Of a DNA stretch of 64,000 nt, positions 1-64,000 are shown in pieces (position 1 is the first letter of the stretch; each line of letters opens with the position of its first letter). Position numbers and translations under genes: made by a program. Source of the DNA: Gemmatimonadota bacterium (lineage in GTDB: Bacteria; Gemmatimonadota; Gemmatimonadetes; Gemmatimonadales; Gemmatimonadaceae); contig JAQBPX010000038.1 in the NCBI GenBank assembly GCA_028287305.1, positions 124,001 through 188,000 on the forward strand, read 5' to 3'. Under the pieces are notes generated by a model, which ran no database searches, was not told the origin of the DNA, and was given only the letters and a program-made list of their open reading frames with translations.

Positions 1-87
1 CACGGTGTGCGGCAGCTTCACGAAGTTCGCGTAGAGCACCAGGCGCGAGCGCCCGGCGAAGGTCTGCCCCTCGCGCACGTCGCTCAC
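1..87 (-). CDS. UbiA-family prenyltransferase, N-terminal fragment (cut by window edge)
   Basis: Only the first 29 codons are inside the window. Reading begins at a GTG whose last two bases overlap the TGA of the UbiD-family gene upstream (GTGA overlap), which supports translational coupling. The visible residues end in YANFVKLPHTV, the usual start of the first membrane segment of 4-hydroxybenzoate-type polyprenyltransferases. The family attaches a polyprenyl tail to an aromatic ring in the membrane during quinone synthesis. Placement behind UbiE and UbiD family genes supports a quinone role. If the cell makes menaquinone by the futalosine route this would be the MqnP equivalent; that is inference. 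Confidence 0.75.
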   Translation of the reverse strand, partial: MSDVREGQTFAGRSRLVLYANFVKLPHTV

Positions 88-1565
88 CTCGCGATCCCCA
101 GCTTCGACCAGCGCGCGTCCACCTTCTGCTTCGTCTCGGGGTCCATCACGATCACCTTGGGCCAGTCCCGCGTGAAGCCTTCCTCGGGCAGCTTGCGCGT
201 GGCGTCGAGCCCCATCTTGGAGCCGTACGTGAAGGCGCGCGACGCATGGTCGAGCACGTCCATCGGGCCCATGGTGAATCGCGCGTCACGCTCGGGATCG
301 ATGTTGTTGAGCGCCACCCACCAGGCTTCCTTGGGATCGCGCACGTTCACCCAGTGATCCACCACCACGATCACCTTCGCGAGCGACATCAGCCCCTGCC
401 CCCAGAGCGCATTCATCACCTTGTGCGCCTGCCCCGGAAAGTCCTTTCGGATGCTCACGAACACCAGGTTGTGAAAGATCCCCTCGGCCGGCATGTGGTA
501 GTCCACGACTTCGGGAATCGTCAGCTTGAGCAGTGGCAGGAAGATCCGCTCGGTCGCATGGCCCAGGTAGAAGTCCTCCATCGGCGGACGGCCCACGATC
601 GTGGCGGGCATGATCGGCTTCTTCCGCATGGTGATCGTGGTGACATGCACCTGCGGATACTCATCGGCCAGCGAGTAGTAGCCGGTGTGGTCGCCGAAGG
701 GGCCTTCCATCACGAGCGCTTCCGCGGGATCGATGTAGCCCTCGAGCACGAAGTCGGCCTCGGCGGGCACCTCCAGGTCACAGGTGAGCGCCTTCACGAG
801 CTGCACCGGCTTCGAGCGCAGGAATCCCGCGAAGATGAATTCGTCCACCGTGGGGGGCAGCGGGGCCGACGCCGAGTACATGGACGGCGGGTCGGCGCCG
901 AGCGCAATGCACACGTGCATCTTCTCGCCGCGCTCCGCCATCTCGCGCCAGTGCGCGGCGCCCACCTTGTGTCGCTGCCAGTGCATGGCGAGCGTCGCCC
1001 TGCCCGTGCGCATGATGCGGTACATCCCCACGTTGCGGATGCCGCGCACCGGGTCCTTCGTGATCACCATCGGGAAGGTGAGGTACTCGCCACCGTCCTC
1101 CGGCCAGCACTTGAGCAGCGGGAGCTTCGTGAGGTCCACGTCGTCGCCCTTGAGCACGACCTCCTGGCTGGCCGCGCCGCCCGACTTGGTGCGCGGCGGA
1201 AACTTGGAGACCTCGAGGAGCTTGGGAAGCAACGAGAGCTTCCCCAGCAGCCCATCGGGCACCTTCATGTTCAGCAGCTCGGTGATGCGGTCGCCGATCG
1301 AGTCGAGGTCGGTGACGCCGAGGGACATCGCCATCCGCTTCATCGAGCCGAAGAGGTTGATGCCCACTGGATACGCGGAGCGGCTGCCATCCATCAGCAG
1401 CACATGCTCGAACAGCAGCGCGGGTCCGCCGCCCGGCATCTTCATGGTGCGGTCGGCGATCTCGCACAGCTCGCGGTCCACGGAGACGGGCTCGCGAACG
1501 CGCACCAGCTCCCCCGCTCCGTCCAGCGCGTCCACGAAGTCCTGCAGCGTATCGAAGGCGTTCAC
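84..1565 (-). CDS. UbiD-family prenylated-FMN decarboxylase
   Basis: A 493-residue protein of the UbiD family, which removes the ring carboxylate from a prenylated aromatic acid using prenylated FMN. Family hallmarks include PGGGPALLFEHV near residue 45, the MEGPFGDHTGYYS segment near residue 285 and a long C-terminal half ending near KQKVDARWSKLG. The length is normal for the family. The start is GTG, 16 bases after the upstream UbiE stop, and the stop overlaps the UbiA start, so the three genes form one operon. Either ubiquinone-type UbiD or futalosine-pathway MqnL is possible; menaquinone is the commoner quinone in Gemmatimonadota-like bacteria, so I favour MqnL. The UbiX/MqnM partner is not in view. 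Confidence 0.88.
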   Translation of the reverse strand: MNAFDTLQDFVDALDGAGELVRVREPVSVDRELCEIADRTMKMPGGGPALLFEHVLLMDGSRSAYPVGINLFGSMKRMAMSLGVTDLDSIGDRITELLNMKVPDGLLGKLSLLPKLLEVSKFPPRTKSGGAASQEVVLKGDDVDLTKLPLLKCWPEDGGEYLTFPMVITKDPVRGIRNVGMYRIMRTGRATLAMHWQRHKVGAAHWREMAERGEKMHVCIALGADPPSMYSASAPLPPTVDEFIFAGFLRSKPVQLVKALTCDLEVPAEADFVLEGYIDPAEALVMEGPFGDHTGYYSLADEYPQVHVTTITMRKKPIMPATIVGRPPMEDFYLGHATERIFLPLLKLTIPEVVDYHMPAEGIFHNLVFVSIRKDFPGQAHKVMNALWGQGLMSLAKVIVVVDHWVNVRDPKEAWWVALNNIDPERDARFTMGPMDVLDHASRAFTYGSKMGLDATRKLPEEGFTRDWPKVIVMDPETKQKVDARWSKLGIAR

Positions 1566-1581
1566 GTAAGGATGGTCGGGG

Positions 1582-2340
1582 TCAGCGCTCGCCGGCGTGG
1601 ATCGCCGCGATGCCCAGCGTCAGCGTTTCCCAGCGCACGTTGCGAAAGCCGGCGGACGTCATGCGCGCGGCGAGCGTGAGCTCGTTTGGGAAGTGCGCCA
1701 CCGACTCCGGCAGGTATCGATATGCGCTGCGGTGGCCGCTGATCAATCCGCCGATCAACGGCAGCAGCCGGTGGAAGTAGAAGTGGTATCCGGCGCGCAC
1801 GATGGCCGAGCGCGGCGTGGTGAACTCGAGGATCACGAACGTCGCGCCGGGGCGAAGCACGCGATGCACCTCGCGAAGCCCGGCGTCGAGGCTCGCGACG
1901 TTGCGGATGCCGAAGGCGACGATGGCGCCGTCGCAGCTGGCATCGCCCAGTGGCAGCTCCAGCGCATCGGCCACCACGGGACGCAACCGCTCCGCCGGCG
2001 CCTTGCCCACCCCTGCCCGCAGCATCGGCTCGGCGAAGTCGGCGCCGAGCACCGTGCCCGTGAACGTCCGCTGCTTCACCAACTCCGCGCCCACGTCAAG
2101 CGTTCCCGCGCAGAGGTCGAGCATCAGTCCCGCCGGTGCGCGCTCCCAGCCGAGCATCCGGAGCGCGCGGCGCCGCCAGACGCGGTCGATGTTCGCGCTC
2201 AGCAGGTGATTCAGCAGGTCGTAGCTGGGCGCGATCTCCGAGAAGGTGCGCTTGACGTACGTCCGCTTCTCGCCGCCGCCGGCTGCGGCGGCATGCGACT
2301 CGTCGGGGCGGCTGGCGGGAGCGGGGGGGCTGGCGGGCAT
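1582..2340 (-). CDS. ubiE: UbiE/MenG-type quinone methyltransferase
   Basis: A 252-residue SAM-dependent C-methyltransferase that adds the ring methyl group in the last step of menaquinone or ubiquinone synthesis. The family signature TFSEIAPSYDLLNHLLSANID lies at about residues 32-52, the SAM-binding segment LMLDLCAGTLDVGAEL near residue 75, and the C-terminal family block IGGLISGHRSAYRYLPESV near residue 195. The first 25 residues are alanine/proline rich and outside the domain, so a start a little downstream is possible. It is the first gene of the quinone operon on this strand and is divergent from the sigma-factor gene, with about 98 bases between the start codons. Confidence 0.92.
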   Translation of the reverse strand: MPASPPAPASRPDESHAAAAGGGEKRTYVKRTFSEIAPSYDLLNHLLSANIDRVWRRRALRMLGWERAPAGLMLDLCAGTLDVGAELVKQRTFTGTVLGADFAEPMLRAGVGKAPAERLRPVVADALELPLGDASCDGAIVAFGIRNVASLDAGLREVHRVLRPGATFVILEFTTPRSAIVRAGYHFYFHRLLPLIGGLISGHRSAYRYLPESVAHFPNELTLAARMTSAGFRNVRWETLTLGIAAIHAGER

Positions 2341-2416
2341 CGATCAAAGTTCACCGGGGGCGACGTGCGGGGCAATCGCGCCGCGGCGCTCTCTTCTACG
2401 ATCACGCCGTACGCGA

Positions 2417-2422
2417 TAGCTT
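2417..2422 (+). promoter_or_regulatory. Candidate -10 box of the sigma-factor operon
   Basis: TAGCTT lies 16 bases before the sigma-factor ATG. The same hexamer sits just before two other genes in the window (32989 and 43202, minus strand). No convincing -35 box is visible, as would be expected if an alternative or self-recognising sigma factor is used. Confidence 0.35.
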
Positions 2423-2438
2423 GTGTCGTCCCGATGGA

Positions 2439-3080
2439 ATGGCGTTCCCCGCCCCTCGGTTCCCCGACCACCCCCTCCCCCTGGCCGCTCTCGATCTCGC
2501 CAACCTCCCGGATGCGGACGTCGCGGCCCTTGCCCAGCAAGGTCGCGAGCCTGCCTATCGTGAGCTGATCAAGCGATACGAGCGGCCAGTGTTCTCGCTG
2601 GTCTACCGCATGGTGCGCGACCGCGAGCTGGCCGAGGACCTGACGCAGGAGACCTTCGTCAAGGTCCTGAACAACATCGATCGCTACCAGCCCGAGTTCA
2701 AGCTGTCGTCGTGGCTGTTCAAGATCGCGAACAACGTCGCCATCGATCACCTGCGACGCCGGCAGCTCGACACGGTGAGCATCGACGGCTCGCCGCACGC
2801 GAGCACGGCAGAGGCGATCGAGTCGAGCCGCTTCGACATCGCGGACCAGCAGGAATCGGCGCTGGACGAGATGGCGTCGCGCGAGCTGGGGGGCTCGATC
2901 GAGAAGGCGATCGCGTCGCTGCGGCCCGAATACCGGGCCTGCATCATGCTCCGGCACGTGGAGGATCGCAGCTACGAGGAGATCGCCGCGACCCTCGACC
3001 TGCCCCTGGGTACGGTGAAGACCTACATCCATCGGGCGCGGCATGAGTTGAGGGAGGCGCTTGCCCACCTCCGGGAGTGA
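2439..3080 (+). CDS. ECF-type RNA polymerase sigma factor
   Basis: A 213-residue sigma factor with regions 2 and 4 only, as in the extracytoplasmic-function group. Region 2 runs from about residue 37 to 108 and carries the -10 recognition stretch DLTQETFVKVLNNI and the SSWLFKIANNVAIDHLRRR helix. Region 4 covers about residues 155-213 and holds the helix-turn-helix YEEIAATLDLPLGTVKTYIH. I chose the ATG at 2439; an in-frame TTG at 2421 would add six residues. It is followed by a zinc anti-sigma factor and three envelope genes on the same strand, the usual arrangement for a membrane-regulated stress response. A 140-base gap with a large inverted repeat separates it from the anti-sigma gene. Confidence 0.92.
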   Translation: MAFPAPRFPDHPLPLAALDLANLPDADVAALAQQGREPAYRELIKRYERPVFSLVYRMVRDRELAEDLTQETFVKVLNNIDRYQPEFKLSSWLFKIANNVAIDHLRRRQLDTVSIDGSPHASTAEAIESSRFDIADQQESALDEMASRELGGSIEKAIASLRPEYRACIMLRHVEDRSYEEIAATLDLPLGTVKTYIHRARHELREALAHLRE

Positions 3081-3085
3081 CTGCT

Positions 3086-3182
3086 GGACTTTGGGCTTTC
3101 GGCTTTGGGCTTTGGCAAGAGCGGCGGCCAGGACCCAAGCCCAGAGCCCGTCCCAAAGTCCAAAGCCCAAAGCCCAAAGCCC
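3086..3182. repeat. Inverted repeat built of TTTGGGC heptamers
   Basis: The left arm (3086-3115) is made of repeated CTTTGGG units and the right arm (about 3153-3182) of the complementary CCCAAAG units. The 30-base arms match with about three mismatches around a 37-base spacer. The element fills the gap between the sigma and anti-sigma genes, so in the transcript it would form a long hairpin between them. Confidence 0.75.
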
Positions 3183-3219
3183 TGAAACCGTTGGCTGACC
3201 TCCACCGTAGGCATACTCG

Positions 3220-3798
3220 ATGACCCGCCACCTGCTGCCAAACGAGATCGACCTGCTGCTCGACGAGGAGGGGGGCTTCGGCCTTGCTCCCCTGCGCGAG
3301 CATGCGCGCGACTGCGCGGACTGCCGAGTCCGCCTGAACGAGGCGCAGGCCGTTGTGGACGTCATCGAGGCGATGCCCCATTTCGCTCCCTCGCACCGCC
3401 TGGCCGACCGGATCATGGCCCAGGTGCCCGTGTTCGAGCCCTGGCACGTGGCTGCTCGCGACACCCTGGTCGGCTGGCTGCCTGACTCGCGCCCCCTCCG
3501 GGTGCTGGCGATCGCCGGCGCCTCGGGCGTGGCTGCTTCGCTCACCACCGGCACCGCCTGGCTGCTCACCCGCGGCGACCTGGTCCGGCTGCTGTCGGGC
3601 ATGGGCGCTGAGCGGCTTCGCTTCGCCGTGGCCGACGCCATGCGCGAACTGGTGGTTGGCCTCCTCGGTCCGCAGGCGATCACCGCGGTCTCGCAGGTGG
3701 GCGCCATCGGGATCGCCGTGGGCGCCGGTGGTGCACTGATGGCCGCGACGGGCACCGTCGTCGGCCTCAGGGCGCTGGCAGCACGCCGACAGGGCTGA
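3220..3798 (+). CDS. Membrane-anchored zinc anti-sigma factor
   Basis: A 192-residue protein. It carries the H-x3-C-x2-C signature of zinc-binding anti-sigma domains (His28, Cys32, Cys35 in the HARDCADC segment). Two hydrophobic stretches follow (about residues 92-112 and 150-185), consistent with a membrane anchor. Such proteins bind their cognate sigma factor at the inner membrane and release it on an envelope signal. It lies directly after the ECF sigma gene and six bases before the bactofilin-like gene. The part beyond the zinc motif does not resemble a known sensor domain that I can name. The anti-sigma role is inferred from the motif and the position together. Confidence 0.75.
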   Translation: MTRHLLPNEIDLLLDEEGGFGLAPLREHARDCADCRVRLNEAQAVVDVIEAMPHFAPSHRLADRIMAQVPVFEPWHVAARDTLVGWLPDSRPLRVLAIAGASGVAASLTTGTAWLLTRGDLVRLLSGMGAERLRFAVADAMRELVVGLLGPQAITAVSQVGAIGIAVGAGGALMAATGTVVGLRALAARRQG

Positions 3799-3803
3799 CG
3801 GCC

Positions 3804-4916
3804 ATGATGGCCCGCCGCCCCGCCCGCGTCGCCCTGCTGGCCCTGTTCCTCGCCCTTCCAGCCACCGCGACCGTCGCGGTCGCGCAGCAGCCCGGGAAGC
3901 CCGATTCGCGCGTGGCCGAGATCGCGCGGCTCCGCGAGCAGATGCCTGACGTCGTGCTGCCCCGCTCCGACAGCATCACCACGGGCAACCGCACCGTGCC
4001 CGCTGGTTCGCTGGTCAAGGGCTCGATCGCCATCAGTGGCGGCAGGCTCGAGGTCCTCGGGACGGTGGACGGCAGCGTGGCGGCCATCGGCGGCGACGTG
4101 ATCATCGGCCCCTCCGCGCGCGTCACCGGCAATGCCGTTTCGATCGGCGGACACGTGATCCGCAGCGGCGGCGTGCTGCTCGGCGAGAGCCGCTCGCTGG
4201 ATCGCGTGCCCAACCCCGCCGCGGCCGCCGTGGCTGCCGCCGCGACCGTCACCACCACCAGCACCTGGCAGCAGGTGAAGATCGTCGCCGGCTGGTTCGG
4301 CATCCTGTTCCTCATGGGCGTGGGCGTGCTGATGATGGCCGAGCCCAACCTGCAGGGCGTGGTGCGCGAGATGGAGCGCCACCTGCCGAAGTCCTTCTGG
4401 GTGGGCCTGCTCGCCCAGCTCGCGGCCCTTCCGCTGCTGCTCCTGCTCTGCGTGGGTCTCGTGCTCACGATCGTCGGCGCGCTGCTGGTGCCCTTCGCCA
4501 TCGTGGCCTACGTGGTGGTGGTGGCCGGCCTGCTGGCGCTCGGCTTCCTGGGCGTGGCGCAGATGACCGGCAGCGGCATCCTCGGCGGTGGTGGCGCGAT
4601 GGTCTCCACGCGCAGCCACCACCTGCGCGCACTGTTCGTGGGGCTGTTCGTCTATCTCGGACTCTGGCTCTTCGCCGCGCTCGGCAGCGTGAGCCCCGTG
4701 GTGGGCTCGATGCTTCGCTCGATCGCGCTGGCCGTCACCTGGGCCGCAACCACCATCGGACTGGGCTCGGTGATCCTCTCTCGTGCCGGCACGCAGCGCA
4801 GCGGCGCACGCGCTCGGACGCGTCCGGCCGACGAACTCGCGTGGTCCACGCCGACGCCGGTCGCCGGGGTGGCCGCCGCGCGACGCCCCGTGACCGTTGG
4901 CACCGACGCACGCTGA
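3804..4916 (+). CDS. Bactofilin-like polymer-forming domain protein with membrane segments
   Basis: A 370-residue protein with a signal peptide (about residues 1-27, ending VAVAQQ). A short right-handed beta-helical stretch follows (about 55-125), with VKGSIAISGGRLEVLGTVDGSV and AIGGDVIIGPSARVTGNAVSIGG repeats typical of bactofilin or polymer-forming proteins. The C-terminal half has about five hydrophobic helices (roughly 150-325). The combination suggests an extracytoplasmic beta-helix tethered to the inner membrane. It is translated six bases after the anti-sigma gene and probably belongs to the sigma regulon. Unlike cytoskeletal bactofilins it is exported, so a cytoskeletal role should not be assumed. 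Confidence 0.7.
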   Translation: MMARRPARVALLALFLALPATATVAVAQQPGKPDSRVAEIARLREQMPDVVLPRSDSITTGNRTVPAGSLVKGSIAISGGRLEVLGTVDGSVAAIGGDVIIGPSARVTGNAVSIGGHVIRSGGVLLGESRSLDRVPNPAAAAVAAAATVTTTSTWQQVKIVAGWFGILFLMGVGVLMMAEPNLQGVVREMERHLPKSFWVGLLAQLAALPLLLLLCVGLVLTIVGALLVPFAIVAYVVVVAGLLALGFLGVAQMTGSGILGGGGAMVSTRSHHLRALFVGLFVYLGLWLFAALGSVSPVVGSMLRSIALAVTWAATTIGLGSVILSRAGTQRSGARARTRPADELAWSTPTPVAGVAAARRPVTVGTDAR

Positions 4917-4949
4917 ACAGACGCACGCTGCACAGACGCACGCTGACCG
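4905..4949 (+). repeat. Three tandem 15-base units
   Basis: GACGCACGCTGAACA is followed by two near-identical units (4920 and 4935). The stop codon of the bactofilin-like gene is inside the first unit, and the ribosome site of the next gene follows the third. Confidence 0.85.
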
Positions 4950-4959
4950 GAGAATCCGC

Positions 4960-5802
4960 ATGACGCGCTCACGCCTCGCCCTGCTCGCCGTCGTTACGCT
5001 CGCCCTGCCCGCGGGCGCGCAGGAGTGGCGGACGCTCGACGTCTCGCGCCAGCTGCGCGACTCGGCCACGCACCGCGTGCGGGTGGAGTACGGCGCCGGC
5101 ACCTTCGAGCTGAAGGCATCGGCCGATCCGGTGCTCTACTCGATGCAGATCCGCTACGACGAGCGACAGGGCGGCACCCCCGTGCATCGCTACGACGGCG
5201 ACGCGCATGACGTGACGCTCGGCATCTCCAGCCAGACCTTCCACGTGGGGCGCCACATCGACATCGGGAAGGAAGGGGAGATGCGGCTCGCGCTCGCGCG
5301 CGGCGTTCCGCTCGACCTGGAGCTGAACCTCGGCGCTGCGCAGGCGCGCGCCGACCTGGGCGGCCTCTCGCTGCACTCGCTGCGCGTGGAGACCGGCGCG
5401 AGCGACACGCGACTCGAGTTCACCTCGCTCAACCCGGTAGCGATGACTGAGCTCGACGCGAACGCCGGCGCTGCGGCGCTGGAGCTCGTGGACATCGCCA
5501 ACGCGAACACGGGACATGTGCGGGTCCGCGGGGGGGTGGGTGGCCTGACGCTCGGCTTCGGCGGCGCGTGGACGCGGGACATGGACCTCGACGTCAGCGT
5601 CGCGCTGGGCAAGGTCACCGTGAAGGTGCCGAGCGACGTGGGGGTGCGAATCGAGCTCTCCCGCATGCTGGCGACCTTCGACCACGAGGGGATGGAGAAG
5701 CGCTCGGACGCCTGGTACAGCACCAACTGGGACCGCGCGAAGTACCACCTGAAGATCAAGGGCGAGACGACCTTCGGGGCGTTCGCGCTGGAGCGCCTCT
5801 AG
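4960..5802 (+). CDS. Secreted toastrack-type (DUF4097/LiaF-like) beta protein
   Basis: A 280-residue protein with a clear signal peptide (residues 1-21, ending PAGAQ). The rest is repetitive beta structure: alternating stretches such as LDLELNLGAAQARADLGGLS and LELVDIANANTGHVRVRGGV, then a C-terminal block with KVTVKVPSDVGVRIELSRML. This pattern is characteristic of the toastrack fold of LiaF/DUF4097 proteins, which occur beside envelope-stress regulators. The start at 4960 is supported by a GGAG ribosome site seven bases upstream; an open frame continues further upstream through the tandem repeats but lacks such support. It is the fourth gene of the sigma-factor cluster. Confidence 0.68.
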   Translation: MTRSRLALLAVVTLALPAGAQEWRTLDVSRQLRDSATHRVRVEYGAGTFELKASADPVLYSMQIRYDERQGGTPVHRYDGDAHDVTLGISSQTFHVGRHIDIGKEGEMRLALARGVPLDLELNLGAAQARADLGGLSLHSLRVETGASDTRLEFTSLNPVAMTELDANAGAAALELVDIANANTGHVRVRGGVGGLTLGFGGAWTRDMDLDVSVALGKVTVKVPSDVGVRIELSRMLATFDHEGMEKRSDAWYSTNWDRAKYHLKIKGETTFGAFALERL

Positions 5803-5844
5803 CCCTTCGGGGGCGCTGGCCCTCCCCTTGCCCCACGGAAGCCC

Positions 5845-6786
5845 ATGATCATCCAGGGCTTCCGGGTCGTTCCGCTGCTCAAGCGCACAGGGCAGGAGAT
5901 CCTCTCCGACAAGGTCCCGTCGCTGGCCGCGACCACGGCGTACTACTTCTTCTTCTCGCTCTTCCCGCTGCTGCTGTTCATGGCCCCGCTGCTGAGCTTC
6001 GTGGGCGACAAGCAGAAGCTGATGACGGACATCATGACGCGCGCCTCTGGCGCGCTGCCCCCGGAGGCGCTCGCACCGCTCCAGGGGGTGCTCAAGGACG
6101 TGGTATTCGCGAAGAGCGCGCCCGGCCTGATGAGCATGGGCGCGCTCCTGGCCGCCTGGGCCGGCTCGAACATCTTCGGCGCGCTGATCGAGGCGCTGAA
6201 CACCGCCTACGACGTGACCGAGAGCCGCCCGTGGTGGAAGCAGCAGGTGGTGCGGCTGGTGGTCTTCGTGATCGCGTCCGTCATCATGACCCTGGCGGTG
6301 GTGGTGCTGCTCGACGGCACGACCGTGGTGGGGTGGGTCGCGGGCAAGCTGCACCTGGCCGGCGCGGTGGCCGGACTGCTGGGCGTGGTGGCGTACCTGT
6401 TGGCGTTCGCGCTGCTGGTGGCGCTCGCGTTCCTGATCTTCAAGGCGCTGCCCAACCTGAAGCAGGCGAACCGGCACGTGCTGGTGGCGAGCGTCTTCAC
6501 CACCATCCTCTGGATCCTGGCCACGCTGCTGTTCCGCGTATACGTGGCGAACTTCGGCTCGTTCAACAAGACCTACGGCACGATCGGCGGGATCATCGCG
6601 CTGCTCACGTGGATGTACTACTCGATGTTCGTGCTGCTGAGCGGAGGCGAGCTCGCGGCGGAAATGCACAAGGGCACCGGCGCCATCGATGCCGCGCCAG
6701 GGGCCACCTACTTCGGGCGCTTGGTCACCGAAGCCGGGCCGGGGCATGCGTCACGGGCGCTGGATCCCGGGGCGCCCGTCAAATAG
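5845..6786 (+). CDS. YihY/BrkB-family inner-membrane protein
   Basis: A 313-residue integral membrane protein of the YihY/BrkB family, formerly mislabelled ribonuclease BN. It has the N-terminal AATTAYYFFFSLFPLLLF segment, six predicted membrane helices between about residues 25 and 265, and the conserved MYYSMFVLLSGGELAAE motif near the end. The biochemical function of the family is not settled; transport or flippase-like roles have been proposed. An ACGGAAG ribosome site precedes the ATG. It closes the sigma-factor cluster, 42 bases after the toastrack gene, and the next gene is convergent. Confidence 0.85.
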   Translation: MIIQGFRVVPLLKRTGQEILSDKVPSLAATTAYYFFFSLFPLLLFMAPLLSFVGDKQKLMTDIMTRASGALPPEALAPLQGVLKDVVFAKSAPGLMSMGALLAAWAGSNIFGALIEALNTAYDVTESRPWWKQQVVRLVVFVIASVIMTLAVVVLLDGTTVVGWVAGKLHLAGAVAGLLGVVAYLLAFALLVALAFLIFKALPNLKQANRHVLVASVFTTILWILATLLFRVYVANFGSFNKTYGTIGGIIALLTWMYYSMFVLLSGGELAAEMHKGTGAIDAAPGATYFGRLVTEAGPGHASRALDPGAPVK

Positions 6787-6814
6787 GGTCCGGCGCGCCG
6801 GGGCCTTCAACTAC

Positions 6815-6930
6815 TTGAACAGGACCACTGCGGAGAAATGATGGACGACTGCGGGAGGACTGCCTGCTAGTTGCTCCTAATCGCCACGATCCGCCCCTGT
6901 CCAGCAGCTTTCCGCAGTGGTCCCGTTCAG
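6815..6930. repeat. Imperfect inverted repeat in a convergent gap
   Basis: The arms TTGAACAGGACCACTGCGGA (6815-6834) and its near complement (6911-6930) match at 18 of 20 positions. They enclose 76 bases, and weaker pairing continues outward. The element lies between the BrkB gene and the convergent SAM hydrolase gene, so it could mark both 3' ends, but it lacks a U-tract of the usual kind. Confidence 0.7.
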
Positions 6931-6935
6931 GCTGT

Positions 6936-7685
6936 TCAAGCCCGACCGCGAAAGACTATCTCAGCCCCGCGCGCCAGCCCGAGCAGCACCGCCGCCGAGC
7001 CGTCGCGTACCGCGATCTCTATCAAGCCCGTAGACCCCACCACGGCCAGCGGCTCCCCCGGCGCGACCTCAGCATACGTGCGCCGCAGCGGCAGCACTCT
7101 CGCGCCCAGCAGCACGTCGCCGACGCGGAGCGAGAGGATGTTCGTGATCGCATTTCCGAAGCGGTCCACGGTGATCACCTGCCCCACCACGCAGCCATCG
7201 GCACGTCGCACTGGCTCCGGCGTGCGACGGATCACCGGGTCGGGATGCCACTCGCCCAGCGTCGCGAGCGCCGCGCCATTCACGAGTCGCGCGGCCGCGG
7301 GCGCGAACACGTCGCGTCCGTGAAAGGTGGGTGACGCGTTCGGCGGGATCGCGAGCGACACCGCCTGCGCGCCGGCAAACAGCAGCGCCGGTGAGAGTGC
7401 GCCGTTGTCGGGCCCCACGAGGAAGCGTCCATCGCTCTCCACCGCCAGGCAACGTCGTGCGGTTCCGACGCCCGGGTCCACGACCACCACGTGCACGGTG
7501 CCCTCGGGGAATCGGCGCCAGTAGCGCGCCACCGCGAGTCGCGCCGCTTCCACGTCGTGCGCCGGCACGTCGTGCGCGATGTCGAGCAGCGTGGCCTGCG
7601 GCGCGTCCTTCGCGAGCACACCCTTCACCTCGCCCACGTATCCGTCGGCGGTCCCGAAGTCGGTGAGCAGCGTGATGATCGGCAT
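6936..7685 (-). CDS. SAM hydrolase / SAM-hydroxide adenosyltransferase (DUF62 family)
   Basis: A 249-residue enzyme of the family that splits S-adenosylmethionine with water (or halide in the fluorinase branch) to adenosine and methionine. Diagnostic motifs are LLTDFGTADGYVGEVKGV at residue 5, VVDPGVGT near 72, VGPDNGALSP near 92, GRDVFAPAAARL near 124 and DRFGNAITN near 176. Nothing suggests the halide-specific branch. Its ATG overlaps the TGA of the MATE gene by one base (TGATG), so it is the last gene of a four-gene operon. The open frame continues far upstream, but that part is the shadow of the MATE gene. Confidence 0.88.
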   Translation of the reverse strand: MPIITLLTDFGTADGYVGEVKGVLAKDAPQATLLDIAHDVPAHDVEAARLAVARYWRRFPEGTVHVVVVDPGVGTARRCLAVESDGRFLVGPDNGALSPALLFAGAQAVSLAIPPNASPTFHGRDVFAPAAARLVNGAALATLGEWHPDPVIRRTPEPVRRADGCVVGQVITVDRFGNAITNILSLRVGDVLLGARVLPLRRTYAEVAPGEPLAVVGSTGLIEIAVRDGSAAVLLGLARGAEIVFRGRA

Positions 7686-9079
7686 CAGACCTTCCGCACG
7701 GCCCAGCGGTCGCTCTTCCACAGCGCCACCATGGCCAGCGCGCGCCCGAGTGCCGTGAGCGAGATGGTCCACCAGATGCCCACGCTGCCGAAGCGCGCCG
7801 CCCACGCGGCCACCGGCACGCGCAGCGCCGTGAGCGACGACGACGTGATCATCGGCGGTAGCGTATACCCTGCCCCGCCGAGCGCGCCCTCGAGCACTAT
7901 CTCGGCGCACACGCCCAGCTGCGCGATGGACGCGATCCGCAGGTAGCGCGCCGACTCCGCGATCACCGCCGGGTCGTGCGTGAAGAGGCTCGCGAAGCGC
8001 TCGGGAATCAGCAGCTCGAGCGCACATGCCACCAGGCCGAACATCGAGCACCAGCCCACCGCGATCCAGCCGGCGCGTCGCGCGCGATCGGCGCGCCCCG
8101 CGCCGAGATTCTGTCCCACGATCGCGGCGACCGCCGCGCTGAACCCCACGCCGATCATGAAGAGCCAGCTCTCCACGCGATGGCCGATGCCGAGCGCAGC
8201 CAGCGCGGGCGTCCCGAAGCGTGTGGTCGTGCGCGTGAGCGCCACGTAGATCAGCGAGAAGAACACGCCCGTCACCGCGGTCGGCAACCCCACTCGGCAG
8301 ATCGCGGCGAGCACGCCGGGATCGGGACGGCGGAAGCGCATCAGCTTGCGCTTCCAGAGCAGGTACACGCCCAGCACGCACGCCACGCTGCGCGTCGCCA
8401 GCGTCGCGATGGCCGCGCCCTTCATCCCCAGCGCGGGCAGCCCCCACCATCCCATGATCAGCGCCGGGTCCAGCAGCAGCGTGACGCCGACCGTGATCGT
8501 GAGCAGCAGGAATGGCGTGCGGGTGTCCCCCGCCGCGCGGAATGCGGAGTCCACGGCAAAGAATCCGAAGATCAGCGGCGCACCGGCGAGGTAGGTCTTC
8601 AAATAGCTCACGCCGAGCGCCGTCACGGCGCTCGGCGTGTCCATCAGGGAGAACAATCCCGGCAACACCGGAATGCCGATCGCCGCGATGATCGCGCCGA
8701 GTGCGAGCGCGAGCAGGAACGCGTCGCCGGAAATGCAGCTCGCCTCCTCGGCCTTCCCTTCCCCATGGCGGCGTGCGGCGACGGCGGTGAGGCCCACGCT
8801 CACCATTTCGGCCACCGACACCACCATCCAGATCCAGAAGAGCGACGTGGACGCCGCGGCCAGTCCGTCGGAGCCGACGCGCGTGCCGATCCAGTACGTG
8901 TCCACGGAGAAGAACAGCGTCATCAGCAGCGAGCTCGCCACCGCGGGCAGCGCCGTGCGGAGGATGGTCGCGTGCAGCGGCTGGCTGACCAGGAGCGCTG
9001 CATGGAACTCGCCAGTGACCGCGACCGTCGCCAACCCCTCGTGGGGCTCGAGCGGAAGTGCGGCCGAGGCGTCGCTCAT
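7685..9079 (-). CDS. MATE-family multidrug/cation antiporter
   Basis: A 464-residue membrane protein with about twelve hydrophobic helices and the internal two-fold arrangement of the MATE family. Characteristic segments are LPAVASSLLMTLFFSVDTYWIGT near residue 45 and LTRTTTRFGTPALAALGIGHRVESW near residue 275, the equivalent position in the second half. Such proteins export organic cations or drugs in exchange for protons or sodium. It begins one base after the Mrp stop codon and overlaps the SAM hydrolase start, which points to a shared transcript. Substrate cannot be read from the sequence. Confidence 0.9.
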   Translation of the reverse strand: MSDASAALPLEPHEGLATVAVTGEFHAALLVSQPLHATILRTALPAVASSLLMTLFFSVDTYWIGTRVGSDGLAAASTSLFWIWMVVSVAEMVSVGLTAVAARRHGEGKAEEASCISGDAFLLALALGAIIAAIGIPVLPGLFSLMDTPSAVTALGVSYLKTYLAGAPLIFGFFAVDSAFRAAGDTRTPFLLLTITVGVTLLLDPALIMGWWGLPALGMKGAAIATLATRSVACVLGVYLLWKRKLMRFRRPDPGVLAAICRVGLPTAVTGVFFSLIYVALTRTTTRFGTPALAALGIGHRVESWLFMIGVGFSAAVAAIVGQNLGAGRADRARRAGWIAVGWCSMFGLVACALELLIPERFASLFTHDPAVIAESARYLRIASIAQLGVCAEIVLEGALGGAGYTLPPMITSSSLTALRVPVAAWAARFGSVGIWWTISLTALGRALAMVALWKSDRWAVRKV

Positions 9080-9080
9080 G

Positions 9081-10142
9081 CTACCCGAGCTTGTCCGCCA
9101 GCGCGGTGATCGCCTTCGCTGCCGCCGAATCCGGATCCGCCACCACGATCGGCTCGCCGCGATCCGCCGCTTCCATCACGCGCGGGTACATCGGGATCTG
9201 CGCGAGCAGCGGCAGGCCCACCTCGGTGGCGAGCCGCTCGCCGCCGCCACTGCCGAACAGCGACGTGGGCTTGCCGCAATGCGGGCACTCGAACCAGCTC
9301 ATGTTCTCCACGATGCCGCGCACGGGCACGCCCACGCGCTCGAACATGCGGACACCGCGCAGCGCGTCACCGACCGAGACTTCCTGCGGAGTGGTGACGA
9401 TGATCGCGCCCGTCACGGGCGTGGCCTGCACGAGCGAGAGCTGCGCGTCACCGGTGCCCGGCGGCATGTCCACGATGAAGTGATCCAGTTCACCCCACGC
9501 GACGTCACGCAGGAACTGGCTGATGATCTTCATCACGATCGGGCCGCGCCAGATCGCTGGCTGGTCGCGGTCGATCAGGAAGCCGAGCGAGATGATCTTC
9601 ACCCCGTGCGCCTCGAGCGGGATGATCTTCTCGTTGATCACCGCTGGCGGCGCGTTGACGCCCATCATCCGCGGGATGTTGGGCCCATAGATGTCGGCGT
9701 CCATCAAGCCCACGCGCTTGCCCTTCTTCGCCAGCGCCACGGCGAGGTTGCTGGCGACGGTGCTCTTGCCCACGCCGCCCTTGCCGCTCGACACCGCGAG
9801 GATGTTCCCGAGGTTCGGGTACGACACGGGGGTGGGGGCGCTGCCGCGCGGCTGTGCAGCGGGCGCCTGGTCCATCACGGGCAGCGCGCGGCTCTTCGGC
9901 TGCGGCACGGAGTCGGCGTCCTTCACCTCCACCTGCACGTCAGTCACGCCCGCCAGCGGTTCCAGCACCTGCCGCACGGCGCGCGCGAGCGCGGGGTCAT
10001 CGCCCTTGTCGAGCAGCAGCGTGAGGTGGACGCGCCCCTCGGTCGTGCTGCCGATGTCGCGCACCTGCTCGGTCACGTCGCGTCCCGTGCGCGGGTTCCG
10101 CACCTTCTTGAGCGCCGCCGCAATCTCCGCCTGCAATGCCAT
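9081..10142 (-). CDS. mrp: Mrp/ApbC-type iron-sulfur cluster carrier ATPase
   Basis: A 353-residue P-loop ATPase of the Mrp/NBP35 group, which carries and delivers Fe-S clusters. The N-terminal 85 residues form a MIP18-like (DUF59) domain, followed by a linker and the deviant Walker A SSGKGGVGKSTVASNLAVAL near residue 118. FIVDMPPGTGDAQLSL marks the Walker B region, and the cluster-binding CPHC pair lies near residue 284 (WFECPHCGKP). An AGGAAGG ribosome site precedes the ATG. It lies 18 bases after nrnA and one base before the MATE gene in a probable operon. Confidence 0.92.
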   Translation of the reverse strand: MALQAEIAAALKKVRNPRTGRDVTEQVRDIGSTTEGRVHLTLLLDKGDDPALARAVRQVLEPLAGVTDVQVEVKDADSVPQPKSRALPVMDQAPAAQPRGSAPTPVSYPNLGNILAVSSGKGGVGKSTVASNLAVALAKKGKRVGLMDADIYGPNIPRMMGVNAPPAVINEKIIPLEAHGVKIISLGFLIDRDQPAIWRGPIVMKIISQFLRDVAWGELDHFIVDMPPGTGDAQLSLVQATPVTGAIIVTTPQEVSVGDALRGVRMFERVGVPVRGIVENMSWFECPHCGKPTSLFGSGGGERLATEVGLPLLAQIPMYPRVMEAADRGEPIVVADPDSAAAKAITALADKLG

Positions 10143-10160
10143 GGTCCCTTCCTATGGGTA

Positions 10161-11183
10161 TCAGCGGCCGGTGGCCGCGAACGTTCGCGCTGCTGCGAGC
10201 ACCTTCTCCCGTACGTCCTCCATCGAGCCGGTCACCAGCGCGCCGCTCGCCCGCACGTGTCCGCCGCCGCCGAACTGCCGCGCGAACTCGTTCGCGTCCA
10301 CTCCGCCGGTGGTGCGAAAGGACACCTTCACCTTGCCGTGGCCCAGGTCGCGGAAGAAGAGCGCCATCCGGGTGCCGGCGATCGAGCGCGCGTTCTCCAC
10401 GATGCCGTCGAGGTCCTCCGACTTGACGTCGAACTTCTCGAGCGCCCCCGCGTCCATCGAGAGCCAGGTGATCCCGTGCTCCTCGTCCACGCCCAGCGTC
10501 GCCAGCACTTCCGCCATGAGCCGGATGCGGCCTGCGGGCGCCGACGCGTACACCTTCTGGTAGATCTCCGCCTGGTCCACGCCAGCCGAGAGCAGCTCGG
10601 CGGCCACCGCATGCGCGCGTGGCGTGGTGTTGCTGAAGCGGAAGCCGCCGGTGTCGGTGACGATGGCGGTGTAGAGGGAGCGGCCGATCTCCGGCGTGAT
10701 CGTGAGTCCCGCGACCTTCGCGAAGTCGAACACCAGCTCACCGGTGGCGCACGCAGTCGTGTCGGCGACGATCACCGACCCGGCGGGATCCTCCGAGGGC
10801 ACGTGGTGGTCGATCACCAGCCTCGGCACCGTGAGGGCGCGCACCGACTCGGCCAGGTTGCCCAGGCGCTTGACGTCGTTGATGTCGAGCACCACCAGCG
10901 CGTCGATTCCCTTCAGCGCCTGCGATCCCTTCGACGAGCGCTCGGTGATGTCGGCGCCGAGCAGGAAGTCGAACAGCGCGGGCCAGGGCGTGGGGTTCAC
11001 GATGCGGGCGGCGATCCCCATCTGCGCCAGCAGGCGCGCGAACGCGGTCTCGGAGCCGCACCCATCGCCGTCGGCGTTGATGTGCGTGGAGAGCGCAATG
11101 GTCTTCAGCCCGCCGAGCGCGTGGATGAAGCGCTCGAGCTGCTCGCGGCGACTGGGGGATACGTCGAAGATGTTCGTGGTCAC
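10161..11183 (-). CDS. nrnA: DHH-family nanoRNase / pAp phosphatase (NrnA-like)
   Basis: A 340-residue DHH/DHHA1 phosphoesterase. The metal site is seen in STHINADGDGCGSE near residue 37, VVLDINDVKRLGN near 95 and the VIDHHVP motif near 127. The C-terminal DHHA1 domain ends with QFGGGGHVRASGALV near residue 308. NrnA-type enzymes degrade two- to five-base RNA and dephosphorylate 3'-phosphoadenosine 5'-phosphate. The start is GTG at 11183, with no strong ribosome site. It heads the operon with mrp, the MATE gene and the SAM hydrolase; nucleotide clean-up beside SAM hydrolysis is a plausible but unproven link. Confidence 0.88.
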   Translation of the reverse strand: MTTNIFDVSPSRREQLERFIHALGGLKTIALSTHINADGDGCGSETAFARLLAQMGIAARIVNPTPWPALFDFLLGADITERSSKGSQALKGIDALVVLDINDVKRLGNLAESVRALTVPRLVIDHHVPSEDPAGSVIVADTTACATGELVFDFAKVAGLTITPEIGRSLYTAIVTDTGGFRFSNTTPRAHAVAAELLSAGVDQAEIYQKVYASAPAGRIRLMAEVLATLGVDEEHGITWLSMDAGALEKFDVKSEDLDGIVENARSIAGTRMALFFRDLGHGKVKVSFRTTGGVDANEFARQFGGGGHVRASGALVTGSMEDVREKVLAAARTFAATGR

Positions 11184-11200
11184 GCGCAGGGGAGAAACGT

Positions 11201-11230
11201 GAAGCGGCGCCCCGGTTGGGGCGCCGCTTC
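11201..11230 (-). terminator. Hairpin terminator after the amino-acid permease gene
   Basis: A perfect 13-base stem (GAAGCGGCGCCCC) closes on a four-base loop, 24 bases beyond the permease stop. The T-run after it on the minus strand is short (CACGTTTCTCC), so efficiency is uncertain. Confidence 0.7.
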
Positions 11231-11253
11231 AAACCTAATCGGGCCAGCCGGCG

Positions 11254-12726
11254 TCAGTTGCCCGAGATGGGCGTCGGATTGCCGGTCGTGATGCGCGAGT
11301 GGGTGCGTCCGTAGGCGAAGTAGATCACCAGGCCCAGGACCAGCCAGATCGCGAGTCGCTCCCATGTGGCGCCAGGCAGGCCCCACATGAGGTAGAGGCA
11401 GATGCCCATCCCCAGGAGCGGCACGAGCGGAACCAGCGGCGTCTTGAATGGACGCGGGATGTCCGGCTTCTGGTAGCGCAGGGCAAGCACGCCGGCACTC
11501 ACCACCACGAAGGCGAACAGCGTGCCGATGGAGACGAGCTCGCCGAGCAGGTCGATCGGGAAGAACGCGGCGATGATCGCGGCGAGCGTGCCCGTGAGGA
11601 TCGTCGTGACGTATGGCGTCTGGAACCTGGGGTGCACCTTGCCGAACACCGGCGGGAGCAGGCCGTCGCGCGCCATGGTGAAGAAAATGCGCGGCTGGCC
11701 CATGAGCATCACGAGCACCACCGAGGCGAGGCCGGCGATGGCGCCGATGTCGACCAGGTAGTTGAGCCACGCGAGCGCCGGCGCCTTGGCCAGCGCGACG
11801 TCCACCGGGTGCGGCACCGCCAGCTCCTTGTAGGGAGCGAGGCCCGTCATGACCAGCGACATCAGGATGTAGAGCACCGTGCAGAACGCGAGCGAGCCGA
11901 GCATGCCGATGGGCATGTCGCGCTGCGGGTTCTTCGCTTCCTGCGCCGCGGTGGACACCGCGTCGAAGCCGATGTAGGCGAAGAACACCACGCCGGCCGC
12001 GCGCACGATGCCGCTCCAGCCGTAGTGGCCCGGGCCTTCAGCGGGCGGGATGAACGGGTGCCAGTTCGCCGTGTTGACGAACATGAAGCCGAAGCCGATC
12101 ACCATGAACACGATCGCGACCTTCACGAACACGATCACGTTGTTGAAGCGCGCCGACTCCTTGATGCCCACGACGAGCAGGCAGGTCATCGCGAGCACGA
12201 GCAGGAAGGCGGGGACGTTCATCATCCCCCCTGGCACCTTCTCGAGCGATGTCGTCGCCTCGATCCACTTGTACGGCGACGTGGTCCACGCGGTGCCGAG
12301 GTCGATGCCGAGCTTGTGGAGGAGGGCCGAGAAGTATCCCGACCAGCCCACGGCCACGGTGGAGGCGCCGAAGAGGTACTCGAGGATCAGGTCCCAGCCG
12401 ATGATCCACGCCACCAGCTCACCGAGCGTGGCGTAGGCATAGGTGTAGGCGCTGCCCGCCACGGGGATCATGGACGCGAACTCGGCGTAGCAGAGTCCCG
12501 CGAAGAGGCAGCCGAGTCCGGCGAGCACGAACGAGAGCACGACTGCCGGTCCGGCGTTGTTGGCCGCCGCGGTTCCGGTGAGCACGAAAATACCAGCGCC
12601 GATGATCGCGCCGATTCCGAGGAAGACCAGGTTGGTGGCGGTCAGCACGCGCTTGAGCGTGTGCTGGCCCTCCATGCTGGCTTCCGCCTGGATGGCGTCG
12701 AGGCTCTTGGTCGACCACAAACCCAT
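11254..12726 (-). CDS. APC-family amino-acid permease (cationic amino-acid transporter type)
   Basis: A 490-residue transporter with about twelve to fourteen hydrophobic helices. The first helix holds GIGAIIGAGIFVLTGTAAANN, the family signature for substrate and ion binding. FFAYIGFDAVSTAAQEAKNPQRD near residue 240 is typical of the CAT (2.A.3.3) group. The start at 12726 is set by an AGGAG eight bases upstream and the family-typical MGLWSTKSLD beginning; the open frame continues 37 codons further but through a promoter-like and terminator-like leader. It probably imports amino acids. It follows guaB on the same strand but has its own regulatory region. Confidence 0.9.
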   Translation of the reverse strand: MGLWSTKSLDAIQAEASMEGQHTLKRVLTATNLVFLGIGAIIGAGIFVLTGTAAANNAGPAVVLSFVLAGLGCLFAGLCYAEFASMIPVAGSAYTYAYATLGELVAWIIGWDLILEYLFGASTVAVGWSGYFSALLHKLGIDLGTAWTTSPYKWIEATTSLEKVPGGMMNVPAFLLVLAMTCLLVVGIKESARFNNVIVFVKVAIVFMVIGFGFMFVNTANWHPFIPPAEGPGHYGWSGIVRAAGVVFFAYIGFDAVSTAAQEAKNPQRDMPIGMLGSLAFCTVLYILMSLVMTGLAPYKELAVPHPVDVALAKAPALAWLNYLVDIGAIAGLASVVLVMLMGQPRIFFTMARDGLLPPVFGKVHPRFQTPYVTTILTGTLAAIIAAFFPIDLLGELVSIGTLFAFVVVSAGVLALRYQKPDIPRPFKTPLVPLVPLLGMGICLYLMWGLPGATWERLAIWLVLGLVIYFAYGRTHSRITTGNPTPISGN

Positions 12727-12753
12727 GTGAAGTGCTCCTGGGGGGACGATCAG

Positions 12754-12779
12754 AAAAAGGGCGGCGACCATGCGCCGCC
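12754..12779 (-). terminator. Intrinsic terminator in the permease leader (candidate attenuator)
   Basis: On the minus strand GGCGGCG, a six-base loop and CGCCGCC are followed by CTTTTTCT. This is a complete terminator shape placed 27 bases before the permease start, after the likely promoter and before the ribosome site. It could act as an attenuator for the permease. A terminator for a transcript arriving from guaB is less likely, since guaB has its own hairpin at 12841. Confidence 0.6.
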
Positions 12780-12793
12780 GGGAGGGATCGAGG

Positions 12794-12807
12794 AACTTCG
12801 GGAAGTT
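12794..12807. promoter_or_regulatory. Palindrome at the permease -10 region (candidate operator)
   Basis: AACTTCGGGAAGTT is a perfect inverted repeat with a two-base centre. It overlaps the proposed -10 box (AAACTT, 12803-12808, minus strand), where a bound repressor would block transcription. No known regulator site is recognised. Confidence 0.45.
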
Positions 12808-12831
12808 TGTTCGGGGGGGCGGGTCTGTCAA
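12803..12831 (-). promoter_or_regulatory. Candidate sigma-70-type promoter of the permease gene
   Basis: Minus-strand TTGACA (12831-12826) is followed after 17 bases by AAACTT (12808-12803). Transcription would start near 12796, giving a leader of about 70 bases that contains the terminator-like hairpin. Confidence 0.5.
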
Positions 12832-12840
12832 GAACAACTA

Positions 12841-12864
12841 CAGTGATGCAGTTCTGCATCACTG
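12841..12864 (-). terminator. Perfect hairpin after guaB
   Basis: CAGTGATGCAG and its exact complement pair around a two-base loop, ten bases beyond the guaB stop. No clear T-run follows, so it may act as an mRNA 3' stabiliser or as a protein site rather than a strong terminator. Confidence 0.55.
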
Positions 12865-12873
12865 CACCGCGTG

Positions 12874-14358
12874 TCAGAGGCTGTAGTTGGGCGCCTCGCG
12901 CGTGATCGTCACGTCATGCGGGTGCGACTCGCGCAGTCCGGCGGCGGTGATGCGCACGAACTGCGTGCGGGTGCGGAGCTCGTCGATGGTGCCGCAGCCC
13001 ACGTAGCCCATGCCGCTCCGGAGGCCGCCCACCATCTGGAAGAGCACGTCTCCCACCGGTCCCTTGTAGGGGACGCGACCCTCGATCCCCTCGGGGACGA
13101 GCTTGCGTGGCGACAGCTCGCCCTCCTGGAAGTAGCGGTCGGCGCTGCCGTCCTGCATGGCCGAGAGCGAGCCCATGCCGCGCACCATCTTGAAGCGCCG
13201 GCCCTCGAGGAGGAACGCCTCACCCGGGCTTTCCTCGGTGCCGGCGAGCATGGAGCCCATCATCACGCTGCTCGCGCCGGCAGCGAGCGCCTTCACGGCA
13301 TCGCCCGAGTACTTGATGCCGCCATCGGCGATCACCGGGACGTCACCCGCGCCCTCGACCGCATCGAAGATCGCGGTCATCTGCGGCACGCCCACGCCGG
13401 TGACCACGCGCGTGGTGCAGATGGAGCCGGGACCCACGCCGACCTTCACCGCGTCCACGCCGCGCGCGACCAGGTCCCGCGCGCCCTCGCGCGTGGCGAT
13501 GTTGCCCGCGATCAGCTGCACCTCGGGGAACTTCTCGCGCACGCTGGCCGTGGCCTTCAGCACGCCCTCGCTGTGCCCATGCGCGGTGTCGATCACGATC
13601 GCGTCGACGCCCGCGTCGATCAGCGCACGCGCGCGGTCGAGGAAGTCACCACCCGCGCCGATCGCCGCGGCCACGCGGAGGCGTCCGTGCTCGTCCTTGT
13701 TCGCGCCGGGGAACTGGCGGCGCTTGTGGATGTCCTTCACCGTGATCAGGCCGACCAGGCATCCGTCGCCATCCACCACCGGCAGCTTCTCGATGCGGTG
13801 CTGCGCGAGGATCCGCTCGGCCTCGTCGAGGGTGGTGCCGGCGGGAGCGGTGACGAGCCCGGTGCTGGTCATCGCCTCGCTGAGCGCACGCTCGAGGTTG
13901 CGCTCGAACTGCAGGTCGCGGTTGGTGATGATGCCCACGAGGCGGTTGTCGTCGTCCACGATCGGCACGCCGCTGATCGAGAAGCGCGACATGAGCGACA
14001 CCGCTTCCTTCACGCGGTTATCGGCGCGGAGGGTGATCGGCTTGAGGATCATCCCGCTCTCGCTGCGCTTCACGCGATCGACCTCGGCGGCCTGCCGGTC
14101 GATGGACATGTTCTTGTGGAGCACGGCGATGCCGCCGGCGCGCGCCATGGCGATGGCCATCTCGGACTCGGTCACCGTGTCCATCGCCGCGGCGACGAGG
14201 GGGACCTTGAGCTCGATCCCGCGCGTGAAGCGGGAAACGGTGGAGACGTCCTTGGGGTGCGTCAGCGAGTGCGCCGGCTGCAGCAGGACGTCATCGAACG
14301 TCAGGGCCACGTCCTCGCGCACGCGGTGCGCGCCGTTTGAAGCAGGAACTGGTTTCAT
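12874..14358 (-). CDS. guaB: Inosine-5'-monophosphate dehydrogenase
   Basis: A 494-residue enzyme that oxidises IMP to XMP with NAD, the committed step to guanine nucleotides. The N-terminus has [13 protein letters not shown], two CBS domains occupy about residues 105-225, and the catalytic loop [18 protein letters not shown] near 310 holds the active cysteine. The flap and C-terminal signature [20 protein letters not shown] lie near 430. The start at 14358 gives the standard family length; an in-frame ATG at 14391 would add 11 residues without support. A TATGTT box five bases before the ATG suggests a leaderless or very short-leader mRNA. Confidence 0.95.
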
Positions 14359-14363
14359 GGCGG

Positions 14364-14369
14364 AACATA
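14364..14369 (-). promoter_or_regulatory. Candidate -10 box of guaB next to its start codon
   Basis: Minus-strand TATGTT is separated from the guaB ATG by five bases. That is close to the spacing at which transcription would begin at the start codon itself. Confidence 0.4.
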
Positions 14370-14412
14370 AAAGAGGGGAGCGCGGGAGCACAGGGGCTGG
14401 GGGACGGGGGCT

Positions 14413-14514
14413 CGGGAGCTCGGGGGCTGAGGAGACGGGAAAAAATGAGGGCCCGGGACGAATGTCCCGGGCCCCCTCCGATCAATCCTCAGCCCCTCAG
14501 CCCCTCAGCTCCCG
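14413..14514. repeat. G-rich/C-rich mirrored repeat enclosing a terminator
   Basis: CGGGAGCTCGGGGGCTGAGG (14413-14432) pairs with CCTCAGCCCC-type tracts at 14487-14514. G-runs from about 14375 onward could also fold as a G-quadruplex on the plus strand. Similar sequence recurs near 15465-15585 and 21299-21430. Confidence 0.6.
14442..14474 (-). terminator. Rho-independent terminator of the DUF1232 gene
   Basis: On the minus strand the GC-rich stem GGGCCCGGGAC closes on a four-base loop (arms 14449-14459 and 14464-14474) and is followed by TCATTTTTT. This is a textbook terminator, 45 bases after the DUF1232 stop and well before guaB begins. Confidence 0.85.
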
Positions 14515-14518
14515 CACA

Positions 14519-14995
14519 TCAAACCCGCCCTATCACCTTCAACCTTCTCCTGATTCGCTTCGGCAGGAAGAACGCCGCCGCCGAGAGGGTCTGGCGGATG
14601 TTCAGGTCGGCCAGGTCTTCCGCCGCGCCGCCCCAGTGGGCGAGGAGCGCGGGACGTCCGGCGTTCGCGATCAGGCGCTGCAGCGCGAGCGTCAGCAGGA
14701 AGAGGTCATCCACTTCGCCGAAGAAGGGGATCACGTCGGGGATCAGGTCGAGCGGCATCACGATGTAGGCGATGGCCCCGGCGACCAGGAGCTTGTCCAT
14801 GGTGGGCACGCGCTTGTCAGTCAGCAGCCCGGTGAGCAGCCGCAGGTAGTGCGGGATCTGCTTGATGTGGTAGATCACCGTGCGACGGGCGCCCGTGCGC
14901 GGCGCCTTGCCGCCCTCGATCTCGGCGTCGATCTCGATCCGCGCCTTGGGGGCGCTCCGGCTGCGGCTGGTGCTGCGCGAACGAACGGCTGCCAT
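14519..14995 (-). CDS. DUF1232 (YkvA-like) membrane-associated protein
   Basis: A 158-residue protein carrying the DUF1232 core at about residues 68-105, seen as [20 protein letters not shown] followed by [12 protein letters not shown]. The DLIPD motif is the family hallmark. The family has no established function. The N-terminus is rich in serine and arginine and is probably unstructured. The ATG overlaps the stop of the preceding gene by one base (TGATG), so the two are co-translated, and a strong terminator follows. Confidence 0.82.
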
Positions 14996-15459
14996 CAGAG
15001 CTTTTCCTCACGATTCGGCGTGGCGTCGGGCACGGAGCCCGGCGGCGAGGCAGCTCCCGGAGTGGCCGGGGCGCTGCCAGCGCCCGAACCGCTTGCAGGT
15101 GTCGTTCCGTTCGGTTGCGCGGGGGGGCTCGCGGCGGGCGTCGTGAGGGTGCTGCTGGCCCGCTGGGCGGCCGTAGCCAGGTCACTGGCCACCGACTTAC
15201 CCGCGGCGACCGCCCCGTTGAGGACGTTGGCCGCGCGGTTCATCAGCGACATGGTCTCGGCGATGGCGCTGGCGGACACCTTCCCCGCCCTCAGCTTGTC
15301 CTCGATCGCCTCGGTGAACTTGTTGAAGGTGTTGTTCCCCGCGGCCCGCTCGGCGTAGCGCGACTCGATGAACTCGACGTAGTCGAGCACCTGGTACCCG
15401 CGCTCGTCGTTGAGTGTCTCGAGCTTGCGGAGGATGCGGTCGCGGAGGTGGTCATTCAT
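14995..15459 (-). CDS. Small alanine-rich protein with N-terminal helices, unknown function
   Basis: A 154-residue protein I do not recognise. Residues 1-60 ([20 protein letters not shown] onward) look helical and resemble the start of small DUF2281-type or antitoxin-like proteins only weakly. Residues 60-100 are a helical stretch with hydrophobic positions, and the last 50 residues are a proline/alanine/glycine-rich tail with low complexity. I chose the ATG at 15459 because the 30 codons upstream encode low-complexity sequence overlapping an intergenic repeat. The stop overlaps the DUF1232 start, so the two products are likely to work together. Confidence 0.6.
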
Positions 15460-15464
15460 CGAAG

Positions 15465-15585
15465 CGGGGGCTGGGGCAGTGAGGTGCTGAGGGGCTGGGG
15501 ACAGCCACACAGTACGTAGCGCGGGCCGCGCCGGTTTGCCACTGCGCACGAGCTGTTCCCCAGCTCCTCACGTCCCCAGCCCCTC
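15465..15585. repeat. G-rich/C-rich mirrored repeat
   Basis: GCGGGGGCTGGGG and GAGGGGCTGGGGACAG-like tracts (15465-15504) face their complements at 15553-15585. The composition and wording match the repeats at 14413 and 21299. The spacer lies between the M15 peptidase gene and the small alanine-rich gene. Confidence 0.6.
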
Positions 15586-15597
15586 AAACCTGCCCGC

Positions 15598-16578
15598 TTA
15601 CCCGTGCCACCGACTCCGCTTCCCGCGCGCATCGATGTGCACGTAGGGGGTCTTGTACCGGCGGCTGGTGTAGAGGCCCATACCGCCCGCCAGCTCCGGG
15701 TGGACGTCCTCGACGTCTTCCACGGCCCGGGCGACGATGATCTCGTCGGTGAGGTCGATGCGGCCATCGCCATTGGCGTCCATGGCGACGTCGGCGGCGT
15801 CACCGTACTGGTGGCGGCTGTCGCGCGCGGCGCGGGGCGTCAGGCGGTTGTGGCTGGGCGTCCGGAATCCGGAGTGGACGCCCACGGCCACGTGCTCCGA
15901 GTCGCCGCGCTGGCGGGACACTTCAGCCACCACCAGCTCCAGCTTGTCGAGCAGGCGCGGGTTGAGCGCCACGTACTTGGGCCAGACGTCTGCCTGGTCG
16001 TCGTGCGTCACGAACTCGCCGAGCTTGAAGTGCTCGCTCACGGCGAGCCCGACGTCCTGCGGGTACACCTCGAGGAAGCCCTCGGGCGTGGACCCGCCAT
16101 GACCAAAGCGCTCCGCGACGTACGTGCCGATCTGGTAGCCATTCAGGAAGCCGCCGAACTTGCGCGCGAAGGGCACCTGCACGGCGATCACGGGCTCGCG
16201 AAGGATCTGGCGGGTGCCTCCGCTGCGGAGCGCCAGGCGATAGAAGCCGGGGGCGTCGGGAGCCTGCACGCGTGAGCCGACCAGCGGCTGCGCGGAATCG
16301 CCCACGATGGCGCCGGCAGGACTCACCCAGTCGTAGCTGAGCGTCGCGGGGTCGCCCGCGAACTGGAGGGGATAGTCCACCGAATCGCCGGGCAGGGCGA
16401 AACGCAGCTTCACGGCGCCGCTACGGCCGAAGGCATCCGCCGAGGGTCCGCTCGCGAGGCCGCCGAACCGCGAGAATGGCGCGGTGACCACGTGGGTGGG
16501 CGACGCGACCTGAAGGGAGGCGAGAACGGCGATGACGAGCACGCCGGTGGATGCAAACGACAGCTTGCGACGCTTCAA
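15598..16578 (-). CDS. Secreted M15-type (YcbK-like) peptidoglycan peptidase with an EF-hand loop
   Basis: A 326-residue protein. The TTG at 16578 is preferred because AGGGAG lies six bases upstream and a clean signal peptide (MKRRKLSFASTGVLVIAVLA) follows; a GTG at 16614 is the alternative. Residues about 190-320 form an M15A/DUF882 zinc peptidase domain, with HSGFRTPSHN, then RHQYGDAADVAMD (zinc His and Asp) and YVHIDARG (second His). Immediately after the first zinc motif is DANGDGRIDLTDE, a canonical calcium-binding EF-hand/dockerin loop. The N-terminal half is beta-rich and unassigned. The likely role is trimming cell-wall peptides outside the cell membrane. Confidence 0.78.
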   Translation of the reverse strand: MKRRKLSFASTGVLVIAVLASLQVASPTHVVTAPFSRFGGLASGPSADAFGRSGAVKLRFALPGDSVDYPLQFAGDPATLSYDWVSPAGAIVGDSAQPLVGSRVQAPDAPGFYRLALRSGGTRQILREPVIAVQVPFARKFGGFLNGYQIGTYVAERFGHGGSTPEGFLEVYPQDVGLAVSEHFKLGEFVTHDDQADVWPKYVALNPRLLDKLELVVAEVSRQRGDSEHVAVGVHSGFRTPSHNRLTPRAARDSRHQYGDAADVAMDANGDGRIDLTDEIIVARAVEDVEDVHPELAGGMGLYTSRRYKTPYVHIDARGKRSRWHG

Positions 16579-16697
16579 GTGACTCCCTCGCTGGACGACG
16601 ACCCGGCATTCCACCGGCTGAACACGAAAGATAGTGTCGGCCGCCGTCGCCCGAACCTGAGCAAAGGTATGGATTTACGTAAATACTGTCCGAACGG

Positions 16698-17561
16698 TCA
16701 GTAAATGAAGACCGGGGTGCCTACCGCCACCATCTCGTAAAGCTTGTCTATGTCGGCATTTCGAAGGCGGACACATCCGTGGCTGACCGAATGGCCAATG
16801 CTCTCTGGATGATCCGTACCGTGGAGCGCGTAGCCGTCCCCGATGTTCAGTCGGTGGGTCCCCAGCACCCCCATGTACTTGCGGGCGTTGGTCCCGTAGG
16901 GGGGCACCACGATGTTGCCGTTCACCACCAGCTCGTGCCCTTCCTTGGCCTCGAGCGCCGTTACCTGCCCGTTGGGGGCGCGGCGCACCAGGTCGTTGCC
17001 CTGGACCGAGATCACCGAGCCATCGGACGCGGTCACCTGGTCCCCACGGTTCATCTTCACCACGCCTAGCCCCTTCTTCTGGGCCATCTCCACAAAGTGC
17101 CAGTCGGGGGGAATCCAGGCGGGCGCCGAGTCCTTGGACTGGACCACCAGCCGCCCGCGAGGCGTCTCGAACTTCCACTGCCCTGCCGCTCCGCCGCCCC
17201 CCTCGAGCACCTTGCCACTCCCCGTGGCCACCTGCGTGGTGAACAGGACCGAGTCGCCCTGCTTGTACCAGAGGCGATGGTCCTCGATGCTCACCACGAT
17301 GTATGGCTTGTCCTTCGACGGCAGCTCCGCGCTGGAACCCAGCACCTGCCGGAGGCTGTCCGACTCGGCGCCGACCTGGTGCCGGACCTCCTCGAGCAGC
17401 CCGAGGTTGTCGTTGAACACCATGCGGCTCACGTCGCGCTCGTAGCGCGCATCCACCGTATGGCCGAAGACCACGGTGCTGCCGAAGGCCACGAGCACGA
17501 ACGCGCCGATCAGCCCCCAGGCGAGCAGGCCACCGTGCCGGAAGAATCGAATCATTCCCAT
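16698..17561 (-). CDS. L,D-transpeptidase (YkuD family)
   Basis: A 287-residue protein with one N-terminal membrane anchor (about residues 9-33) and a helical linker. A C-terminal YkuD domain follows, beginning near PYIVVSIEDHRLW (residue 82). The active site is complete: ALHGTDHPESIG near 248 and SHGCVRLRNADI near 262, with the catalytic cysteine. Such enzymes form 3-3 cross-links in peptidoglycan or attach proteins to it. It begins one base after the stop of a homologous upstream gene that lacks the catalytic residues. Two in-frame ATGs (17561 and 17555) are possible starts. Confidence 0.87.
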   Translation of the reverse strand: MGMIRFFRHGGLLAWGLIGAFVLVAFGSTVVFGHTVDARYERDVSRMVFNDNLGLLEEVRHQVGAESDSLRQVLGSSAELPSKDKPYIVVSIEDHRLWYKQGDSVLFTTQVATGSGKVLEGGGGAAGQWKFETPRGRLVVQSKDSAPAWIPPDWHFVEMAQKKGLGVVKMNRGDQVTASDGSVISVQGNDLVRRAPNGQVTALEAKEGHELVVNGNIVVPPYGTNARKYMGVLGTHRLNIGDGYALHGTDHPESIGHSVSHGCVRLRNADIDKLYEMVAVGTPVFIY

Positions 17562-17562
17562 G

Positions 17563-18318
17563 TCAGTAGAAGTACACCGTGGTGCCGCTCTTGATCGCGG
17601 CGCGCACGGCACGGATGTCCTCGGATCGCGCCCGGATGCTGCCCGGGAGCACGTAGCTGCTGTCGTTGAGCGGCCCCACCGAGGGCATCGAGTAGATCAC
17701 GGTGCCTCCCGCCAGGACGATGGCATCGGGGCCCAGCGCGCCCTTGAGCGCGCGCTCCGCTGGCACGGGCAGCCCGCGATCCTGGTAGACCCATACGGGC
17801 ACCTCCCACGCGTCGTCGGCACCCATCAGCCGCTCCACGGTGCGGGCACCGCGCGGCGAGGCAAGGTGCACCGTGTCCGCACCAGCGCCCACGCGCTTCT
17901 CCGCCCCCACCTGCAGCGGCATGGCGCGGAGGATGGCGCCCTCCTGCTCCAGGTACATGATCGTGCTGTCCACCGCGACGCTGAGGTGCAGCGCCTGCGC
18001 CACGTGCGCCTGGCGGCGCATGAGCTCCACGGTGACCTTGAGCCGGTCCTCGTCATTGGCCATCGCCGCGTCGGCGCGCTCGCGCTCCACCTTGGTCATG
18101 CCGTCGCGAAGCCGGGCGACCTCCGACGCGTAGCGCTGTCGCTGATAAAGCAGGTAACCGTCGGTGGCAAGCAGCGCGGCAATGGCGATGGCGAAGGTCA
18201 CGATCACGCCCGGGTAGGCGTGCCGGAACTCGCTCCAGCTGTCGCGTCGTCGATCGTTGGCGTCCGGGCTGCGCTTGTCGGCGCCGCCGGGAATCGCGGT
18301 GAGCTTTCTGCGGGTCAT
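17563..18318 (-). CDS. Degenerate L,D-transpeptidase paralog without catalytic residues
   Basis: A 251-residue protein with an N-terminal membrane helix (about residues 35-55) and a coiled-coil-like linker. Its C-terminal domain aligns with the YkuD domain of the next gene: ILRAMPLQVGAEKRV against the equivalent VLFTTQVATGSGKVL, a shared SPRG/TPRG turn, and the same C-terminal ending (TTVYFY against TPVFIY). Where the active enzyme has SHGCVRLRNADI, this one has LPGSIRARSEDI, so both the histidine and the catalytic cysteine are gone. The first histidine motif is also replaced (VIYSM). A start at 18348 would add ten residues. It may be a regulatory or structural partner of the active enzyme. 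Confidence 0.68.
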   Translation of the reverse strand: MTRRKLTAIPGGADKRSPDANDRRRDSWSEFRHAYPGVIVTFAIAIAALLATDGYLLYQRQRYASEVARLRDGMTKVERERADAAMANDEDRLKVTVELMRRQAHVAQALHLSVAVDSTIMYLEQEGAILRAMPLQVGAEKRVGAGADTVHLASPRGARTVERLMGADDAWEVPVWVYQDRGLPVPAERALKGALGPDAIVLAGGTVIYSMPSVGPLNDSSYVLPGSIRARSEDIRAVRAAIKSGTTVYFY

Positions 18319-18479
18319 GTCAGTGGATTGGGGCACGAACTCGGCCATCCCTCTTTCCCGCGCGACGGCGAGATGTTCCCCGCAACGGGCGAATCGCTGT
18401 TGGGGGGTCCTGCAGCAACGTACATTTCGGGCCGGTTGGCGCCATGCTGGCGCCGCGCGAACGTGAATCGTGGAGAGGC

Positions 18480-20030
18480 ATGGCCGAGAGCAGGCGCCCC
18501 GTGGTGCTCGTCGTCCTGGACGGCTGGGGGTATCGCAAGGAGCGCGAGGGGAATGCGATCGCCATGGCGAACGTCCCCACATGGGACCGGCTGTGGGCGC
18601 GCGGCTCGCGCACGCTGCTCGATGCCTCGGGCATCGCGGTGGGGCTGCCCGAGGGACAGATGGGCAACAGCGAGGTGGGTCACCTCAACCTGGGCGCCGG
18701 TCGCGTGGTGATGCAGGACCTGGTGCGGATCTCGGAGTCGGTGCGCGACGGGTCGTTCTTCCAGAACGCAGCATTTGTGCAGGCGATCGCGCGCGTCAAG
18801 GCCAGCGGCGGGACCCTCCACCTGGTGGGACTCATCGGCCGCGGCGGCGTGCATGCCATCGACCAGCACCTGTTCGCGCTCCTCGCACTGGCGGAGAAGC
18901 AGGGCGTGGAGCGCGTGGCGATCCACGCACTGATGGACGGGCGCGACTCGATGCCCACGTCGGGGCTCGCGTTCCTGGAGGACGTGATCGCGCACGCCGG
19001 CCGCAACGCAAGGATTGCGAGCGTGGGTGGCCGCTACTTCGGCATGGACCGCGACAAGCGCTGGGACCGCACCCTCAAGTGGTACCAGTCCGCCGTGGAG
19101 GGAACGGCGCCCACGTCGACGGACGCACTCGCGGTGATCCGTGACGCCTACGCGCGCGGCGAGACCGATGAATTCGTGACGCCCACCACGATCGTGGACG
19201 CCAGCGGCGCCCCGGTGGGCGCCATGCGCGACGGCGACGCGGTGATCTGCTTCAACTACCGCTCCGACCGCATGCGCCAGATCGTGCGGTCGCTGTCGCT
19301 CGAGGGGTTCGACGGCTTCGACGTGTCGAAGCGGCCCAGGGTGGACCTCGTGACGATGACGGTGTACGACCAGACCTTCAGCGTGCCGGTCGCCTTCCCG
19401 CCGCAGAGCATGGCGAAGATCGTGGGCGAGGTGATCAGCGCGAGTGGCCGCACCATGTTCCGCACGGCGGAGACGGAGAAATACGCGCACGTGACCTACT
19501 TCTTCAACGGCGGGCACGAGCCGCCGTATCCCGGCGAGGAGCGCGTGCTGATCCCCAGCCAGCAGGTGGCGACGTACGACCTGGCGCCGGAGATGAGCGC
19601 CCTCGGCGTGACGGACGCGCTCTGCGGGGCCATCGAGGGGCGGGCACACGACTTCATCCTCTGCAACTACGCGAATGGCGACATGGTGGGGCACACGGGC
19701 TCCATCCCCGCCACGCTGAAGGCGGTGGAGACGGTGGACACGTGCCTGGCGCGCGTGATCGCGAGCGCCGAGAAGGCCGGCGCGCGGCTGCTGGTGACGG
19801 CGGACCATGGCAACTGCGAGATGATGATCGACCCCGCGACGGGGGGCCCCCACACCGCGCACACCACCAACCCGGTACCATTCATCGTCGTCGATCCCGA
19901 CGGCGATCGCGAGCTGCGCGCCGGTGGCGCGCTCTGCGACGTGGGACCCACGATCCTCACCATGCTCGGCATGGACCGCCCCGTCGAGATGACGGGCGTC
20001 GACCTGAGACAGACCGGAGCCAGGCAGTGA
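18480..20030 (+). CDS. gpmI: 2,3-bisphosphoglycerate-independent phosphoglycerate mutase
   Basis: A 516-residue glycolytic enzyme that interconverts 3- and 2-phosphoglycerate using two manganese ions. The N-terminal metal site VVLVVLDGWGYRKEREGNAI and the GNSEVGHLNLGAGRVV loop with the phosphoserine are intact. HALMDGRDSMP and CNYANGDMVGHTGS follow, and the second metal cluster is LLVTADHGNCEMM. Length is normal. The ATG at 18480 has a GGAGAGG ribosome site; an upstream in-frame ATG at 18444 does not. The stop overlaps the GTG of the next gene, so an outer-membrane protein is co-translated with it. Confidence 0.95.
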   Translation: MAESRRPVVLVVLDGWGYRKEREGNAIAMANVPTWDRLWARGSRTLLDASGIAVGLPEGQMGNSEVGHLNLGAGRVVMQDLVRISESVRDGSFFQNAAFVQAIARVKASGGTLHLVGLIGRGGVHAIDQHLFALLALAEKQGVERVAIHALMDGRDSMPTSGLAFLEDVIAHAGRNARIASVGGRYFGMDRDKRWDRTLKWYQSAVEGTAPTSTDALAVIRDAYARGETDEFVTPTTIVDASGAPVGAMRDGDAVICFNYRSDRMRQIVRSLSLEGFDGFDVSKRPRVDLVTMTVYDQTFSVPVAFPPQSMAKIVGEVISASGRTMFRTAETEKYAHVTYFFNGGHEPPYPGEERVLIPSQQVATYDLAPEMSALGVTDALCGAIEGRAHDFILCNYANGDMVGHTGSIPATLKAVETVDTCLARVIASAEKAGARLLVTADHGNCEMMIDPATGGPHTAHTTNPVPFIVVDPDGDRELRAGGALCDVGPTILTMLGMDRPVEMTGVDLRQTGARQ

Positions 20031-20737
20031 CACGATTTTCCCTTCCGCGCCGCATCGCGTGCGCCCTCGTCCTGATCGTCGCGCCCAACCTGGCGCATGC
20101 GCAGGAAGTGGGTCACGAGCCCGCGAAGAGCCCCTACAAGGACCTCGAGACCACGCAGGAGCTCACCCCCTACGCCGGGTGGTACAGCGCGCGTCCCGAG
20201 CCGGCCGGCGTTGCCCCGCGCAGCGGCGCGATGGTGGGCCTGCACTACGGCTGGCGGGTCGCCGGGCCGGCCACGCTGATTTCCGACGTGTTCTACGTGA
20301 ACTCGCAGCGCCGGGTCATCGACCCGAGCAAGAGCGCGGCGACGCGGCTGGTCTCCGACGGCAGCGCGCCGCTCTACGGGGTGTCGGCCGGCCTCGCACT
20401 CTCGGTGCCGGGCGCCAAGAGCTGGCACAGCCTGGTGCCGGAGGCGCGCGGGGCGGTGGGGCTGCTCTCGGACTTCGCGACGAAGACCGATCCGGGCGGC
20501 TTCCAATACGGCACCCGCTTTGCATTCGTCTGGGGTGCTGGAGTGCGCTACGTGCCCGGGGGACGGTGGGGCCTGCGGGCCGACTGGACCAACTACCTCC
20601 ACACGATCTCGTATCCCACGTCGTTCTTCGTTTCCTCGGCTGATGGCAGCACCGTGCTGCCGAGCCAGACCCCACGATCGCTGTGGCGCAACGATCCGAC
20701 GCTGTCGCTCGGGGTGTCGTACCTCTTCTCGCGGTAG
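20027..20737 (+). CDS. Outer-membrane beta-barrel protein, unknown function
   Basis: A 236-residue protein starting at a GTG that overlaps the gpmI stop (GTGA). It has a signal peptide (residues 1-25, ending LAHAQ) and then alternating amphipathic beta strands ending in SLGVSYLFSR, a typical outer-membrane insertion signal with a terminal aromatic-x-x-arginine pattern. About eight strands can be counted, as in small OmpA/OmpW-type barrels or the lipid A deacylase group, but no catalytic motif is visible. Its co-translation with gpmI is probably fortuitous operon packing. Confidence 0.7.
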   Translation: MTRFSLPRRIACALVLIVAPNLAHAQEVGHEPAKSPYKDLETTQELTPYAGWYSARPEPAGVAPRSGAMVGLHYGWRVAGPATLISDVFYVNSQRRVIDPSKSAATRLVSDGSAPLYGVSAGLALSVPGAKSWHSLVPEARGAVGLLSDFATKTDPGGFQYGTRFAFVWGAGVRYVPGGRWGLRADWTNYLHTISYPTSFFVSSADGSTVLPSQTPRSLWRNDPTLSLGVSYLFSR

Positions 20738-20785
20738 CATCGGTCAGCGCCGGCGGCGGTCCGACCACCTAGCGGCGGAGCTGCC

Positions 20786-21298
20786 ATGGCGCGCGATTTC
20801 GAAGACATCCACGACCTCGAGAGCCTGAACGACGTCGAGCTGCGCGAGCTGGTGCGCACGCACCTCGCCGCGCACAACGGCCTGGACGTCGACGACTTCT
20901 CGGTGCGCATCGACGACGGCGTGGTGGTCCTCGCCGGCCGCGTGGGCACCGAGGGCGAGCGCCGCATCGCGGAGCACGTGGTCACCGACTCGCTCGGCGT
21001 GATGGAAGTGCGCAACGAGCTGGTGGTGGACCCGATCCGCCGCGCCGAGAGCCCGCTCGACATCGACGAGCACCTGGCGGAGGAGGAGCGCACCGAGGGG
21101 CTGCAGCTCGGCGACCGCCCGGTGTCGTTCTCGCCGGAATCGGAGCACCTCGCCGACGGCTTCGACGAGGAGAGCGAGGGCACGACCGACGTGCTGCACG
21201 CCATCGAGAATGGCCAGCCGTGGATCCCGCCGGAGAGCCCCACGCAGGAGGGGCTGGACGGACAGGATGCGTATCCGGGGAGTGGGGAGAATCATTAA
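20786..21298 (+). CDS. BON-domain protein
   Basis: A 170-residue protein without a signal peptide. Residues about 14-80 form a BON domain (LRELVRTHLAAHNGLDVDDF, then a strand pair around VVLAGRVGTEGERRIAEHVV and the final VMEVRNELVVD), the module used for phospholipid or envelope binding in OsmY-like proteins. The remaining acidic tail (about 80-170) is low in complexity. A GGAG ribosome site precedes the ATG. No signal peptide argues for a cytoplasmic role or an unconventional export route. A strong hairpin follows the gene. Confidence 0.8.
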   Translation: MARDFEDIHDLESLNDVELRELVRTHLAAHNGLDVDDFSVRIDDGVVVLAGRVGTEGERRIAEHVVTDSLGVMEVRNELVVDPIRRAESPLDIDEHLAEEERTEGLQLGDRPVSFSPESEHLADGFDEESEGTTDVLHAIENGQPWIPPESPTQEGLDGQDAYPGSGENH

Positions 21299-21343
21299 GG
21301 GGACTGAGGTATGAGGGGCTGAGGTGTGGGGAGGATTCGGAAT

Positions 21344-21373
21344 GGGGCGACTGCGCTATGGCGCAGCCGCCCC
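21344..21373 (+). terminator. Strong GC hairpin after the BON gene
   Basis: GGGGCG and CTGCGC pair with GCGCAG and CGCCCC around a TATG loop, with one internal mismatch. No long T-run follows, so termination may depend on the hairpin or on Rho. Confidence 0.55.
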
Positions 21374-21423
21374 TTCGTCATCAGTGTTCTTCCCAGTCCC
21401 CAGCCCCCCAGCTCCCCAGCCCC

Positions 21424-21429
21424 TATCTT
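21424..21429 (+). promoter_or_regulatory. Candidate -10 box next to the PTPS start
   Basis: TATCTT is separated from the ATG at 21436 by six bases. This is the spacing expected for a leaderless transcript; no ribosome site is present. Confidence 0.4.
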
Positions 21430-21435
21430 CACCCC

Positions 21436-21864
21436 ATGCCCCTCTCCCTCACTCGCCGCGTGACCTTCGCGGCGGCGCACCGCTATCGCCGCCCCGAGTG
21501 GTCGGATGCGCGGAATGAGGAAGCGTTCGGGGCGTGCGCGCGACCGAACTACCACGGCCACAGCTACACCTGCGACGTCACCGTCTCCGGTCCCGTGGAC
21601 CCCGACACCGGGATGCTCGTGGACCTGCAGCTGCTCGACGCGGTGCTCGCGCACGAGGTCCGCGCCCGCTTCGACCATCGCAACATCAACCTCGACGTGC
21701 CCGCCTTCGCCGACGGCAAGCGCATTCCCACGGGCGAGGAGCTCGCGGCGTACATCGCCGACTGCGTGCAGCGCTCACTCACGACCGGGGGCTCCGGCGC
21801 GCGCGTCACGCAGGTGACGCTGGCCGAGGACGCCACGCTCAGCGCCACCTGGCGGCACGAGTGA
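21436..21864 (+). CDS. 6-pyruvoyl-tetrahydropterin synthase / QueD-family enzyme
   Basis: A 142-residue T-fold enzyme. Zinc-binding histidines are seen in FAAAHRYRR (residue 15) and NYHGHSYTCDV (about 39-45), the catalytic cysteine in FGACARPN, and the pterin-binding glutamate in VTLAEDATL near the end. QueD makes 6-carboxytetrahydropterin for queuosine; PTPS makes the tetrahydrobiopterin precursor. The FGACARPNYHGHSY spacing resembles the PTPS form (FGKCNN-type) more than short bacterial QueD, so a pterin-cofactor role is possible. The next gene starts almost at once, and molybdopterin genes follow; no other queuosine genes are seen. Confidence 0.85.
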   Translation: MPLSLTRRVTFAAAHRYRRPEWSDARNEEAFGACARPNYHGHSYTCDVTVSGPVDPDTGMLVDLQLLDAVLAHEVRARFDHRNINLDVPAFADGKRIPTGEELAAYIADCVQRSLTTGGSGARVTQVTLAEDATLSATWRHE

Positions 21865-21869
21865 CCAGC

Positions 21870-22532
21870 ATGGCCGACGCGCCGCGCCGCTGCATCGGGG
21901 CCGTGCTCGCGGGCGGGCGTGCCTCTCGCATGGGCGGCGCGCCCAAGGGGCTCGCCACGGTGGGCGGCACCCGCATCGTGGATCGCGTGATGGCGGCGCT
22001 GCGCGCGGTGACCGACGAGGTGATCATCGTGGCAGCGCAACCCGACGCCGGGGAGTGGTGCCCGGGAACGCCGGTCGTGAGCGACCGCGTGCCGAACCTC
22101 GGGCCGCTGGGCGGAATCGACGCAGCCCTCGCGAGCGGCGCCGACGTATTGGTGGTCGCATGGGACATGCCCTTCGTCACGCCCGCGCTGCTCGCTGCGC
22201 TGCGCGAGCGCGGGGAGCGCGCGCACGCGGACGCCGTGGTGCCCGAGGGCGAGGGCGCGCACGGGCTCGAGCCGCTCTGCGCATGGTACGCCGCCTCCAC
22301 CGCGCAGTTCTTCGCCGAGGCGATCGCGAGCGGCGACAGCGCGCTGCACCGGACGCTGCGCACGCTGCCGCGGCTGGTGATCGTGGAGCGCGACGCGCTG
22401 CGCAGCTTCGGCAACCCCGCGCAGCTGCTCACCAGCGTGAACACGCACGCATCGCTGGCACGGGCGCAGAAACTCGCGCGCGGCGGCCCGACCGCCGGGC
22501 TCACCGACCGCAGCCCTCGCCCGCCCTCCTGA
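21870..22532 (+). CDS. mobA: Molybdenum cofactor guanylyltransferase (MobA-like)
   Basis: A 220-residue nucleotidyltransferase. The GTP-binding signature is AVLAGGRASRMGGAPKGLA at residue 10, followed by NLGPLGGIDAAL near 73 and the metal-binding VAWDMPFVTPALL near 93. MobA attaches GMP to molybdopterin to form the bis-MGD cofactor. The start at ATG 21870 is the simplest; a GTG at 21861 that overlaps the PTPS stop would add three residues. The gene runs directly into dacB. The last 30 residues are low in complexity and lie outside the fold. Confidence 0.85.
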   Translation: MADAPRRCIGAVLAGGRASRMGGAPKGLATVGGTRIVDRVMAALRAVTDEVIIVAAQPDAGEWCPGTPVVSDRVPNLGPLGGIDAALASGADVLVVAWDMPFVTPALLAALRERGERAHADAVVPEGEGAHGLEPLCAWYAASTAQFFAEAIASGDSALHRTLRTLPRLVIVERDALRSFGNPAQLLTSVNTHASLARAQKLARGGPTAGLTDRSPRPPS

Positions 22533-24065
22533 ATGCGCGCACGAGCGACGCTGTCAGCCCTCACGCTCGCGATGGCCTGCGCGCGAGGTGCGATCGCGCC
22601 CAGCCCGGCGCCCATGCCGGCGCCCACGCCGGCGCCCAGCGTGGTGCCACCGCGCGTCCCGGTCGCGCAGGAACGCGCCGCGCTCACGCAGTCGCTCGAC
22701 TCGCTCGTGGGGGGCGCAGAGTTTCGCAACGCGTTCTGGGGAATCCTGGTGGTGGATCCGGTGCGCGGCGACACGCTCTACGCACGAAACCAGGCGAAGC
22801 TCTTCACGCCCGCGTCCAACCAGAAGCTGCTCACGAGCGCCATCGCGCTCACCCAGCTCGGCGCTGACTTCACCTGGCAGACGCGCCTCCATGCGAGCGG
22901 CACGGTACGCGACTCGGTGCTCGACGGGAACCTGATGGTCGAGGGACGCGGCGACCCGGGCGTGAGTGACCACGCGCTGGGCGATGCGATGATCCCGCTG
23001 CACGCGCTCGCCGATTCGCTGCGCGCGCGGGGCATCCGCCGCATCACGGGCAGCGTGCTCTCGTACGGCGACGCATTTCCCGGCTCCACCGCTGGCGATG
23101 GCTGGGAGATCGATGACCTCGACTATTCCTACGGCGCCCCCACCGACGAGCTGCTGCTGAACGAGGGGTTCACCTCGGTGATCCTCACCGCCGGCGCGCG
23201 CACCGGCGACCCGGTGGGCATCCGGCTGTCGCCTCCAGTGCCCGAGGCGATTCGCGCGATCGACAACCGGCTGCGGACTCGCACGCGCGCCGACTCGCTC
23301 TCCACCTTCCAGCGCATCTCCTCGGTCGTCGATACGCTGAGCAACAGCGTCGTGCTCACCGGCGAGCTTGTCGCGGGCGCCACCGACACCATCGAGGTGG
23401 TGCATCGCACGCCGAATGGCGCGTACCTCGCCGCGCTCCGCCGCGCGCTCGCGGACCGGGGCATCACGGTGGTCGGCGGCGGTCACGCGAACGGCTCGGC
23501 CGCCGAGAACGTGCTGGTGACGCAACACTCCCTCGCGCTGCGCGAGGTGCTGCCGCTCTTCCTCAAGCCCTCGCAGAACCAGCTCGGCGAGCTGCTCTTC
23601 CACACGCTCGCGCTCGAGAAGACCGGTGTCGGCAGCGCCGACAGCGCGCGCGCCGTGTACGAGCGCCAGCTCAGGGCGTGGGGCGCGAGCGACGACGGGC
23701 GCATGGTGCGCGACGGCAGCGGCCTTTCCCGGCGCGACAAGGTCTCCCCCGAGACGATCATCCGCGTGCTCGACGCGATGCGCCGCAGCCCGGACTTTCC
23801 GCTCTACTACGCGTCGCTCCCGATCGCCGGAGTGGACGGCACCATCCGGCGCCGCATGCGCGGCACCAGCGCCGCGGGCAACGTGCACGCCAAGACCGGC
23901 ACGCTCACGGGGGCGCGCTCACTCTCCGGGTACGTCACGACCGCCGACGGCCAGCTGCTCCTCTTCAGCACGCTCTGCAACAACTACACGGTCTCCACCG
24001 CCATCGTGGACCGGCTGTCGGACGCGCTGGCGATTCGCCTCGCATCCATGCGCCTCGCGCCCTGA
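22533..24065 (+). CDS. dacB: D-alanyl-D-alanine carboxypeptidase/endopeptidase, PBP4 (S13) family
   Basis: A 510-residue secreted serine enzyme that trims or opens peptidoglycan cross-links. After an N-terminal export signal and a proline/alanine-rich linker, the active-site tetrad SNQK is at about residue 92 (TPASNQKLLTSA). The SQN motif is near 347 (KPSQNQLGELLF) and the KTG box near 452 (HAKTGTLTGARS). The long insertion between the first and second motifs is typical of PBP4. A possible lipoprotein cysteine is at residue 17. It starts immediately after the mobA stop and eight bases before moeA, an unusual place for a cell-wall gene. Confidence 0.9.
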   Translation: MRARATLSALTLAMACARGAIAPSPAPMPAPTPAPSVVPPRVPVAQERAALTQSLDSLVGGAEFRNAFWGILVVDPVRGDTLYARNQAKLFTPASNQKLLTSAIALTQLGADFTWQTRLHASGTVRDSVLDGNLMVEGRGDPGVSDHALGDAMIPLHALADSLRARGIRRITGSVLSYGDAFPGSTAGDGWEIDDLDYSYGAPTDELLLNEGFTSVILTAGARTGDPVGIRLSPPVPEAIRAIDNRLRTRTRADSLSTFQRISSVVDTLSNSVVLTGELVAGATDTIEVVHRTPNGAYLAALRRALADRGITVVGGGHANGSAAENVLVTQHSLALREVLPLFLKPSQNQLGELLFHTLALEKTGVGSADSARAVYERQLRAWGASDDGRMVRDGSGLSRRDKVSPETIIRVLDAMRRSPDFPLYYASLPIAGVDGTIRRRMRGTSAAGNVHAKTGTLTGARSLSGYVTTADGQLLLFSTLCNNYTVSTAIVDRLSDALAIRLASMRLAP

Positions 24066-24072
24066 CGCGCTC

Positions 24073-25347
24073 GTGAGCGACGCCACGCCCCTGTCCGCCG
24101 CCGAGGCGGCGCGCCGCATCGTGGGCGGGCTGCAGCCGCTCGCGGCCGAGCACGTGGCGCTCCGCGACTCGCTCGGCCGCGTGCTCGCCGGGGATGTGCG
24201 CTCGCCCGTGGCGCTGCCGCCGTGGGACAACTCCTCGATGGACGGATACGCAGTGCGCGCCGAGGACGTGCGCGGTGCCAGCGCGGCGCAGCCGGTGACG
24301 TTGCGCGTGGTCGCGACGGTGGCGGCGGGTGCAAGTCCCTACTCCGGCACGGTGGGGCGCGGTGAGGCGGTGCGCATCATGACGGGCGCACCAGTGCCGG
24401 CGGGCGCAGACAGCGTGGTGCGCGTGGAGGACAGCGACGCCGGCGAGGTGCGCGTGGAGATCCGCGGTGACCGCGATGCGATGCGCAACGTGCGCCCGCG
24501 TGGCGAGGACCTCGCCCCCGGCGACCTCGCCGGTGCGCGCGGCAGCATCGTGACGCCGGCGCTGCTCGGCGTGCTGTCGTCCGTGGGCGCGGCGCAGCCG
24601 CTGGTGCATCGCCGGCCGCGTGTCGGCATCCTCGCCTCGGGCGACGAGCTGGTGGACGTCGAGGACTTCGAGGCCGTGGCGCGGGGGGAGCGCATCGTGT
24701 CGTCCAACAGCTACACGCTCGAGGCGCTCGTGCGCTCGGCGGGCGGGGAGCCCGTGCGCCTCGGCATCGCGCGCGACGACCTGGCTGACGTGGTGGCACG
24801 GCTGGACGCGGTGACGAACTGTGACCTGCTGCTCACCACGGGCGGCGTCTCGGTGGGCGCATTCGACTGGGTGCGCTCGGCGCTCGCGTCGCTCGGCGCC
24901 GACCTCCGCTTCTGGCGCGTGCGCATCCGTCCCGGCGCACCGCTCGGCTTCGGCCTGCTTCGCGGAATGCCCTGGATCGGGCTGCCGGGCAATCCCGTGT
25001 CCACCATGGTGACCTTCGAGCTGTTCGCCCGCCCCGCGCTGCGGCGGCTCGCAGGCCACGCGCTGCCCTTCCGTCGCCCCATTGCAGTGCGGTTGCGTGA
25101 GCGCGTGTCGATCAACGCGCCCCTGTCGCACTTCCTGCGCGTCACCCTCGAACCTGCGAGCGACGGCGTGTACGAGGCGCAGCTCACGGGCGCGCAGGGC
25201 TCGGGACTGCTGACGTCCATGGCCAGGGCCGACGCGCTGCTGATCGTTCCCGCGAATCGCCCGGTGATCGAGGCGGGGGAGCTGGTGGACGCGCTCCTGC
25301 TGGGCGAGCGTGCGCCGCACGGGGCCGAGTGCGGGCTGCCGGAGTGA
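24073..25347 (+). CDS. moeA: Molybdopterin molybdenumtransferase
   Basis: A 424-residue MoeA protein, which inserts molybdate into adenylylated molybdopterin. Key blocks are PPWDNSSMDGYAVRAEDV near residue 52, RIMTGAPVPAGAD near 101, and the central MPT-binding stretch TTGGVSVGAFDWVRSAL near 255. The LPGNPVSTMVTFELFARPAL segment is near 305, and the usual C-terminal beta barrel closes the protein. The start is GTG at 24073, eight bases after dacB. With mobA it shows that molybdenum cofactor is matured here, although moaA-E are not in view. Confidence 0.92.
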   Translation: MSDATPLSAAEAARRIVGGLQPLAAEHVALRDSLGRVLAGDVRSPVALPPWDNSSMDGYAVRAEDVRGASAAQPVTLRVVATVAAGASPYSGTVGRGEAVRIMTGAPVPAGADSVVRVEDSDAGEVRVEIRGDRDAMRNVRPRGEDLAPGDLAGARGSIVTPALLGVLSSVGAAQPLVHRRPRVGILASGDELVDVEDFEAVARGERIVSSNSYTLEALVRSAGGEPVRLGIARDDLADVVARLDAVTNCDLLLTTGGVSVGAFDWVRSALASLGADLRFWRVRIRPGAPLGFGLLRGMPWIGLPGNPVSTMVTFELFARPALRRLAGHALPFRRPIAVRLRERVSINAPLSHFLRVTLEPASDGVYEAQLTGAQGSGLLTSMARADALLIVPANRPVIEAGELVDALLLGERAPHGAECGLPE

Positions 25348-26024
25348 AGGTGCAGGGGCAGGAAGAGCTGCGAGGGAGCCTGCTGCGCCGGTTCCGGACT
25401 TCGCTCTCCGCGATCACCTGCGCGGCACACACCTTCGAGATCCTGCATCCGGAGAGCGCCGAGGAGCTGATCAGCGAGGTGGACTTCGAGCAGGACGAGC
25501 GGCTTCCCTACTGGGCCGACGTCTGGCCGTCGGCTCGCGTGCTGGCCACGGTGCTCGCGTTGTCGCCGAGCGAGGGTACGTCGCTGCTCGAACTCGGATG
25601 TGGCGCGGGGCTGGTGGCGTCCGCGGCAGCGCGCGCTGGATACGAGGTGACGGCAACGGATTATTACGCGGACGCGCTGCTGTTCGCCCGCGTGAACGCC
25701 TGGGGTAACGCAGGACGGGAGATTGCGACGCGGCTGGTGGATTGGCGCGACCCGCCGGCTGACCTCGGGCGGTTCGAGCGAGTCGTTGCGTCGGACGTGC
25801 TGTACGAGCTGCCGCAGGCGAAGCTGGTGGCAGCGATGCTGGTGCGCTGCCTGGAGCCCGGAGGGTTGGCGCTCCTGGCCGATCCGGGACGCGTGGCCGC
25901 TGACGCGTTCATCCAGGTTTGCGGCACCGTGGGGCTTCGGGTCTCGGAGCCGGAAGTGGTTCCGTTCGAGGAGGGTGCGATCAGGCAGCTGATCCGGGTG
26001 TACCGGATCACCGTAAACAGCTGA
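25344..26024 (+). CDS. Class I SAM-dependent methyltransferase (ETFB/lysine-type)
   Basis: A 226-residue methyltransferase. Motif I is LLELGCGAGLVASAAARAGY near residue 78, motif post-I is TATDYYADAL, and VVASDVLYE near 148 gives the acceptor-loop region. The N-terminal LPYWADVWPSARVLA stretch matches the protein-lysine methyltransferase group related to ETFB and ribosomal protein modification. The GTG start overlaps the moeA stop; an in-frame GTG at 25329 is an alternative. The target is not known; an ETF is encoded about 6 kb away but in another operon. Confidence 0.75.
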   Translation: MKVQGQEELRGSLLRRFRTSLSAITCAAHTFEILHPESAEELISEVDFEQDERLPYWADVWPSARVLATVLALSPSEGTSLLELGCGAGLVASAAARAGYEVTATDYYADALLFARVNAWGNAGREIATRLVDWRDPPADLGRFERVVASDVLYELPQAKLVAAMLVRCLEPGGLALLADPGRVAADAFIQVCGTVGLRVSEPEVVPFEEGAIRQLIRVYRITVNS

Positions 26025-26100
26025 TTTGCGCGGTTAGTTGGTGAGCCAGGTTACGGCGGTTTCACCGGGTCAGGGGTACCATGGACGGTGACGCTCGGAC

Positions 26101-26123
26101 CCTCGCGATTCATTATTGCGAGG
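26101..26123. other. Small inverted repeat upstream of the Ig-repeat protein
   Basis: CCTCGC (26101-26106) and GCGAGG (26118-26123) enclose an A/T-rich centre. It stands between the methyltransferase stop and the large surface-protein gene and could be a terminator or an operator. The rest of this 163-base spacer shows nothing further that I can assign. Confidence 0.35.
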
Positions 26124-26187
26124 AGCCCCCGCAAGGCGTAGGGTAGTACCCCGGGGAAGTCCCTCGGCCCCCACGAGGATCGCGAAG

Positions 26188-28992
26188 ATGCGCCCGATCA
26201 TGTCCGTCATTTCCCGCCCCGCTCCTGGCGTGCGATTCGTGCGCGCGCTGGCGTGCGTGCTGCTCACCATCGCCAGCGTCACCTGCACGGACAACACGCC
26301 GACGAGTGCGGTGGGACTCCGGAAGGGCATGGCGCGACTGGCGATTGCGCCGTCCTTCGAGCGCATGCCGGAAGGGGCGCCGACGATCGAGCTGTCCAAG
26401 GTGCGCGGCGTGCTCGCGCGCCTGGGTGGAGACAGCGTGTACACCGAGGCGGTGTTCGACGGCGACAGTGCGATCCTGGTGTTCGAGCTGCGCGTGACGG
26501 GCGAGGAGAACACCTTCCAGCTGGTGCTCACGGCCTACGACCGCGACGGCGAGGTCGCCTACCAGAGCTCGGACAACGTGAAGATCACGCCGGGGGAAAA
26601 TCCCCCGGTTGCCCCGAAGCCCATGGTGTACGCGGGCGTGGACGCGGCGGTGATCAAGCTGACCGTCGCGCCCACCAGCATCCAGCTCGATGCGGGCAAG
26701 AGCGGGCCGTTGGCGGTGACCGGCACCAATTCCACCAACCAGCCGATCTCGCCGCTGCACGTGGGGTGGACGTCGCGCAACCCGGCGATCGCCAGCGTGA
26801 ATGACGCGGGCATCGTGACAGCGGGCAACATCCAGGGACAGACGTACGTGGTGGCGCGCACGGCCACCAACATCGCCGACTCCGCGCTGGTGCGCGTGAA
26901 GGCCTCGGTCGCGCAGGTGGTGCTCACGCCCTCCGCCGCTTCGGTTGCGCGCGGCGACTCGGTGCAGCTCGCCGCCGTGCTGAAGGACGTGGTGGGCAAC
27001 ACGATCACGGACCGGACGGCGACGTTCGCCGCGGCAGACGCCACTGCGCTGCGCGTGACCGCGGGCGGCTGGGCGGTCGGCCTGAAGAACGGCGCGGCCG
27101 TCGTGACGGCGACGTCCGAGGGCAAGAGCGCGAGCGCCACCATCACGGTGGGCACGCCCATCTCGCGAATCGACGTGAGCCCGGCCCCGTTCACGCTCGC
27201 GTCGCTTGGTGAGGTAAAGACCGCCAGCGCGGCGATCGTCGCCAAGGGCGCGGCCAGCACGGTGGCCGGCCTCTCGGTCACGTGGAAGAGCGAGAACCCG
27301 GCGATCGCCACGGTGGACTCGAAGGGCGTGGTGACCGCGATTGCCAATGGCACCACGAACCTGGTGGCGAGCTCCGACGGCGTGGACGGCAAGGCCGTGC
27401 TGACCGTGGCGCAGGTCGCCACGACAGTGACCGTGTCGCCGAAGACCGACGGCGTGAACAGCGCCGGCGACCGGAGGAAGTTCAGCGCGAGCGCGAAGGA
27501 CGCCCGCGGCAATGCCATCGTGAGCCCTGCCGTCACCTGGCGCTCGAGCGACGAGCGCGTGGCGAGCGTGGATGCGGACGGCACGGTGACGGCGCGCGGC
27601 GATGGCCGCGCCACGATCACCGCGTCGGTGAATGGCGTGGAGGATTCGGGAACGTTCAGCGTGATTCGCGTGCCGGTGGGCGTCACGGTCACCGCAACGC
27701 CCACGGAGATGGACGTCGGCGACCTGGTGAATGCCACTGCGCAGCTGGTGGATGCGGCCGGCCAGCCGATCGTCACGACCGACCTGGTCATCACCACGCT
27801 GGACCCGGCAAGGCTGCAGTCTCTCGGCGGCGGCGCCTTCCGCGCCACCGCGCCCGGTTCGGCGCGCATTCGCGCCTCGAGTGGAACACTCACCGCTGAG
27901 GTCACCGTGTCGGTGCGCGGCGCGGTGGTGTCGTCCATGGCGCTCAACCTGGCGACGGCGGAGAAGCTCCCGAACGGCACCCAGACCTTCAAGGTCGTGT
28001 CGGGTGGCGGTCCCGCCTACATCTGGTCGGTGAACGGCGTGGACAACGGCAACTCGACGTTCGGCCGCATCACCTTCCAGTTCGGCGACAGCGCGGTCTA
28101 CCAGGCTCCGGCCGCGGTGCCGACGCCCGACAACTTCCAGCTCTGCGCGCGGCGCCTGGTGGCGCCCACCGAGCAGGGATGCGCCACGGTCACCATCCGA
28201 CCGGTGCCGAGCGTGGGTGGCGAGGTCGTCGTGTTCAACGACGAGAACATGTTCGACAACTTCTACGGTGCCAACCACTCGCAGAACACGCCGTTCTACC
28301 AGAACCTGGTGAACTACACGGCGGCGGGAGCGCGCGCGTCGCAGACGGGCGTGATGATGCACCGCGGGCACAACTCGATCTGCGGAACGTCGGAGTGCTC
28401 GGCGTCGGCGCAATCGCTGTTCCGGGCCGCAATCACGGGCGCGGGCTACACCATCACGGACGTGGACGCGCAATCGGGCAGCGTCGGCGACATTCCCTCT
28501 GGCATCAAGGTGCTCTTCCTCTGGATGCCGGTGACTCCGTACTCGCCGCACGAGATCAACATCCTCAAGTCGTTCGCGGCGGAGGGCGGCCGCATCATCT
28601 TCATCGGTGAGCACTCGGGCTACTATGGCTCGAACGGCGTCGCGACGGAGAACGCCTTCTTCAGCAGCATGGGCGCCCAGATGACGAACGCCGGTGGCGC
28701 GTTCGACTGTGGCCAGGCGATCGCGCCGGCGGGCCGGATCTTCCCGCACCAGATCACGACGGGCGTCGTGAACCTGGCGTACGCCTGCGCCTCCGAGGTG
28801 ATCCCGGGGCCGAACGACTACGTGCTGCTGCGCAGCCTGGACGGCACGCACGTGCTGGGCGCCGTGGCCAAGGTGGACCTCACGCCGATCAGCGAGCCGG
28901 CCACGTCGAGGATGAGCCGGAGCGTAGTGGGCCCGGCGTTCACGCCGGCGCCCGGAGTGACCGGGGCGATCGCGGTGCCGCCGAGGCAGTAG
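26188..28992 (+). CDS. Large surface protein: Big2-type Ig repeats plus a GATase/ThuA-like C-terminal domain
   Basis: A 934-residue exported protein. The start ATG at 26188 follows a GAGG ribosome site; a hydrophobic export signal (about residues 14-32) ends at a cysteine (VTCTDN), so it may be a lipoprotein. Residues about 140-590 contain five or so Big2-type immunoglobulin-like domains, each with a VTWRSSDERVASVDADGTVT-like core. The last 290 residues, from VVFNDENMFDNFYG, form a Rossmann-like domain with IKVLFLWMPV and GGRIIFIGEHSGYYGSNG, which resembles ThuA/DUF4350-type class-I glutamine amidotransferase folds. No catalytic Cys-His pair is obvious. The role may be adhesion or extracellular binding. 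Confidence 0.7.
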   Translation: MRPIMSVISRPAPGVRFVRALACVLLTIASVTCTDNTPTSAVGLRKGMARLAIAPSFERMPEGAPTIELSKVRGVLARLGGDSVYTEAVFDGDSAILVFELRVTGEENTFQLVLTAYDRDGEVAYQSSDNVKITPGENPPVAPKPMVYAGVDAAVIKLTVAPTSIQLDAGKSGPLAVTGTNSTNQPISPLHVGWTSRNPAIASVNDAGIVTAGNIQGQTYVVARTATNIADSALVRVKASVAQVVLTPSAASVARGDSVQLAAVLKDVVGNTITDRTATFAAADATALRVTAGGWAVGLKNGAAVVTATSEGKSASATITVGTPISRIDVSPAPFTLASLGEVKTASAAIVAKGAASTVAGLSVTWKSENPAIATVDSKGVVTAIANGTTNLVASSDGVDGKAVLTVAQVATTVTVSPKTDGVNSAGDRRKFSASAKDARGNAIVSPAVTWRSSDERVASVDADGTVTARGDGRATITASVNGVEDSGTFSVIRVPVGVTVTATPTEMDVGDLVNATAQLVDAAGQPIVTTDLVITTLDPARLQSLGGGAFRATAPGSARIRASSGTLTAEVTVSVRGAVVSSMALNLATAEKLPNGTQTFKVVSGGGPAYIWSVNGVDNGNSTFGRITFQFGDSAVYQAPAAVPTPDNFQLCARRLVAPTEQGCATVTIRPVPSVGGEVVVFNDENMFDNFYGANHSQNTPFYQNLVNYTAAGARASQTGVMMHRGHNSICGTSECSASAQSLFRAAITGAGYTITDVDAQSGSVGDIPSGIKVLFLWMPVTPYSPHEINILKSFAAEGGRIIFIGEHSGYYGSNGVATENAFFSSMGAQMTNAGGAFDCGQAIAPAGRIFPHQITTGVVNLAYACASEVIPGPNDYVLLRSLDGTHVLGAVAKVDLTPISEPATSRMSRSVVGPAFTPAPGVTGAIAVPPRQ

Positions 28993-29011
28993 GGTTCATC
29001 TCGGCGGGGCT

Positions 29012-29123
29012 GGTTCCTCGGATTCACGCGGACTGAAGGGCGGAAAACTGCGCGGAAACGACAAGTGACTTTGCAGTCTCCGCGGATGTCTCCGCTCTTC
29101 AGTCCGCGGAAATCCGAGGAACC
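29012..29123. repeat. Near-perfect 33-base inverted repeat in a convergent gap
   Basis: The arms at 29012-29044 and 29091-29123 match at 30 of 33 positions; both carry GGTTCCTCGGATT and GCGGACTGAAG. The 46-base centre holds further TCCGCGG-like words. It fills the space between the Ig-repeat gene and the convergent oxidoreductase gene. Confidence 0.85.
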
Positions 29124-29140
29124 GGTCGCTGCGGAAAAAG

Positions 29141-31213
29141 TCAGGCGATCATCTGCCCCGCCACCACCTCGGCGATGTCGAGCACCGGGACGTCGGAACC
29201 CTTCGCCTTCACGCCGTCGCTCATCATCGTCATGCAGAAGGGACAGGCGACCGCGATCGTCTCGGCGCCCGTCGCGAGGAGCTCCTCGGTGCGCTCGATG
29301 TTGATGCGCTTGCCGGTCTTCTCCTCCATGAACATCCGGCCGCCGCCGGCGCCGCAGCAGAGGCCGCGATCCTTCGTGCGCACCGGCTCCACGAGCGTGA
29401 TCACCGGGAGCGCGCGGCGCAGCGTCTCGCGCGGCGCGTCGTACACCTCGTTGTAGCGGCCCAGGTAGCAGGAGTCGTGATACGCCACCACGAGCTTCTC
29501 GCCATCGCCCTTGAGCGGCACGCGGTTCTCCTGCAGCAGCCGCTCGATGTAGGTGGAATGATGGATCACCTCATAGTTCCCGCCGAGTTGCGGGAGCTCG
29601 TTCCCGATCTGGTGGAAGCAGTGCGGGCAGGTGGTGACCACCGTCTTCACGTGGTATCGGTCGAGCGTCTCGATGGTCCCCTTCGCGAGCATCTGGTAGA
29701 GGTACTCGTTGCCCATGCGACGCGCGGGATCGCCGTGGCAGGTTTCCTCCTGCCCGAGGATCGCGAAGCTGATGCCGCTCGCCTGGAGGATGCGGCCGAA
29801 GGCGACGGTGATCTTCTTCGCGCGATCGTCGAAGGAGCCCATGCAGCCCACCCAGTAGAGCACGTCCGGCGTCTCGCCGCGCTCCACCATCTCGGCCATG
29901 GTGGGGATGTTCATCCCCGCGGCCCACGCGCCGCGATCGGCGGGGTTGAACGCCCACGGCGAGCCGTTGCGCTCGAGGCTCTCGAAGGCCGGCTGCAGCT
30001 CCTCGGGAAAGCGGCTCTCGCTGAGCACGAGGTAGCGGCGCATCTCGTTGATGATGTCCAGCTGGTCGATGGACACCGGGCACTCCTGCACGCAGGCGCG
30101 GCAGCTGGTGCACGCCCAGAGCTCCTCCTCGGTGATGTACGTGTCGAGCAGGCGGTGCGAGAGCGCTTCCTCGGGAGTCGAGGCGCCGGCGTCATCGCCC
30201 TCACCATGCACGAGCTTCGGGTGCATGAAGTCCATGCGGTCGCCGGTGACGAGCGGCGCCTTTTCCATCAGGCGCTGGCGCGTGTTCACCACGATCTTGC
30301 GCGGGCTGAGCAGCTTCCCCGTGAGGTTCGCCGGGCAGGCGGCCGTGCAGCGCCCGCACTCGGTGCACGAGTATCCGTCGAGCAGGTTCTTCCAGCTGAG
30401 GTCCTGCACGTCGGCGGCGCCGAACTGCTCGACGTCGGCCTCGAGGTCCATGCCGCGCATCACGCCCTTCTGTCCCGGGCCGCTGGTGTTCGAGAAGAAC
30501 ACGTTGACCAGCGACGTCGCGACATGCAGGTGCTTGGAGTACGGCAGGTAGTTCAGGAACGCGAGGATCAGCAGCGCGTGCGCCCACCATGAGATGGTGA
30601 AGCCGCGCTGCGCGGCCGCGGGCGAGAAGACGTGGCCGAACACCATGCCGATCGGGCGCGACACCACCTTCTCGAAGCCGATCAGCTCCGGATGGAGCGC
30701 ACCCAGAAATCCATTCGCGAGCAGCAGCGTGACCATCAGCCCGCCGATCATGCTGAGGATGATCAGCGCGTCGGTGTGCTCCAGGCCATCGCCGTCGAGG
30801 CGCTTCGGGTGCAGCACGGTGCGGCGGAAGAGCGCGAACGCGATGGCCGCGAGCACGAGTCCCGCAAACACGTCCTGCGAATTGGAGTAGCCCAGCCAGA
30901 GCACGTGTGGCAGGATGTGTTCATAGCTGAAGCCCGGAAACACCCCCGCGACCAGGATCTCGAGCGTGCCCGCGGTGAGCACCATGAAGCCCCAGAAGAT
31001 CAGGGCGTGCATGGGGCCGGCCACCGGGTCGCGAAAGATCTTCTTCTGCGCGATGCCGATCTCGAGCACGTTCTTCGCCCGCACCCACGGATGGTCCAGG
31101 CGACCTTCGGCATGCCCGAGCATCATGTAGCGGACCAGCCGCTGCACGTTGAGCGCGAAGAAGCCCGCCGCGGCGGTGAGGATGAAGAGGAAGACGACGT
31201 TCGACGCGTGCAT
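29141..31213 (-). CDS. Membrane-bound HdrD/GlpC-type Fe-S oxidoreductase linked to ETF
   Basis: A 690-residue protein. About six membrane helices in the first 240 residues resemble a heme-binding NarI-type anchor. A ferredoxin-like di-cluster domain follows, with [12 protein letters not shown] near 285 and [12 protein letters not shown] near 380. Two cysteine-rich CCG domains come last: GCMGS, ETCHGD and CPHC, then SCYLG, CCGAGGG and CPFC. This layout matches the membrane oxidoreductases that take electrons from electron-transfer flavoprotein to the quinone pool. It follows etfB and etfA on the same strand, 31 bases after etfA, and a GGGAGAAGGA ribosome site precedes it. This strongly suggests an ETF:menaquinone oxidoreductase. 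Confidence 0.85.
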
Positions 31214-31243
31214 TCCTTCTCCCGGGTGCTTCAGGTGGTCGGG

Positions 31244-32230
31244 CTACTTCCCCTTCGCCTGCTTGACCGCTTCCGTGAGCGCGGGCACGATCTCGAAGAC
31301 GTCGCCGACGATGCCGTAGTCGGCCACCTTGAAGATCGGCGCTTCCTTGTCCTTGTTGATCGCGACGATGGTCTTCGACGTGCGCATGCCGGCCAAATGC
31401 TGGATGGCGCCGCTGATGCCGACCGCCACGTACAGCTGCGGGCTCACCTGTCGCCCCGTCTGCCCGATCTGGTCGGAGTGCGGGCGCCAGCCCTCGTCGG
31501 TCACCGCGCGCGTGGCACCAACGGCGGCGTTGCCGAATGCGTCGGCCAGGTCCTCCACGATCTTGAACCCGTCAGCGGCCTTGAGCCCGCGACCGCCGGA
31601 GATGATCACCTGCGCCTCGCCCAGGTCGGGGCGGCCCTTGGCGCCTTCTTCCAGCGACGTGACCTTCACGCGCTCCGCACCCGGATCCGCCGAGGGCTGC
31701 ATGCTCTCGGCGCGCGCCGACTTCGCGTTCGGCGCCGCAGTGAACGCGCTCGGGCGCACGCTGACGATCGCGAGCGGGCCGGTGACCTTGAGGGTGACGA
31801 TCACCTTGTTCGCGTACGCGGGATGCTTCGCGATGATCGCGTCGCCCTCGGCGCTCACGCCCACCACGTCACTGGCGATCGGCGCATCGAGCTTGGCGCC
31901 GAGTCGCGGGGCCAGGTCGCGACCCTGCGCGCTGAAGCCGAGGAACACGGCGCGGTAGCCGCCGGTCTTCGCGCGATCGGCGATGGTCGCGGCGATGGAC
32001 TCGCGAGGATAGCCGCTGAACGCGTCGTTCTCGACGGCGATGATCGCGTCGGCGCCATGCTGGGCCAGCGCGTCGCTCTTGCCGGCGATCCCCGCGGGAC
32101 CGAACACGATGGCGTGCACTTCCCCACCACCGGCGGCGTCGACGAACTGGCGCGCAGCGGTGACGGCTTCGAGCGCGACCTTCCGCAGCGCTCCGCCGCG
32201 CGTCTCGGCGAATACGAGGACGTTCGGCAT
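31244..32230 (-). CDS. etfA: Electron-transfer flavoprotein alpha subunit
   Basis: A 328-residue ETF alpha chain. The C-terminal FAD domain is clear from VISGGRGLKAADGFKIVEDL near residue 205, the VGATRAVTDEGWRPHSDQIG stretch and the conserved YVAVGISGAIQHLAGMRTSK near 275. It accepts electrons from acyl-CoA dehydrogenases together with EtfB and passes them to the membrane partner. The ATG overlaps the stop of etfB by one base (TGATG), as expected for a stoichiometric heterodimer. It is followed by the HdrD-type oxidoreductase. Confidence 0.95.
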   Translation of the reverse strand: MPNVLVFAETRGGALRKVALEAVTAARQFVDAAGGGEVHAIVFGPAGIAGKSDALAQHGADAIIAVENDAFSGYPRESIAATIADRAKTGGYRAVFLGFSAQGRDLAPRLGAKLDAPIASDVVGVSAEGDAIIAKHPAYANKVIVTLKVTGPLAIVSVRPSAFTAAPNAKSARAESMQPSADPGAERVKVTSLEEGAKGRPDLGEAQVIISGGRGLKAADGFKIVEDLADAFGNAAVGATRAVTDEGWRPHSDQIGQTGRQVSPQLYVAVGISGAIQHLAGMRTSKTIVAINKDKEAPIFKVADYGIVGDVFEIVPALTEAVKQAKGK

Positions 32231-32982
32231 CAGAGGACCTTCGCTTCGGTCTGGAGGAGTCGGATGAGCTCGGGCACGGCAGCCGCGCCCTCGCCGATGA
32301 TGCGGCCCGCGGCGCGCTCGGGGGGCAGCTCCATCTTCTGCACGGTGACGCGTGCGTCGCCGAGCTGTGCGGGCTTCGATTCGAGTGGCTTCTTCTTCGC
32401 GGCCATGATCCCCTTGAGCGAGGGGTAGCGCGGGCGCGCGACGCCTTCGTCGATGGTGACCACGGCGGGCAGCGGGAAGGAGACCATCTCGCCCGCGCCC
32501 TCCAGGTCGCGTCGTGCGGTGCCCTGGCCGGCGCTCACGTCGAGCTTCGACACGGCCGTCACACAGGGGAGGCCAAGCAGCTCGGCGGTGGCGGTGCCGA
32601 CCACGCCGGCGCTCGTGTCGAACGCCTGCTTGCCGAAGAGGATCAGGTCGAAGCCCTGGTCCTTCAGCTCGGCGGAGAGCGCCTTGGCGACGGCGAGGCC
32701 GTCCGAAGGGAGGCTATCCGCCTTGAGGTGGATGGCGCGATCGGCGCCCATGCTCATCGCCTTGCGCAACACTTCCTGCACATTGTCGGGGCCGAGCGCG
32801 ATGACGACCGTCTCGCCACCGCCACCCTTCTCGTTGGCCTGGAGCGCCGCCTCGACCGCGTATCCCGCGAAGTCGTCGACGTCGAACTTGAGTCCCGTCT
32901 CGTCGATGCCCGTGGCGCTCGACGCGACCTTGAAGCGCGACTCCGAGTCGGGAGTGCGCTTGATGCAAACGGCGATTTTCAT
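32230..32982 (-). CDS. etfB: Electron-transfer flavoprotein beta subunit
   Basis: A 250-residue ETF beta chain. It starts with MKIAVCIKRTPDSESRF, has the AMP-binding region VVIALGPDNVQEVLRKAMSMGADRAI near residue 60 and the family loop around AVVTIDEGVARPRYPSLKGIMAAKKKP near 205. It is the first gene of the etfB-etfA-oxidoreductase operon. There is no ribosome site; instead TAGCTT lies six bases before the ATG, consistent with a leaderless transcript. The nearby glutaryl-CoA dehydrogenase gene encodes a likely electron donor. Confidence 0.95.
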   Translation of the reverse strand: MKIAVCIKRTPDSESRFKVASSATGIDETGLKFDVDDFAGYAVEAALQANEKGGGGETVVIALGPDNVQEVLRKAMSMGADRAIHLKADSLPSDGLAVAKALSAELKDQGFDLILFGKQAFDTSAGVVGTATAELLGLPCVTAVSKLDVSAGQGTARRDLEGAGEMVSFPLPAVVTIDEGVARPRYPSLKGIMAAKKKPLESKPAQLGDARVTVQKMELPPERAAGRIIGEGAAAVPELIRLLQTEAKVL

Positions 32983-32988
32983 GCGGGA

Positions 32989-32994
32989 AAGCTA
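32989..32994 (-). promoter_or_regulatory. Candidate -10 box for a leaderless etfB transcript
   Basis: Minus-strand GTCTAGCTTTC precedes the start. TAGCTT is six bases from the ATG. The same 11-base word, at the same distance, precedes the lipoprotein gene ending at 43195. Confidence 0.5.
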
Positions 32995-33001
32995 GACAGC
33001 C

Positions 33002-33040
33002 GGTGGGGAGTCAGGTAGTCAGCAACCCGGCCTCCCCACC
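33002..33040 (-). other. Short inverted repeat before etfB
   Basis: GGTGGGGAG (33002-33010) and CTCCCCACC (33032-33040) form a perfect nine-base pair set around 21 bases. It lies between the stop of the pilin-like gene and the etfB promoter and may mark a 3' end. Confidence 0.4.
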
Positions 33041-33054
33041 ACTTGCGACGGCTG

Positions 33055-33480
33055 CTAGCGGAAGTCGTCGCAGCTGACCTGGAGTTCTTCGTCGGTGAAC
33101 TTGCCCGACTTGTCGGTCTTGAGGTTGCGCATGTTCCAGTCGAGCCCATCGCGCACGATGCAGCTGCGGCCGGGGAAGGCCTTGTGCCGGACGCGCGCGC
33201 CGAATCCGGTGGCCTTCGCGTACTCGAGCGTGACGGTGAGCGCGGGATTCGTGCGGAAGGACGGGAGCTCGGCCATGGAAGTGGCGTAGCTGCCGGAAGC
33301 GCCCATGTGGCGCTCCTGCTGCTTGACGAGCTGGATGAGGGCCATGCGCATGATGCCCTCGGAGCCGCCCCAGTAGGCGCGGGAGCCTTCCTGGGCTGCC
33401 GAGGCAGGGCGGGCGACGGAGACGACGCCGGCGACGATCAGGCAGGCGGCGAAGGCTGAGGCGAGGATGCGGCGAGTCAT
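33055..33480 (-). CDS. Small secreted protein with a pilin-like head region, unknown function
   Basis: A 141-residue protein with an ordinary signal peptide (about residues 1-28, ending PASAAQ). The mature part begins with a helix, MALIQLVKQQERHMGASGSY, then TVTLEYAKATGFGARVRH and a cysteine pair (residues near 107 and 138). The helix followed by GxYxxxMxxL and a beta sheet resembles the head of type IV pilin-like proteins, but the hydrophobic methylated N-terminal helix is absent. It overlaps the preceding similar gene by four bases (ATGA). The function is unknown. Confidence 0.55.
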   Translation of the reverse strand: MTRRILASAFAACLIVAGVVSVARPASAAQEGSRAYWGGSEGIMRMALIQLVKQQERHMGASGSYATSMAELPSFRTNPALTVTLEYAKATGFGARVRHKAFPGRSCIVRDGLDWNMRNLKTDKSGKFTDEELQVSCDDFR

Positions 33481-33932
33481 GGGAGAATATCCAGTTCGAG
33501 TTGCCTGGTGGCTTCCGGGGACTTCACGAGGTCGCAGACGGGCTCGCCTTCGCCGGCAGCGAGGGCGTTCGGCCCGTTGTTGGGGATGTCCTCCTTCCTC
33601 AGGTTCACGAAGAGCGAACAGACAACGTTCGGCAGGTCGGCGCTGCGGACGCTGGCCGCATAACCGCGGGGCTGCAGGGGGCTGACCGTGACGCTGTTGC
33701 CCGCCCCCGCGGTGTAGCTGAGGCTGTCGAGGGCGCTGGAGTACCTGCTCGCCTTCGACCAGAACATCTCCTCGGCCACGACCAGGTTTCGGAGGTCATT
33801 CTTCATCCGGACCATGGCCGCGCGCTGCTGGTCAGACGCGCTGGCGGCTGGCGCGGGAGCCTGCTGGGCGAGGAGGACAGTGCCGCGGAGGGCGGCAGCG
33901 GCCAGGAGGAAGTGGAGGGGTCGGACTGGCAT
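33477..33932 (-). CDS. Small secreted protein with a pilin-like head region, unknown function
   Basis: A 151-residue protein with a signal peptide (residues 1-24, LLAAAALRGTVLLAQQ). The segment MKNDLRNLVVAEEMFWSKAS, followed by RYSSALDSLSY and a beta-rich part with NSVTVSPLQPRGYAASVRS, is close in style to the helix-plus-sheet head of pseudopilins and PilA-like proteins. Two cysteines (near 117 and 137) may form a disulfide. The ATG at 33932 fits the signal peptide; an upstream in-frame start at 33989 runs through an operator-like palindrome. It is co-translated with the following pilin-like gene through an ATGA overlap. Confidence 0.55.
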   Translation of the reverse strand: MPVRPLHFLLAAAALRGTVLLAQQAPAPAASASDQQRAAMVRMKNDLRNLVVAEEMFWSKASRYSSALDSLSYTAGAGNSVTVSPLQPRGYAASVRSADLPNVVCSLFVNLRKEDIPNNGPNALAAGEGEPVCDLVKSPEATRQLELDILP

Positions 33933-33940
33933 GAGGTGCT

Positions 33941-33966
33941 CACTGTATTGGAGTGATAATACAGTG
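33941..33966. promoter_or_regulatory. Palindromic operator candidate before the pilin-like pair
   Basis: CACTGTATT and AATACAGTG form a perfect nine-base inverted repeat with an eight-base centre. The site begins eight bases upstream of the start codon at 33932. The spacing between the CTG and CAG halves is too long for a standard LexA box. Confidence 0.55.
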
Positions 33967-34009
33967 TCACGGTTCCCTCGGCCTGTCAAGGGGGGAAGAC
34001 CAAAAGCAT

Positions 34010-34110
34010 TGAGACACGGATTTCACGGCGCCGCTTTGCGGCGACACGGGTACAGCCTGAAGGGCAGTACCCGTGTGGCGGCACAGCCGCCCAGTGAAAT
34101 CCGTGTCTCA
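34010..34110. repeat. Two-armed intergenic repeat with an internal hairpin in each arm
   Basis: The arms 34010-34053 and 34067-34110 are inverted copies. Each has TGAGACACGGATTTCAC at one end and ACACGGGTAC at the other. Between these flanks the left arm has CGCCGC/GCGGCG and the right arm GGCGGC/GCCGCC, each a perfect six-base stem with a three-base loop. A third half-copy is at 39774-39814. It occupies most of the 208-base gap before the acyl-CoA dehydrogenase stop. Confidence 0.9.
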
Positions 34111-34140
34111 GTCTTTTGCTTTTCCTGCCCGGCGCCCCTG

Positions 34141-35313
34141 CTATTTGAAGGCGTTCAGCCCAGTAAGCGCCTGCCCCAGGATCAGCGCATGCACGTCATG
34201 CGTGCCCTCGTAGGTATACACGCTCTCGAGATTCGCCATGTGGCGCATGGCTCCATACTCGGCCAGGATCCCGTTCGCGCCGAGGAGGCGGCGGGCTTCG
34301 CGCGCAATGTCCGTCGCGATGTTCACGTTGTTGCGCTTCGCGAGCGACACCTGCTGCGGCGTGAAGGTGCCCGCGTCCTTCAGGCGGCCGAGGTGCAGCG
34401 ACACCAGCTGGCCCTTCACGATCTCGGTGAGCATGTCGGCCAGGCGCACCTGCTGGATCTGGAAGCCGCCGATCGGCCGGTCGAACATGATGCGCTCCTT
34501 CGAGTAGGCGAGCGCCTCCTCGAAGCAGGCCATGGCGGCGCCGAGCGCGCCCCACGAAATGCCGTAGCGCGCCTGCGTGAGGCACATGAGCGGCGACTTG
34601 AGCCCGTTGGAGCCGGGGAGGATCGCGTCCTTCGGCAGGCGCACGTCCTGGAAGACGAGCTCACTCGTGTCGCTGGCGCGCAACGACAGCTTGCCCTTCT
34701 GGTCGCGCGACGAGAAGCCCGGGGTGCCGCGCTCCACGATGAAGCCGCGAATCCCCTTGTCGCTCTGCTCGTCGTTGATCTTCGCCCACACCACGGCGAT
34801 CTGCGCGGTGGACCCGTTGGTGATCCACATCTTGGCGCCGTTGAGGATCCACGAGCCATCCTGCTGCTCGCGGGCGCGCGTGATCATGCCGCTCGGGTTC
34901 GAGCCATAATCGGGCTCGGTGAGGCCGAAGCAGCCGATCACTTCACCGGCGGCCATCTTCGGGAGCCACTTCCGCTTCTGCTCTTCGCTGCCGAAGGCGT
35001 AGATGGGATACATCGCGAGCGCGCCCTGCACCGACGCGAAGGAGCGAATGCCGGAATCGCCGCGCTCGAGCTCCTGCATGATCAATCCATACGCGACGTT
35101 GTTCAGCCCCGCGCAGCCATACTCCTCCGGGAGGTTCGCGCCGAAGACCCCGAGCTCCGCCATCTCGGGGATGAGCTCCTTCGGGAACTTGCCGTCGACG
35201 TAGGCCTGGCCGATGATCGGCATGACGCGCTCGTCCACGAAGCGGCGCACGCTGTCGCGCACGGCGAGTTCATCCTCGGAGAGCTGCGAATCGATGTTGA
35301 AGAAGTCGTCCAT
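34141..35313 (-). CDS. gcdH: Glutaryl-CoA dehydrogenase-type acyl-CoA dehydrogenase
   Basis: A 390-residue FAD enzyme. Family blocks are CFGLTEPDYGSNPSGM near residue 130, WILNGAKMWITNGS near 157 and RPIGGFQIQQVRLADMLTEI near 275. The C-terminal NLESVYTYEGTHDVHALILG near 365 contains the catalytic glutamate in the YEGT context typical of glutaryl-CoA dehydrogenase. That enzyme oxidises and decarboxylates glutaryl-CoA to crotonyl-CoA in lysine and tryptophan breakdown, passing electrons to ETF. The etf operon lies just downstream on the same strand, supporting the assignment. TAAATT eight bases before the ATG may be its -10 box. Confidence 0.88.
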   Translation of the reverse strand: MDDFFNIDSQLSEDELAVRDSVRRFVDERVMPIIGQAYVDGKFPKELIPEMAELGVFGANLPEEYGCAGLNNVAYGLIMQELERGDSGIRSFASVQGALAMYPIYAFGSEEQKRKWLPKMAAGEVIGCFGLTEPDYGSNPSGMITRAREQQDGSWILNGAKMWITNGSTAQIAVVWAKINDEQSDKGIRGFIVERGTPGFSSRDQKGKLSLRASDTSELVFQDVRLPKDAILPGSNGLKSPLMCLTQARYGISWGALGAAMACFEEALAYSKERIMFDRPIGGFQIQQVRLADMLTEIVKGQLVSLHLGRLKDAGTFTPQQVSLAKRNNVNIATDIAREARRLLGANGILAEYGAMRHMANLESVYTYEGTHDVHALILGQALTGLNAFK

Positions 35314-35321
35314 AGGGCGGG

Positions 35322-35327
35322 AATTTA
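35322..35327 (-). promoter_or_regulatory. Candidate -10 box of the acyl-CoA dehydrogenase gene
   Basis: Minus-strand TAAATT is eight bases from the ATG at 35313. A transcript starting there would have a leader of only a base or two. Confidence 0.35.
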
Positions 35328-35380
35328 GGGGATCGGGGGCTGGGGGGCACAGGACTGCAAGGGCGAACGACAACGGCGAG

Positions 35381-35881
35381 CTACAACTGCTTTCGCATGC
35401 AGACGCTCGTGGGGGACCCGATGTACTCGCCGTAGGGCTCGATGTGCTCGAAGCCGGATGACTCGTAGAGGCGGATCGCCTCGGGCGAACGGATACCGGT
35501 TTCCAGCAGGAGGGAAGTGAGGCCGAGGGAGCGGGCTTCGGACTCCAAGGCGACCAGGACGGCACGGGCGATTCCCTTCCCTCGCGCGCCCCGGCGCACG
35601 TACATGCGCTTCACCTCGCCACTGATGTCGTCGAGCCGGCGAATGGCGCCGCAGCCCACGGGCTCGCCGGCCAGGCGCGCGACGAAGAACGCACCGCTGC
35701 CGGCAGAGACCTCCGCGGGCGCCAGTCGAAAGTGCGTGGCGCCCGGCTCCGGGTAGCCCGCTGACAGCTCGTCGTTCAGCTCGGCGATCAGCGCCTGCGC
35801 GTCCGGTGAGAGGATGTCGGCGCGCGTCACTTCCGGCTGCGTCTCGTGCGGCTGCGCCTGCTGCGGCTTCGGCTCGGTCAT
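35381..35881 (-). CDS. GNAT-family N-acetyltransferase
   Basis: A 166-residue acetyl-CoA-dependent transferase. The cofactor-binding motif A is VRRGARGKGIARAVLVALE near residue 92 (R-G-x-G-K/G type), followed by LGLTSLLLETGIRSPEAIRL and YESSGFEHIEPYGEY, the standard C-terminal GNAT signature. The first 25 residues are glutamine/proline rich. The acceptor cannot be predicted; the closest general group acts on small amines or amino acids. It stands alone, 67 bases upstream of the acyl-CoA dehydrogenase start and divergent from the VOC gene. Confidence 0.85.
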   Translation of the reverse strand: MTEPKPQQAQPHETQPEVTRADILSPDAQALIAELNDELSAGYPEPGATHFRLAPAEVSAGSGAFFVARLAGEPVGCGAIRRLDDISGEVKRMYVRRGARGKGIARAVLVALESEARSLGLTSLLLETGIRSPEAIRLYESSGFEHIEPYGEYIGSPTSVCMRKQL

Positions 35882-35965
35882 GTGTCAGGATCGCGGTTGT
35901 CGCCTTGACGCGTGTCGCGCCGCCGACAACGATAGTGCGCTCACCCCCGAGCGAAAGAGGAACAA

Positions 35966-36742
35966 ATGGCAATGGAAGCGCGCAAGGCGAACGAGTTCTG
36001 CTGGATCAACATGCTGACGCCCGATCCCGACGGAGCGCGCGCGTTCTTCACCGAGGTGCTCGGCTGGACTTATCGAGACATGCCCGGCATGGGTCACGTG
36101 ATCCAGGCAGGCGGAGCGGACATGGGCGGCTTGTTCGACCTCAACGGCCCGAACACGCCGCCAGGTGCCAGGGCGATGATCGGGGTGATGGTGAAGACCG
36201 ACGACGCCGACGCCAGCGCCGAGCGCGTGCGCGCTCTCGGGGGCAAGGCGCAACCGCCCATGGACATCGCGCAGAACGGGCGGATGGTGGTGGTGCATGA
36301 CCCGAGCGGCGCCAACATCGACCTCTGGCAGGAGAAGCGGGAGCGTGGTTCGTCCGCGGATCCCGGTTCACACGGCGCGATGAGCTGGTTCGAGAATTCC
36401 ACGCTCGACGCGGCGCAGGGTCGCGAGTTCTACACGAAGCTGTTCGGCTGGACTGTCGCGACGATGCCGACGCCGGAGTTCGAGTACTCCGTGTTCAGCT
36501 ACAACGGACTGCCGGTTGCGGGGATGCACCCGATGACGCCGGCGATGAAGTCGGGCGGCATGAAGCCGCAGTGGGCGACGTACTTCACGGTGGATGACGT
36601 GGATGCCGCGTTCGCCACGGGCATGAAGCTCGGGGCGACGGAGATGATCGCGCCGATGGACATCCCGAACATCGGGCGGATGGCCGCGATGACGTCACCG
36701 CAGGGGGTGAATTTCTACGTGATCAAGTACCTGCCGCGCTGA
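35966..36742 (+). CDS. Double VOC-domain protein (glyoxalase/dioxygenase superfamily)
   Basis: A 258-residue protein with two successive vicinal-oxygen-chelate domains. The first starts at FCWINMLTPDPDGARAFFTE (residue 12) and the second at MSWFENSTLDAAQGREFYTK (residue 139). Each has the paired beta-alpha-beta-beta-beta pattern and the conserved end (VVHDPSGANIDLWQ and MTSPQGVNFYVIKY). This two-domain type is common in actinobacterial and related hydroxylase-like proteins with no fixed substrate. An AAAGAGG ribosome site precedes the ATG. A binding or lyase role for a small metabolite is possible. Confidence 0.85.
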   Translation: MAMEARKANEFCWINMLTPDPDGARAFFTEVLGWTYRDMPGMGHVIQAGGADMGGLFDLNGPNTPPGARAMIGVMVKTDDADASAERVRALGGKAQPPMDIAQNGRMVVVHDPSGANIDLWQEKRERGSSADPGSHGAMSWFENSTLDAAQGREFYTKLFGWTVATMPTPEFEYSVFSYNGLPVAGMHPMTPAMKSGGMKPQWATYFTVDDVDAAFATGMKLGATEMIAPMDIPNIGRMAAMTSPQGVNFYVIKYLPR

Positions 36743-36746
36743 CGGT

Positions 36747-37193
36747 TCAGGCCAGCGCGGGCTGGGCGCGACGGTGGTAGGCGAGGTAGAGCATGATCGC
36801 GCTCAGCACCACGTGCGGCAGGTTGAGGAGCACGTTCGACACCGGGGCGTGGTGCTGGATGAAGCCGGTCACGAGGTAGATGGCCGCGTCCATCGCGTAG
36901 TACCAGCCGAAGGCGGTAAGCGCGAGGCGTGACGCGCGTCCCGAGGCGAGGGCGGCCACGAGGAAGAGCAGCGCGGTGAGGCCGTGCGTCACGTCGTCGG
37001 CTGGACCAATCATGTAGAGGCCCATCATCTTGTGCTCACCCATCGCGCTCATCTGCACGTGGTCCATGCCATCGTTCAGCGACGGGATGTAGCCGAGGAT
37101 CACCACGAGCGCGAAGAACGCGGCGAAGCCGCCGGACCATCCCCGAAGAACCCTGTCGGAGAAGCCCTCACCCTGCGCTGCGACCGTCGACAT
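36747..37193 (-). CDS. Small four-helix membrane protein (DUF4383-like)
   Basis: A 148-residue protein with four hydrophobic helices (about residues 22-40, 68-85, 93-112 and 118-140) and histidine residues near helix ends (DDVTHGL, IQHHAP). The overall size and pattern are those of DUF4383-type membrane proteins, whose function is unknown. The ATG stands head to head with the next gene, only two bases apart, so promoter elements for each must lie inside the other's coding region. Its 3' end is four bases from that of the convergent VOC gene. Confidence 0.6.
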   Translation of the reverse strand: MSTVAAQGEGFSDRVLRGWSGGFAAFFALVVILGYIPSLNDGMDHVQMSAMGEHKMMGLYMIGPADDVTHGLTALLFLVAALASGRASRLALTAFGWYYAMDAAIYLVTGFIQHHAPVSNVLLNLPHVVLSAIMLYLAYHRRAQPALA

Positions 37194-37195
37194 AG

Positions 37196-39706
37196 ATGAT
37201 GACCAGGAAATGGGGACCGGCGTGGCACCGGGTGTTGCGCGTATTGAAGTACGCCAGCGCGGCGATCGCCGGCGTGCTGGCCTTCGGAATGGTGGTGAGC
37301 GCCATCGGATACTTCAAGGCTCCCGCGCTCGGCGTAGGCGTCGCCGCCGACTCGAGCGTGACGGTGCGCGAGGTGACCGGGCTCTATCCGGTGATCGTGA
37401 AGGACACGGTGCGGCCCACGTCGCTGCAGGACATCGCCATCGCGGTGCGCAATTCGCCGGGCCCCATTTCGGTGGGCGGTGGGCGATACAGCATGGGCGG
37501 GCAGACCGCCACGCCCGACGGGTTGCAGGTCGACATGCGGTCGTTCCACGGCGTGGTGGCGCTCGACACCGCGGCAAGGGTCGCGACGGTGCGCGCCGGG
37601 ACCACCTGGCGTGAACTGCAGGCGGCGATCGACCCCTACGGGCTCGCCGTGAAGATCATGCAGACGTACAACACCTTCACCGTGGGCGGTGCGCTCTCGG
37701 TGGACGCGCACGGGCGCTACATCGGGCAGGGGCCGCTCATTCGCTCGGTGAGGCACATCACGCTCGTGCTGGCGGACGGCAGCATCGTCGGCGCCAGCCG
37801 CACCGAGCATCCCGAGCTGTTCTTCTCGGCGATCGGCGGATATGGCTCGGTGGGGGTGGTGGCCGAGGTGACGCTCGACCTCGCGGTGAACACGAGGGTG
37901 AAACGAATCGACCAGAAGATGCCGGTGTCCGAGTACCTGGCATTCTTCCGGAAGAAGGTGCAGGCGGACAGCGGCGTGATCTTCCACAATGCCGACATCT
38001 ATCCGCCGGCCTTCACGCGGCTGCGCGCGGCGTCGTACGTCATCACCGCCGATCCGGTCACGGAGGGCGGTCACCTGCAGCCTGCGGAGCAGCGTTCGGC
38101 GCTGCACCAGGACGTCTATGCACTGATGAGCGGGTCCGACGCGGGGAAGCACCTGCGCGAGCTCGTGATCGACCCGCTGCGCTTTCGCACGAACCCGGTG
38201 ACGTGGCGCAACTACGAGGCGAGCTACGACGTCTCGGAGCTCGAGCCCCGCTCGCGCGCGACGGACACCTACGTGTTGCAGGAGTACTTCGTGCCGGTGG
38301 ACAGCGTGGGCGTATTCGTGCCGCGCATGGGGCAGGTGTTCCGCAAGCATCACGTGGACGTGGTGAACGTCTCCATCCGGCATGCGCTGCCGGACTCGCA
38401 GTCGTTCCTCACGTGGGCGCCCGTCGAGTCGTTCGCATACGTGGTGTACTACCGGCAGGGGACGGACCTCGCGTCGCGTCGCGCCGTGGGCACGTGGACG
38501 CGCGAGATGACGGATACGATCCTCCGGAGTGGCGGGCGGTGGTACCTGCCCTACCAGCCGCATGCGACGCGCTCGCAATTCATGGCGGCATATCCTCGTG
38601 CGCGGGAGCTGATGGCGGTGAAGCGTCGCGTGGACCCCACGAACAAGTTCACGAACGTGCTCTGGGACGTGTACGGGGTAGACTCGCTGGGGATTGCGCC
38701 CGTGATCACCGCGCGGCGAATGCCGGCGGTGTTGCAGGGAGAGGCGCGCATGGCGCTCGACACGGTGAAGGGCTACTACCGCGACGAGGCCAGTGAATTC
38801 CTCACGCATCCAGAGTGGGACCTGGTGTATTCGAGCGACGCGTATGCCGCGTGGCTCACGCGCGGCGCGCCTCCGAGTGGATTCCCGTACGTGCAGAGCG
38901 TGGGAACGTTCTGGCGGAGCTACATGGCCACGTGGAAGGGTGCGCCGGCGCGCGCGCCGGTGCCCTTCGGCACGCACGTGATGCTCGGCGTGATCGGCGT
39001 GAGCACGGGCATCGAGTATGGGCTCAAGTCGATCTACGAGAACACGCTTGGGCGAGTCACGGAGGTGGGCGCGGGACAGGTGGTGGCCGAGGAGCAGTAC
39101 GCGGCGAAAGTGGCGCGAGACTATGCGACGCTGATCGTGAACAAGGGGTGGTACGAGTTCTCGTTCGCGTCGGCGCTGCGCGGGCTGTGGCGGCTGCCGA
39201 TGTCGGGGCCGCACACGATTCGCAAGCTCGAGCGACGGATGGCGTTGAGCGGCGAGTACGGCATCAAGGCGGGGTATGCGTCGCTGATCGGGATCGGGAC
39301 GGCAGGCGCGTACGTGCCGGATGAGCTCACGAGGTACCTGGTGGTGGCTGGCGCTCCGGCGGGCGCGCCAGGCTTCGCAGTGTCGGGGCAGCTGGATCGT
39401 GGCTACACGCTGCTGTCGGTGCCGAGGTACACGCCCTATCGCGATGCGCTGCTGTCGCTCGCGGCGGCGCATGACAGCGTGAGGATCGCCGAGATAGGCG
39501 GGAACTCGGTCGTAACGTTTACCGGCACGGCGCCGCTCGGCTGGGTGGCGCCGGCTCGAGCGCAGGTGGTCGTGGCGTATGCGGATCCTGCGTCGCCGGG
39601 CCGGATGCGGGTGTTGCTCAGTGTGCCGGTGCGGGACCTGCTGGACGTGCTGTTCGTGGTGCAGCGGGATCGAGCGCTGGTGGTCGATCACATCTACGAC
39701 TACTAG
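37196..39706 (+). CDS. Membrane-anchored FAD oxidoreductase (VAO/aldonolactone-oxidase type) with an extra C-terminal domain
   Basis: An 836-residue protein. A single membrane helix (about residues 18-40) anchors it. The FAD-binding PCMH domain follows: PISVGGGRYSMGGQTATPDG near 88, TFTVGGALSVDAHGRYIGQG near 158 and AIGGYGSVGVVAEVTLDL near 205. A cap domain ends with RARELMAVKRRVDPTNKFTN near 468, as in aldonolactone oxidases and DprE1-like enzymes. Residues about 500-836 form a further region I do not recognise, without obvious motifs. The two adjacent ATGs (37196, 37199) make the exact start uncertain. The substrate is unknown; an electron link to the membrane is likely. Confidence 0.75.
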   Translation: MMTRKWGPAWHRVLRVLKYASAAIAGVLAFGMVVSAIGYFKAPALGVGVAADSSVTVREVTGLYPVIVKDTVRPTSLQDIAIAVRNSPGPISVGGGRYSMGGQTATPDGLQVDMRSFHGVVALDTAARVATVRAGTTWRELQAAIDPYGLAVKIMQTYNTFTVGGALSVDAHGRYIGQGPLIRSVRHITLVLADGSIVGASRTEHPELFFSAIGGYGSVGVVAEVTLDLAVNTRVKRIDQKMPVSEYLAFFRKKVQADSGVIFHNADIYPPAFTRLRAASYVITADPVTEGGHLQPAEQRSALHQDVYALMSGSDAGKHLRELVIDPLRFRTNPVTWRNYEASYDVSELEPRSRATDTYVLQEYFVPVDSVGVFVPRMGQVFRKHHVDVVNVSIRHALPDSQSFLTWAPVESFAYVVYYRQGTDLASRRAVGTWTREMTDTILRSGGRWYLPYQPHATRSQFMAAYPRARELMAVKRRVDPTNKFTNVLWDVYGVDSLGIAPVITARRMPAVLQGEARMALDTVKGYYRDEASEFLTHPEWDLVYSSDAYAAWLTRGAPPSGFPYVQSVGTFWRSYMATWKGAPARAPVPFGTHVMLGVIGVSTGIEYGLKSIYENTLGRVTEVGAGQVVAEEQYAAKVARDYATLIVNKGWYEFSFASALRGLWRLPMSGPHTIRKLERRMALSGEYGIKAGYASLIGIGTAGAYVPDELTRYLVVAGAPAGAPGFAVSGQLDRGYTLLSVPRYTPYRDALLSLAAAHDSVRIAEIGGNSVVTFTGTAPLGWVAPARAQVVVAYADPASPGRMRVLLSVPVRDLLDVLFVVQRDRALVVDHIYDY

Positions 39707-39710
39707 CGCA

Positions 39711-39737
39711 GTCATCCTGAGCGAAGCGAGGGATCTG
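39711..39737. repeat. GTCATCCTGAGCGAAGCGAG-type intergenic word
   Basis: The sequence GTCATCCTGAGCGAAGCGAG and its continuation GGATCTG stand just after the FAD oxidoreductase stop. I recall closely similar words in intergenic regions of many unrelated bacteria, but I cannot check this here. Confidence 0.5.
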
Positions 39738-39773
39738 TCGTTTCTGAAACTGCCTCAACGGCAACTGCCTTTT

Positions 39774-39814
39774 GACACGGATTTCACTGGCCGCCTGCGG
39801 CGGCACACGGGTAC
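39774..39814. repeat. Solo half-copy of the 34-kb hairpin repeat
   Basis: GACACGGATTTCAC, a hairpin GCCGCC-TGC-GGCGGC and ACACGGGTAC follow in the same order and spacing as in each arm of the element at 34010-34110. It lies in the 196-base convergent gap before the SprT-like gene; beyond it I see only short direct repeats. Confidence 0.88.
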
Positions 39815-39902
39815 GGCAAGATTTTTGGTGGGCACTTTTGTAGCTGCAGTCGTCCGCGTCGTCCGCGGCAGCGCGAAGCGCAAGCAGTTCACCCCTGCAG
39901 TA

Positions 39903-40703
39903 CTACACAGCCCTCTTCGCGCTCGCCACGATCCCCACTGCCCTCGCCTGCTTCCTGAAATCCCGGCCGTGATCGATCGGCAGGCCGGATTCATCCTGCC
40001 ACTGGTGCACCATCTCGTGCAGGAGGGTGTGCAGCGCCTCGGTCCAGCCATGACGGCGGATATGGCGGCGGCTGATCGCAATCTCGGCGCGCTCACTCGC
40101 TGACGCGGCCGCCGAATAGTGGCCGAGCCGGCTCTTCATCCGGCGGCTCACTCGTACGTCCACCGACCTCAGCACGCCCTTGAACCGCTCGGCGTTGTAC
40201 TGCGCGTGGGCCGACACCAGCTTCGCAGCCATCGCCTCGTCATCGGGGTGCGTGGTCTCTCGGCGCGGCGCGGCCGGTCGCTCGGCGGTGCGGATGGGAT
40301 AGGCGAGTATCACGCCCTGTGCGGCGCGGCGCTCGGGGCGCGTTCGCCCCTCCACGAAGGTCACGATCGCGCGCAGGATCTCGGGCGGCGCATCCTGGAA
40401 GCCCTCGTGCACGCGGAGTTGCCCGCTCCCGAAGCTCACCATCACGTTGCGGTTGCGCGTCAGTCGCAGGCGCTCTATGCGCGCGAGGCCGTGCGCTCTC
40501 AGCACGCCGAGAAATGCCTCGGCCTCGCGCTGGTTGCGTCGCGCACGCGGGGTCTTCGCCTCGACGGCGGGCGCGCGAACCGCCGGCGCATCGAACGACA
40601 GTGCCAGCTGACTGGGGTCCGGCGTGCGCTGCCGCGTCGGAACGCGCCCGGCAATTCCCAGGCGCTGGAAGAACTGTCCGAGTACGCTCAGCGTCGGAAG
40701 CAC
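39903..40703 (-). CDS. SprT-like zinc metallopeptidase domain protein
   Basis: A 266-residue protein. The N-terminal 90 residues are basic and poorly conserved. From about residue 160 a SprT-like domain contains ALHTLLHEMVHQWQDE (HExxH zinc motif near 235) and then PIDHGRDFRKQA, with the third zinc histidine. SprT/Spartan-like proteases act on DNA-bound or other proteins; in bacteria the role is not settled. The start at 40703 overlaps the 3' end of the metallophosphoesterase gene by 16 bases, so it is the third gene of a small operon with the isocitrate-type dehydrogenase and the phosphoesterase. Confidence 0.75.
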   Translation of the reverse strand: MLPTLSVLGQFFQRLGIAGRVPTRQRTPDPSQLALSFDAPAVRAPAVEAKTPRARRNQREAEAFLGVLRAHGLARIERLRLTRNRNVMVSFGSGQLRVHEGFQDAPPEILRAIVTFVEGRTRPERRAAQGVILAYPIRTAERPAAPRRETTHPDDEAMAAKLVSAHAQYNAERFKGVLRSVDVRVSRRMKSRLGHYSAAASASERAEIAISRRHIRRHGWTEALHTLLHEMVHQWQDESGLPIDHGRDFRKQARAVGIVASAKRAV

Positions 40704-41530
40704 TTCACGGGACCCGCCGTGAAGTTGCTCTCGGTGTCGGACCAGACCAGGGTGGACACCTCGACCTGGTCAGGGGTGATCCGGATGCTGTTCACGCTCG
40801 ACGGGCGCCCGCCGCGCGAGCGATTGCTCATGGTGCCCGCCGTCGAGATCACGGTGCCGCGCTTCGTGTGCTCGATGTAGTGCACGGCTTCCTGGTGATC
40901 GTGCCCGCAGAGCACCAGGTCCACTCCGAACTCGGCGAACTTGCCGAGGATGCGCTGGGTGTGCTTGAGGCCGTGCCGCTGGGAGAGCTCGCCCTTCACC
41001 GGGTTGTGGTGCATCACCACCACGCGCGCGTCGCTGGCGGACGCGCTGGCCATCTCCCCCTGCAGCTTCTCCAGTTGAGAGGGCTTCAGGTGGCCGATGA
41101 TCGAGATGTCGCGCACGTTCCAGGTGAGGGTCTCACGAATCACGCCCTGGCTCGTGTTGAGCCCCACCAGGATGGCGCCCGGCACCCTCAGCATCGGCTC
41201 GATGTCCTGGCTGATGTACGCGCGGTACTTCTCGTAGATCGCCTGCTCGTCGCCGAAGCCGAGGGGCGCCTTCCACCAGGCCACGTCGTGATTGCCGGGG
41301 ACGACGATGACCTTCGAGACCTGCTCGGCGTCCTTGATGAAGGCGCGCGCCCGCTGGAACTCGCCGGCACGCGCACGCTGCGAGACGTCGCCGCTGATGG
41401 CGACCACGTCGTACCTGCGCTCCTGGATCAGCCGCTCGATCGCCTCGTACTGCTCGGGAACCGCCGGGTGCCCGAAGTGCAGGTCGGAGCAGTGGAAGAG
41501 CGTGACGGAGCGTGACGCGTCGCCGCTCAC
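40688..41530 (-). CDS. Metallophosphoesterase (calcineurin-like)
   Basis: A 280-residue enzyme with all blocks of the binuclear metallophosphatase fold: FHCSDLHFGHP (residue 12), AISGDVSQRARAGEF (45), VPGNHDVAW (77), VVMHHNPVKGE (170) and LCGHDHQEAVHY (205). The arrangement resembles the class III phosphodiesterase group (CpdA and relatives), which includes cyclic-nucleotide phosphodiesterases. The start is GTG, four bases after the dehydrogenase stop. Its substrate cannot be set from sequence alone. Confidence 0.88.
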   Translation of the reverse strand: MSGDASRSVTLFHCSDLHFGHPAVPEQYEAIERLIQERRYDVVAISGDVSQRARAGEFQRARAFIKDAEQVSKVIVVPGNHDVAWWKAPLGFGDEQAIYEKYRAYISQDIEPMLRVPGAILVGLNTSQGVIRETLTWNVRDISIIGHLKPSQLEKLQGEMASASASDARVVVMHHNPVKGELSQRHGLKHTQRILGKFAEFGVDLVLCGHDHQEAVHYIEHTKRGTVISTAGTMSNRSRGGRPSSVNSIRITPDQVEVSTLVWSDTESNFTAGPVKCFRR

Positions 41531-41534
41531 GCCG

Positions 41535-42554
41535 CTATGCCTCCAGCCGCTTGATGACCGCTTCGGTGAACTCGTCGGTGGTCGCCTTGCCGCCCAGGTC
41601 GCCCGTCACCGTCACGCCCTCGATGATGGTGGCCTCGAGCGCGGTGCGGATGCGTCGCGCTCGCTCGCCGTCCTTGAGGTGCTCGAGCATCATGCAGGCC
41701 GCGAGCATCAGCGCGCTCGGGTTGGCGATCCCCTTCCCGGCGATGTCCGGCGCCGTGCCATGCACGGCCTCGAAGATCGCGCCATTCACGCCGATGTTCG
41801 CCCCCGGCGCCAGGCCGAGCCCGCCGACGAGGCCGGAGATCTGGTCGGAGAGGATGTCGCCGAAGAGGTTCGTGGTCACGATGACGTCGAAGATCTCTGG
41901 CTTGATCACGAGGTTCATCGCCATCGCGTCCACGATGCGCTCGTCGAACTCGATCTGCGGCATGTACTCACGCGCGATCTTGCGGCCCACTTCCAGGAAC
42001 AGCCCCTGCGAGAACTTGAGGATGTTCGCCTTGTGGACCAGCGTCACCTTCTTGCGACCATGCGCGCGCGCATACTCGAAGGCGTAACGCACGATGCGCT
42101 CGGATCCGGCGCGCGTGATCAGCGCCACGCTTTCGGCGGCAGCCTTCGGGTCATCGCCGATCTTGATGTAATGCTCGATCCCGATGTAGAGCCCTTCCGT
42201 GTTCTCGCGGATCAGCACCAGGTCGATGTTCTCATAGCGGCCGCCCTTCACGATCGAGTGCGCGGGGCGCACGTTCGCGTAGAGGTCGAACGTCTTCCGC
42301 AGCGAGACGTTGATCGAGCGGAACCCCTCGCCCACCGGCGTCTCGAGCGGCCCCTTGAGCGCCACGCGAGTGCGCTTGATCGAGTCGAGGGTGACGTCGG
42401 GGATCGGGTCGCCGTACTTGGCGACGCCCGCCATTCCCGCGACCTGGGTGTCCCACTCGATGTCCGCACCCGCGGCCTCGAGGAGGCGAACGGTGGCGCT
42501 GCTGATGGACGGGCCGATGCCGTCGCCGGGAATCAACGTGACTGGAATGCGCAT
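41535..42554 (-). CDS. NAD-type isocitrate/isopropylmalate dehydrogenase family enzyme
   Basis: A 339-residue beta-decarboxylating dehydrogenase. It starts MRIPVTLIPGDGIGPSI, has SLRKTFDLYANVRPAHSIVK near residue 85 and the substrate arginine region LIRENTEGLYIGIEHY near 115. The metal-binding NLFGDILSDQISGLVGGLGL is near 225, and the cofactor loop HGTAPDIAGKGIANP near 260 has the aspartate/isoleucine pattern usual for NAD. The YANVRP segment and the size favour NAD-isocitrate dehydrogenase of the IDH3 kind; homoisocitrate or isopropylmalate dehydrogenase remain possible because no leu genes are nearby. It begins 11 bases after the lipoprotein stop. Confidence 0.85.
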   Translation of the reverse strand: MRIPVTLIPGDGIGPSISSATVRLLEAAGADIEWDTQVAGMAGVAKYGDPIPDVTLDSIKRTRVALKGPLETPVGEGFRSINVSLRKTFDLYANVRPAHSIVKGGRYENIDLVLIRENTEGLYIGIEHYIKIGDDPKAAAESVALITRAGSERIVRYAFEYARAHGRKKVTLVHKANILKFSQGLFLEVGRKIAREYMPQIEFDERIVDAMAMNLVIKPEIFDVIVTTNLFGDILSDQISGLVGGLGLAPGANIGVNGAIFEAVHGTAPDIAGKGIANPSALMLAACMMLEHLKDGERARRIRTALEATIIEGVTVTGDLGGKATTDEFTEAVIKRLEA

Positions 42555-42565
42555 GAATCCGTGAA

Positions 42566-43195
42566 TCAGGGTGCCGCGAGCGCGGCGAGCTTGGTGCCGA
42601 GCGCACGCCAGAGGGCGGGGCCGGGAGCGGAGGGCGTGTCGACCTGGACCTCTCCACTCCAGAGGAGGTCGGTGGCGCGCGCATCCACCATCGCGAGGCG
42701 CAGGGTGGCGCGGGTGCTCCCGTCCTTCTGCTTCTCGAGGTTGAGCGCGTGCGGAATGAGGACAAAGCGGACGTCGCTCTGGAGCGCGACCATCGTGCGC
42801 AGCTGCGACGAGAGGGGCTCTCCCATGCGCTCGCCGAGCGGCAGGCGGTCGAGCACCGCCACGCTGTAGGCGTACGGGTCCGCGGTATAGTTCGAGTTGC
42901 GCGCCGAGGACTTCACGACTTCCTCGGCCACCACCCAGCGGGGGTGCAGCGCCCGATCGTCGAGGGCACGGCTGATCGCACTGTCGAGGGATCGCATTGC
43001 GATCCGGCGGGACAGGTCGCCCAGCAGCCCCTTTTCGTCGGCGATCATCTGCACGGGCACCACCGCGATCCGCCGCGACGCATAGGCCGCCAGGGGATAG
43101 CCGCTTGGCTGCGGCTCGGAGTCCTTCCCGGCCTGCTTCGCGCTGGAGCCGCACGCGGCCGAAGCCAGCAGGGCGATGATCGTGAGTATTCGCAC
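42566..43195 (-). CDS. Predicted lipoprotein, unknown function
   Basis: A 209-residue protein starting at a GTG. The first 15 residues (MRILTIIALLASAAC) are a lipoprotein signal ending at the modified cysteine. The rest is soluble with alternating beta and alpha elements. IAVVPVQMIADEKGLL and RFVLIPHALNLEKQ, with LRLAMVDARATDLLWSGEVQ, recall the curli-regulator CsgG-type or periplasmic lipoprotein fold that builds outer-membrane complexes, but only in outline. TAGCTT lies six bases before the GTG, as for etfB. It is the first gene before the dehydrogenase on this strand. Confidence 0.6.
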   Translation of the reverse strand: MRILTIIALLASAACGSSAKQAGKDSEPQPSGYPLAAYASRRIAVVPVQMIADEKGLLGDLSRRIAMRSLDSAISRALDDRALHPRWVVAEEVVKSSARNSNYTADPYAYSVAVLDRLPLGERMGEPLSSQLRTMVALQSDVRFVLIPHALNLEKQKDGSTRATLRLAMVDARATDLLWSGEVQVDTPSAPGPALWRALGTKLAALAAP

Positions 43196-43201
43196 GCCTG
43201 A

Positions 43202-43207
43202 AAGCTA
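43202..43207 (-). promoter_or_regulatory. Candidate -10 box for a leaderless lipoprotein transcript
   Basis: Minus-strand GTCTAGCTTTC, with TAGCTT six bases from the GTG at 43195. The word and spacing are identical to those upstream of etfB. Confidence 0.5.
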
Positions 43208-43271
43208 GACGGGAGGCGGTATCCCCGCCATTTTCGCTGCCTCTCCCATTCGCCGCCCCCTTTCATAAGAG

Positions 43272-45346
<2,075 letters not shown>

Positions 45347-45350
<4 letters not shown>

Positions 45351-48300
45351 TCGCTCGTTCCCTTCGCGCCGGCGCCCTGGCCGCGCTGCTTCCGTTTGCC
45401 GTGGGTGGCGCACAGGGCGCCCGCCTGCTCCGCCAGCCGTCGCTGGGGCCCACGCAGGTCGCGTTCACGTACGGCGCCGACATTTGGGTGTCGAGCCGGA
45501 ACGGCGGCGAGGCCACGCGCCTCACGAGCACGCCGGCCGTCGAGGCGGACCCGCACTTCTCGCCCGACGGAAAGTGGATTGCATTCACGTCGAACCGGTC
45601 GGGCGTGAACGCGGTGTACGTCATGCCGGTGGAAGGGGGGAATCCTCGCCGCCTCACCTGGCACAACGCCGGCGACATGGCGCGCGGCTGGAGCCCCGAT
45701 GGCAAGTCGGTGCTGTTCGCATCCATGCGCAACACCGCGCCGAGCTCGCATGCGCACCTCTACACCATCGCGGTGAATGGCGGCGTGGCGGCTCGCGTCC
45801 CCGAGTACATGGGAATGCGCGGCAGCTTCTCGCCCGACGGCAAGCGCATCGTGGTGGATCGCGTGTCGCGCTGGCACCAGGAGTATCGCAGCTACCGCGG
45901 CGGGCAGAACACGCCGCTCACGATCCTCAACCTCGCGGACCTCAGCGAGGTGCGGATTCCGAACGAGCGCCAGATGGACATCCAACCGGTGTGGATGGGC
46001 GACGCGATCTATTTCATCTCGGATCGCGACTGGGCGTCGAACGTCTGGTCGTACGACGTGAAGAGCGGCGCGCTGAAGCAGCTCACGCACTACAAGAGCG
46101 CCGAGGTGAAGTGGCTGGACGGGCGTGACGGCACGCTGGTGTTCGAGCAGGATGGATACCTGCACGAGATGAACGTGTCCGGCGCGGAGCCGAAGCAGCT
46201 GGCGATCAGCGTGCATGGCGACTTTCCCTGGGCGGAGGCGCGCTGGGCAGACGTCTCACGCACGATCACCGCCGCGGAGCTCGGCCCGCAGGGCAAGCGG
46301 GTGGTGTTCCAGTCGCGTGGCGAGATCTTCACCGTGCCGGTGGAAAAGGGAGATGCGCGCAACCTCACGCACTCGAGCGGCGCTGCCGATCGCGCACCCA
46401 CGTGGGCACCGGACGGCAAGCACCTCGCGTGGTTCTCCGATGAGGGCGCGGGCTATCGCCTGGTGATCGGCGACGCAGATGGGTTGACGTCGCCGCGCGT
46501 GATCTCGATCGAGGACGCGAAGATGGCGTGGTCACCCGCATGGTCGCCCGACGGAACGCGGATCGCGTTCGTGGACGAGCGCACGCGCCTTCGCGTGGTG
46601 GAAGTTGCCTCTGGCAAGATGATCCAGGCCGACATCGGGGGCACGCTGAACGATCGCGGGAGCATGGAGCCGGTATGGTCGCCGGACTCGAAGTGGCTGG
46701 CGTACGCGAAGTCGGCGCCGAACCAGTTCCACCAGGTGAAGGTGTGGTCGGTGGCCGACGGAAAGGTTCGTGCGATCACCGACGAGCTGGCGGATGCCGC
46801 GCAGCCGGTGTGGGATCGGAACGGCAAGTGGCTCTACTTCCTCGCGAGCACCGACGTGGGGTTGAAGAGTGGCTGGGCAGACCTCGGCAGCATCACGCGC
46901 ACGAGCACGGAGGGGGTGTACATCGCGCTGCTGCGGAACGATGAGCAGACTCCCTTCACCATCGAGAGTGACGAGGAGGGCGCGAAGGCTGCAGCCGCCG
47001 CTGGCGCCGGTCCCGGTGCCCCACCACGCGACACGAGCGCGAAGCGGCCGGTGAGCGACAGCGCCGTGGCGAAGAACACGACACCTGCGATGACGGTGCG
47101 GATCGACTTCGATCGCTTCGACCGTCGCATCCTCCCGCTTCCGATTCCCGTACGCGACTACGGCGCACTTTTCGCCGGCCCCGCCGGCACGCTGTTCGTC
47201 GGCGAGAATGCGCCCGGCCAGCCGGGGATGACGCTCCACAAGTGGGACACGACCAAGCGAAAGAGCGACGTCTTCGTGACGGGCGTATCGCAGGTCTCCA
47301 CGTCGGCAGACGGCAAGAAGCTGCTCTACCAGGCCAACAACCAGTGGGCGGTGGTGGGCGCTGACGCGCCGCCGAAGGCCGGCGATGGACGCCTGGCGGT
47401 CACGCTTCGCACGCAGGTCGATCCCGCCACCGAGTGGAAGCAGATCTTCGAGGAAGCCTGGCGCATTGAGCGCGACTTCTTCTACGCGCCTAATCATCAC
47501 GGCAACGACTGGGACGCGGTGCACGCGCGCTACGCACCGCTGGTGCCGTATGTGCGACACCGTGACGACCTGTCGTACATCCTCACGCTCGTCGGCGGCG
47601 AACTGTCCGTGGGGCACAGCTTCGTGCGCGGTGGCGACCTGCCCGCCGTCGACAGCTCCCGTATCGGCCTCCTCGGCGCTGACGTGGTGGCAGACGCGGG
47701 CCGCTGGAAGATCTCGCGCATCTTCACCAGCGAGAGCTGGAACCCGGGGCTCGGCGCGCCACTCGATGCGCCGGGGATCAAGGCATCGGTCGGCAACTAC
47801 ATCATTGCCGTGAACGGCGAGAACGTGACGACCGACGAGGAGCTGGGCGCAGCGATGGATGGCACCGTGGACAAGCAGACCGTGCTGCGGCTGAGCAGTG
47901 TGGCGAGTGGTGAGGGCGCCTGGAACGTGACGGTGGTGCCGATTCGCACCGACCTCACGCTGCGCACGCGCGCGTTCATCGAGGACAACCGGCGTCGCGT
48001 CGATTCCCTGTCCGGCGGCAAGCTGGCGTATGCGTGGATCCCGAACACGGCGTCGATCACGAACTTCGACCGCTACTACTTCGCGCAGCAGGACAAGCAG
48101 GGCGCGGTGATCGACGAGCGCTTCAACAGCGGCGGCAACCTCGACGATTACATGGTGGGCATCATGCAGCGCAAGATCGTGGGCGGCGTGACGAACGACA
48201 TCCCCGGTGGCACGCCATGGCACGTGCCGATGGCCGGCATCTTCGGACCGAAGGTCCTGCTCACGAACGAGCAGGCCGGCTCGGGTGGTGACTTCTTCCC

Positions 48301-48634
48301 ATGGGTGTTCCACACGCTCGGCATCGGCCCGGAAGTGGGCACGCGCACGTGGGGCGGCCTGGTGGCGTCGTGCGTGCCGTATCCGCTGGTGGATGGTGGC
48401 ACGATCACGTCCCCGTGCAGCGCGGTGTTCGACGCGAACGGCGGCTATCCGGCCGAAGGCGTGGGCGTGCAGCCCGACATCGAGGTGCTGCAGGACGCGA
48501 AGTCCATCGCCGCGGGGCGTGATCCGCAGCTGGAGCGCGGGGTGCAGGAGGCGCTCAAGTTGCTGGTCACGCAGGGCGTGACGCTTCCGAAGGCGCCGCC
48601 GTTTCCGGTCAAGTCCAGGCGACCGCCGCTCTGA
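45347..48634 (+). CDS. Secreted tricorn-like S41 peptidase
   Basis: A 1,095-residue protein with a signal peptide (residues 1-25). Residues about 30-580 contain PD40/WD40-type propeller repeats, such as DPHFSPDGKWIAFTSNRSG and RAPTWAPDGKHLAWFSDEGA. A linker with an alanine-rich insert is followed by the conserved core and PDZ region (about 700-890) and a C-terminal S41 catalytic domain. There NEQAGSGGDFFPWVFHTLG near 990 carries the catalytic serine, and VIDERFNSGGNLDDYMVG near 920 is the family block. Such peptidases degrade oligopeptides; with CstA and the S9 peptidase nearby it likely works outside the cytoplasmic membrane. The ATG overlaps the cstA stop. Confidence 0.9.
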
Positions 48635-48642
48635 GCCTGCAA

Positions 48643-48794
48643 CAGCTGACACGAACGAGCACTAACGGTCGCTAACGCGACCGGGCACTAATAGCTCATC
48701 AAAGAAGAGGGCTCCGGTCGCCGGAGCCCTCTTTTTCTTATTGTTCATTCGTGACGGTCGCGTTAGCGACCCTTCGTGTCATTCGTGTTCGCTG
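48643..48794. repeat. Nested inverted repeat around a bidirectional terminator
   Basis: GGTCGCTAACGCGACC (48667-48682) is the exact reverse complement of 48756-48771, and each arm is itself a small hairpin. Outer arms (about 48643-48662 and 48776-48794) also pair imperfectly, and the right one reaches into the last codons of the convergent gene. Confidence 0.8.
48705..48740. terminator. Bidirectional rho-independent terminator
   Basis: A perfect 13-base stem AAGAGGGCTCCGG closes on a TCG loop (48705-48733), with T-rich sequence after it on the plus strand and CTTCTTT on the minus strand. It separates the converging S41 peptidase gene and the repeat-protein gene. Confidence 0.92.
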
Positions 48795-49843
48795 TTGCTG
48801 TTGTCGTTGCTGTCGTGCCCCACGTTGATCACGGGCATCACGCGCCGGTGCCCCGGCCGATCCACGATGTTGACCAGCCCGAACTGCACGCCGTTCAGTG
48901 AGTGCGCGTAGTTGACGATGCCGATGGTGAGTCCGTGCTGGCTCCCGACCACCTGGTTGAAGGCACTCACGCTCGCGCCCTCGAAGCGACCCTCGCGCCC
49001 GCGGTCGTTCACGACCTTGAACCACGCCGGGGCGATCGCGATACCATGATAGTGCTGCGCGCCCGCGGCGAGACTGAGCGTGCCGCCCACGATCTCGGGC
49101 GAGCCCACGCCCAGCACGGCGAGCCCGATGCCCGTGAGGCGTCCACCCACGCCGACGCCCACACCGCCGATCATCAGGCCGGTTGCATCGCCGCCGGCGC
49201 CCACGCCGACGCCACCGATGCCGATCCCGTGGAACGAGCCGCCCGCGCCGACGCCAACGCCACCCACCGCCAGGCCGCGCACGTCACCGCCCGCGCCCAC
49301 GCCGATGCCGCCGACCAGGATTCCCTTCGCGCTGCCACCAGCGCCCACGCCTACGCCGGACAGCATCAGGCCCGTGACGTTGCCGCCCGAACCCACCCCG
49401 ATGCCACCGATGCCAATTCCCTTGACGCTGCCGCCGGAACCAAGGCCGATGCCGCCGACCAGGATTCCCTCCAGGTCACCACCGCCGCCCATGCCGATCC
49501 CCGCCACGCCGATGCCGCGAAAGCGATCGTCCACACCCAGGCCGAGGACGCCAAACCCGATTCCATTGACCTCGCGCGCGCCCGTGATCGGCACTCCCAG
49601 GGCCAGTCCGTTCACCACGCCCGTCGCCGGCTGGTAGGGATTCCAGAGGGTCAGGTTGATGCCGTTGACCTTCTTCAGGTTGCGGTCGCGAAAGTTCAGT
49701 CGCAGTCCCGTGACCTCGGGGACCTCACCGATGGCGATGCCCACGTGATTCACCGTGAGGTCGAGCCCCTGGGCAGAGGCGAGGCACGGTGCGAGGACCA
49801 GCGCGGCGAGAATGAACAGGCAGGGACGAAGGGTGCGTCGCAT
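48779..49843 (-). CDS. Secreted glycine-rich repeat protein with ten 16-residue units
   Basis: A 354-residue protein with a signal peptide (residues 1-24, ending CLASAQG). After an N-terminal region of about 65 residues come ten successive units of 16 residues, of the form GIGVGGVGVGAGGxxx with small residues (units such as VKGIGIGGIGVGSGGN and FHGIGIGGVGVGAGGD). A C-terminal part has HGLTIGIVNYAHSLNGVQFG, like the GLxIGLVNxA repeats of LA_2272-type surface proteins. The periodicity suggests a beta-solenoid or stacked beta-roll, probably on the cell surface. The tail is acidic and asparagine/serine-rich. It is transcribed against the surrounding peptidase genes. No function is known. Confidence 0.72.
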   Translation of the reverse strand: MRRTLRPCLFILAALVLAPCLASAQGLDLTVNHVGIAIGEVPEVTGLRLNFRDRNLKKVNGINLTLWNPYQPATGVVNGLALGVPITGAREVNGIGFGVLGLGVDDRFRGIGVAGIGMGGGGDLEGILVGGIGLGSGGSVKGIGIGGIGVGSGGNVTGLMLSGVGVGAGGSAKGILVGGIGVGAGGDVRGLAVGGVGVGAGGSFHGIGIGGVGVGAGGDATGLMIGGVGVGVGGRLTGIGLAVLGVGSPEIVGGTLSLAAGAQHYHGIAIAPAWFKVVNDRGREGRFEGASVSAFNQVVGSQHGLTIGIVNYAHSLNGVQFGLVNIVDRPGHRRVMPVINVGHDSNDNSNSEHE

Positions 49844-49992
49844 GCGGGGCACGGTGGGAGGAGATGCGGCGCAGCGCGGGCGCAGCAGGGGCGCAGCAGG
49901 GGCCACGCGCCCTCTACGGGGAGGCCCAGTCCGGGGTTTCGCCGCAGCGCGTCCGCGCCATAACTTCGAGGCTCGTCCCCCACCCAGAGACC

Positions 49993-52374
49993 ATGCGACG
50001 CTTCGTCCCTGCCCTCGCGCTCCTGCTCGTCGCCGTGCACGCGCCCGCGGCGCACGCACAACAGAACGGCTTCGACCTCTCGATCCACAACATCATGCGC
50101 GGCCCCGAGCTCTACGGCCGCGAACCGCAGAACGTGCACTGGAGCGCCGACGGGAAGTACCTCTACTTCCAGTGGAATGCGCCCGGCACGGCGTGGTACG
50201 AGCCGCTCAAGCCATACCGCATTCGGGCCCAGGCAGGGGCCAGTCCGGAAGCGCTGCCCGAGTCGCAGCAGGATTCGCTCGCGCCGCTCGTGGCCGACGG
50301 GGACTATTCGCGCGATCGCATGCGCAAGGTCGTTGCCTGGGAGGGCGACCTGTACCTGGTGGAGATGCGCACCGGCGCAGTCCGTCGCCTGACCGAGACG
50401 GGAAGCTTCGAGGGCGCCGCCACCATCTCGGCGGACGGTCGCACGGTCTACTACTCGCGCGACAACAACGTCTACTCGCTCGACCTCTCGGGCGGGCTGC
50501 TCCGCCAGCTCACCGACATTCGCCAGGGCGCCGCACCCATCGACTCGGCGCGCCTCGGACAGCGCGGCGGGCTGCAGAACACGCAGCAGGAGCTCTTCGA
50601 CGTGCTGCGCATCAGGGCGCGACTGGACAGTATCGCGCGCGCGGACCGCAAGTACCACGAGGGACTGCGTCCCACGCCACTCTACATCGCGACGAACGAG
50701 CGCGTGGTGGGGCTGAGCATCTCGAGCAGCGGCCGCACGCTGCTCGTGAACACCGCCATCCCGTCGCAGGGCGCGCGCGAGACGGAGGTGCCACAGTACG
50801 TGACGTCGAGCGGCTACACGGAGCCGCTGCGCGGTCGCACGAAGGTGGGCGACGCCCAGTCGAGCGGACGCGTCGCGCTCGTGTCGTTGCCGAGCGGCAC
50901 CGCGAAGTGGCTCAAGCTCAACCCCACGGACAGCACGAAGCCGCCCAGCACGGCGCTCGTGCTCGGTTGGAGCCCGGTGGCGGAGCAGGCGCTCGTGTGG
51001 ACCGCGAGCCCCGACTACAAGGCGCGCGCGGTGGTGCGAGTGGATGCCGATGGCCACCTGACCACCATCGACGTGCTGCGCGACACCGCATGGGTCGCCA
51101 CCGGGCGCGGCGGCTCGAACCTGCCCTGCTTCACCTGCGGCGGCTGGGCCGACAATGGCGCTCGGATCTACTTCACGTCGGAGGCGGACGGGTACAACCA
51201 CCTCTACACGACCGACGCGAACGGGGGCGACCGCCGCCAGCTCACCAAGGGGAAGTGGGAGGTGACCGACGTCGCGCTTTCACCGGACGAGAAGACGTTC
51301 TGGCTGCATGCGAGCGAAGCGGGTCCGTTCGACCTGCACTTCTATTCGCTGCCGGTGGCGGGTGGATCGCTCACGCGACTCACGAACACCAGCGGCATGC
51401 ACCAGGTGACCATGTCGCCCGACGGCCAGACGATGGCCGACGTCTACTCGGCCGCGAACAAGCCGCCGGAGCTGTACATCGCGAAGCCCGGCGCGTCGAG
51501 TGAGACGCAGCTCACGACCTCGACCACCGCGGAGTTCCGCTCGTACAACTGGATCGCGCCGGCGATCGTGCGCGTGCCCGCGAGCGACGGCGTGCAGGTG
51601 CCGGCGCGCATCTACAGGCCCGAGCAGTTCGGCGCGAAGGCGAATGGCGCCGCGGTGATCTTCGTGCACGGCGCGGGCTACCTGCATAACGTGCACAACT
51701 ACTGGAGCAGCTATTCGCACGAGTACATGTTCAACCACCTGCTCGCGAGCAAGGGCTACGTGGTGATCGACGTGGACTACCGCGGCTCGGGCGGGTATGG
51801 GCGCGACTGGCGCACCGCCATCTATCGCCACATGGGCGGGCGCGACCTCGGCGACGAGGTGGACGCGTCGAAGTACCTGCAGAAGGAATTCGGCATCGAC
51901 CCTGAACGCATCGGGATCTATGGCGGCAGCTACGGCGGCTTCATGACGCTGATGGCACTGTTCACGGCGCCGAAGTCGTTCGGCGCGGGCGCCGCGCTGC
52001 GCAGCGTGACGGACTGGGCTCACTACAACCATCAGTACACGGCGCAGATCCTCAACACTCCGCAGGCGGACTCGATCTCCTATCGGCAGTCAAGCCCGAT
52101 CTACTTCGCCCAGGGGCTCGAGGATCCACTGCTGATGCTGCACGGCATGGTGGACGTGAACGTCCACTTCCAGGACATCGTCCGCCTCACGCAGCGGCTG
52201 ATCGAGCTCGGCAAGACAGACTGGTGGCTGGCGCCGTACCCCGTGGAGGATCACGGCTTCGTGCGCCCCGACTCGTGGACCGACGAATACCGCCGGATCT
52301 ACGAGCTCTTCGAGCGCACCATCGGCCCGAACCGCCTGCCGAACAAGGGCAGCTTCCTAGGCACGTCGCGGTGA
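49993..52374 (+). CDS. Secreted S9-family prolyl oligopeptidase (DPP4-like)
   Basis: A 793-residue serine peptidase. The start ATG follows the signal-peptide pattern MRRFVPALALLLVAVHAPAA; the open frame upstream lacks support. Residues about 40-540 form a beta-propeller with repeated blocks such as HWSADGKYLYFQWN and ISADGRTVYYSRD. The C-terminal alpha/beta-hydrolase has the nucleophile GIYGGSYGGFMTLMAL near 645, the acid in EDPLLMLHGMVDVNV near 710 and the histidine in VEDHGF near 752. It probably cuts proline-containing peptides outside the membrane. TAACTT about 27 bases upstream may be its -10 box. The stop overlaps the YbdD-like gene (GTGA). Confidence 0.92.
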   Translation: MRRFVPALALLLVAVHAPAAHAQQNGFDLSIHNIMRGPELYGREPQNVHWSADGKYLYFQWNAPGTAWYEPLKPYRIRAQAGASPEALPESQQDSLAPLVADGDYSRDRMRKVVAWEGDLYLVEMRTGAVRRLTETGSFEGAATISADGRTVYYSRDNNVYSLDLSGGLLRQLTDIRQGAAPIDSARLGQRGGLQNTQQELFDVLRIRARLDSIARADRKYHEGLRPTPLYIATNERVVGLSISSSGRTLLVNTAIPSQGARETEVPQYVTSSGYTEPLRGRTKVGDAQSSGRVALVSLPSGTAKWLKLNPTDSTKPPSTALVLGWSPVAEQALVWTASPDYKARAVVRVDADGHLTTIDVLRDTAWVATGRGGSNLPCFTCGGWADNGARIYFTSEADGYNHLYTTDANGGDRRQLTKGKWEVTDVALSPDEKTFWLHASEAGPFDLHFYSLPVAGGSLTRLTNTSGMHQVTMSPDGQTMADVYSAANKPPELYIAKPGASSETQLTTSTTAEFRSYNWIAPAIVRVPASDGVQVPARIYRPEQFGAKANGAAVIFVHGAGYLHNVHNYWSSYSHEYMFNHLLASKGYVVIDVDYRGSGGYGRDWRTAIYRHMGGRDLGDEVDASKYLQKEFGIDPERIGIYGGSYGGFMTLMALFTAPKSFGAGAALRSVTDWAHYNHQYTAQILNTPQADSISYRQSSPIYFAQGLEDPLLMLHGMVDVNVHFQDIVRLTQRLIELGKTDWWLAPYPVEDHGFVRPDSWTDEYRRIYELFERTIGPNRLPNKGSFLGTSR

Positions 52375-52559
52375 CGGTAAGCGATCGCATTCGGGCACTC
52401 GGCTTGCTCATCAGGCGAGTGATCGGGGTGCCCGACTACGATCGGTATGTCGAGCATATCCTCGCCGCGCACCCGGGCACCGAGCCCATGGGGCGGGAGG
52501 AGTTCATGCGCTCGAGGCTGGAGGAGAAGTATTCCCGGCCTGGGTCCCGGTGTTGCTAG
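52371..52559 (+). CDS. YbdD/YjiX-family small protein (CstA partner)
   Basis: A 62-residue protein that starts at a GTG overlapping the S9 peptidase stop. It has the full family signature: RIRALGLLIRRVIGVPDYDR near the start, ILAAHPGTEPMGREEF in the middle and EEKYSRPGSRCC at the C-terminus, ending in the family's cysteine pair. This family usually lies directly downstream of cstA and has been reported to be needed for CstA-dependent pyruvate uptake in E. coli. Here it is 7 kb away and co-translated with a peptidase, which links the peptidase and the carrier functionally. Confidence 0.85.
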   Translation: MTVSDRIRALGLLIRRVIGVPDYDRYVEHILAAHPGTEPMGREEFMRSRLEEKYSRPGSRCC

Positions 52560-52633
52560 GCTTGGAAAAAGTAAATGGGAAAAACGCTGAAGGCGCTGCA
52601 CTGCCTGATTGCCACTGACTCACGGAGCCTTAT

Positions 52634-53080
52634 TTGTCCCTGCGTTTCGTCGTGATCGCCGCCGTGTTCCTGGCGTCTACTGGATGCAAGCGAACCGGCG
52701 TCACATCGCCGTCCACCTCGCAGCTTACGGAATCGAGTTGGCTTCTGGCGGCAGTGAACGGCTCGAAGCTTCCCGTACGAGTCTTTCCCGGAAGCGCGAG
52801 GCCGGACCTGTTCAGTTACCAGATCGACTTGAATCGAGACGGAACCGCCTCGATTGCGATGAACACGGGAGATCGCAGTCAGCCATCGGGCAGGCTTGAC
52901 GCTGTTCTTCAAGCGGGGTGGTCGCTGAGGAAGAATCAGGTGACGGTCACCCCGGCTGGCAGCGAATCATTCGTCCTTCAATGGACTCCGCTGGAACTTA
53001 CGGGAACCGTTGGTGGGCAGACCTGGCAGTTTTATCAGCCTACGCTGGCTTCAGCCGACCGGGCTGCCCAAGCCAGGTAG
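52634..53080 (+). CDS. Predicted lipoprotein, unknown function
   Basis: A 148-residue protein starting at a TTG with a GGAG ribosome site six bases upstream. A signal peptide ends at a cysteine (VFLASTGCKRTG), so it is probably a lipoprotein. The mature part has the pattern TESSWLLAAVNGSKLPV, then strands ending in QTWQFYQPTL, an eight-stranded beta sandwich by eye. Similar small proteins occur in Gemmatimonadota-like genomes without assigned function. It is not in the peptidase operon, being 74 bases downstream of the YbdD-like gene, and is followed by a large inverted repeat. Confidence 0.6.
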   Translation: MSLRFVVIAAVFLASTGCKRTGVTSPSTSQLTESSWLLAAVNGSKLPVRVFPGSARPDLFSYQIDLNRDGTASIAMNTGDRSQPSGRLDAVLQAGWSLRKNQVTVTPAGSESFVLQWTPLELTGTVGGQTWQFYQPTLASADRAAQAR

Positions 53081-53141
53081 GGGCCGCAGGATCAGGAGGA
53101 GACGTGTTCTCGGCGTGGCTCGACGTGCGGTTAGCTTTTTG

Positions 53142-53255
53142 AACTACGCACGCTGATGGCCGCGGCAAGGCAACGGCAGATGGCCGCTGATAACCGTCAC
53201 AGGTTCTCTGCGGCCATCTGCAGTTGCGGTTCAGCGGCCATCAGCGTGCGTAGTT
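53142..53255. repeat. Long inverted repeat reaching into the MFS gene end
   Basis: AACTACGCACGCTGATGGCC with two further bases (53142-53163) pairs exactly with 53234-53255. Inside it GCAGATGGCCGC (53176-53187) pairs exactly with 53210-53221. The right arm supplies the last eight codons of the convergent MFS gene, whose stop codon lies just inside it. Confidence 0.88.
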
Positions 53256-54445
53256 TTCTTTGGACCCGCCACAAGGAGCCCTAGCGCTGCGACACCAGCT
53301 AACGCCGCGCCCATGAGGAAAGCGGCATGCGCGCCAGCGTGGTCCCATACGAGTCCGAAAGCTATCGACGCGGGGAGTGCGGCCAGGCCGGTGGCGAGAT
53401 AGTACCAGCCGAACGCTGTGCCTCGGCGCTCGGGGGTCACGAGGTCGGAGACAAGTGCGCGCTCCGATCCCTCGGTGAGGCCGAAGAAGATTCCGTATGT
53501 CAGGAACAGCGCCCATGCCTGCCACTGCACGTGGGCGAAGGCGAAGCCGACGTACACCGCTGCGTAGAGCAGCCATCCGGCGACCAGCGTCGGCACGCGG
53601 CCGAGGCGATCCGACAGCGCGCCGCCTGGTGTGCTCGAGCTGCTCTTCACGACGTGCAGCGCGGCCCAGAGAATCGGGGCCATCGCGATAGGGACGCCCA
53701 GCTGTGTCGCGCGCAGCAGCAGGAACGCATCTGTGGAGTTGCCGAGCGTGAAGACCACCAGCACACCGAGGACGCGCCAAAAGGAGGCGCCTAGGGGTTG
53801 CGAGAGGTCGGGGGCGCCGGCTGTGGGAGTATCGCGTCGTGCGACTTCCTTGATCGCGATGATGGCGACCAGCACCGCGATTGCGCCCGGAATCGCCGCG
53901 AACAGGAAGACGCGACGAATGGGCACGCCCCACCAGTGCAGCATCGCGAACGCGAGCAGTGGGCCAACCACCGCGCCGGCGTGATCGGACGCGCGGTGGA
54001 AGCCGAATGCGCGGCCCCGAATCGACGGGTCGACGGAGTCTGCAATGAGCGCATCGCGCGGCGAGTTGCGGAGCCCCTTCCCCACGCGATCGCTGACTCG
54101 GATCAGCAGCACCTGTGTCGCGCTCGTCGCGAAGCCGATGAGTGGGCGCACTGCGCTCGCGAGCACGTAGCCGCCGACCACGAGTGGCTTGCGCTTCTGC
54201 ACACGATCCGACCACCAGCCGCTGAACAGCTTGAGGAGCGCGGCGGTCGCCTCGGCGAAGCCCTCGATGGTGCCGATGAAGCTCGCGCTGGCGCCAAGCA
54301 CCGTGGAGAGGAACACGGGGAGCAGCGGATAGATCATCTCGCTGCTCGCGTCGGTGAAGAAGCTCACCGCAGCTATTGCGTAGATGTTCCTGGGCAGCGG
54401 CGCGCGCGGCTGTTCAGCGTGTTGCCGCGTTGCACCGCGGCTCAT
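53231..54445 (-). CDS. Major facilitator superfamily transporter
   Basis: A 404-residue transporter with twelve membrane helices. MFS signatures are DASSEMIYPLLPVFLS near residue 33, the A motif WWSDRVQKRKPLVVGG between helices 2 and 3 and DRVGKGLRNSPRDALIADS near 113. The last is typical of the group of major facilitator proteins of unknown substrate found beside sugar genes. The ATG at 54445 is preceded by the overlapping stop of the sugar nucleotidyltransferase gene (ATGA). The C-terminal residues TTHADGR are encoded by a repeat arm, so the end may have been altered by repeat insertion. Confidence 0.85.
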   Translation of the reverse strand: MSRGATRQHAEQPRAPLPRNIYAIAAVSFFTDASSEMIYPLLPVFLSTVLGASASFIGTIEGFAEATAALLKLFSGWWSDRVQKRKPLVVGGYVLASAVRPLIGFATSATQVLLIRVSDRVGKGLRNSPRDALIADSVDPSIRGRAFGFHRASDHAGAVVGPLLAFAMLHWWGVPIRRVFLFAAIPGAIAVLVAIIAIKEVARRDTPTAGAPDLSQPLGASFWRVLGVLVVFTLGNSTDAFLLLRATQLGVPIAMAPILWAALHVVKSSSSTPGGALSDRLGRVPTLVAGWLLYAAVYVGFAFAHVQWQAWALFLTYGIFFGLTEGSERALVSDLVTPERRGTAFGWYYLATGLAALPASIAFGLVWDHAGAHAAFLMGAALAGVAALGLLVAGPKKTTHADGR

Positions 54446-55443
54446 TTGTTCGTTGTGCCTCTCACTTCCGAGTTGTCTGCCACAGTGCACTCACCCCTGA
54501 AGTTCTCGACGACCACCTCATCACCCAAAAACGACTTGGTGAGCGTCACGTTCGTGAGCTTCGCCTTCTTGCCCACGATCGTGTGCGACAGCGTGGTGTC
54601 CTTCACCACCGACCCCGCGCCGAGCGACACATTCGGCCCGATCGTCGTGGCACCCGAGAGCGTCACGTCATCCTCGATATAGACCGGGTCCACGATCGTC
54701 ACGCCCGCCGGCAGCGTCTTCGGGCGGCGCGCGGCGCCGCGCTTCTCGAGGATCGTCTGGTTGGTCTCGAGCAGCGTGTCGAGCTTGCCCGCGTCGTACC
54801 ATCCTTCCACGTCCACCGCGCGGATCTTCGCGCCGTGGTCGATCATGTACTGGAACGCATCCGTCAGGTAGTACTCGCCCTTGTTCGGCGGCTGCGTCAT
54901 CACCCAGTCGATCGCCTGGCCGAGCAGCTTCCAGTCGCGGATGTAGTACAGCCCGATGTTCGCGCGCTTCGAGATGGGCGTGCTCGGCTTCTCGATGATC
55001 TGCGTCATGTTGCCTTCAGCGTCGGTCACCACTACGCCGAATCGCTGGTAGTCCTCGACTTCCTTCGTCCAGATGATGCCGTCCACGTCGAGCGACTTCA
55101 CCACCGAGAAGTCGGCGTCGAAGATCGTGTCCACGAAGATGATCATCACCGGCTGGTCCACGTGCGGCATCGCGAGGCGCACCGCGTCGGCGGTGCCGTT
55201 CTGCGTGACCTGCTCCACGAACACGCTCGGGAAGGGCGAGTGTTCGCGCGCGAACTGCTCGACCTTGTCCTTCAGGTGCCCCGTGATGTAGATGACCTCC
55301 TCCACGCCGCCGAGCTGCTGGAGGTCGTCCATCACGTAGTCGATCACCGGCTTGCCGGCGATCGGGAGCATCGGCTTGGGAACGAGGTGCGTGTGCGGGC
55401 GAAGGCGCGTGCCCTTGCCGGCGACGGGCATGATCACTTTCAT
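54442..55443 (-). CDS. Sugar-1-phosphate nucleotidyltransferase with a left-handed beta-helix tail
   Basis: A 333-residue enzyme of the glucose-1-phosphate thymidylyl/uridylyltransferase or mannose-1-phosphate guanylyltransferase family. MKVIMPVAGKGTRLRPHTHL at the start is the nucleotide loop, and IIFVDTIFDADFSVVKSLDV near 100 and NIGLYYIRDWKLLGQAID near 170 are catalytic-domain blocks. Residues about 240-333 contain hexapeptide-type repeats (VYIEDDVTLSGATTIGPNVSLGAGSVV). It makes an NDP-sugar for cell-surface polysaccharide. It overlaps the cupin gene upstream and the MFS gene downstream, so all three are one operon. Confidence 0.85.
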   Translation of the reverse strand: MKVIMPVAGKGTRLRPHTHLVPKPMLPIAGKPVIDYVMDDLQQLGGVEEVIYITGHLKDKVEQFAREHSPFPSVFVEQVTQNGTADAVRLAMPHVDQPVMIIFVDTIFDADFSVVKSLDVDGIIWTKEVEDYQRFGVVVTDAEGNMTQIIEKPSTPISKRANIGLYYIRDWKLLGQAIDWVMTQPPNKGEYYLTDAFQYMIDHGAKIRAVDVEGWYDAGKLDTLLETNQTILEKRGAARRPKTLPAGVTIVDPVYIEDDVTLSGATTIGPNVSLGAGSVVKDTTLSHTIVGKKAKLTNVTLTKSFLGDEVVVENFRGECTVADNSEVRGTTNK

Positions 55444-55817
55444 GGCTTCGAGGTTCCCTCGCGTCCGTAACGGTCCTTGATGCGCACCACGTCGTCGAGG
55501 TGCGGCGTGGAGGCTTCGAGCACGTCACAGTCGGTGACGGCTTCCATGTAATGGATGGTGCCCGGGGTGATCCGGAAGGAGTCACCGGGCTCGAGCTTCT
55601 GGTCGGTGAGCTCACCCTCGGGGTCGAGCTTCACCCAATAGATGAGCTGCCCGGTGAGCAGGTGAACGGTCTCGTCCTTCACGTTGTGATACTGGACCGA
55701 GAGAGATTCCCCCGCATTGATATGGAGGACCTTGCCCACGTACTGGTCGGTGTGGGCCCAGATCAGCTCCCAGCCCCAGGGCTTGGGAACGCGCGTGACG
55801 TTGGCGCGACCGCTCAT
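55440..55817 (-). CDS. Cupin-domain protein (phosphomannose isomerase type II-like)
   Basis: A 125-residue protein with a single cupin barrel. RVPKPWGWELIWAHTDQYVG near residue 8, LHINAGESLSVQYHNVKDET near 33 and the metal-ligand region GDSFRITPGTIHYMEAVTD near 85 are the blocks shared with type II mannose-6-phosphate isomerase and with small sugar-modifying cupins. It likely binds a divalent metal. Its stop overlaps the ATG of the nucleotidyltransferase gene by four bases, supporting a shared pathway in sugar-nucleotide formation. The ATG at 55817 is divergent from the UbiB gene. Confidence 0.78.
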   Translation of the reverse strand: MSGRANVTRVPKPWGWELIWAHTDQYVGKVLHINAGESLSVQYHNVKDETVHLLTGQLIYWVKLDPEGELTDQKLEPGDSFRITPGTIHYMEAVTDCDVLEASTPHLDDVVRIKDRYGREGTSKP

Positions 55818-55893
55818 GATTGCAGGGGTGGCAGGGGTGGAGGGACCACGGCGTGGCCCCAAATATAGGCTCGAGGCCGCCGAGGCACTTTTC

Positions 55894-57702
55894 ATGCTAA
55901 CGGTCGGGGCCGTGATCCTCTCTCCCAAGCACCTGCCGCGGCTCGCCGCAACCATCGGGCTGTTCACGCGCTACGGGCTGGCGGACGTCGCCAAGCAGTC
56001 CGGCATGAAGGGCATTGCGGGCACTGAGGACGCCGATGGCGAGGAGCAGGAAGGCCCCAGCCGTGAGAAAGCCGTGGGCTTCCGCAAGCGCCTGGTGGAG
56101 CTCGGGCCCGCTTACATCAAGCTCGGCCAGGTGCTCTCGACGCGCCCCGACCTGCTCCCCGACATCTACGTCAAGGAACTGGAGAAGCTCCAGGACGACG
56201 TTGACCAGATCCCCTACGAGGAGATCGAGCAGGTGATCGAGGAAGAGCTGAAGACGCGAATCTCCAAGCTCTTCACCGAATTCGACAAGAAGCCACTGGG
56301 CACCGCGAGCCTGGGGCAGGTGCACGCAGCCGAATTGCGCGGCGGGCGATCCGTGGTGGTCAAGGTGCAGCGCCCCGGCATTCGAGGGCCGCTGGCCGAG
56401 GACATCCTGTTCTTCCGGGAGCTGGCGACATTCCTCACGAACCACACGCAGGCGGGTGCGCGCGTGGACATGCTCGGCGTGGTGCAGCAGCTCGAGCGCG
56501 CGCTCACCGACGAGCTGGACTACCGCACCGAGGCGCGCAACTCGGCCGCGTTCCGGCGCTCGATGTCGGAGTTCCCGCGCATCCTGATCCCCAAGGTGAT
56601 CGAGGCGTACACCACCGAGCGCGTGCTCACGCTCGAGCGAGTGCGCGGGATCAAGATCGACACGGTGAGCCCGCTCACGCGCATCGAGCACGACTTCAGC
56701 CCCGTGGCCGACGAGCTGACGCGCGCGTACCTGAAGCAGATCGTGATCGACGGACACTTCCATGCGGACCCGCACCCCGGGAACGTGTTCGTCATCCTGC
56801 CGGAGATGCAGAACCCGCGCACGCCGAGCGAGGTGGTGGCGAGCGAGCGCCGCGACACCGAGCGCGTGGCGACGACCCCGCTCAGTCGCATGGAGGCGCA
56901 GGCGCAGGAGAGTGCTGCTGCACAGCCGCCCGACGTCGACGTCAAGCTCGCGCTGATCGACTTCGGGATGACGGCACGGCTCTCGACGAGCATGCGCGAC
57001 CAGATCGTGCGGCTCCTGATGGACCTGGCCGACAATCGCGGCGACGACGCGGCCGGGATCTTCATCGAGATCGGCGACCCGCTACCGGACTTCGACCGCA
57101 CGACGTACACGCGCGAGGTCGCGACGCTGATCGCGCGCAACTACGACCTGGCGGTGGGTGAGCTGGAGATGGGCACGGTGCTGTACGAGGCGATCAACAT
57201 CTCGTACCAGCGCGGACTGCGGCTGCCCGCCGAGCTCACGCTGCTCGCCAAGGCGATGTTCAACCTGGATGCGGTGAGCCGCTCACTCGACCCCAGCTAC
57301 TCGCCGATCGAGACGGTGCGCGACTACGGCAACAAGCTCGCGGCCACACGCTCGCAGCAGGCGCTCACCTCGCGCCGGCTGTTCCAGCTGGCCAGCGAGG
57401 GCGGCGAGTTCCTCAATGCGCTGCCTCACCGGCTCGACACGATCACGCAGCGCCTGGCGAACAACGAGTTCGAGACGCAGATCCAGGTGCCGCAGTTGCA
57501 GCTCATGATGCAGGGGCTGCAGAAGGTCGCGAACCGCGTCTTCTCCGGTCTCGTGCTCGCAGGCCTGCTGGTCGCGAGCGCGATGCTGCTCCCGTATCGC
57601 CGCGTCCTTGGCACGTGGGGCTTCTGGATCGCGGCGATACTGGGCGTCTACATGGTGATCACGATCCTGTGGACGGACCGCGACCGGGGTGGGCGGGGGT
57701 AA
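55894..57702 (+). CDS. UbiB/AarF (ABC1)-family atypical kinase
   Basis: A 602-residue protein kinase-like ATPase of quinone biosynthesis. The N-terminal KxGQ block (AYIKLGQVLSTRPDLLPDIY, near 80), PLGTASLGQVHAAELRGGRSVVVKVQRPGI (near 135) and the catalytic HADPHPGN near 290 are intact. Two C-terminal membrane helices (about 550-595) are typical of UbiB. Between HADPHPGN and the magnesium loop (LALIDFGMTARLS near 352) there are about fifty extra residues of low complexity; most relatives have about ten. UbiB is needed for coenzyme Q or menaquinone assembly. The start at 55894 follows a GAGG; an earlier ATG at 55816 would overlap the cupin start. Confidence 0.9.
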   Translation: MLTVGAVILSPKHLPRLAATIGLFTRYGLADVAKQSGMKGIAGTEDADGEEQEGPSREKAVGFRKRLVELGPAYIKLGQVLSTRPDLLPDIYVKELEKLQDDVDQIPYEEIEQVIEEELKTRISKLFTEFDKKPLGTASLGQVHAAELRGGRSVVVKVQRPGIRGPLAEDILFFRELATFLTNHTQAGARVDMLGVVQQLERALTDELDYRTEARNSAAFRRSMSEFPRILIPKVIEAYTTERVLTLERVRGIKIDTVSPLTRIEHDFSPVADELTRAYLKQIVIDGHFHADPHPGNVFVILPEMQNPRTPSEVVASERRDTERVATTPLSRMEAQAQESAAAQPPDVDVKLALIDFGMTARLSTSMRDQIVRLLMDLADNRGDDAAGIFIEIGDPLPDFDRTTYTREVATLIARNYDLAVGELEMGTVLYEAINISYQRGLRLPAELTLLAKAMFNLDAVSRSLDPSYSPIETVRDYGNKLAATRSQQALTSRRLFQLASEGGEFLNALPHRLDTITQRLANNEFETQIQVPQLQLMMQGLQKVANRVFSGLVLAGLLVASAMLLPYRRVLGTWGFWIAAILGVYMVITILWTDRDRGGRG

Positions 57703-58621
57703 CCCGCACGCGGCCATTCTTCTGGTCGAAGGTGATCGTCGCCTGGTCGAGAAACGCACGACCGAGCGAGACGACGTCCGGAATCCACGCCGGATTCGGC
57801 ACCACCGAGATGCGGGGTGCGTCGAACGACACTGCACCGACGCGCGCAGCTCCCTTGAGCGCCGCGCCCTTGATGTCCACCGCTTCGCCACCACCGAAGC
57901 GCGCCTGCCCCACGACTTCGAGCGGCCCGGCAAACGTGACCTTCCCGCTCCATGCGGGCGGCACGTTGGCGAATCCATCGCTCATCGAGTTCACCACCGC
58001 GGGAAAGTTCTGGTCGCCGAGTGCGATCTCGAATCCCAGGTTGCGGCCCGCGTCGAGGAATGCGACGACGTCGGTGCCGTTCACGGCGGGCAGCGAGCCG
58101 CGTGACAGCTGGAGCGTGCCCGCGCCGCGATCGATGGTCAGCAGCAGGTCGCGAAATGCATTGAGCCCGATGAAGCCATCGATCCCCGGGGGCAGCATCC
58201 CCTGCGTGACCACCGTCTCGAGCCCGCGCAGCGTGACGTCGCCGACGCGCACCGAGTCGAGCGTCGCGGTGGTGAGCGTGTCACCACCGTGCGTACGCGT
58301 GGCGAGTCCGAGCTTCGCGACAGCGACGTCGGTCAGCTCGCTCGGGCCACCGGTGGTCTCGAGGATGAGGTGAAGTTCCACGCCGTTGGCCTGCACGGTG
58401 AGCGGCGCTCGGCCGGCCGGCAGCGCGATGCTCGCGCCGGCGTCGGCCAGCTGGAGCGAGCGAGGAGCGGAGAGCCGAGGCACGGTGAAGGGACGATCCG
58501 CGGTGCGAGGTCCGGCAGGTGGCGCGCCGCGCATCACCTGCTGCGCGGCGAGCGGCCCGGTGGACGCGAAGGCAATGACGATCGAGGCGGCGACGAGCGC
58601 CGGCGTGTGTGCGTTACGCAT
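57659..58621 (-). CDS. Retropepsin-fold (clan AA) secreted protein with altered active-site motif
   Basis: A 320-residue protein with a signal peptide (about residues 1-27, TGPLAAQQ). It is built of two beta-rich lobes typical of aspartyl-protease-like proteins. LHLILETTGGPSELTDVAVA near 82 is the place of the usual D-T-G active site, and DGFIGLNAFRDLLLTIDR near 150 is the conserved second half of that lobe. A second lobe starts near 190, with FPAVVNSMSDGF at the corresponding site. In both the catalytic aspartate is replaced (E-T-T-G and N-S-M-S), so peptidase activity is doubtful. The 3' end overlaps the convergent UbiB gene by 44 bases. Confidence 0.68.
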   Translation of the reverse strand: MRNAHTPALVAASIVIAFASTGPLAAQQVMRGAPPAGPRTADRPFTVPRLSAPRSLQLADAGASIALPAGRAPLTVQANGVELHLILETTGGPSELTDVAVAKLGLATRTHGGDTLTTATLDSVRVGDVTLRGLETVVTQGMLPPGIDGFIGLNAFRDLLLTIDRGAGTLQLSRGSLPAVNGTDVVAFLDAGRNLGFEIALGDQNFPAVVNSMSDGFANVPPAWSGKVTFAGPLEVVGQARFGGGEAVDIKGAALKGAARVGAVSFDAPRISVVPNPAWIPDVVSLGRAFLDQATITFDQKNGRVRVTPAHPGRGPSTGS

Positions 58622-58688
58622 GGGAGTCGTGGGGAAGTGGTCGGAAGTGGGGCCAACACACGTCAGACACGAACGACTCGCGCGCGGT

Positions 58689-59438
58689 TTACTCGGCCGC
58701 CTGCGGCAGGAAGGGGTAGCGCTCGCGCACCGCGGCCACGTGTGAGGGATCCACATCCACCACGTGGCCCGGGAAGCGCTCTCCCCAGGGACCGTACGCA
58801 GCCGATCCACCGTCATAGGTGAGCCCGCCGGCGACGCCCAGCCGGTTGACGCCGATCACGTAGCACTGGTTCTCGATCGCGCGCGCCGGGAGCAGGGCGT
58901 CCCAGTGCGCGCGGCGGTCCACGGGCCAGTTCGCGATCACGAGCATCAGGTCACTCGCGCGCGCGACTTCGCGAAACAGCTCCGGGAATCGCAGGTCGTA
59001 GCAGACGAAGAGGCTCGTGCGCACGCCCTCGATGCTCACCGTGAGTGGCGCGCTCCCCGCCGCGTACGTCTTCGTCTCCTCGGCGAAGCCGAACAGCCGC
59101 TGCTTGCGGTAGCTGCCGGCGATCGCGCCATCAGGTCCGAACGCGACCGCCACGTTGCTCGCGCGCTCCTCACCCGCCTCGCGCACGGACATCCCTGCCA
59201 CGATCCACATCGCGTGCTTCGCGGCGAGCTCCCCCAGCACCATGCTGCTCTCGCCCGCCAGCGACTCGGCGAAGTGCTCGGCGTCCATCGTGAAGCCCGT
59301 CGTCGCCATCTCGGGGAGCACGAGCAGCTTCGCGCCATCGTGCGCGGCATTGTGCGCGACGATTCCCGCGCGCTTGAGCGAGAGCTGCGGGTCGTGCCAC
59401 CCGGTGTCGTATTCGCCGAGCGCGACCCGCAGGGTCAC
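58689..59438 (-). CDS. Nitrilase-superfamily amidase (omega-amidase type)
   Basis: A 249-residue carbon-nitrogen hydrolase with a complete Glu-Lys-Cys triad: LVLPEMATTGF near 45, AGSYRKQRLFGF near 112 and SLFVCYDLRFPELFR near 145. The size and the FVCYDLRFPE context fit omega-amidases (Nit2-like), which hydrolyse 2-oxoglutaramate or 2-oxosuccinamate. The ATG overlaps the stop of an aminotransferase gene by four bases, a pairing known from the glutamine transaminase-omega-amidase pathway and from methionine salvage. That gives a specific and testable substrate expectation. Confidence 0.87.
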   Translation of the reverse strand: MTLRVALGEYDTGWHDPQLSLKRAGIVAHNAAHDGAKLLVLPEMATTGFTMDAEHFAESLAGESSMVLGELAAKHAMWIVAGMSVREAGEERASNVAVAFGPDGAIAGSYRKQRLFGFAEETKTYAAGSAPLTVSIEGVRTSLFVCYDLRFPELFREVARASDLMLVIANWPVDRRAHWDALLPARAIENQCYVIGVNRLGVAGGLTYDGGSAAYGPWGERFPGHVVDVDPSHVAAVRERYPFLPQAAE

Positions 59439-60646
59439 AGCAGCGCTTCCCGGAGCTTCACGCTTCCCTCTCGTACCATGCGGGTGTCACAGCTGAAGGA
59501 GAAGCGAAGCGCATCGGCGCTGCGCGGGCCGAAGGCGTCGCCGGGGGCGCTGCCGATGCCGTCGGCGGCAAGTGAATCGGAGAGCGCTGCAGCGTCGGCA
59601 ACCTCGAGCCGCTGGTACACCGAGCTGTCCGTCTCCACCCAGAGGAAGAATGTCCCGGCGGGGGTGAATGCGCGCAACCCCGGGATCCCCTCGAGCGCGC
59701 GCAGCATGATGTCGCGTCGCACCCGGTAGGCGTCGCGCATGGTGAGGCTCGCCTCGTCGCTACCGGTGACGGCCGCGAGGGCCGCCCACTGCGCCAGGCT
59801 GTTCACGCCGTTGATGGTACAGCGGAGCAGCTTGGGAATGCGGTCGTGGAGCACCGGCGCGCGCGTCACCACGTAGCCGGTGCGCAGCCCGCTCATCGCG
59901 TGGCTCTTGGAGAAGGAGAAGATGCTCACCACGCGCTCGTTGTCGCGCGCCAGCGCGCCGATCGACAGGTGCGTGGCGGGGGCGAACACGACGTCCTCGT
60001 ATGCTTCGTCTGACACGACCCACAGGGAATGCTGGTGGGCCACCGCGAGGATGGCCGAGAGCGAGGAGGCGCCGAGCACGGCGCCGGTGGGGTTGTGCGG
60101 CGTGTTGACGAAGATCGCGCGCGTGCGCGGGGTGATCGCGGCGGCGATGTCGGTCGCGTCGTAGTCGTAGCCCCGGTCGGCGCGCAGCCCGACACCCACG
60201 GGCACCCCACCCGCGAGGCGGATGTTCTCGGCGACCTCGGTCCACATGGGATCGGGGATGATCACCTCGTCGCCCGGCTGGAGCAGCGACCCGAACACCA
60301 CGAACAGCGCGTGCATGGCGCCATTGGTGACGAAGATGTCCGCCGGCTTCACCCCTTCCAGCCCGTTCTTCCGCACCACCTTCTCGGCGAGCGCCTTTCG
60401 CAGCTCGGGGATGCCGTTGTTGGGGATGTAGTGGGTGCGTCCCGCGTAGGCCGCCGCGACCAGCGCCTCGGTGACGTGCGCCGCGGGGGCGAAGCTCGGG
60501 TCACCGGACTCGAAGCGGAACACCGGCTTTCCCTCCGCCTGGGTCTTCATCAGGCGCTCGCGGATCTGGACGATCTTGCCCAGGGAGATCTGGTCGAGGG
60601 GGTGGAAGGTGCCGGAGGTGGGGGCGCTATCCGTACGCTGGGGCAT
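59435..60646 (-). CDS. Class I/II pyridoxal-phosphate aminotransferase
   Basis: A 403-residue fold-type I aminotransferase. PNNGIPELRKALAEKV near residue 85, FVTNGAMHALFVVFGSLLQP near 112, VNTPHNPTGAVLGASS near 185 and FSFSKSHAMSGLRTGYVV near 255 (pyridoxal lysine in SFSKSHAM) are the family signatures. With an adjoining omega-amidase gene, a glutamine- or methionine-linked transamination (2-oxo-4-methylthiobutyrate as acceptor) is plausible. An aspartate aminotransferase role cannot be excluded. The start at 60646 is the usual domain limit; upstream open sequence belongs to the regulatory region of the divergent PII gene. Confidence 0.88.
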   Translation of the reverse strand: MPQRTDSAPTSGTFHPLDQISLGKIVQIRERLMKTQAEGKPVFRFESGDPSFAPAAHVTEALVAAAYAGRTHYIPNNGIPELRKALAEKVVRKNGLEGVKPADIFVTNGAMHALFVVFGSLLQPGDEVIIPDPMWTEVAENIRLAGGVPVGVGLRADRGYDYDATDIAAAITPRTRAIFVNTPHNPTGAVLGASSLSAILAVAHQHSLWVVSDEAYEDVVFAPATHLSIGALARDNERVVSIFSFSKSHAMSGLRTGYVVTRAPVLHDRIPKLLRCTINGVNSLAQWAALAAVTGSDEASLTMRDAYRVRRDIMLRALEGIPGLRAFTPAGTFFLWVETDSSVYQRLEVADAAALSDSLAADGIGSAPGDAFGPRSADALRFSFSCDTRMVREGSVKLREALL

Positions 60647-60850
60647 CGGGAATCCGGTTTGGGTAGCGAGGTGGGCTGGCCTTGCGCAGTGTACCGAATT
60701 GGATGCTTGGCGCGCAATAATTAATTCGCATTTGGCGTTCTGGGCGACAAAGTATTGTGAAGTGTGCATTAATTCGTGCTCATTCTGCACATTTCACTTG
60801 ACAGTTGGGTGATTTTTCACGACGATGAATCAACCCAAGCGCCCAAAGCC
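60647..60850. promoter_or_regulatory. A/T-rich divergent control region of the aminotransferase and PII genes
   Basis: This 204-base spacer is far richer in A/T than the rest of the window. It holds two direct repeats TTAATTCG (60721 and 60769) and a candidate promoter: TTGACA (60798-60803) with GACGAT 17 bases later. A clear sigma-54 type element is not visible. Confidence 0.45.
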
Positions 60851-61249
60851 ATGCATCTGATCACTGCCGTCGTCCGTCCCGAGCGCCTCCGTGCCGTGAA
60901 GGAAGCCCTGTTCCGGGTGGGAGTCACCGGCCTGACCCTCACCCGCGTGAGCGGTCATGGAGGCGAGGGCTCCGTGGTGGAGCACTACCGGACCTCCGCC
61001 CTGGTCCTCGAATTCCACGACAAGGTCAAGATCGAGATCGCCGTCTCCGAGCCGTTCGTGGAGACCACCATCCAGGCGATCCTCTCCTCCGCCTCCACCG
61101 GCCAGGTGGGCGACGGCAAGATCTTCGTGCAGGCGCTGGAGCGGGTGATCCGCATCCGGACCGGCGAGCGGGACAACGCCGCCCTCACGCCGGTAACGGC
61201 CGACGAGGTGCAGCAGCAGGCGCTCGGCCAGCCCGCCGGGGTGTCTTGA
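60851..61249 (+). CDS. PII-type nitrogen regulatory protein, atypical T-loop
   Basis: A 132-residue PII-family protein. The core is clear: MHLITAVVRPERLRAVKEAL at the start, KVKIEIAVSEPFVETTIQAI near 57, and STGQVGDGKIFVQALERVIR with RIRTGE near 82-104 for ATP binding. The T-loop differs from E. coli GlnB/GlnK. Aligning on the YR pair, the uridylylated Tyr51 is replaced by leucine (EHYRTSALVLEF), and the 2-oxoglutarate-contacting Gln39 is a glutamate (GHGGEGS). The stop overlaps the amt start (TGATG), so it is the cognate partner of the ammonium channel. Control by uridylylation seems unlikely. Confidence 0.85.
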   Translation: MHLITAVVRPERLRAVKEALFRVGVTGLTLTRVSGHGGEGSVVEHYRTSALVLEFHDKVKIEIAVSEPFVETTIQAILSSASTGQVGDGKIFVQALERVIRIRTGERDNAALTPVTADEVQQQALGQPAGVS

Positions 61250-62577
61250 TGACGACCCCCGCGCTCTCTGCCGGCGACACCGCCTGGGTGCTCGTCGCTG
61301 CCGCCCTCGTCATGCTGATGCTGCCCGGGCTCGCCTTCTTCTACGGCGGGCTGGTGCGCGGCAAGAATTCGCTCAACGCGATCATGATGAGCCTGGTGCC
61401 GCTCGGCATCGTGTCGGTGCAGTGGGTGGTGGGGGGCTATTCGCTCGCCTTCTCGAACGGCAATCGCTTCATCGGTGGCCTGGACTGGGCGTGGCTCAAC
61501 GGCGTGGGCGGCGCAGCGAATGCGACGTATGCGCCGACGATCCCGCACGCGCTGTTCGCGGTGTTCCAGATGATGTTCGCGGTGATCACCGTGTCGCTGA
61601 TCTCGGGCGCGCTGGTGGAGCGCGTGCGCTTCCCGGTGTACATGATCTTCGCGGTCGCGTGGACCACCCTCGTGTATGATCCCCTCGCCCATTGGGTGTG
61701 GGCGGACGGCGGCTGGCTGCGCACGCTCGGCGCGCTCGACTTCGCCGGCGGCACCGTGGTGCACATCAGCGCCGGCACGTCGGCGCTGGTGGCGGCCCTG
61801 ATCATCGGCCGGCGACGGATGCTCGACCGCGTGGCCCTCGTGCCGCACAACGTGCCCTTCGTGCTGCTCGGCGCGGGACTGCTCTGGTTCGGGTGGTTCG
61901 GCTTCAACGCCGGCTCGGCGCTGGGCGCATCCGAGGTGGCGGTGAGTGCATTCGTGGCCACGCACGTGGCCGCGGCGAGTGCGCTCACGATGTGGGTGCT
62001 GCTCGAGCTCGGACTGCGCGGCCGCGCGACCGCGGTAGGCGCAGCAACTGGCGCGGTGGTGGGGCTGGTGGCGATCACGCCGGCCGCGGGCTTCGTGACG
62101 CCGCCCTCCGCGCTGATCATCGGCGCCCTTGCGGCGGCCGCGAGCTATGGCGCGATGCAGCTGCGCGCCCGCACGCAGCTGGATGACGCGCTCGACGTCT
62201 TCGCCTGCCACGGCGTCGCCGGCATCCTCGGCGCGATCCTGACCGGCGTGTTCGCGAGCAAGGCCGTGAACCCCGCCGGTGCCGACGGACTGCTGGCCGG
62301 CAACCCGGGGCTCGTGGGCATCCAGGCGATCGCCGTGCTTGCCACGATGGCGTTCTCGGGCGCGGTGACGGCGGTCGTGCTGGTGGCCATTCGCGCCTTC
62401 ATGCCGCTGCGCGGCTGGCTGGCGGACGAAGTCTCCGGGCTGGACTGGAGCGAGCATGGCGAGCACGCCTACCACGGTGGCGAGCTGGCGGAGCTGGTGG
62501 GTGGCACCGAGTCGCTTGGACGGAGCGTGGTGGTGCCGTCGATCGAACAGAAGATTCCCGACCGAGAGGCTGCGTAG
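61249..62577 (+). CDS. amt: Ammonium transporter (Amt/MEP/Rh family)
   Basis: A 442-residue membrane protein with eleven hydrophobic helices. The first is AWVLVAAALVMLMLPGLAFFYGG; the VWADGGWLRTLGALDFAGGT segment with its pore environment and the twin histidines (VVHISAG near 172, ACHGVAGILGAIL near 325) identify an active channel. It moves ammonium/ammonia across the inner membrane and is gated by the PII protein encoded immediately upstream. The C-terminal tail after the last helix carries the segment ADEVSGLDWSEHGEHAY, typical of the regulatory tail. A ROK regulator gene follows four bases later. Confidence 0.93.
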   Translation: MTTPALSAGDTAWVLVAAALVMLMLPGLAFFYGGLVRGKNSLNAIMMSLVPLGIVSVQWVVGGYSLAFSNGNRFIGGLDWAWLNGVGGAANATYAPTIPHALFAVFQMMFAVITVSLISGALVERVRFPVYMIFAVAWTTLVYDPLAHWVWADGGWLRTLGALDFAGGTVVHISAGTSALVAALIIGRRRMLDRVALVPHNVPFVLLGAGLLWFGWFGFNAGSALGASEVAVSAFVATHVAAASALTMWVLLELGLRGRATAVGAATGAVVGLVAITPAAGFVTPPSALIIGALAAAASYGAMQLRARTQLDDALDVFACHGVAGILGAILTGVFASKAVNPAGADGLLAGNPGLVGIQAIAVLATMAFSGAVTAVVLVAIRAFMPLRGWLADEVSGLDWSEHGEHAYHGGELAELVGGTESLGRSVVVPSIEQKIPDREAA

Positions 62578-62580
62578 CAC

Positions 62581-63816
62581 ATGCGGAAGATCAACACGCG
62601 CAACTTTCACGTTGCCACGCGCGGCACGCCGCGCGCGTTCAATCGCCAGATCCTGCTGAACCTGATTCGCGAGCACCAGCCGATCTCGCGCGCGGAGCTC
62701 GCGCGCCGGATGGAGATTCGCCGCAGCTCGGTGACCACGTTCGTGCGCGAGCTCGTGGCCAGCGGCGCCATTTACGAGAAGGGCACCGCGCCGGTGGTGC
62801 GGGGACGTCGCCCTACCCTGCTCTTCCTCAAGACCCGCGGCAAGAATGCGATTGCCGTCGACGTGCGCACCGATTTCACCTCGATCTCACTGGCCGACAT
62901 CAGCGGCCGGATCCTGGCCAGCGAGCGCTTTCCGACCCCGGAAAAGCCGGAACAGCTGCTTGAGGAAATCGGTGCACGCGCCGGCGTGCTCACGAGTCAG
63001 TCGCCTGACGGCACCGTGTGCGAGGGACTCGGCATCGTGGTGCCGGGGATGATCGACCGGCGCACGGGTCGAGTGATCTACGCGCCGCGGCTGGGCTGGC
63101 GCGACGTGGACCTCCGCGACCCCCTCGAGGCCATCGTGGGGATGAAGGTCTATCTCGAGAGCGCGCCGATCGCCTGCGCGCTCGCGCGACTGTGGCTGGC
63201 CCCCGAGCAGACGCGCGGCGTGAACAGCTTCGCGTATGTGAGCATCTCCGACGGCATCGGGATGGGACTCGTGGTGGATGGCGAGGTCCTGCGCGGCGAT
63301 TCACACACCGCGGGCGAGCTGGGTCATGTGTCGCTCGACCCGCGCGGCCCGATCTGCGTGTGCGGCAAGCGCGGGTGCTGGGAAGCGCTCGCCGGCAATG
63401 GCGCGACGATCGCCGAGTACACGCGAAGGGTGTCGGGCACGAAGGGGAAGGCGGTGGGCGCGGTGAAGCGCGACCGCGGAGTGGAGCGCATCGGCGTGGA
63501 CGAGATCGTGCGTCGCGCCAAGGGTGGCGAGCCCGCAGCGGTGGCGACGCTGCGCCAGACCGGCAAGCGCATCGGCATCGGCCTGGCGGCGATGGTGAGC
63601 GCGTTCAATCCCGGCCGCATCTTCATCGGCGGTGAAGTGACCGCGGCGTGGGAGCTGCTCGAGCCGCAGATCCGGAAGGCGCTCGAGGAGGGCACGTTGA
63701 CGACCGCCACTCGCGCGACGCAAGTGGTGCCGGATGGCAATCCGGCGGAGTACCGGTTGCTGGGTGCGGTGTCGCTGGTGGCGGCGAGGAACTATGTGGC
63801 GCCGAAGCTGGGGTGA
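62581..63816 (+). CDS. ROK-family transcriptional repressor/sugar-kinase-like regulator
   Basis: A 411-residue protein with an N-terminal winged helix-turn-helix (about residues 20-75, HQPISRAELARRMEIRRSSV) and a ROK domain from about residue 95. The ATP-binding and catalytic loop SISDGIGMGLVVDGEVLRGD is near 225, and the structural zinc site ICVCGKRGCWE near 260 is intact. ROK regulators typically sense sugars and repress catabolic genes. It is only four bases from the amt stop and so may be co-transcribed with nitrogen genes, an uncommon context. The signal is unknown. Confidence 0.87.
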   Translation: MRKINTRNFHVATRGTPRAFNRQILLNLIREHQPISRAELARRMEIRRSSVTTFVRELVASGAIYEKGTAPVVRGRRPTLLFLKTRGKNAIAVDVRTDFTSISLADISGRILASERFPTPEKPEQLLEEIGARAGVLTSQSPDGTVCEGLGIVVPGMIDRRTGRVIYAPRLGWRDVDLRDPLEAIVGMKVYLESAPIACALARLWLAPEQTRGVNSFAYVSISDGIGMGLVVDGEVLRGDSHTAGELGHVSLDPRGPICVCGKRGCWEALAGNGATIAEYTRRVSGTKGKAVGAVKRDRGVERIGVDEIVRRAKGGEPAAVATLRQTGKRIGIGLAAMVSAFNPGRIFIGGEVTAAWELLEPQIRKALEEGTLTTATRATQVVPDGNPAEYRLLGAVSLVAARNYVAPKLG

Positions 63817-64000
63817 GGCGCCTCATGATCACGCCGGAGTTCCTTCGATGAGAGTCCAACCGCAGCGTGAGTCGGGCGCGCCGCACTCGGCGCGGCAGGC
63901 GAGGCGCGCGCCGTGTCAGGGGCGCTTTGGCCAGGGGGACAGCAGCTCGAGTGATCGCGAGTGTTCGTGCCGAAGTTGTGCGGGTGGGGGGACTGCGCTG
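63817..64000. other. Unassigned end of the window
   Basis: An eight-codon frame (63828-63851) and a further frame that is open to the window end (from 63848) show no recognisable homology, ribosome site or codon pattern. I leave both uncalled. Confidence 0.4.

Follow-up and report, generated by a model that had tools for sequence, protein, structure and literature searches.

Two adjacent genes on the minus strand were investigated in the window, i.e. the whole analysed stretch of 64,000 nucleotides from a Gemmatimonadota bacterium. The upstream gene A (17563..18318) starts with ATG, ends with the stop codon TGA at 17565-17563 and encodes a putative membrane-anchored pseudo-L,D-transpeptidase of 251 amino acids, which contains neither the catalytic Cys nor the catalytic His residues. 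Gene B (16698..17561, ATG at 17561-17559) encodes a membrane-anchored L,D-transpeptidase (LDT) of 287 amino acids with a complete YkuD catalytic centre. An earlier reading of the DNA letters alone (the sequence-only reading) had placed stop and start one base apart, and base 17562 is indeed the sole spacer between them on this strand.

B passes the Pfam YkuD profile PF03734 (E 9.5e-25, 88.3 bits, cut-off 23.4) and carries an insert of about 50 residues. Its sequence, ...DGYALHGTDHPESIGHSVSHGCVRLRNADI...GTPVFIY, holds the full LDT centre, consisting of H247 (codon 16821..16823, minus strand) and S260-H-G-C263 (codons of H261-G262-C263 at 16773..16781, minus strand). Judged by the YkuD domain and the H/SHGC motif, B is an active-type LDT. 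The sequence of A, ...AGGTVIYSMPSVGPLNDSSYVLPGSIRARSEDI...GTTVYFY, has Y209 (17692..17694, minus strand) at the position equivalent to H247 and L-P-G-S opposite the SHGC of B, with P225-G226-S227 (17638..17646, minus strand) in place of HGC. The loss of the catalytic Cys in the upstream copy was thus read correctly before. Lacking Cys and His, A is by its sequence unable to use the known LDT mechanism.

Fold of A

Profiles of the two families were built from 19 A and 19 B sequences, one per genus (19 genera). Their profile-profile comparison with hhalign, a check proposed by the sequence-only reading, linked A to the LDT family (E 6.8e-8, probability 94.6) over 203 columns, among them those of the membrane helix and neck. 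The homology extends from the membrane helix and neck through the final residue, in agreement with the common layout described earlier for both proteins. Live LDTs of other Gemmatimonadota lineages were retrieved with the A profile at about 1e-11 to 1e-16, and with a wider A profile, scores of up to 102 bits were obtained for live LDTs from Acidobacteriota. The A protein of the window, queried alone against Pfam, gave no match; 4 of 12 members of its family matched Pfam YkuD directly, the best with 7.1e-6.

The AlphaFold2 model of A, predicted with 26 relatives, has a mean pLDDT of 82.5, with most of the C-terminal domain above 90. It consists of a helix covering the membrane segment (residues 36-72), a neck helix (76-105) and a YkuD fold (107-251). 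Residues 107-251 of the model matched YkuD structures in Foldseek with E-values down to 1.7e-7 (to 4lpq), and superposition on Bacillus subtilis YkuD (4a1i) with VIA-align gave Z 13.4 and rmsd 2.1 over 106 residues. On these profile comparisons and the predicted structure, A is a member of the YkuD/L,D-transpeptidase fold family. A different fold of A had been named as an outcome that would speak against a YkuD pair; structure prediction gave YkuD. A chance likeness of motifs between A and B is ruled out by the profile and fold comparisons. A also has sequence matches to entries for beta-lactamase and YicC in NCBIfam and PDB; these cover the membrane helix and neck only, lie far below the cut-off and were taken as chance.

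Loss of the catalytic centre in relatives

The relatives of A comprise 60 distinct proteins from Gemmatimonadaceae, from a second family of the class and from two MAGs labelled Acidobacteriota. None of the 60 has a Cys within the last 150 residues; relatives with the catalytic Cys, which would have pointed to a single decaying copy, were therefore not found among them. The nucleophile position is occupied by Ser (29), Ala (20), Asn (3), Thr (3) or other residues, the position of the second His by Pro in 51 proteins, so that most A proteins read PGS or PGA where HGC is expected. In all 66 distinct B proteins both His and SHGC are present, and H247, H261, G262, C263 and R265 are invariant. The claim that the first histidine motif is lost as well holds for the window and for nearly all Gemmatimonadota (Tyr in 51 of the 60), but not for the members from Acidobacteriota and a small number of others: these retain the first His, and their HGC shows the same kind of replacement, in most cases by PGS. 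The Arg following the lost Cys is retained in 48 of 60 A proteins, among them those of most Gemmatimonadaceae, and is absent from the A proteins of the second family and of Acidobacteriota.

A has several invariant or near-invariant polar residues (H111, D117, S118, R131, D148, R159, D219 and D234), as would be expected if A were an enzyme whose YkuD fold houses another catalytic centre. This explanation is nevertheless very improbable, given the variable nucleophile position and the lack of Cys described above. Many of these polar residues belong to the first hairpin or to positions that B keeps too, and the groove wall is missing in short variants of A (see below).

Phylogenetic analysis of 69 YkuD domains placed all 24 dead ones on one side of a single branch with support 100/99, and a smaller tree gave the same result; the larger tree is unrooted and contains long branches. 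Since every dead A lies on one side of this branch, a single ancient loss of the catalytic centre is favoured as the simplest reading of the sequences. A and B as sister groups were weakly rejected (p-AU 0.033). The term paralog, used for A in the sequence-only reading, is thus appropriate for an old relationship, and a recent tandem duplication of B is unsupported.

Selection and conservation of the pair

Within genera, dN/dS ranged from 0.05 to 0.58 for A and from 0.04 to 0.61 for B, with most values below 0.3. A is under purifying selection similar to that of B. Decay of A, an outcome that the earlier reading had itself considered, is ruled out by these values together with the uniform absence of the catalytic residues in all relatives. 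One A-like frame is split by an in-frame stop (genome G258, locus L085, 1548-2168, minus strand), owing either to decay in this lineage or to faulty assembly. This frame and the one-base gap between the genes would suit the view that A is a decaying pseudogene or a mere translational leader for B. Against the B-like dN/dS, the conserved predicted fold and the persistence of A without catalytic residues in two phyla, such a view is hardly tenable.

A and B are found together in about 90 genomes of the Gemmatimonadaceae. In the phylum sample, a B ortholog was found in 86 of the 87 Gemmatimonadaceae genomes with a strong A match, the exception having a partial A match only. Eight Gemmatimonadaceae genomes contain B and no strong A; in five of them a dead A of reduced length and diverged sequence lies immediately upstream, another carries the split frame, and in two the contig ends there. 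Both genes are missing from several near-complete Gemmatimonadaceae genomes. Adjacent A and B also occur in the second family of the class and in a few Acidobacteriota. The survey of related genomes suggested beforehand thus gave very strong conservation, and the statement that a pseudoenzyme is kept beside its active sibling extends, in adjacency and co-occurrence, to two phyla.

In some MAGs labelled Acidobacteriota or Vicinamibacteria (L108 and L110/L124) the A-B pairs closely resemble those found in Gemmatimonadaceae. L124, labelled Vicinamibacteria and identical in locus with L110, falls among the Gemmatimonadaceae in the tree, which suggests a transfer or a mis-binned contig for these pairs. 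A second B-like LDT is encoded in the source genome (G000:C37:105377-106021, L003), and no dead partner of it was matched by the A search. B-type LDTs thus exist without A, and A is not a general requirement of this catalytic type.

Among the pairs tried, the pairwise distances of A and B showed the highest correlation (rho 0.69, a weak value from 15 loci), and the partial correlation of A with gpmI was almost as high. This is a weak hint of coupling, too slight to carry a conclusion.

Conserved and variable parts of A

Several A lineages have deleted about 35-45 residues beside the old groove (the WxxPxWVY/lid stretch), and the gene stays beside B; the model of one A shortened in this way shows the YkuD fold on the same membrane helix and neck. 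In one genus A is shorter still, yet it is also found beside B. In alignments of differing species sets, the similarity of the neck between relatives was 0.48 for A and 0.38 for B; the catalytic halves were more alike between relatives in B than in A, again with differing species sets. As the short variants drop residues beside the groove and keep fold and helices, sequences and models argue that the selected feature of A is a binding surface (hairpin, C-terminal part, neck or membrane helix) and not the groove.

Alternatively, A may bind peptidoglycan stems through a remodelled groove, serving as an anchor or sensor of its own at the sacculus or passing stems to B, and a contact with B would not be needed. 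The retained YkuD fold fits this explanation. The Arg kept in most Gemmatimonadaceae A may point to selection for ligand binding beyond scaffolding. In the L,D-carboxypeptidase Pgp2, a noncatalytic accessory domain binds peptidoglycan (PMC8038945). However, the groove-side residues are deleted in several lineages, A is shorter still in one genus, and neither the second family nor the Acidobacteriota have the Arg. We regard stem binding as the main role of A as rather unlikely. For the same reason, namely the loss of the stretch beside the old groove with the gene retained, substrate presentation is the least favoured of the three roles (regulation, scaffolding, substrate presentation) proposed in the sequence-only reading.

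Gene neighbourhood

A widely kept gene order is gpmI (divergent), A, B, an M15 peptidase, two small genes and IMPDH, commonly with a second M15-like gene. In the second family of the class, the gpmI/M15/IMPDH neighbourhood was not seen within a few kb of A-B. The gene following B in the window (15598..16614, minus strand) encodes a predicted M15-type peptidase (DUF882/MepK-like) with a His/Asp/His pattern. It scored 24.4 bits with PF08291 (cut-off 23.2), 18.7 with PF05951 (cut-off 27) and 15.2 with NF053624 (cut-off 185). The similarity to MepK is therefore weak, above the cut-off for PF08291 and far below that of NF053624. The position of this gene suggests that the peptidase may belong to the same functional unit as A and B.

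One M15 gene is found in the window, and many relatives have two M15/DUF882 genes in tandem after B (such genes lie, for example, at L088 7814-8797 and L106 5395-6432). In one genus (L080 2079-3533, minus strand; L081-L085) a protein with a bacterial SH3 domain is encoded between gpmI and the short A, giving the order SH3, dead LDT, live LDT. An S13-family D-Ala-D-Ala carboxypeptidase (22533-24065, PF02113, 312 bits) lies a few genes away in the window. D-Ala-D-Ala carboxypeptidases produce the tetrapeptide stems that are used by LDTs.

Discussion

A probably serves B as a non-catalytic partner subunit, the two being joined via membrane helix and neck; we hold this with some, but no great, confidence. 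A heteromer in which A steers B is the simplest account of the strict pairing, the same topology, the homologous helices and the dead centre. Each protein is predicted to have one N-terminal membrane helix, followed by a periplasmic helical neck and the YkuD domain. Encoded by adjacent genes, A and B would be produced together and could associate side by side. We infer a physical contact that most likely involves membrane helix and neck, perhaps also the conserved beta-hairpin in the YkuD domain of A. A would then position, stabilise or gate B, and the reaction of B, presumably 3-3 cross-linking or another LDT reaction, would be confined to the place and time permitted by A. The M15 (MepK-like) peptidases encoded after B may provide the opposing hydrolysis, so that 3-3 cross-links would be made and broken by one module. 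The L,D-endopeptidase MepK acts on L,D cross-links and is required when Escherichia coli LdtD makes them (PMC12729407).

Comparable pairs are known for other enzymes of the cell wall. In Helicobacter pylori, the live and the degenerate LytM (M23B) proteins Csd1 and Csd2 heterodimerise through helical domains (PMC5053510). Here, too, a live and a dead homolog share one fold of peptidoglycan enzymes, have a helical part each, and are encoded together and conserved as a pair. In contrast, Csd1/Csd2 have the metallo-endopeptidase LytM (M23) fold and cleave, whereas A and B have the YkuD fold, LDTs cross-link, and the A-B heterodimer is our proposal. By analogy, the A/B pair may work like Csd1/Csd2; as its domain fold is YkuD, it is no member of the LytM family.

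Alternatively, A could be a negative regulator, holding 3-3 cross-linking off until needed by formation of inactive heteromers or by plugging the active site of B. In a crystal, the C-terminal tail of the degenerate Csd2 occupies the groove of Csd1 (PMC5053510). The co-occurrence and selection data fit this equally well, but they do not tell an inhibitor from an activator. We consider inhibition improbable and favour activation or scaffolding by A as the role of the partner subunit.

Dead relatives that control wall enzymes are also found among the degenerate LytM regulators DipM, EnvC and NlpD (PMC10336132, PMC10268282); the dead LytM domain of DipM stimulates wall enzymes (PMC10336132). Their targets are hydrolases of other folds, whereas A and B have one fold and genes side by side. 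Among YkuD-type LDTs (PF03734; B. subtilis YkuD, Mycobacterium tuberculosis LdtMt1/2, E. coli LdtD), the fold is common to A and B and the whole catalytic motif is found in B only. A further divergent YkuD protein with an altered active site, E. coli DpaA/LdtF, is an active amidase (PMC12729407, PMC8263019); in contrast to DpaA, A has no nucleophile.

A word search of an LDT review gave no dead LDT partner (PMC12729407). Neither a dead LDT nor an LDT pseudoenzyme partner was found in the literature searched, which leaves most subscription journals outside its coverage. Dead partners are already known for wall hydrolases, and a dead LDT partner appears to be new within this literature.

For the Gemmatimonadota and some Acidobacteriota, we give an even chance to a two-subunit LDT with live and dead YkuD domains on neighbouring anchors, the dead subunit having been fixed before the split of the lineages or spread between them. 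If true, it would be the first pseudoenzyme-controlled LDT. The activation and placement of LDTs are poorly understood, whereas among wall hydrolases a role of dead relatives (EnvC, NlpD, DipM, Csd2) as controllers or partners is established. A conserved pair of a live and a dead LDT would extend this kind of control from hydrolases to cross-linking enzymes. A is a concrete candidate for the control of 3-3 cross-links, and this would give a role to a family whose member in the window is missed by Pfam.
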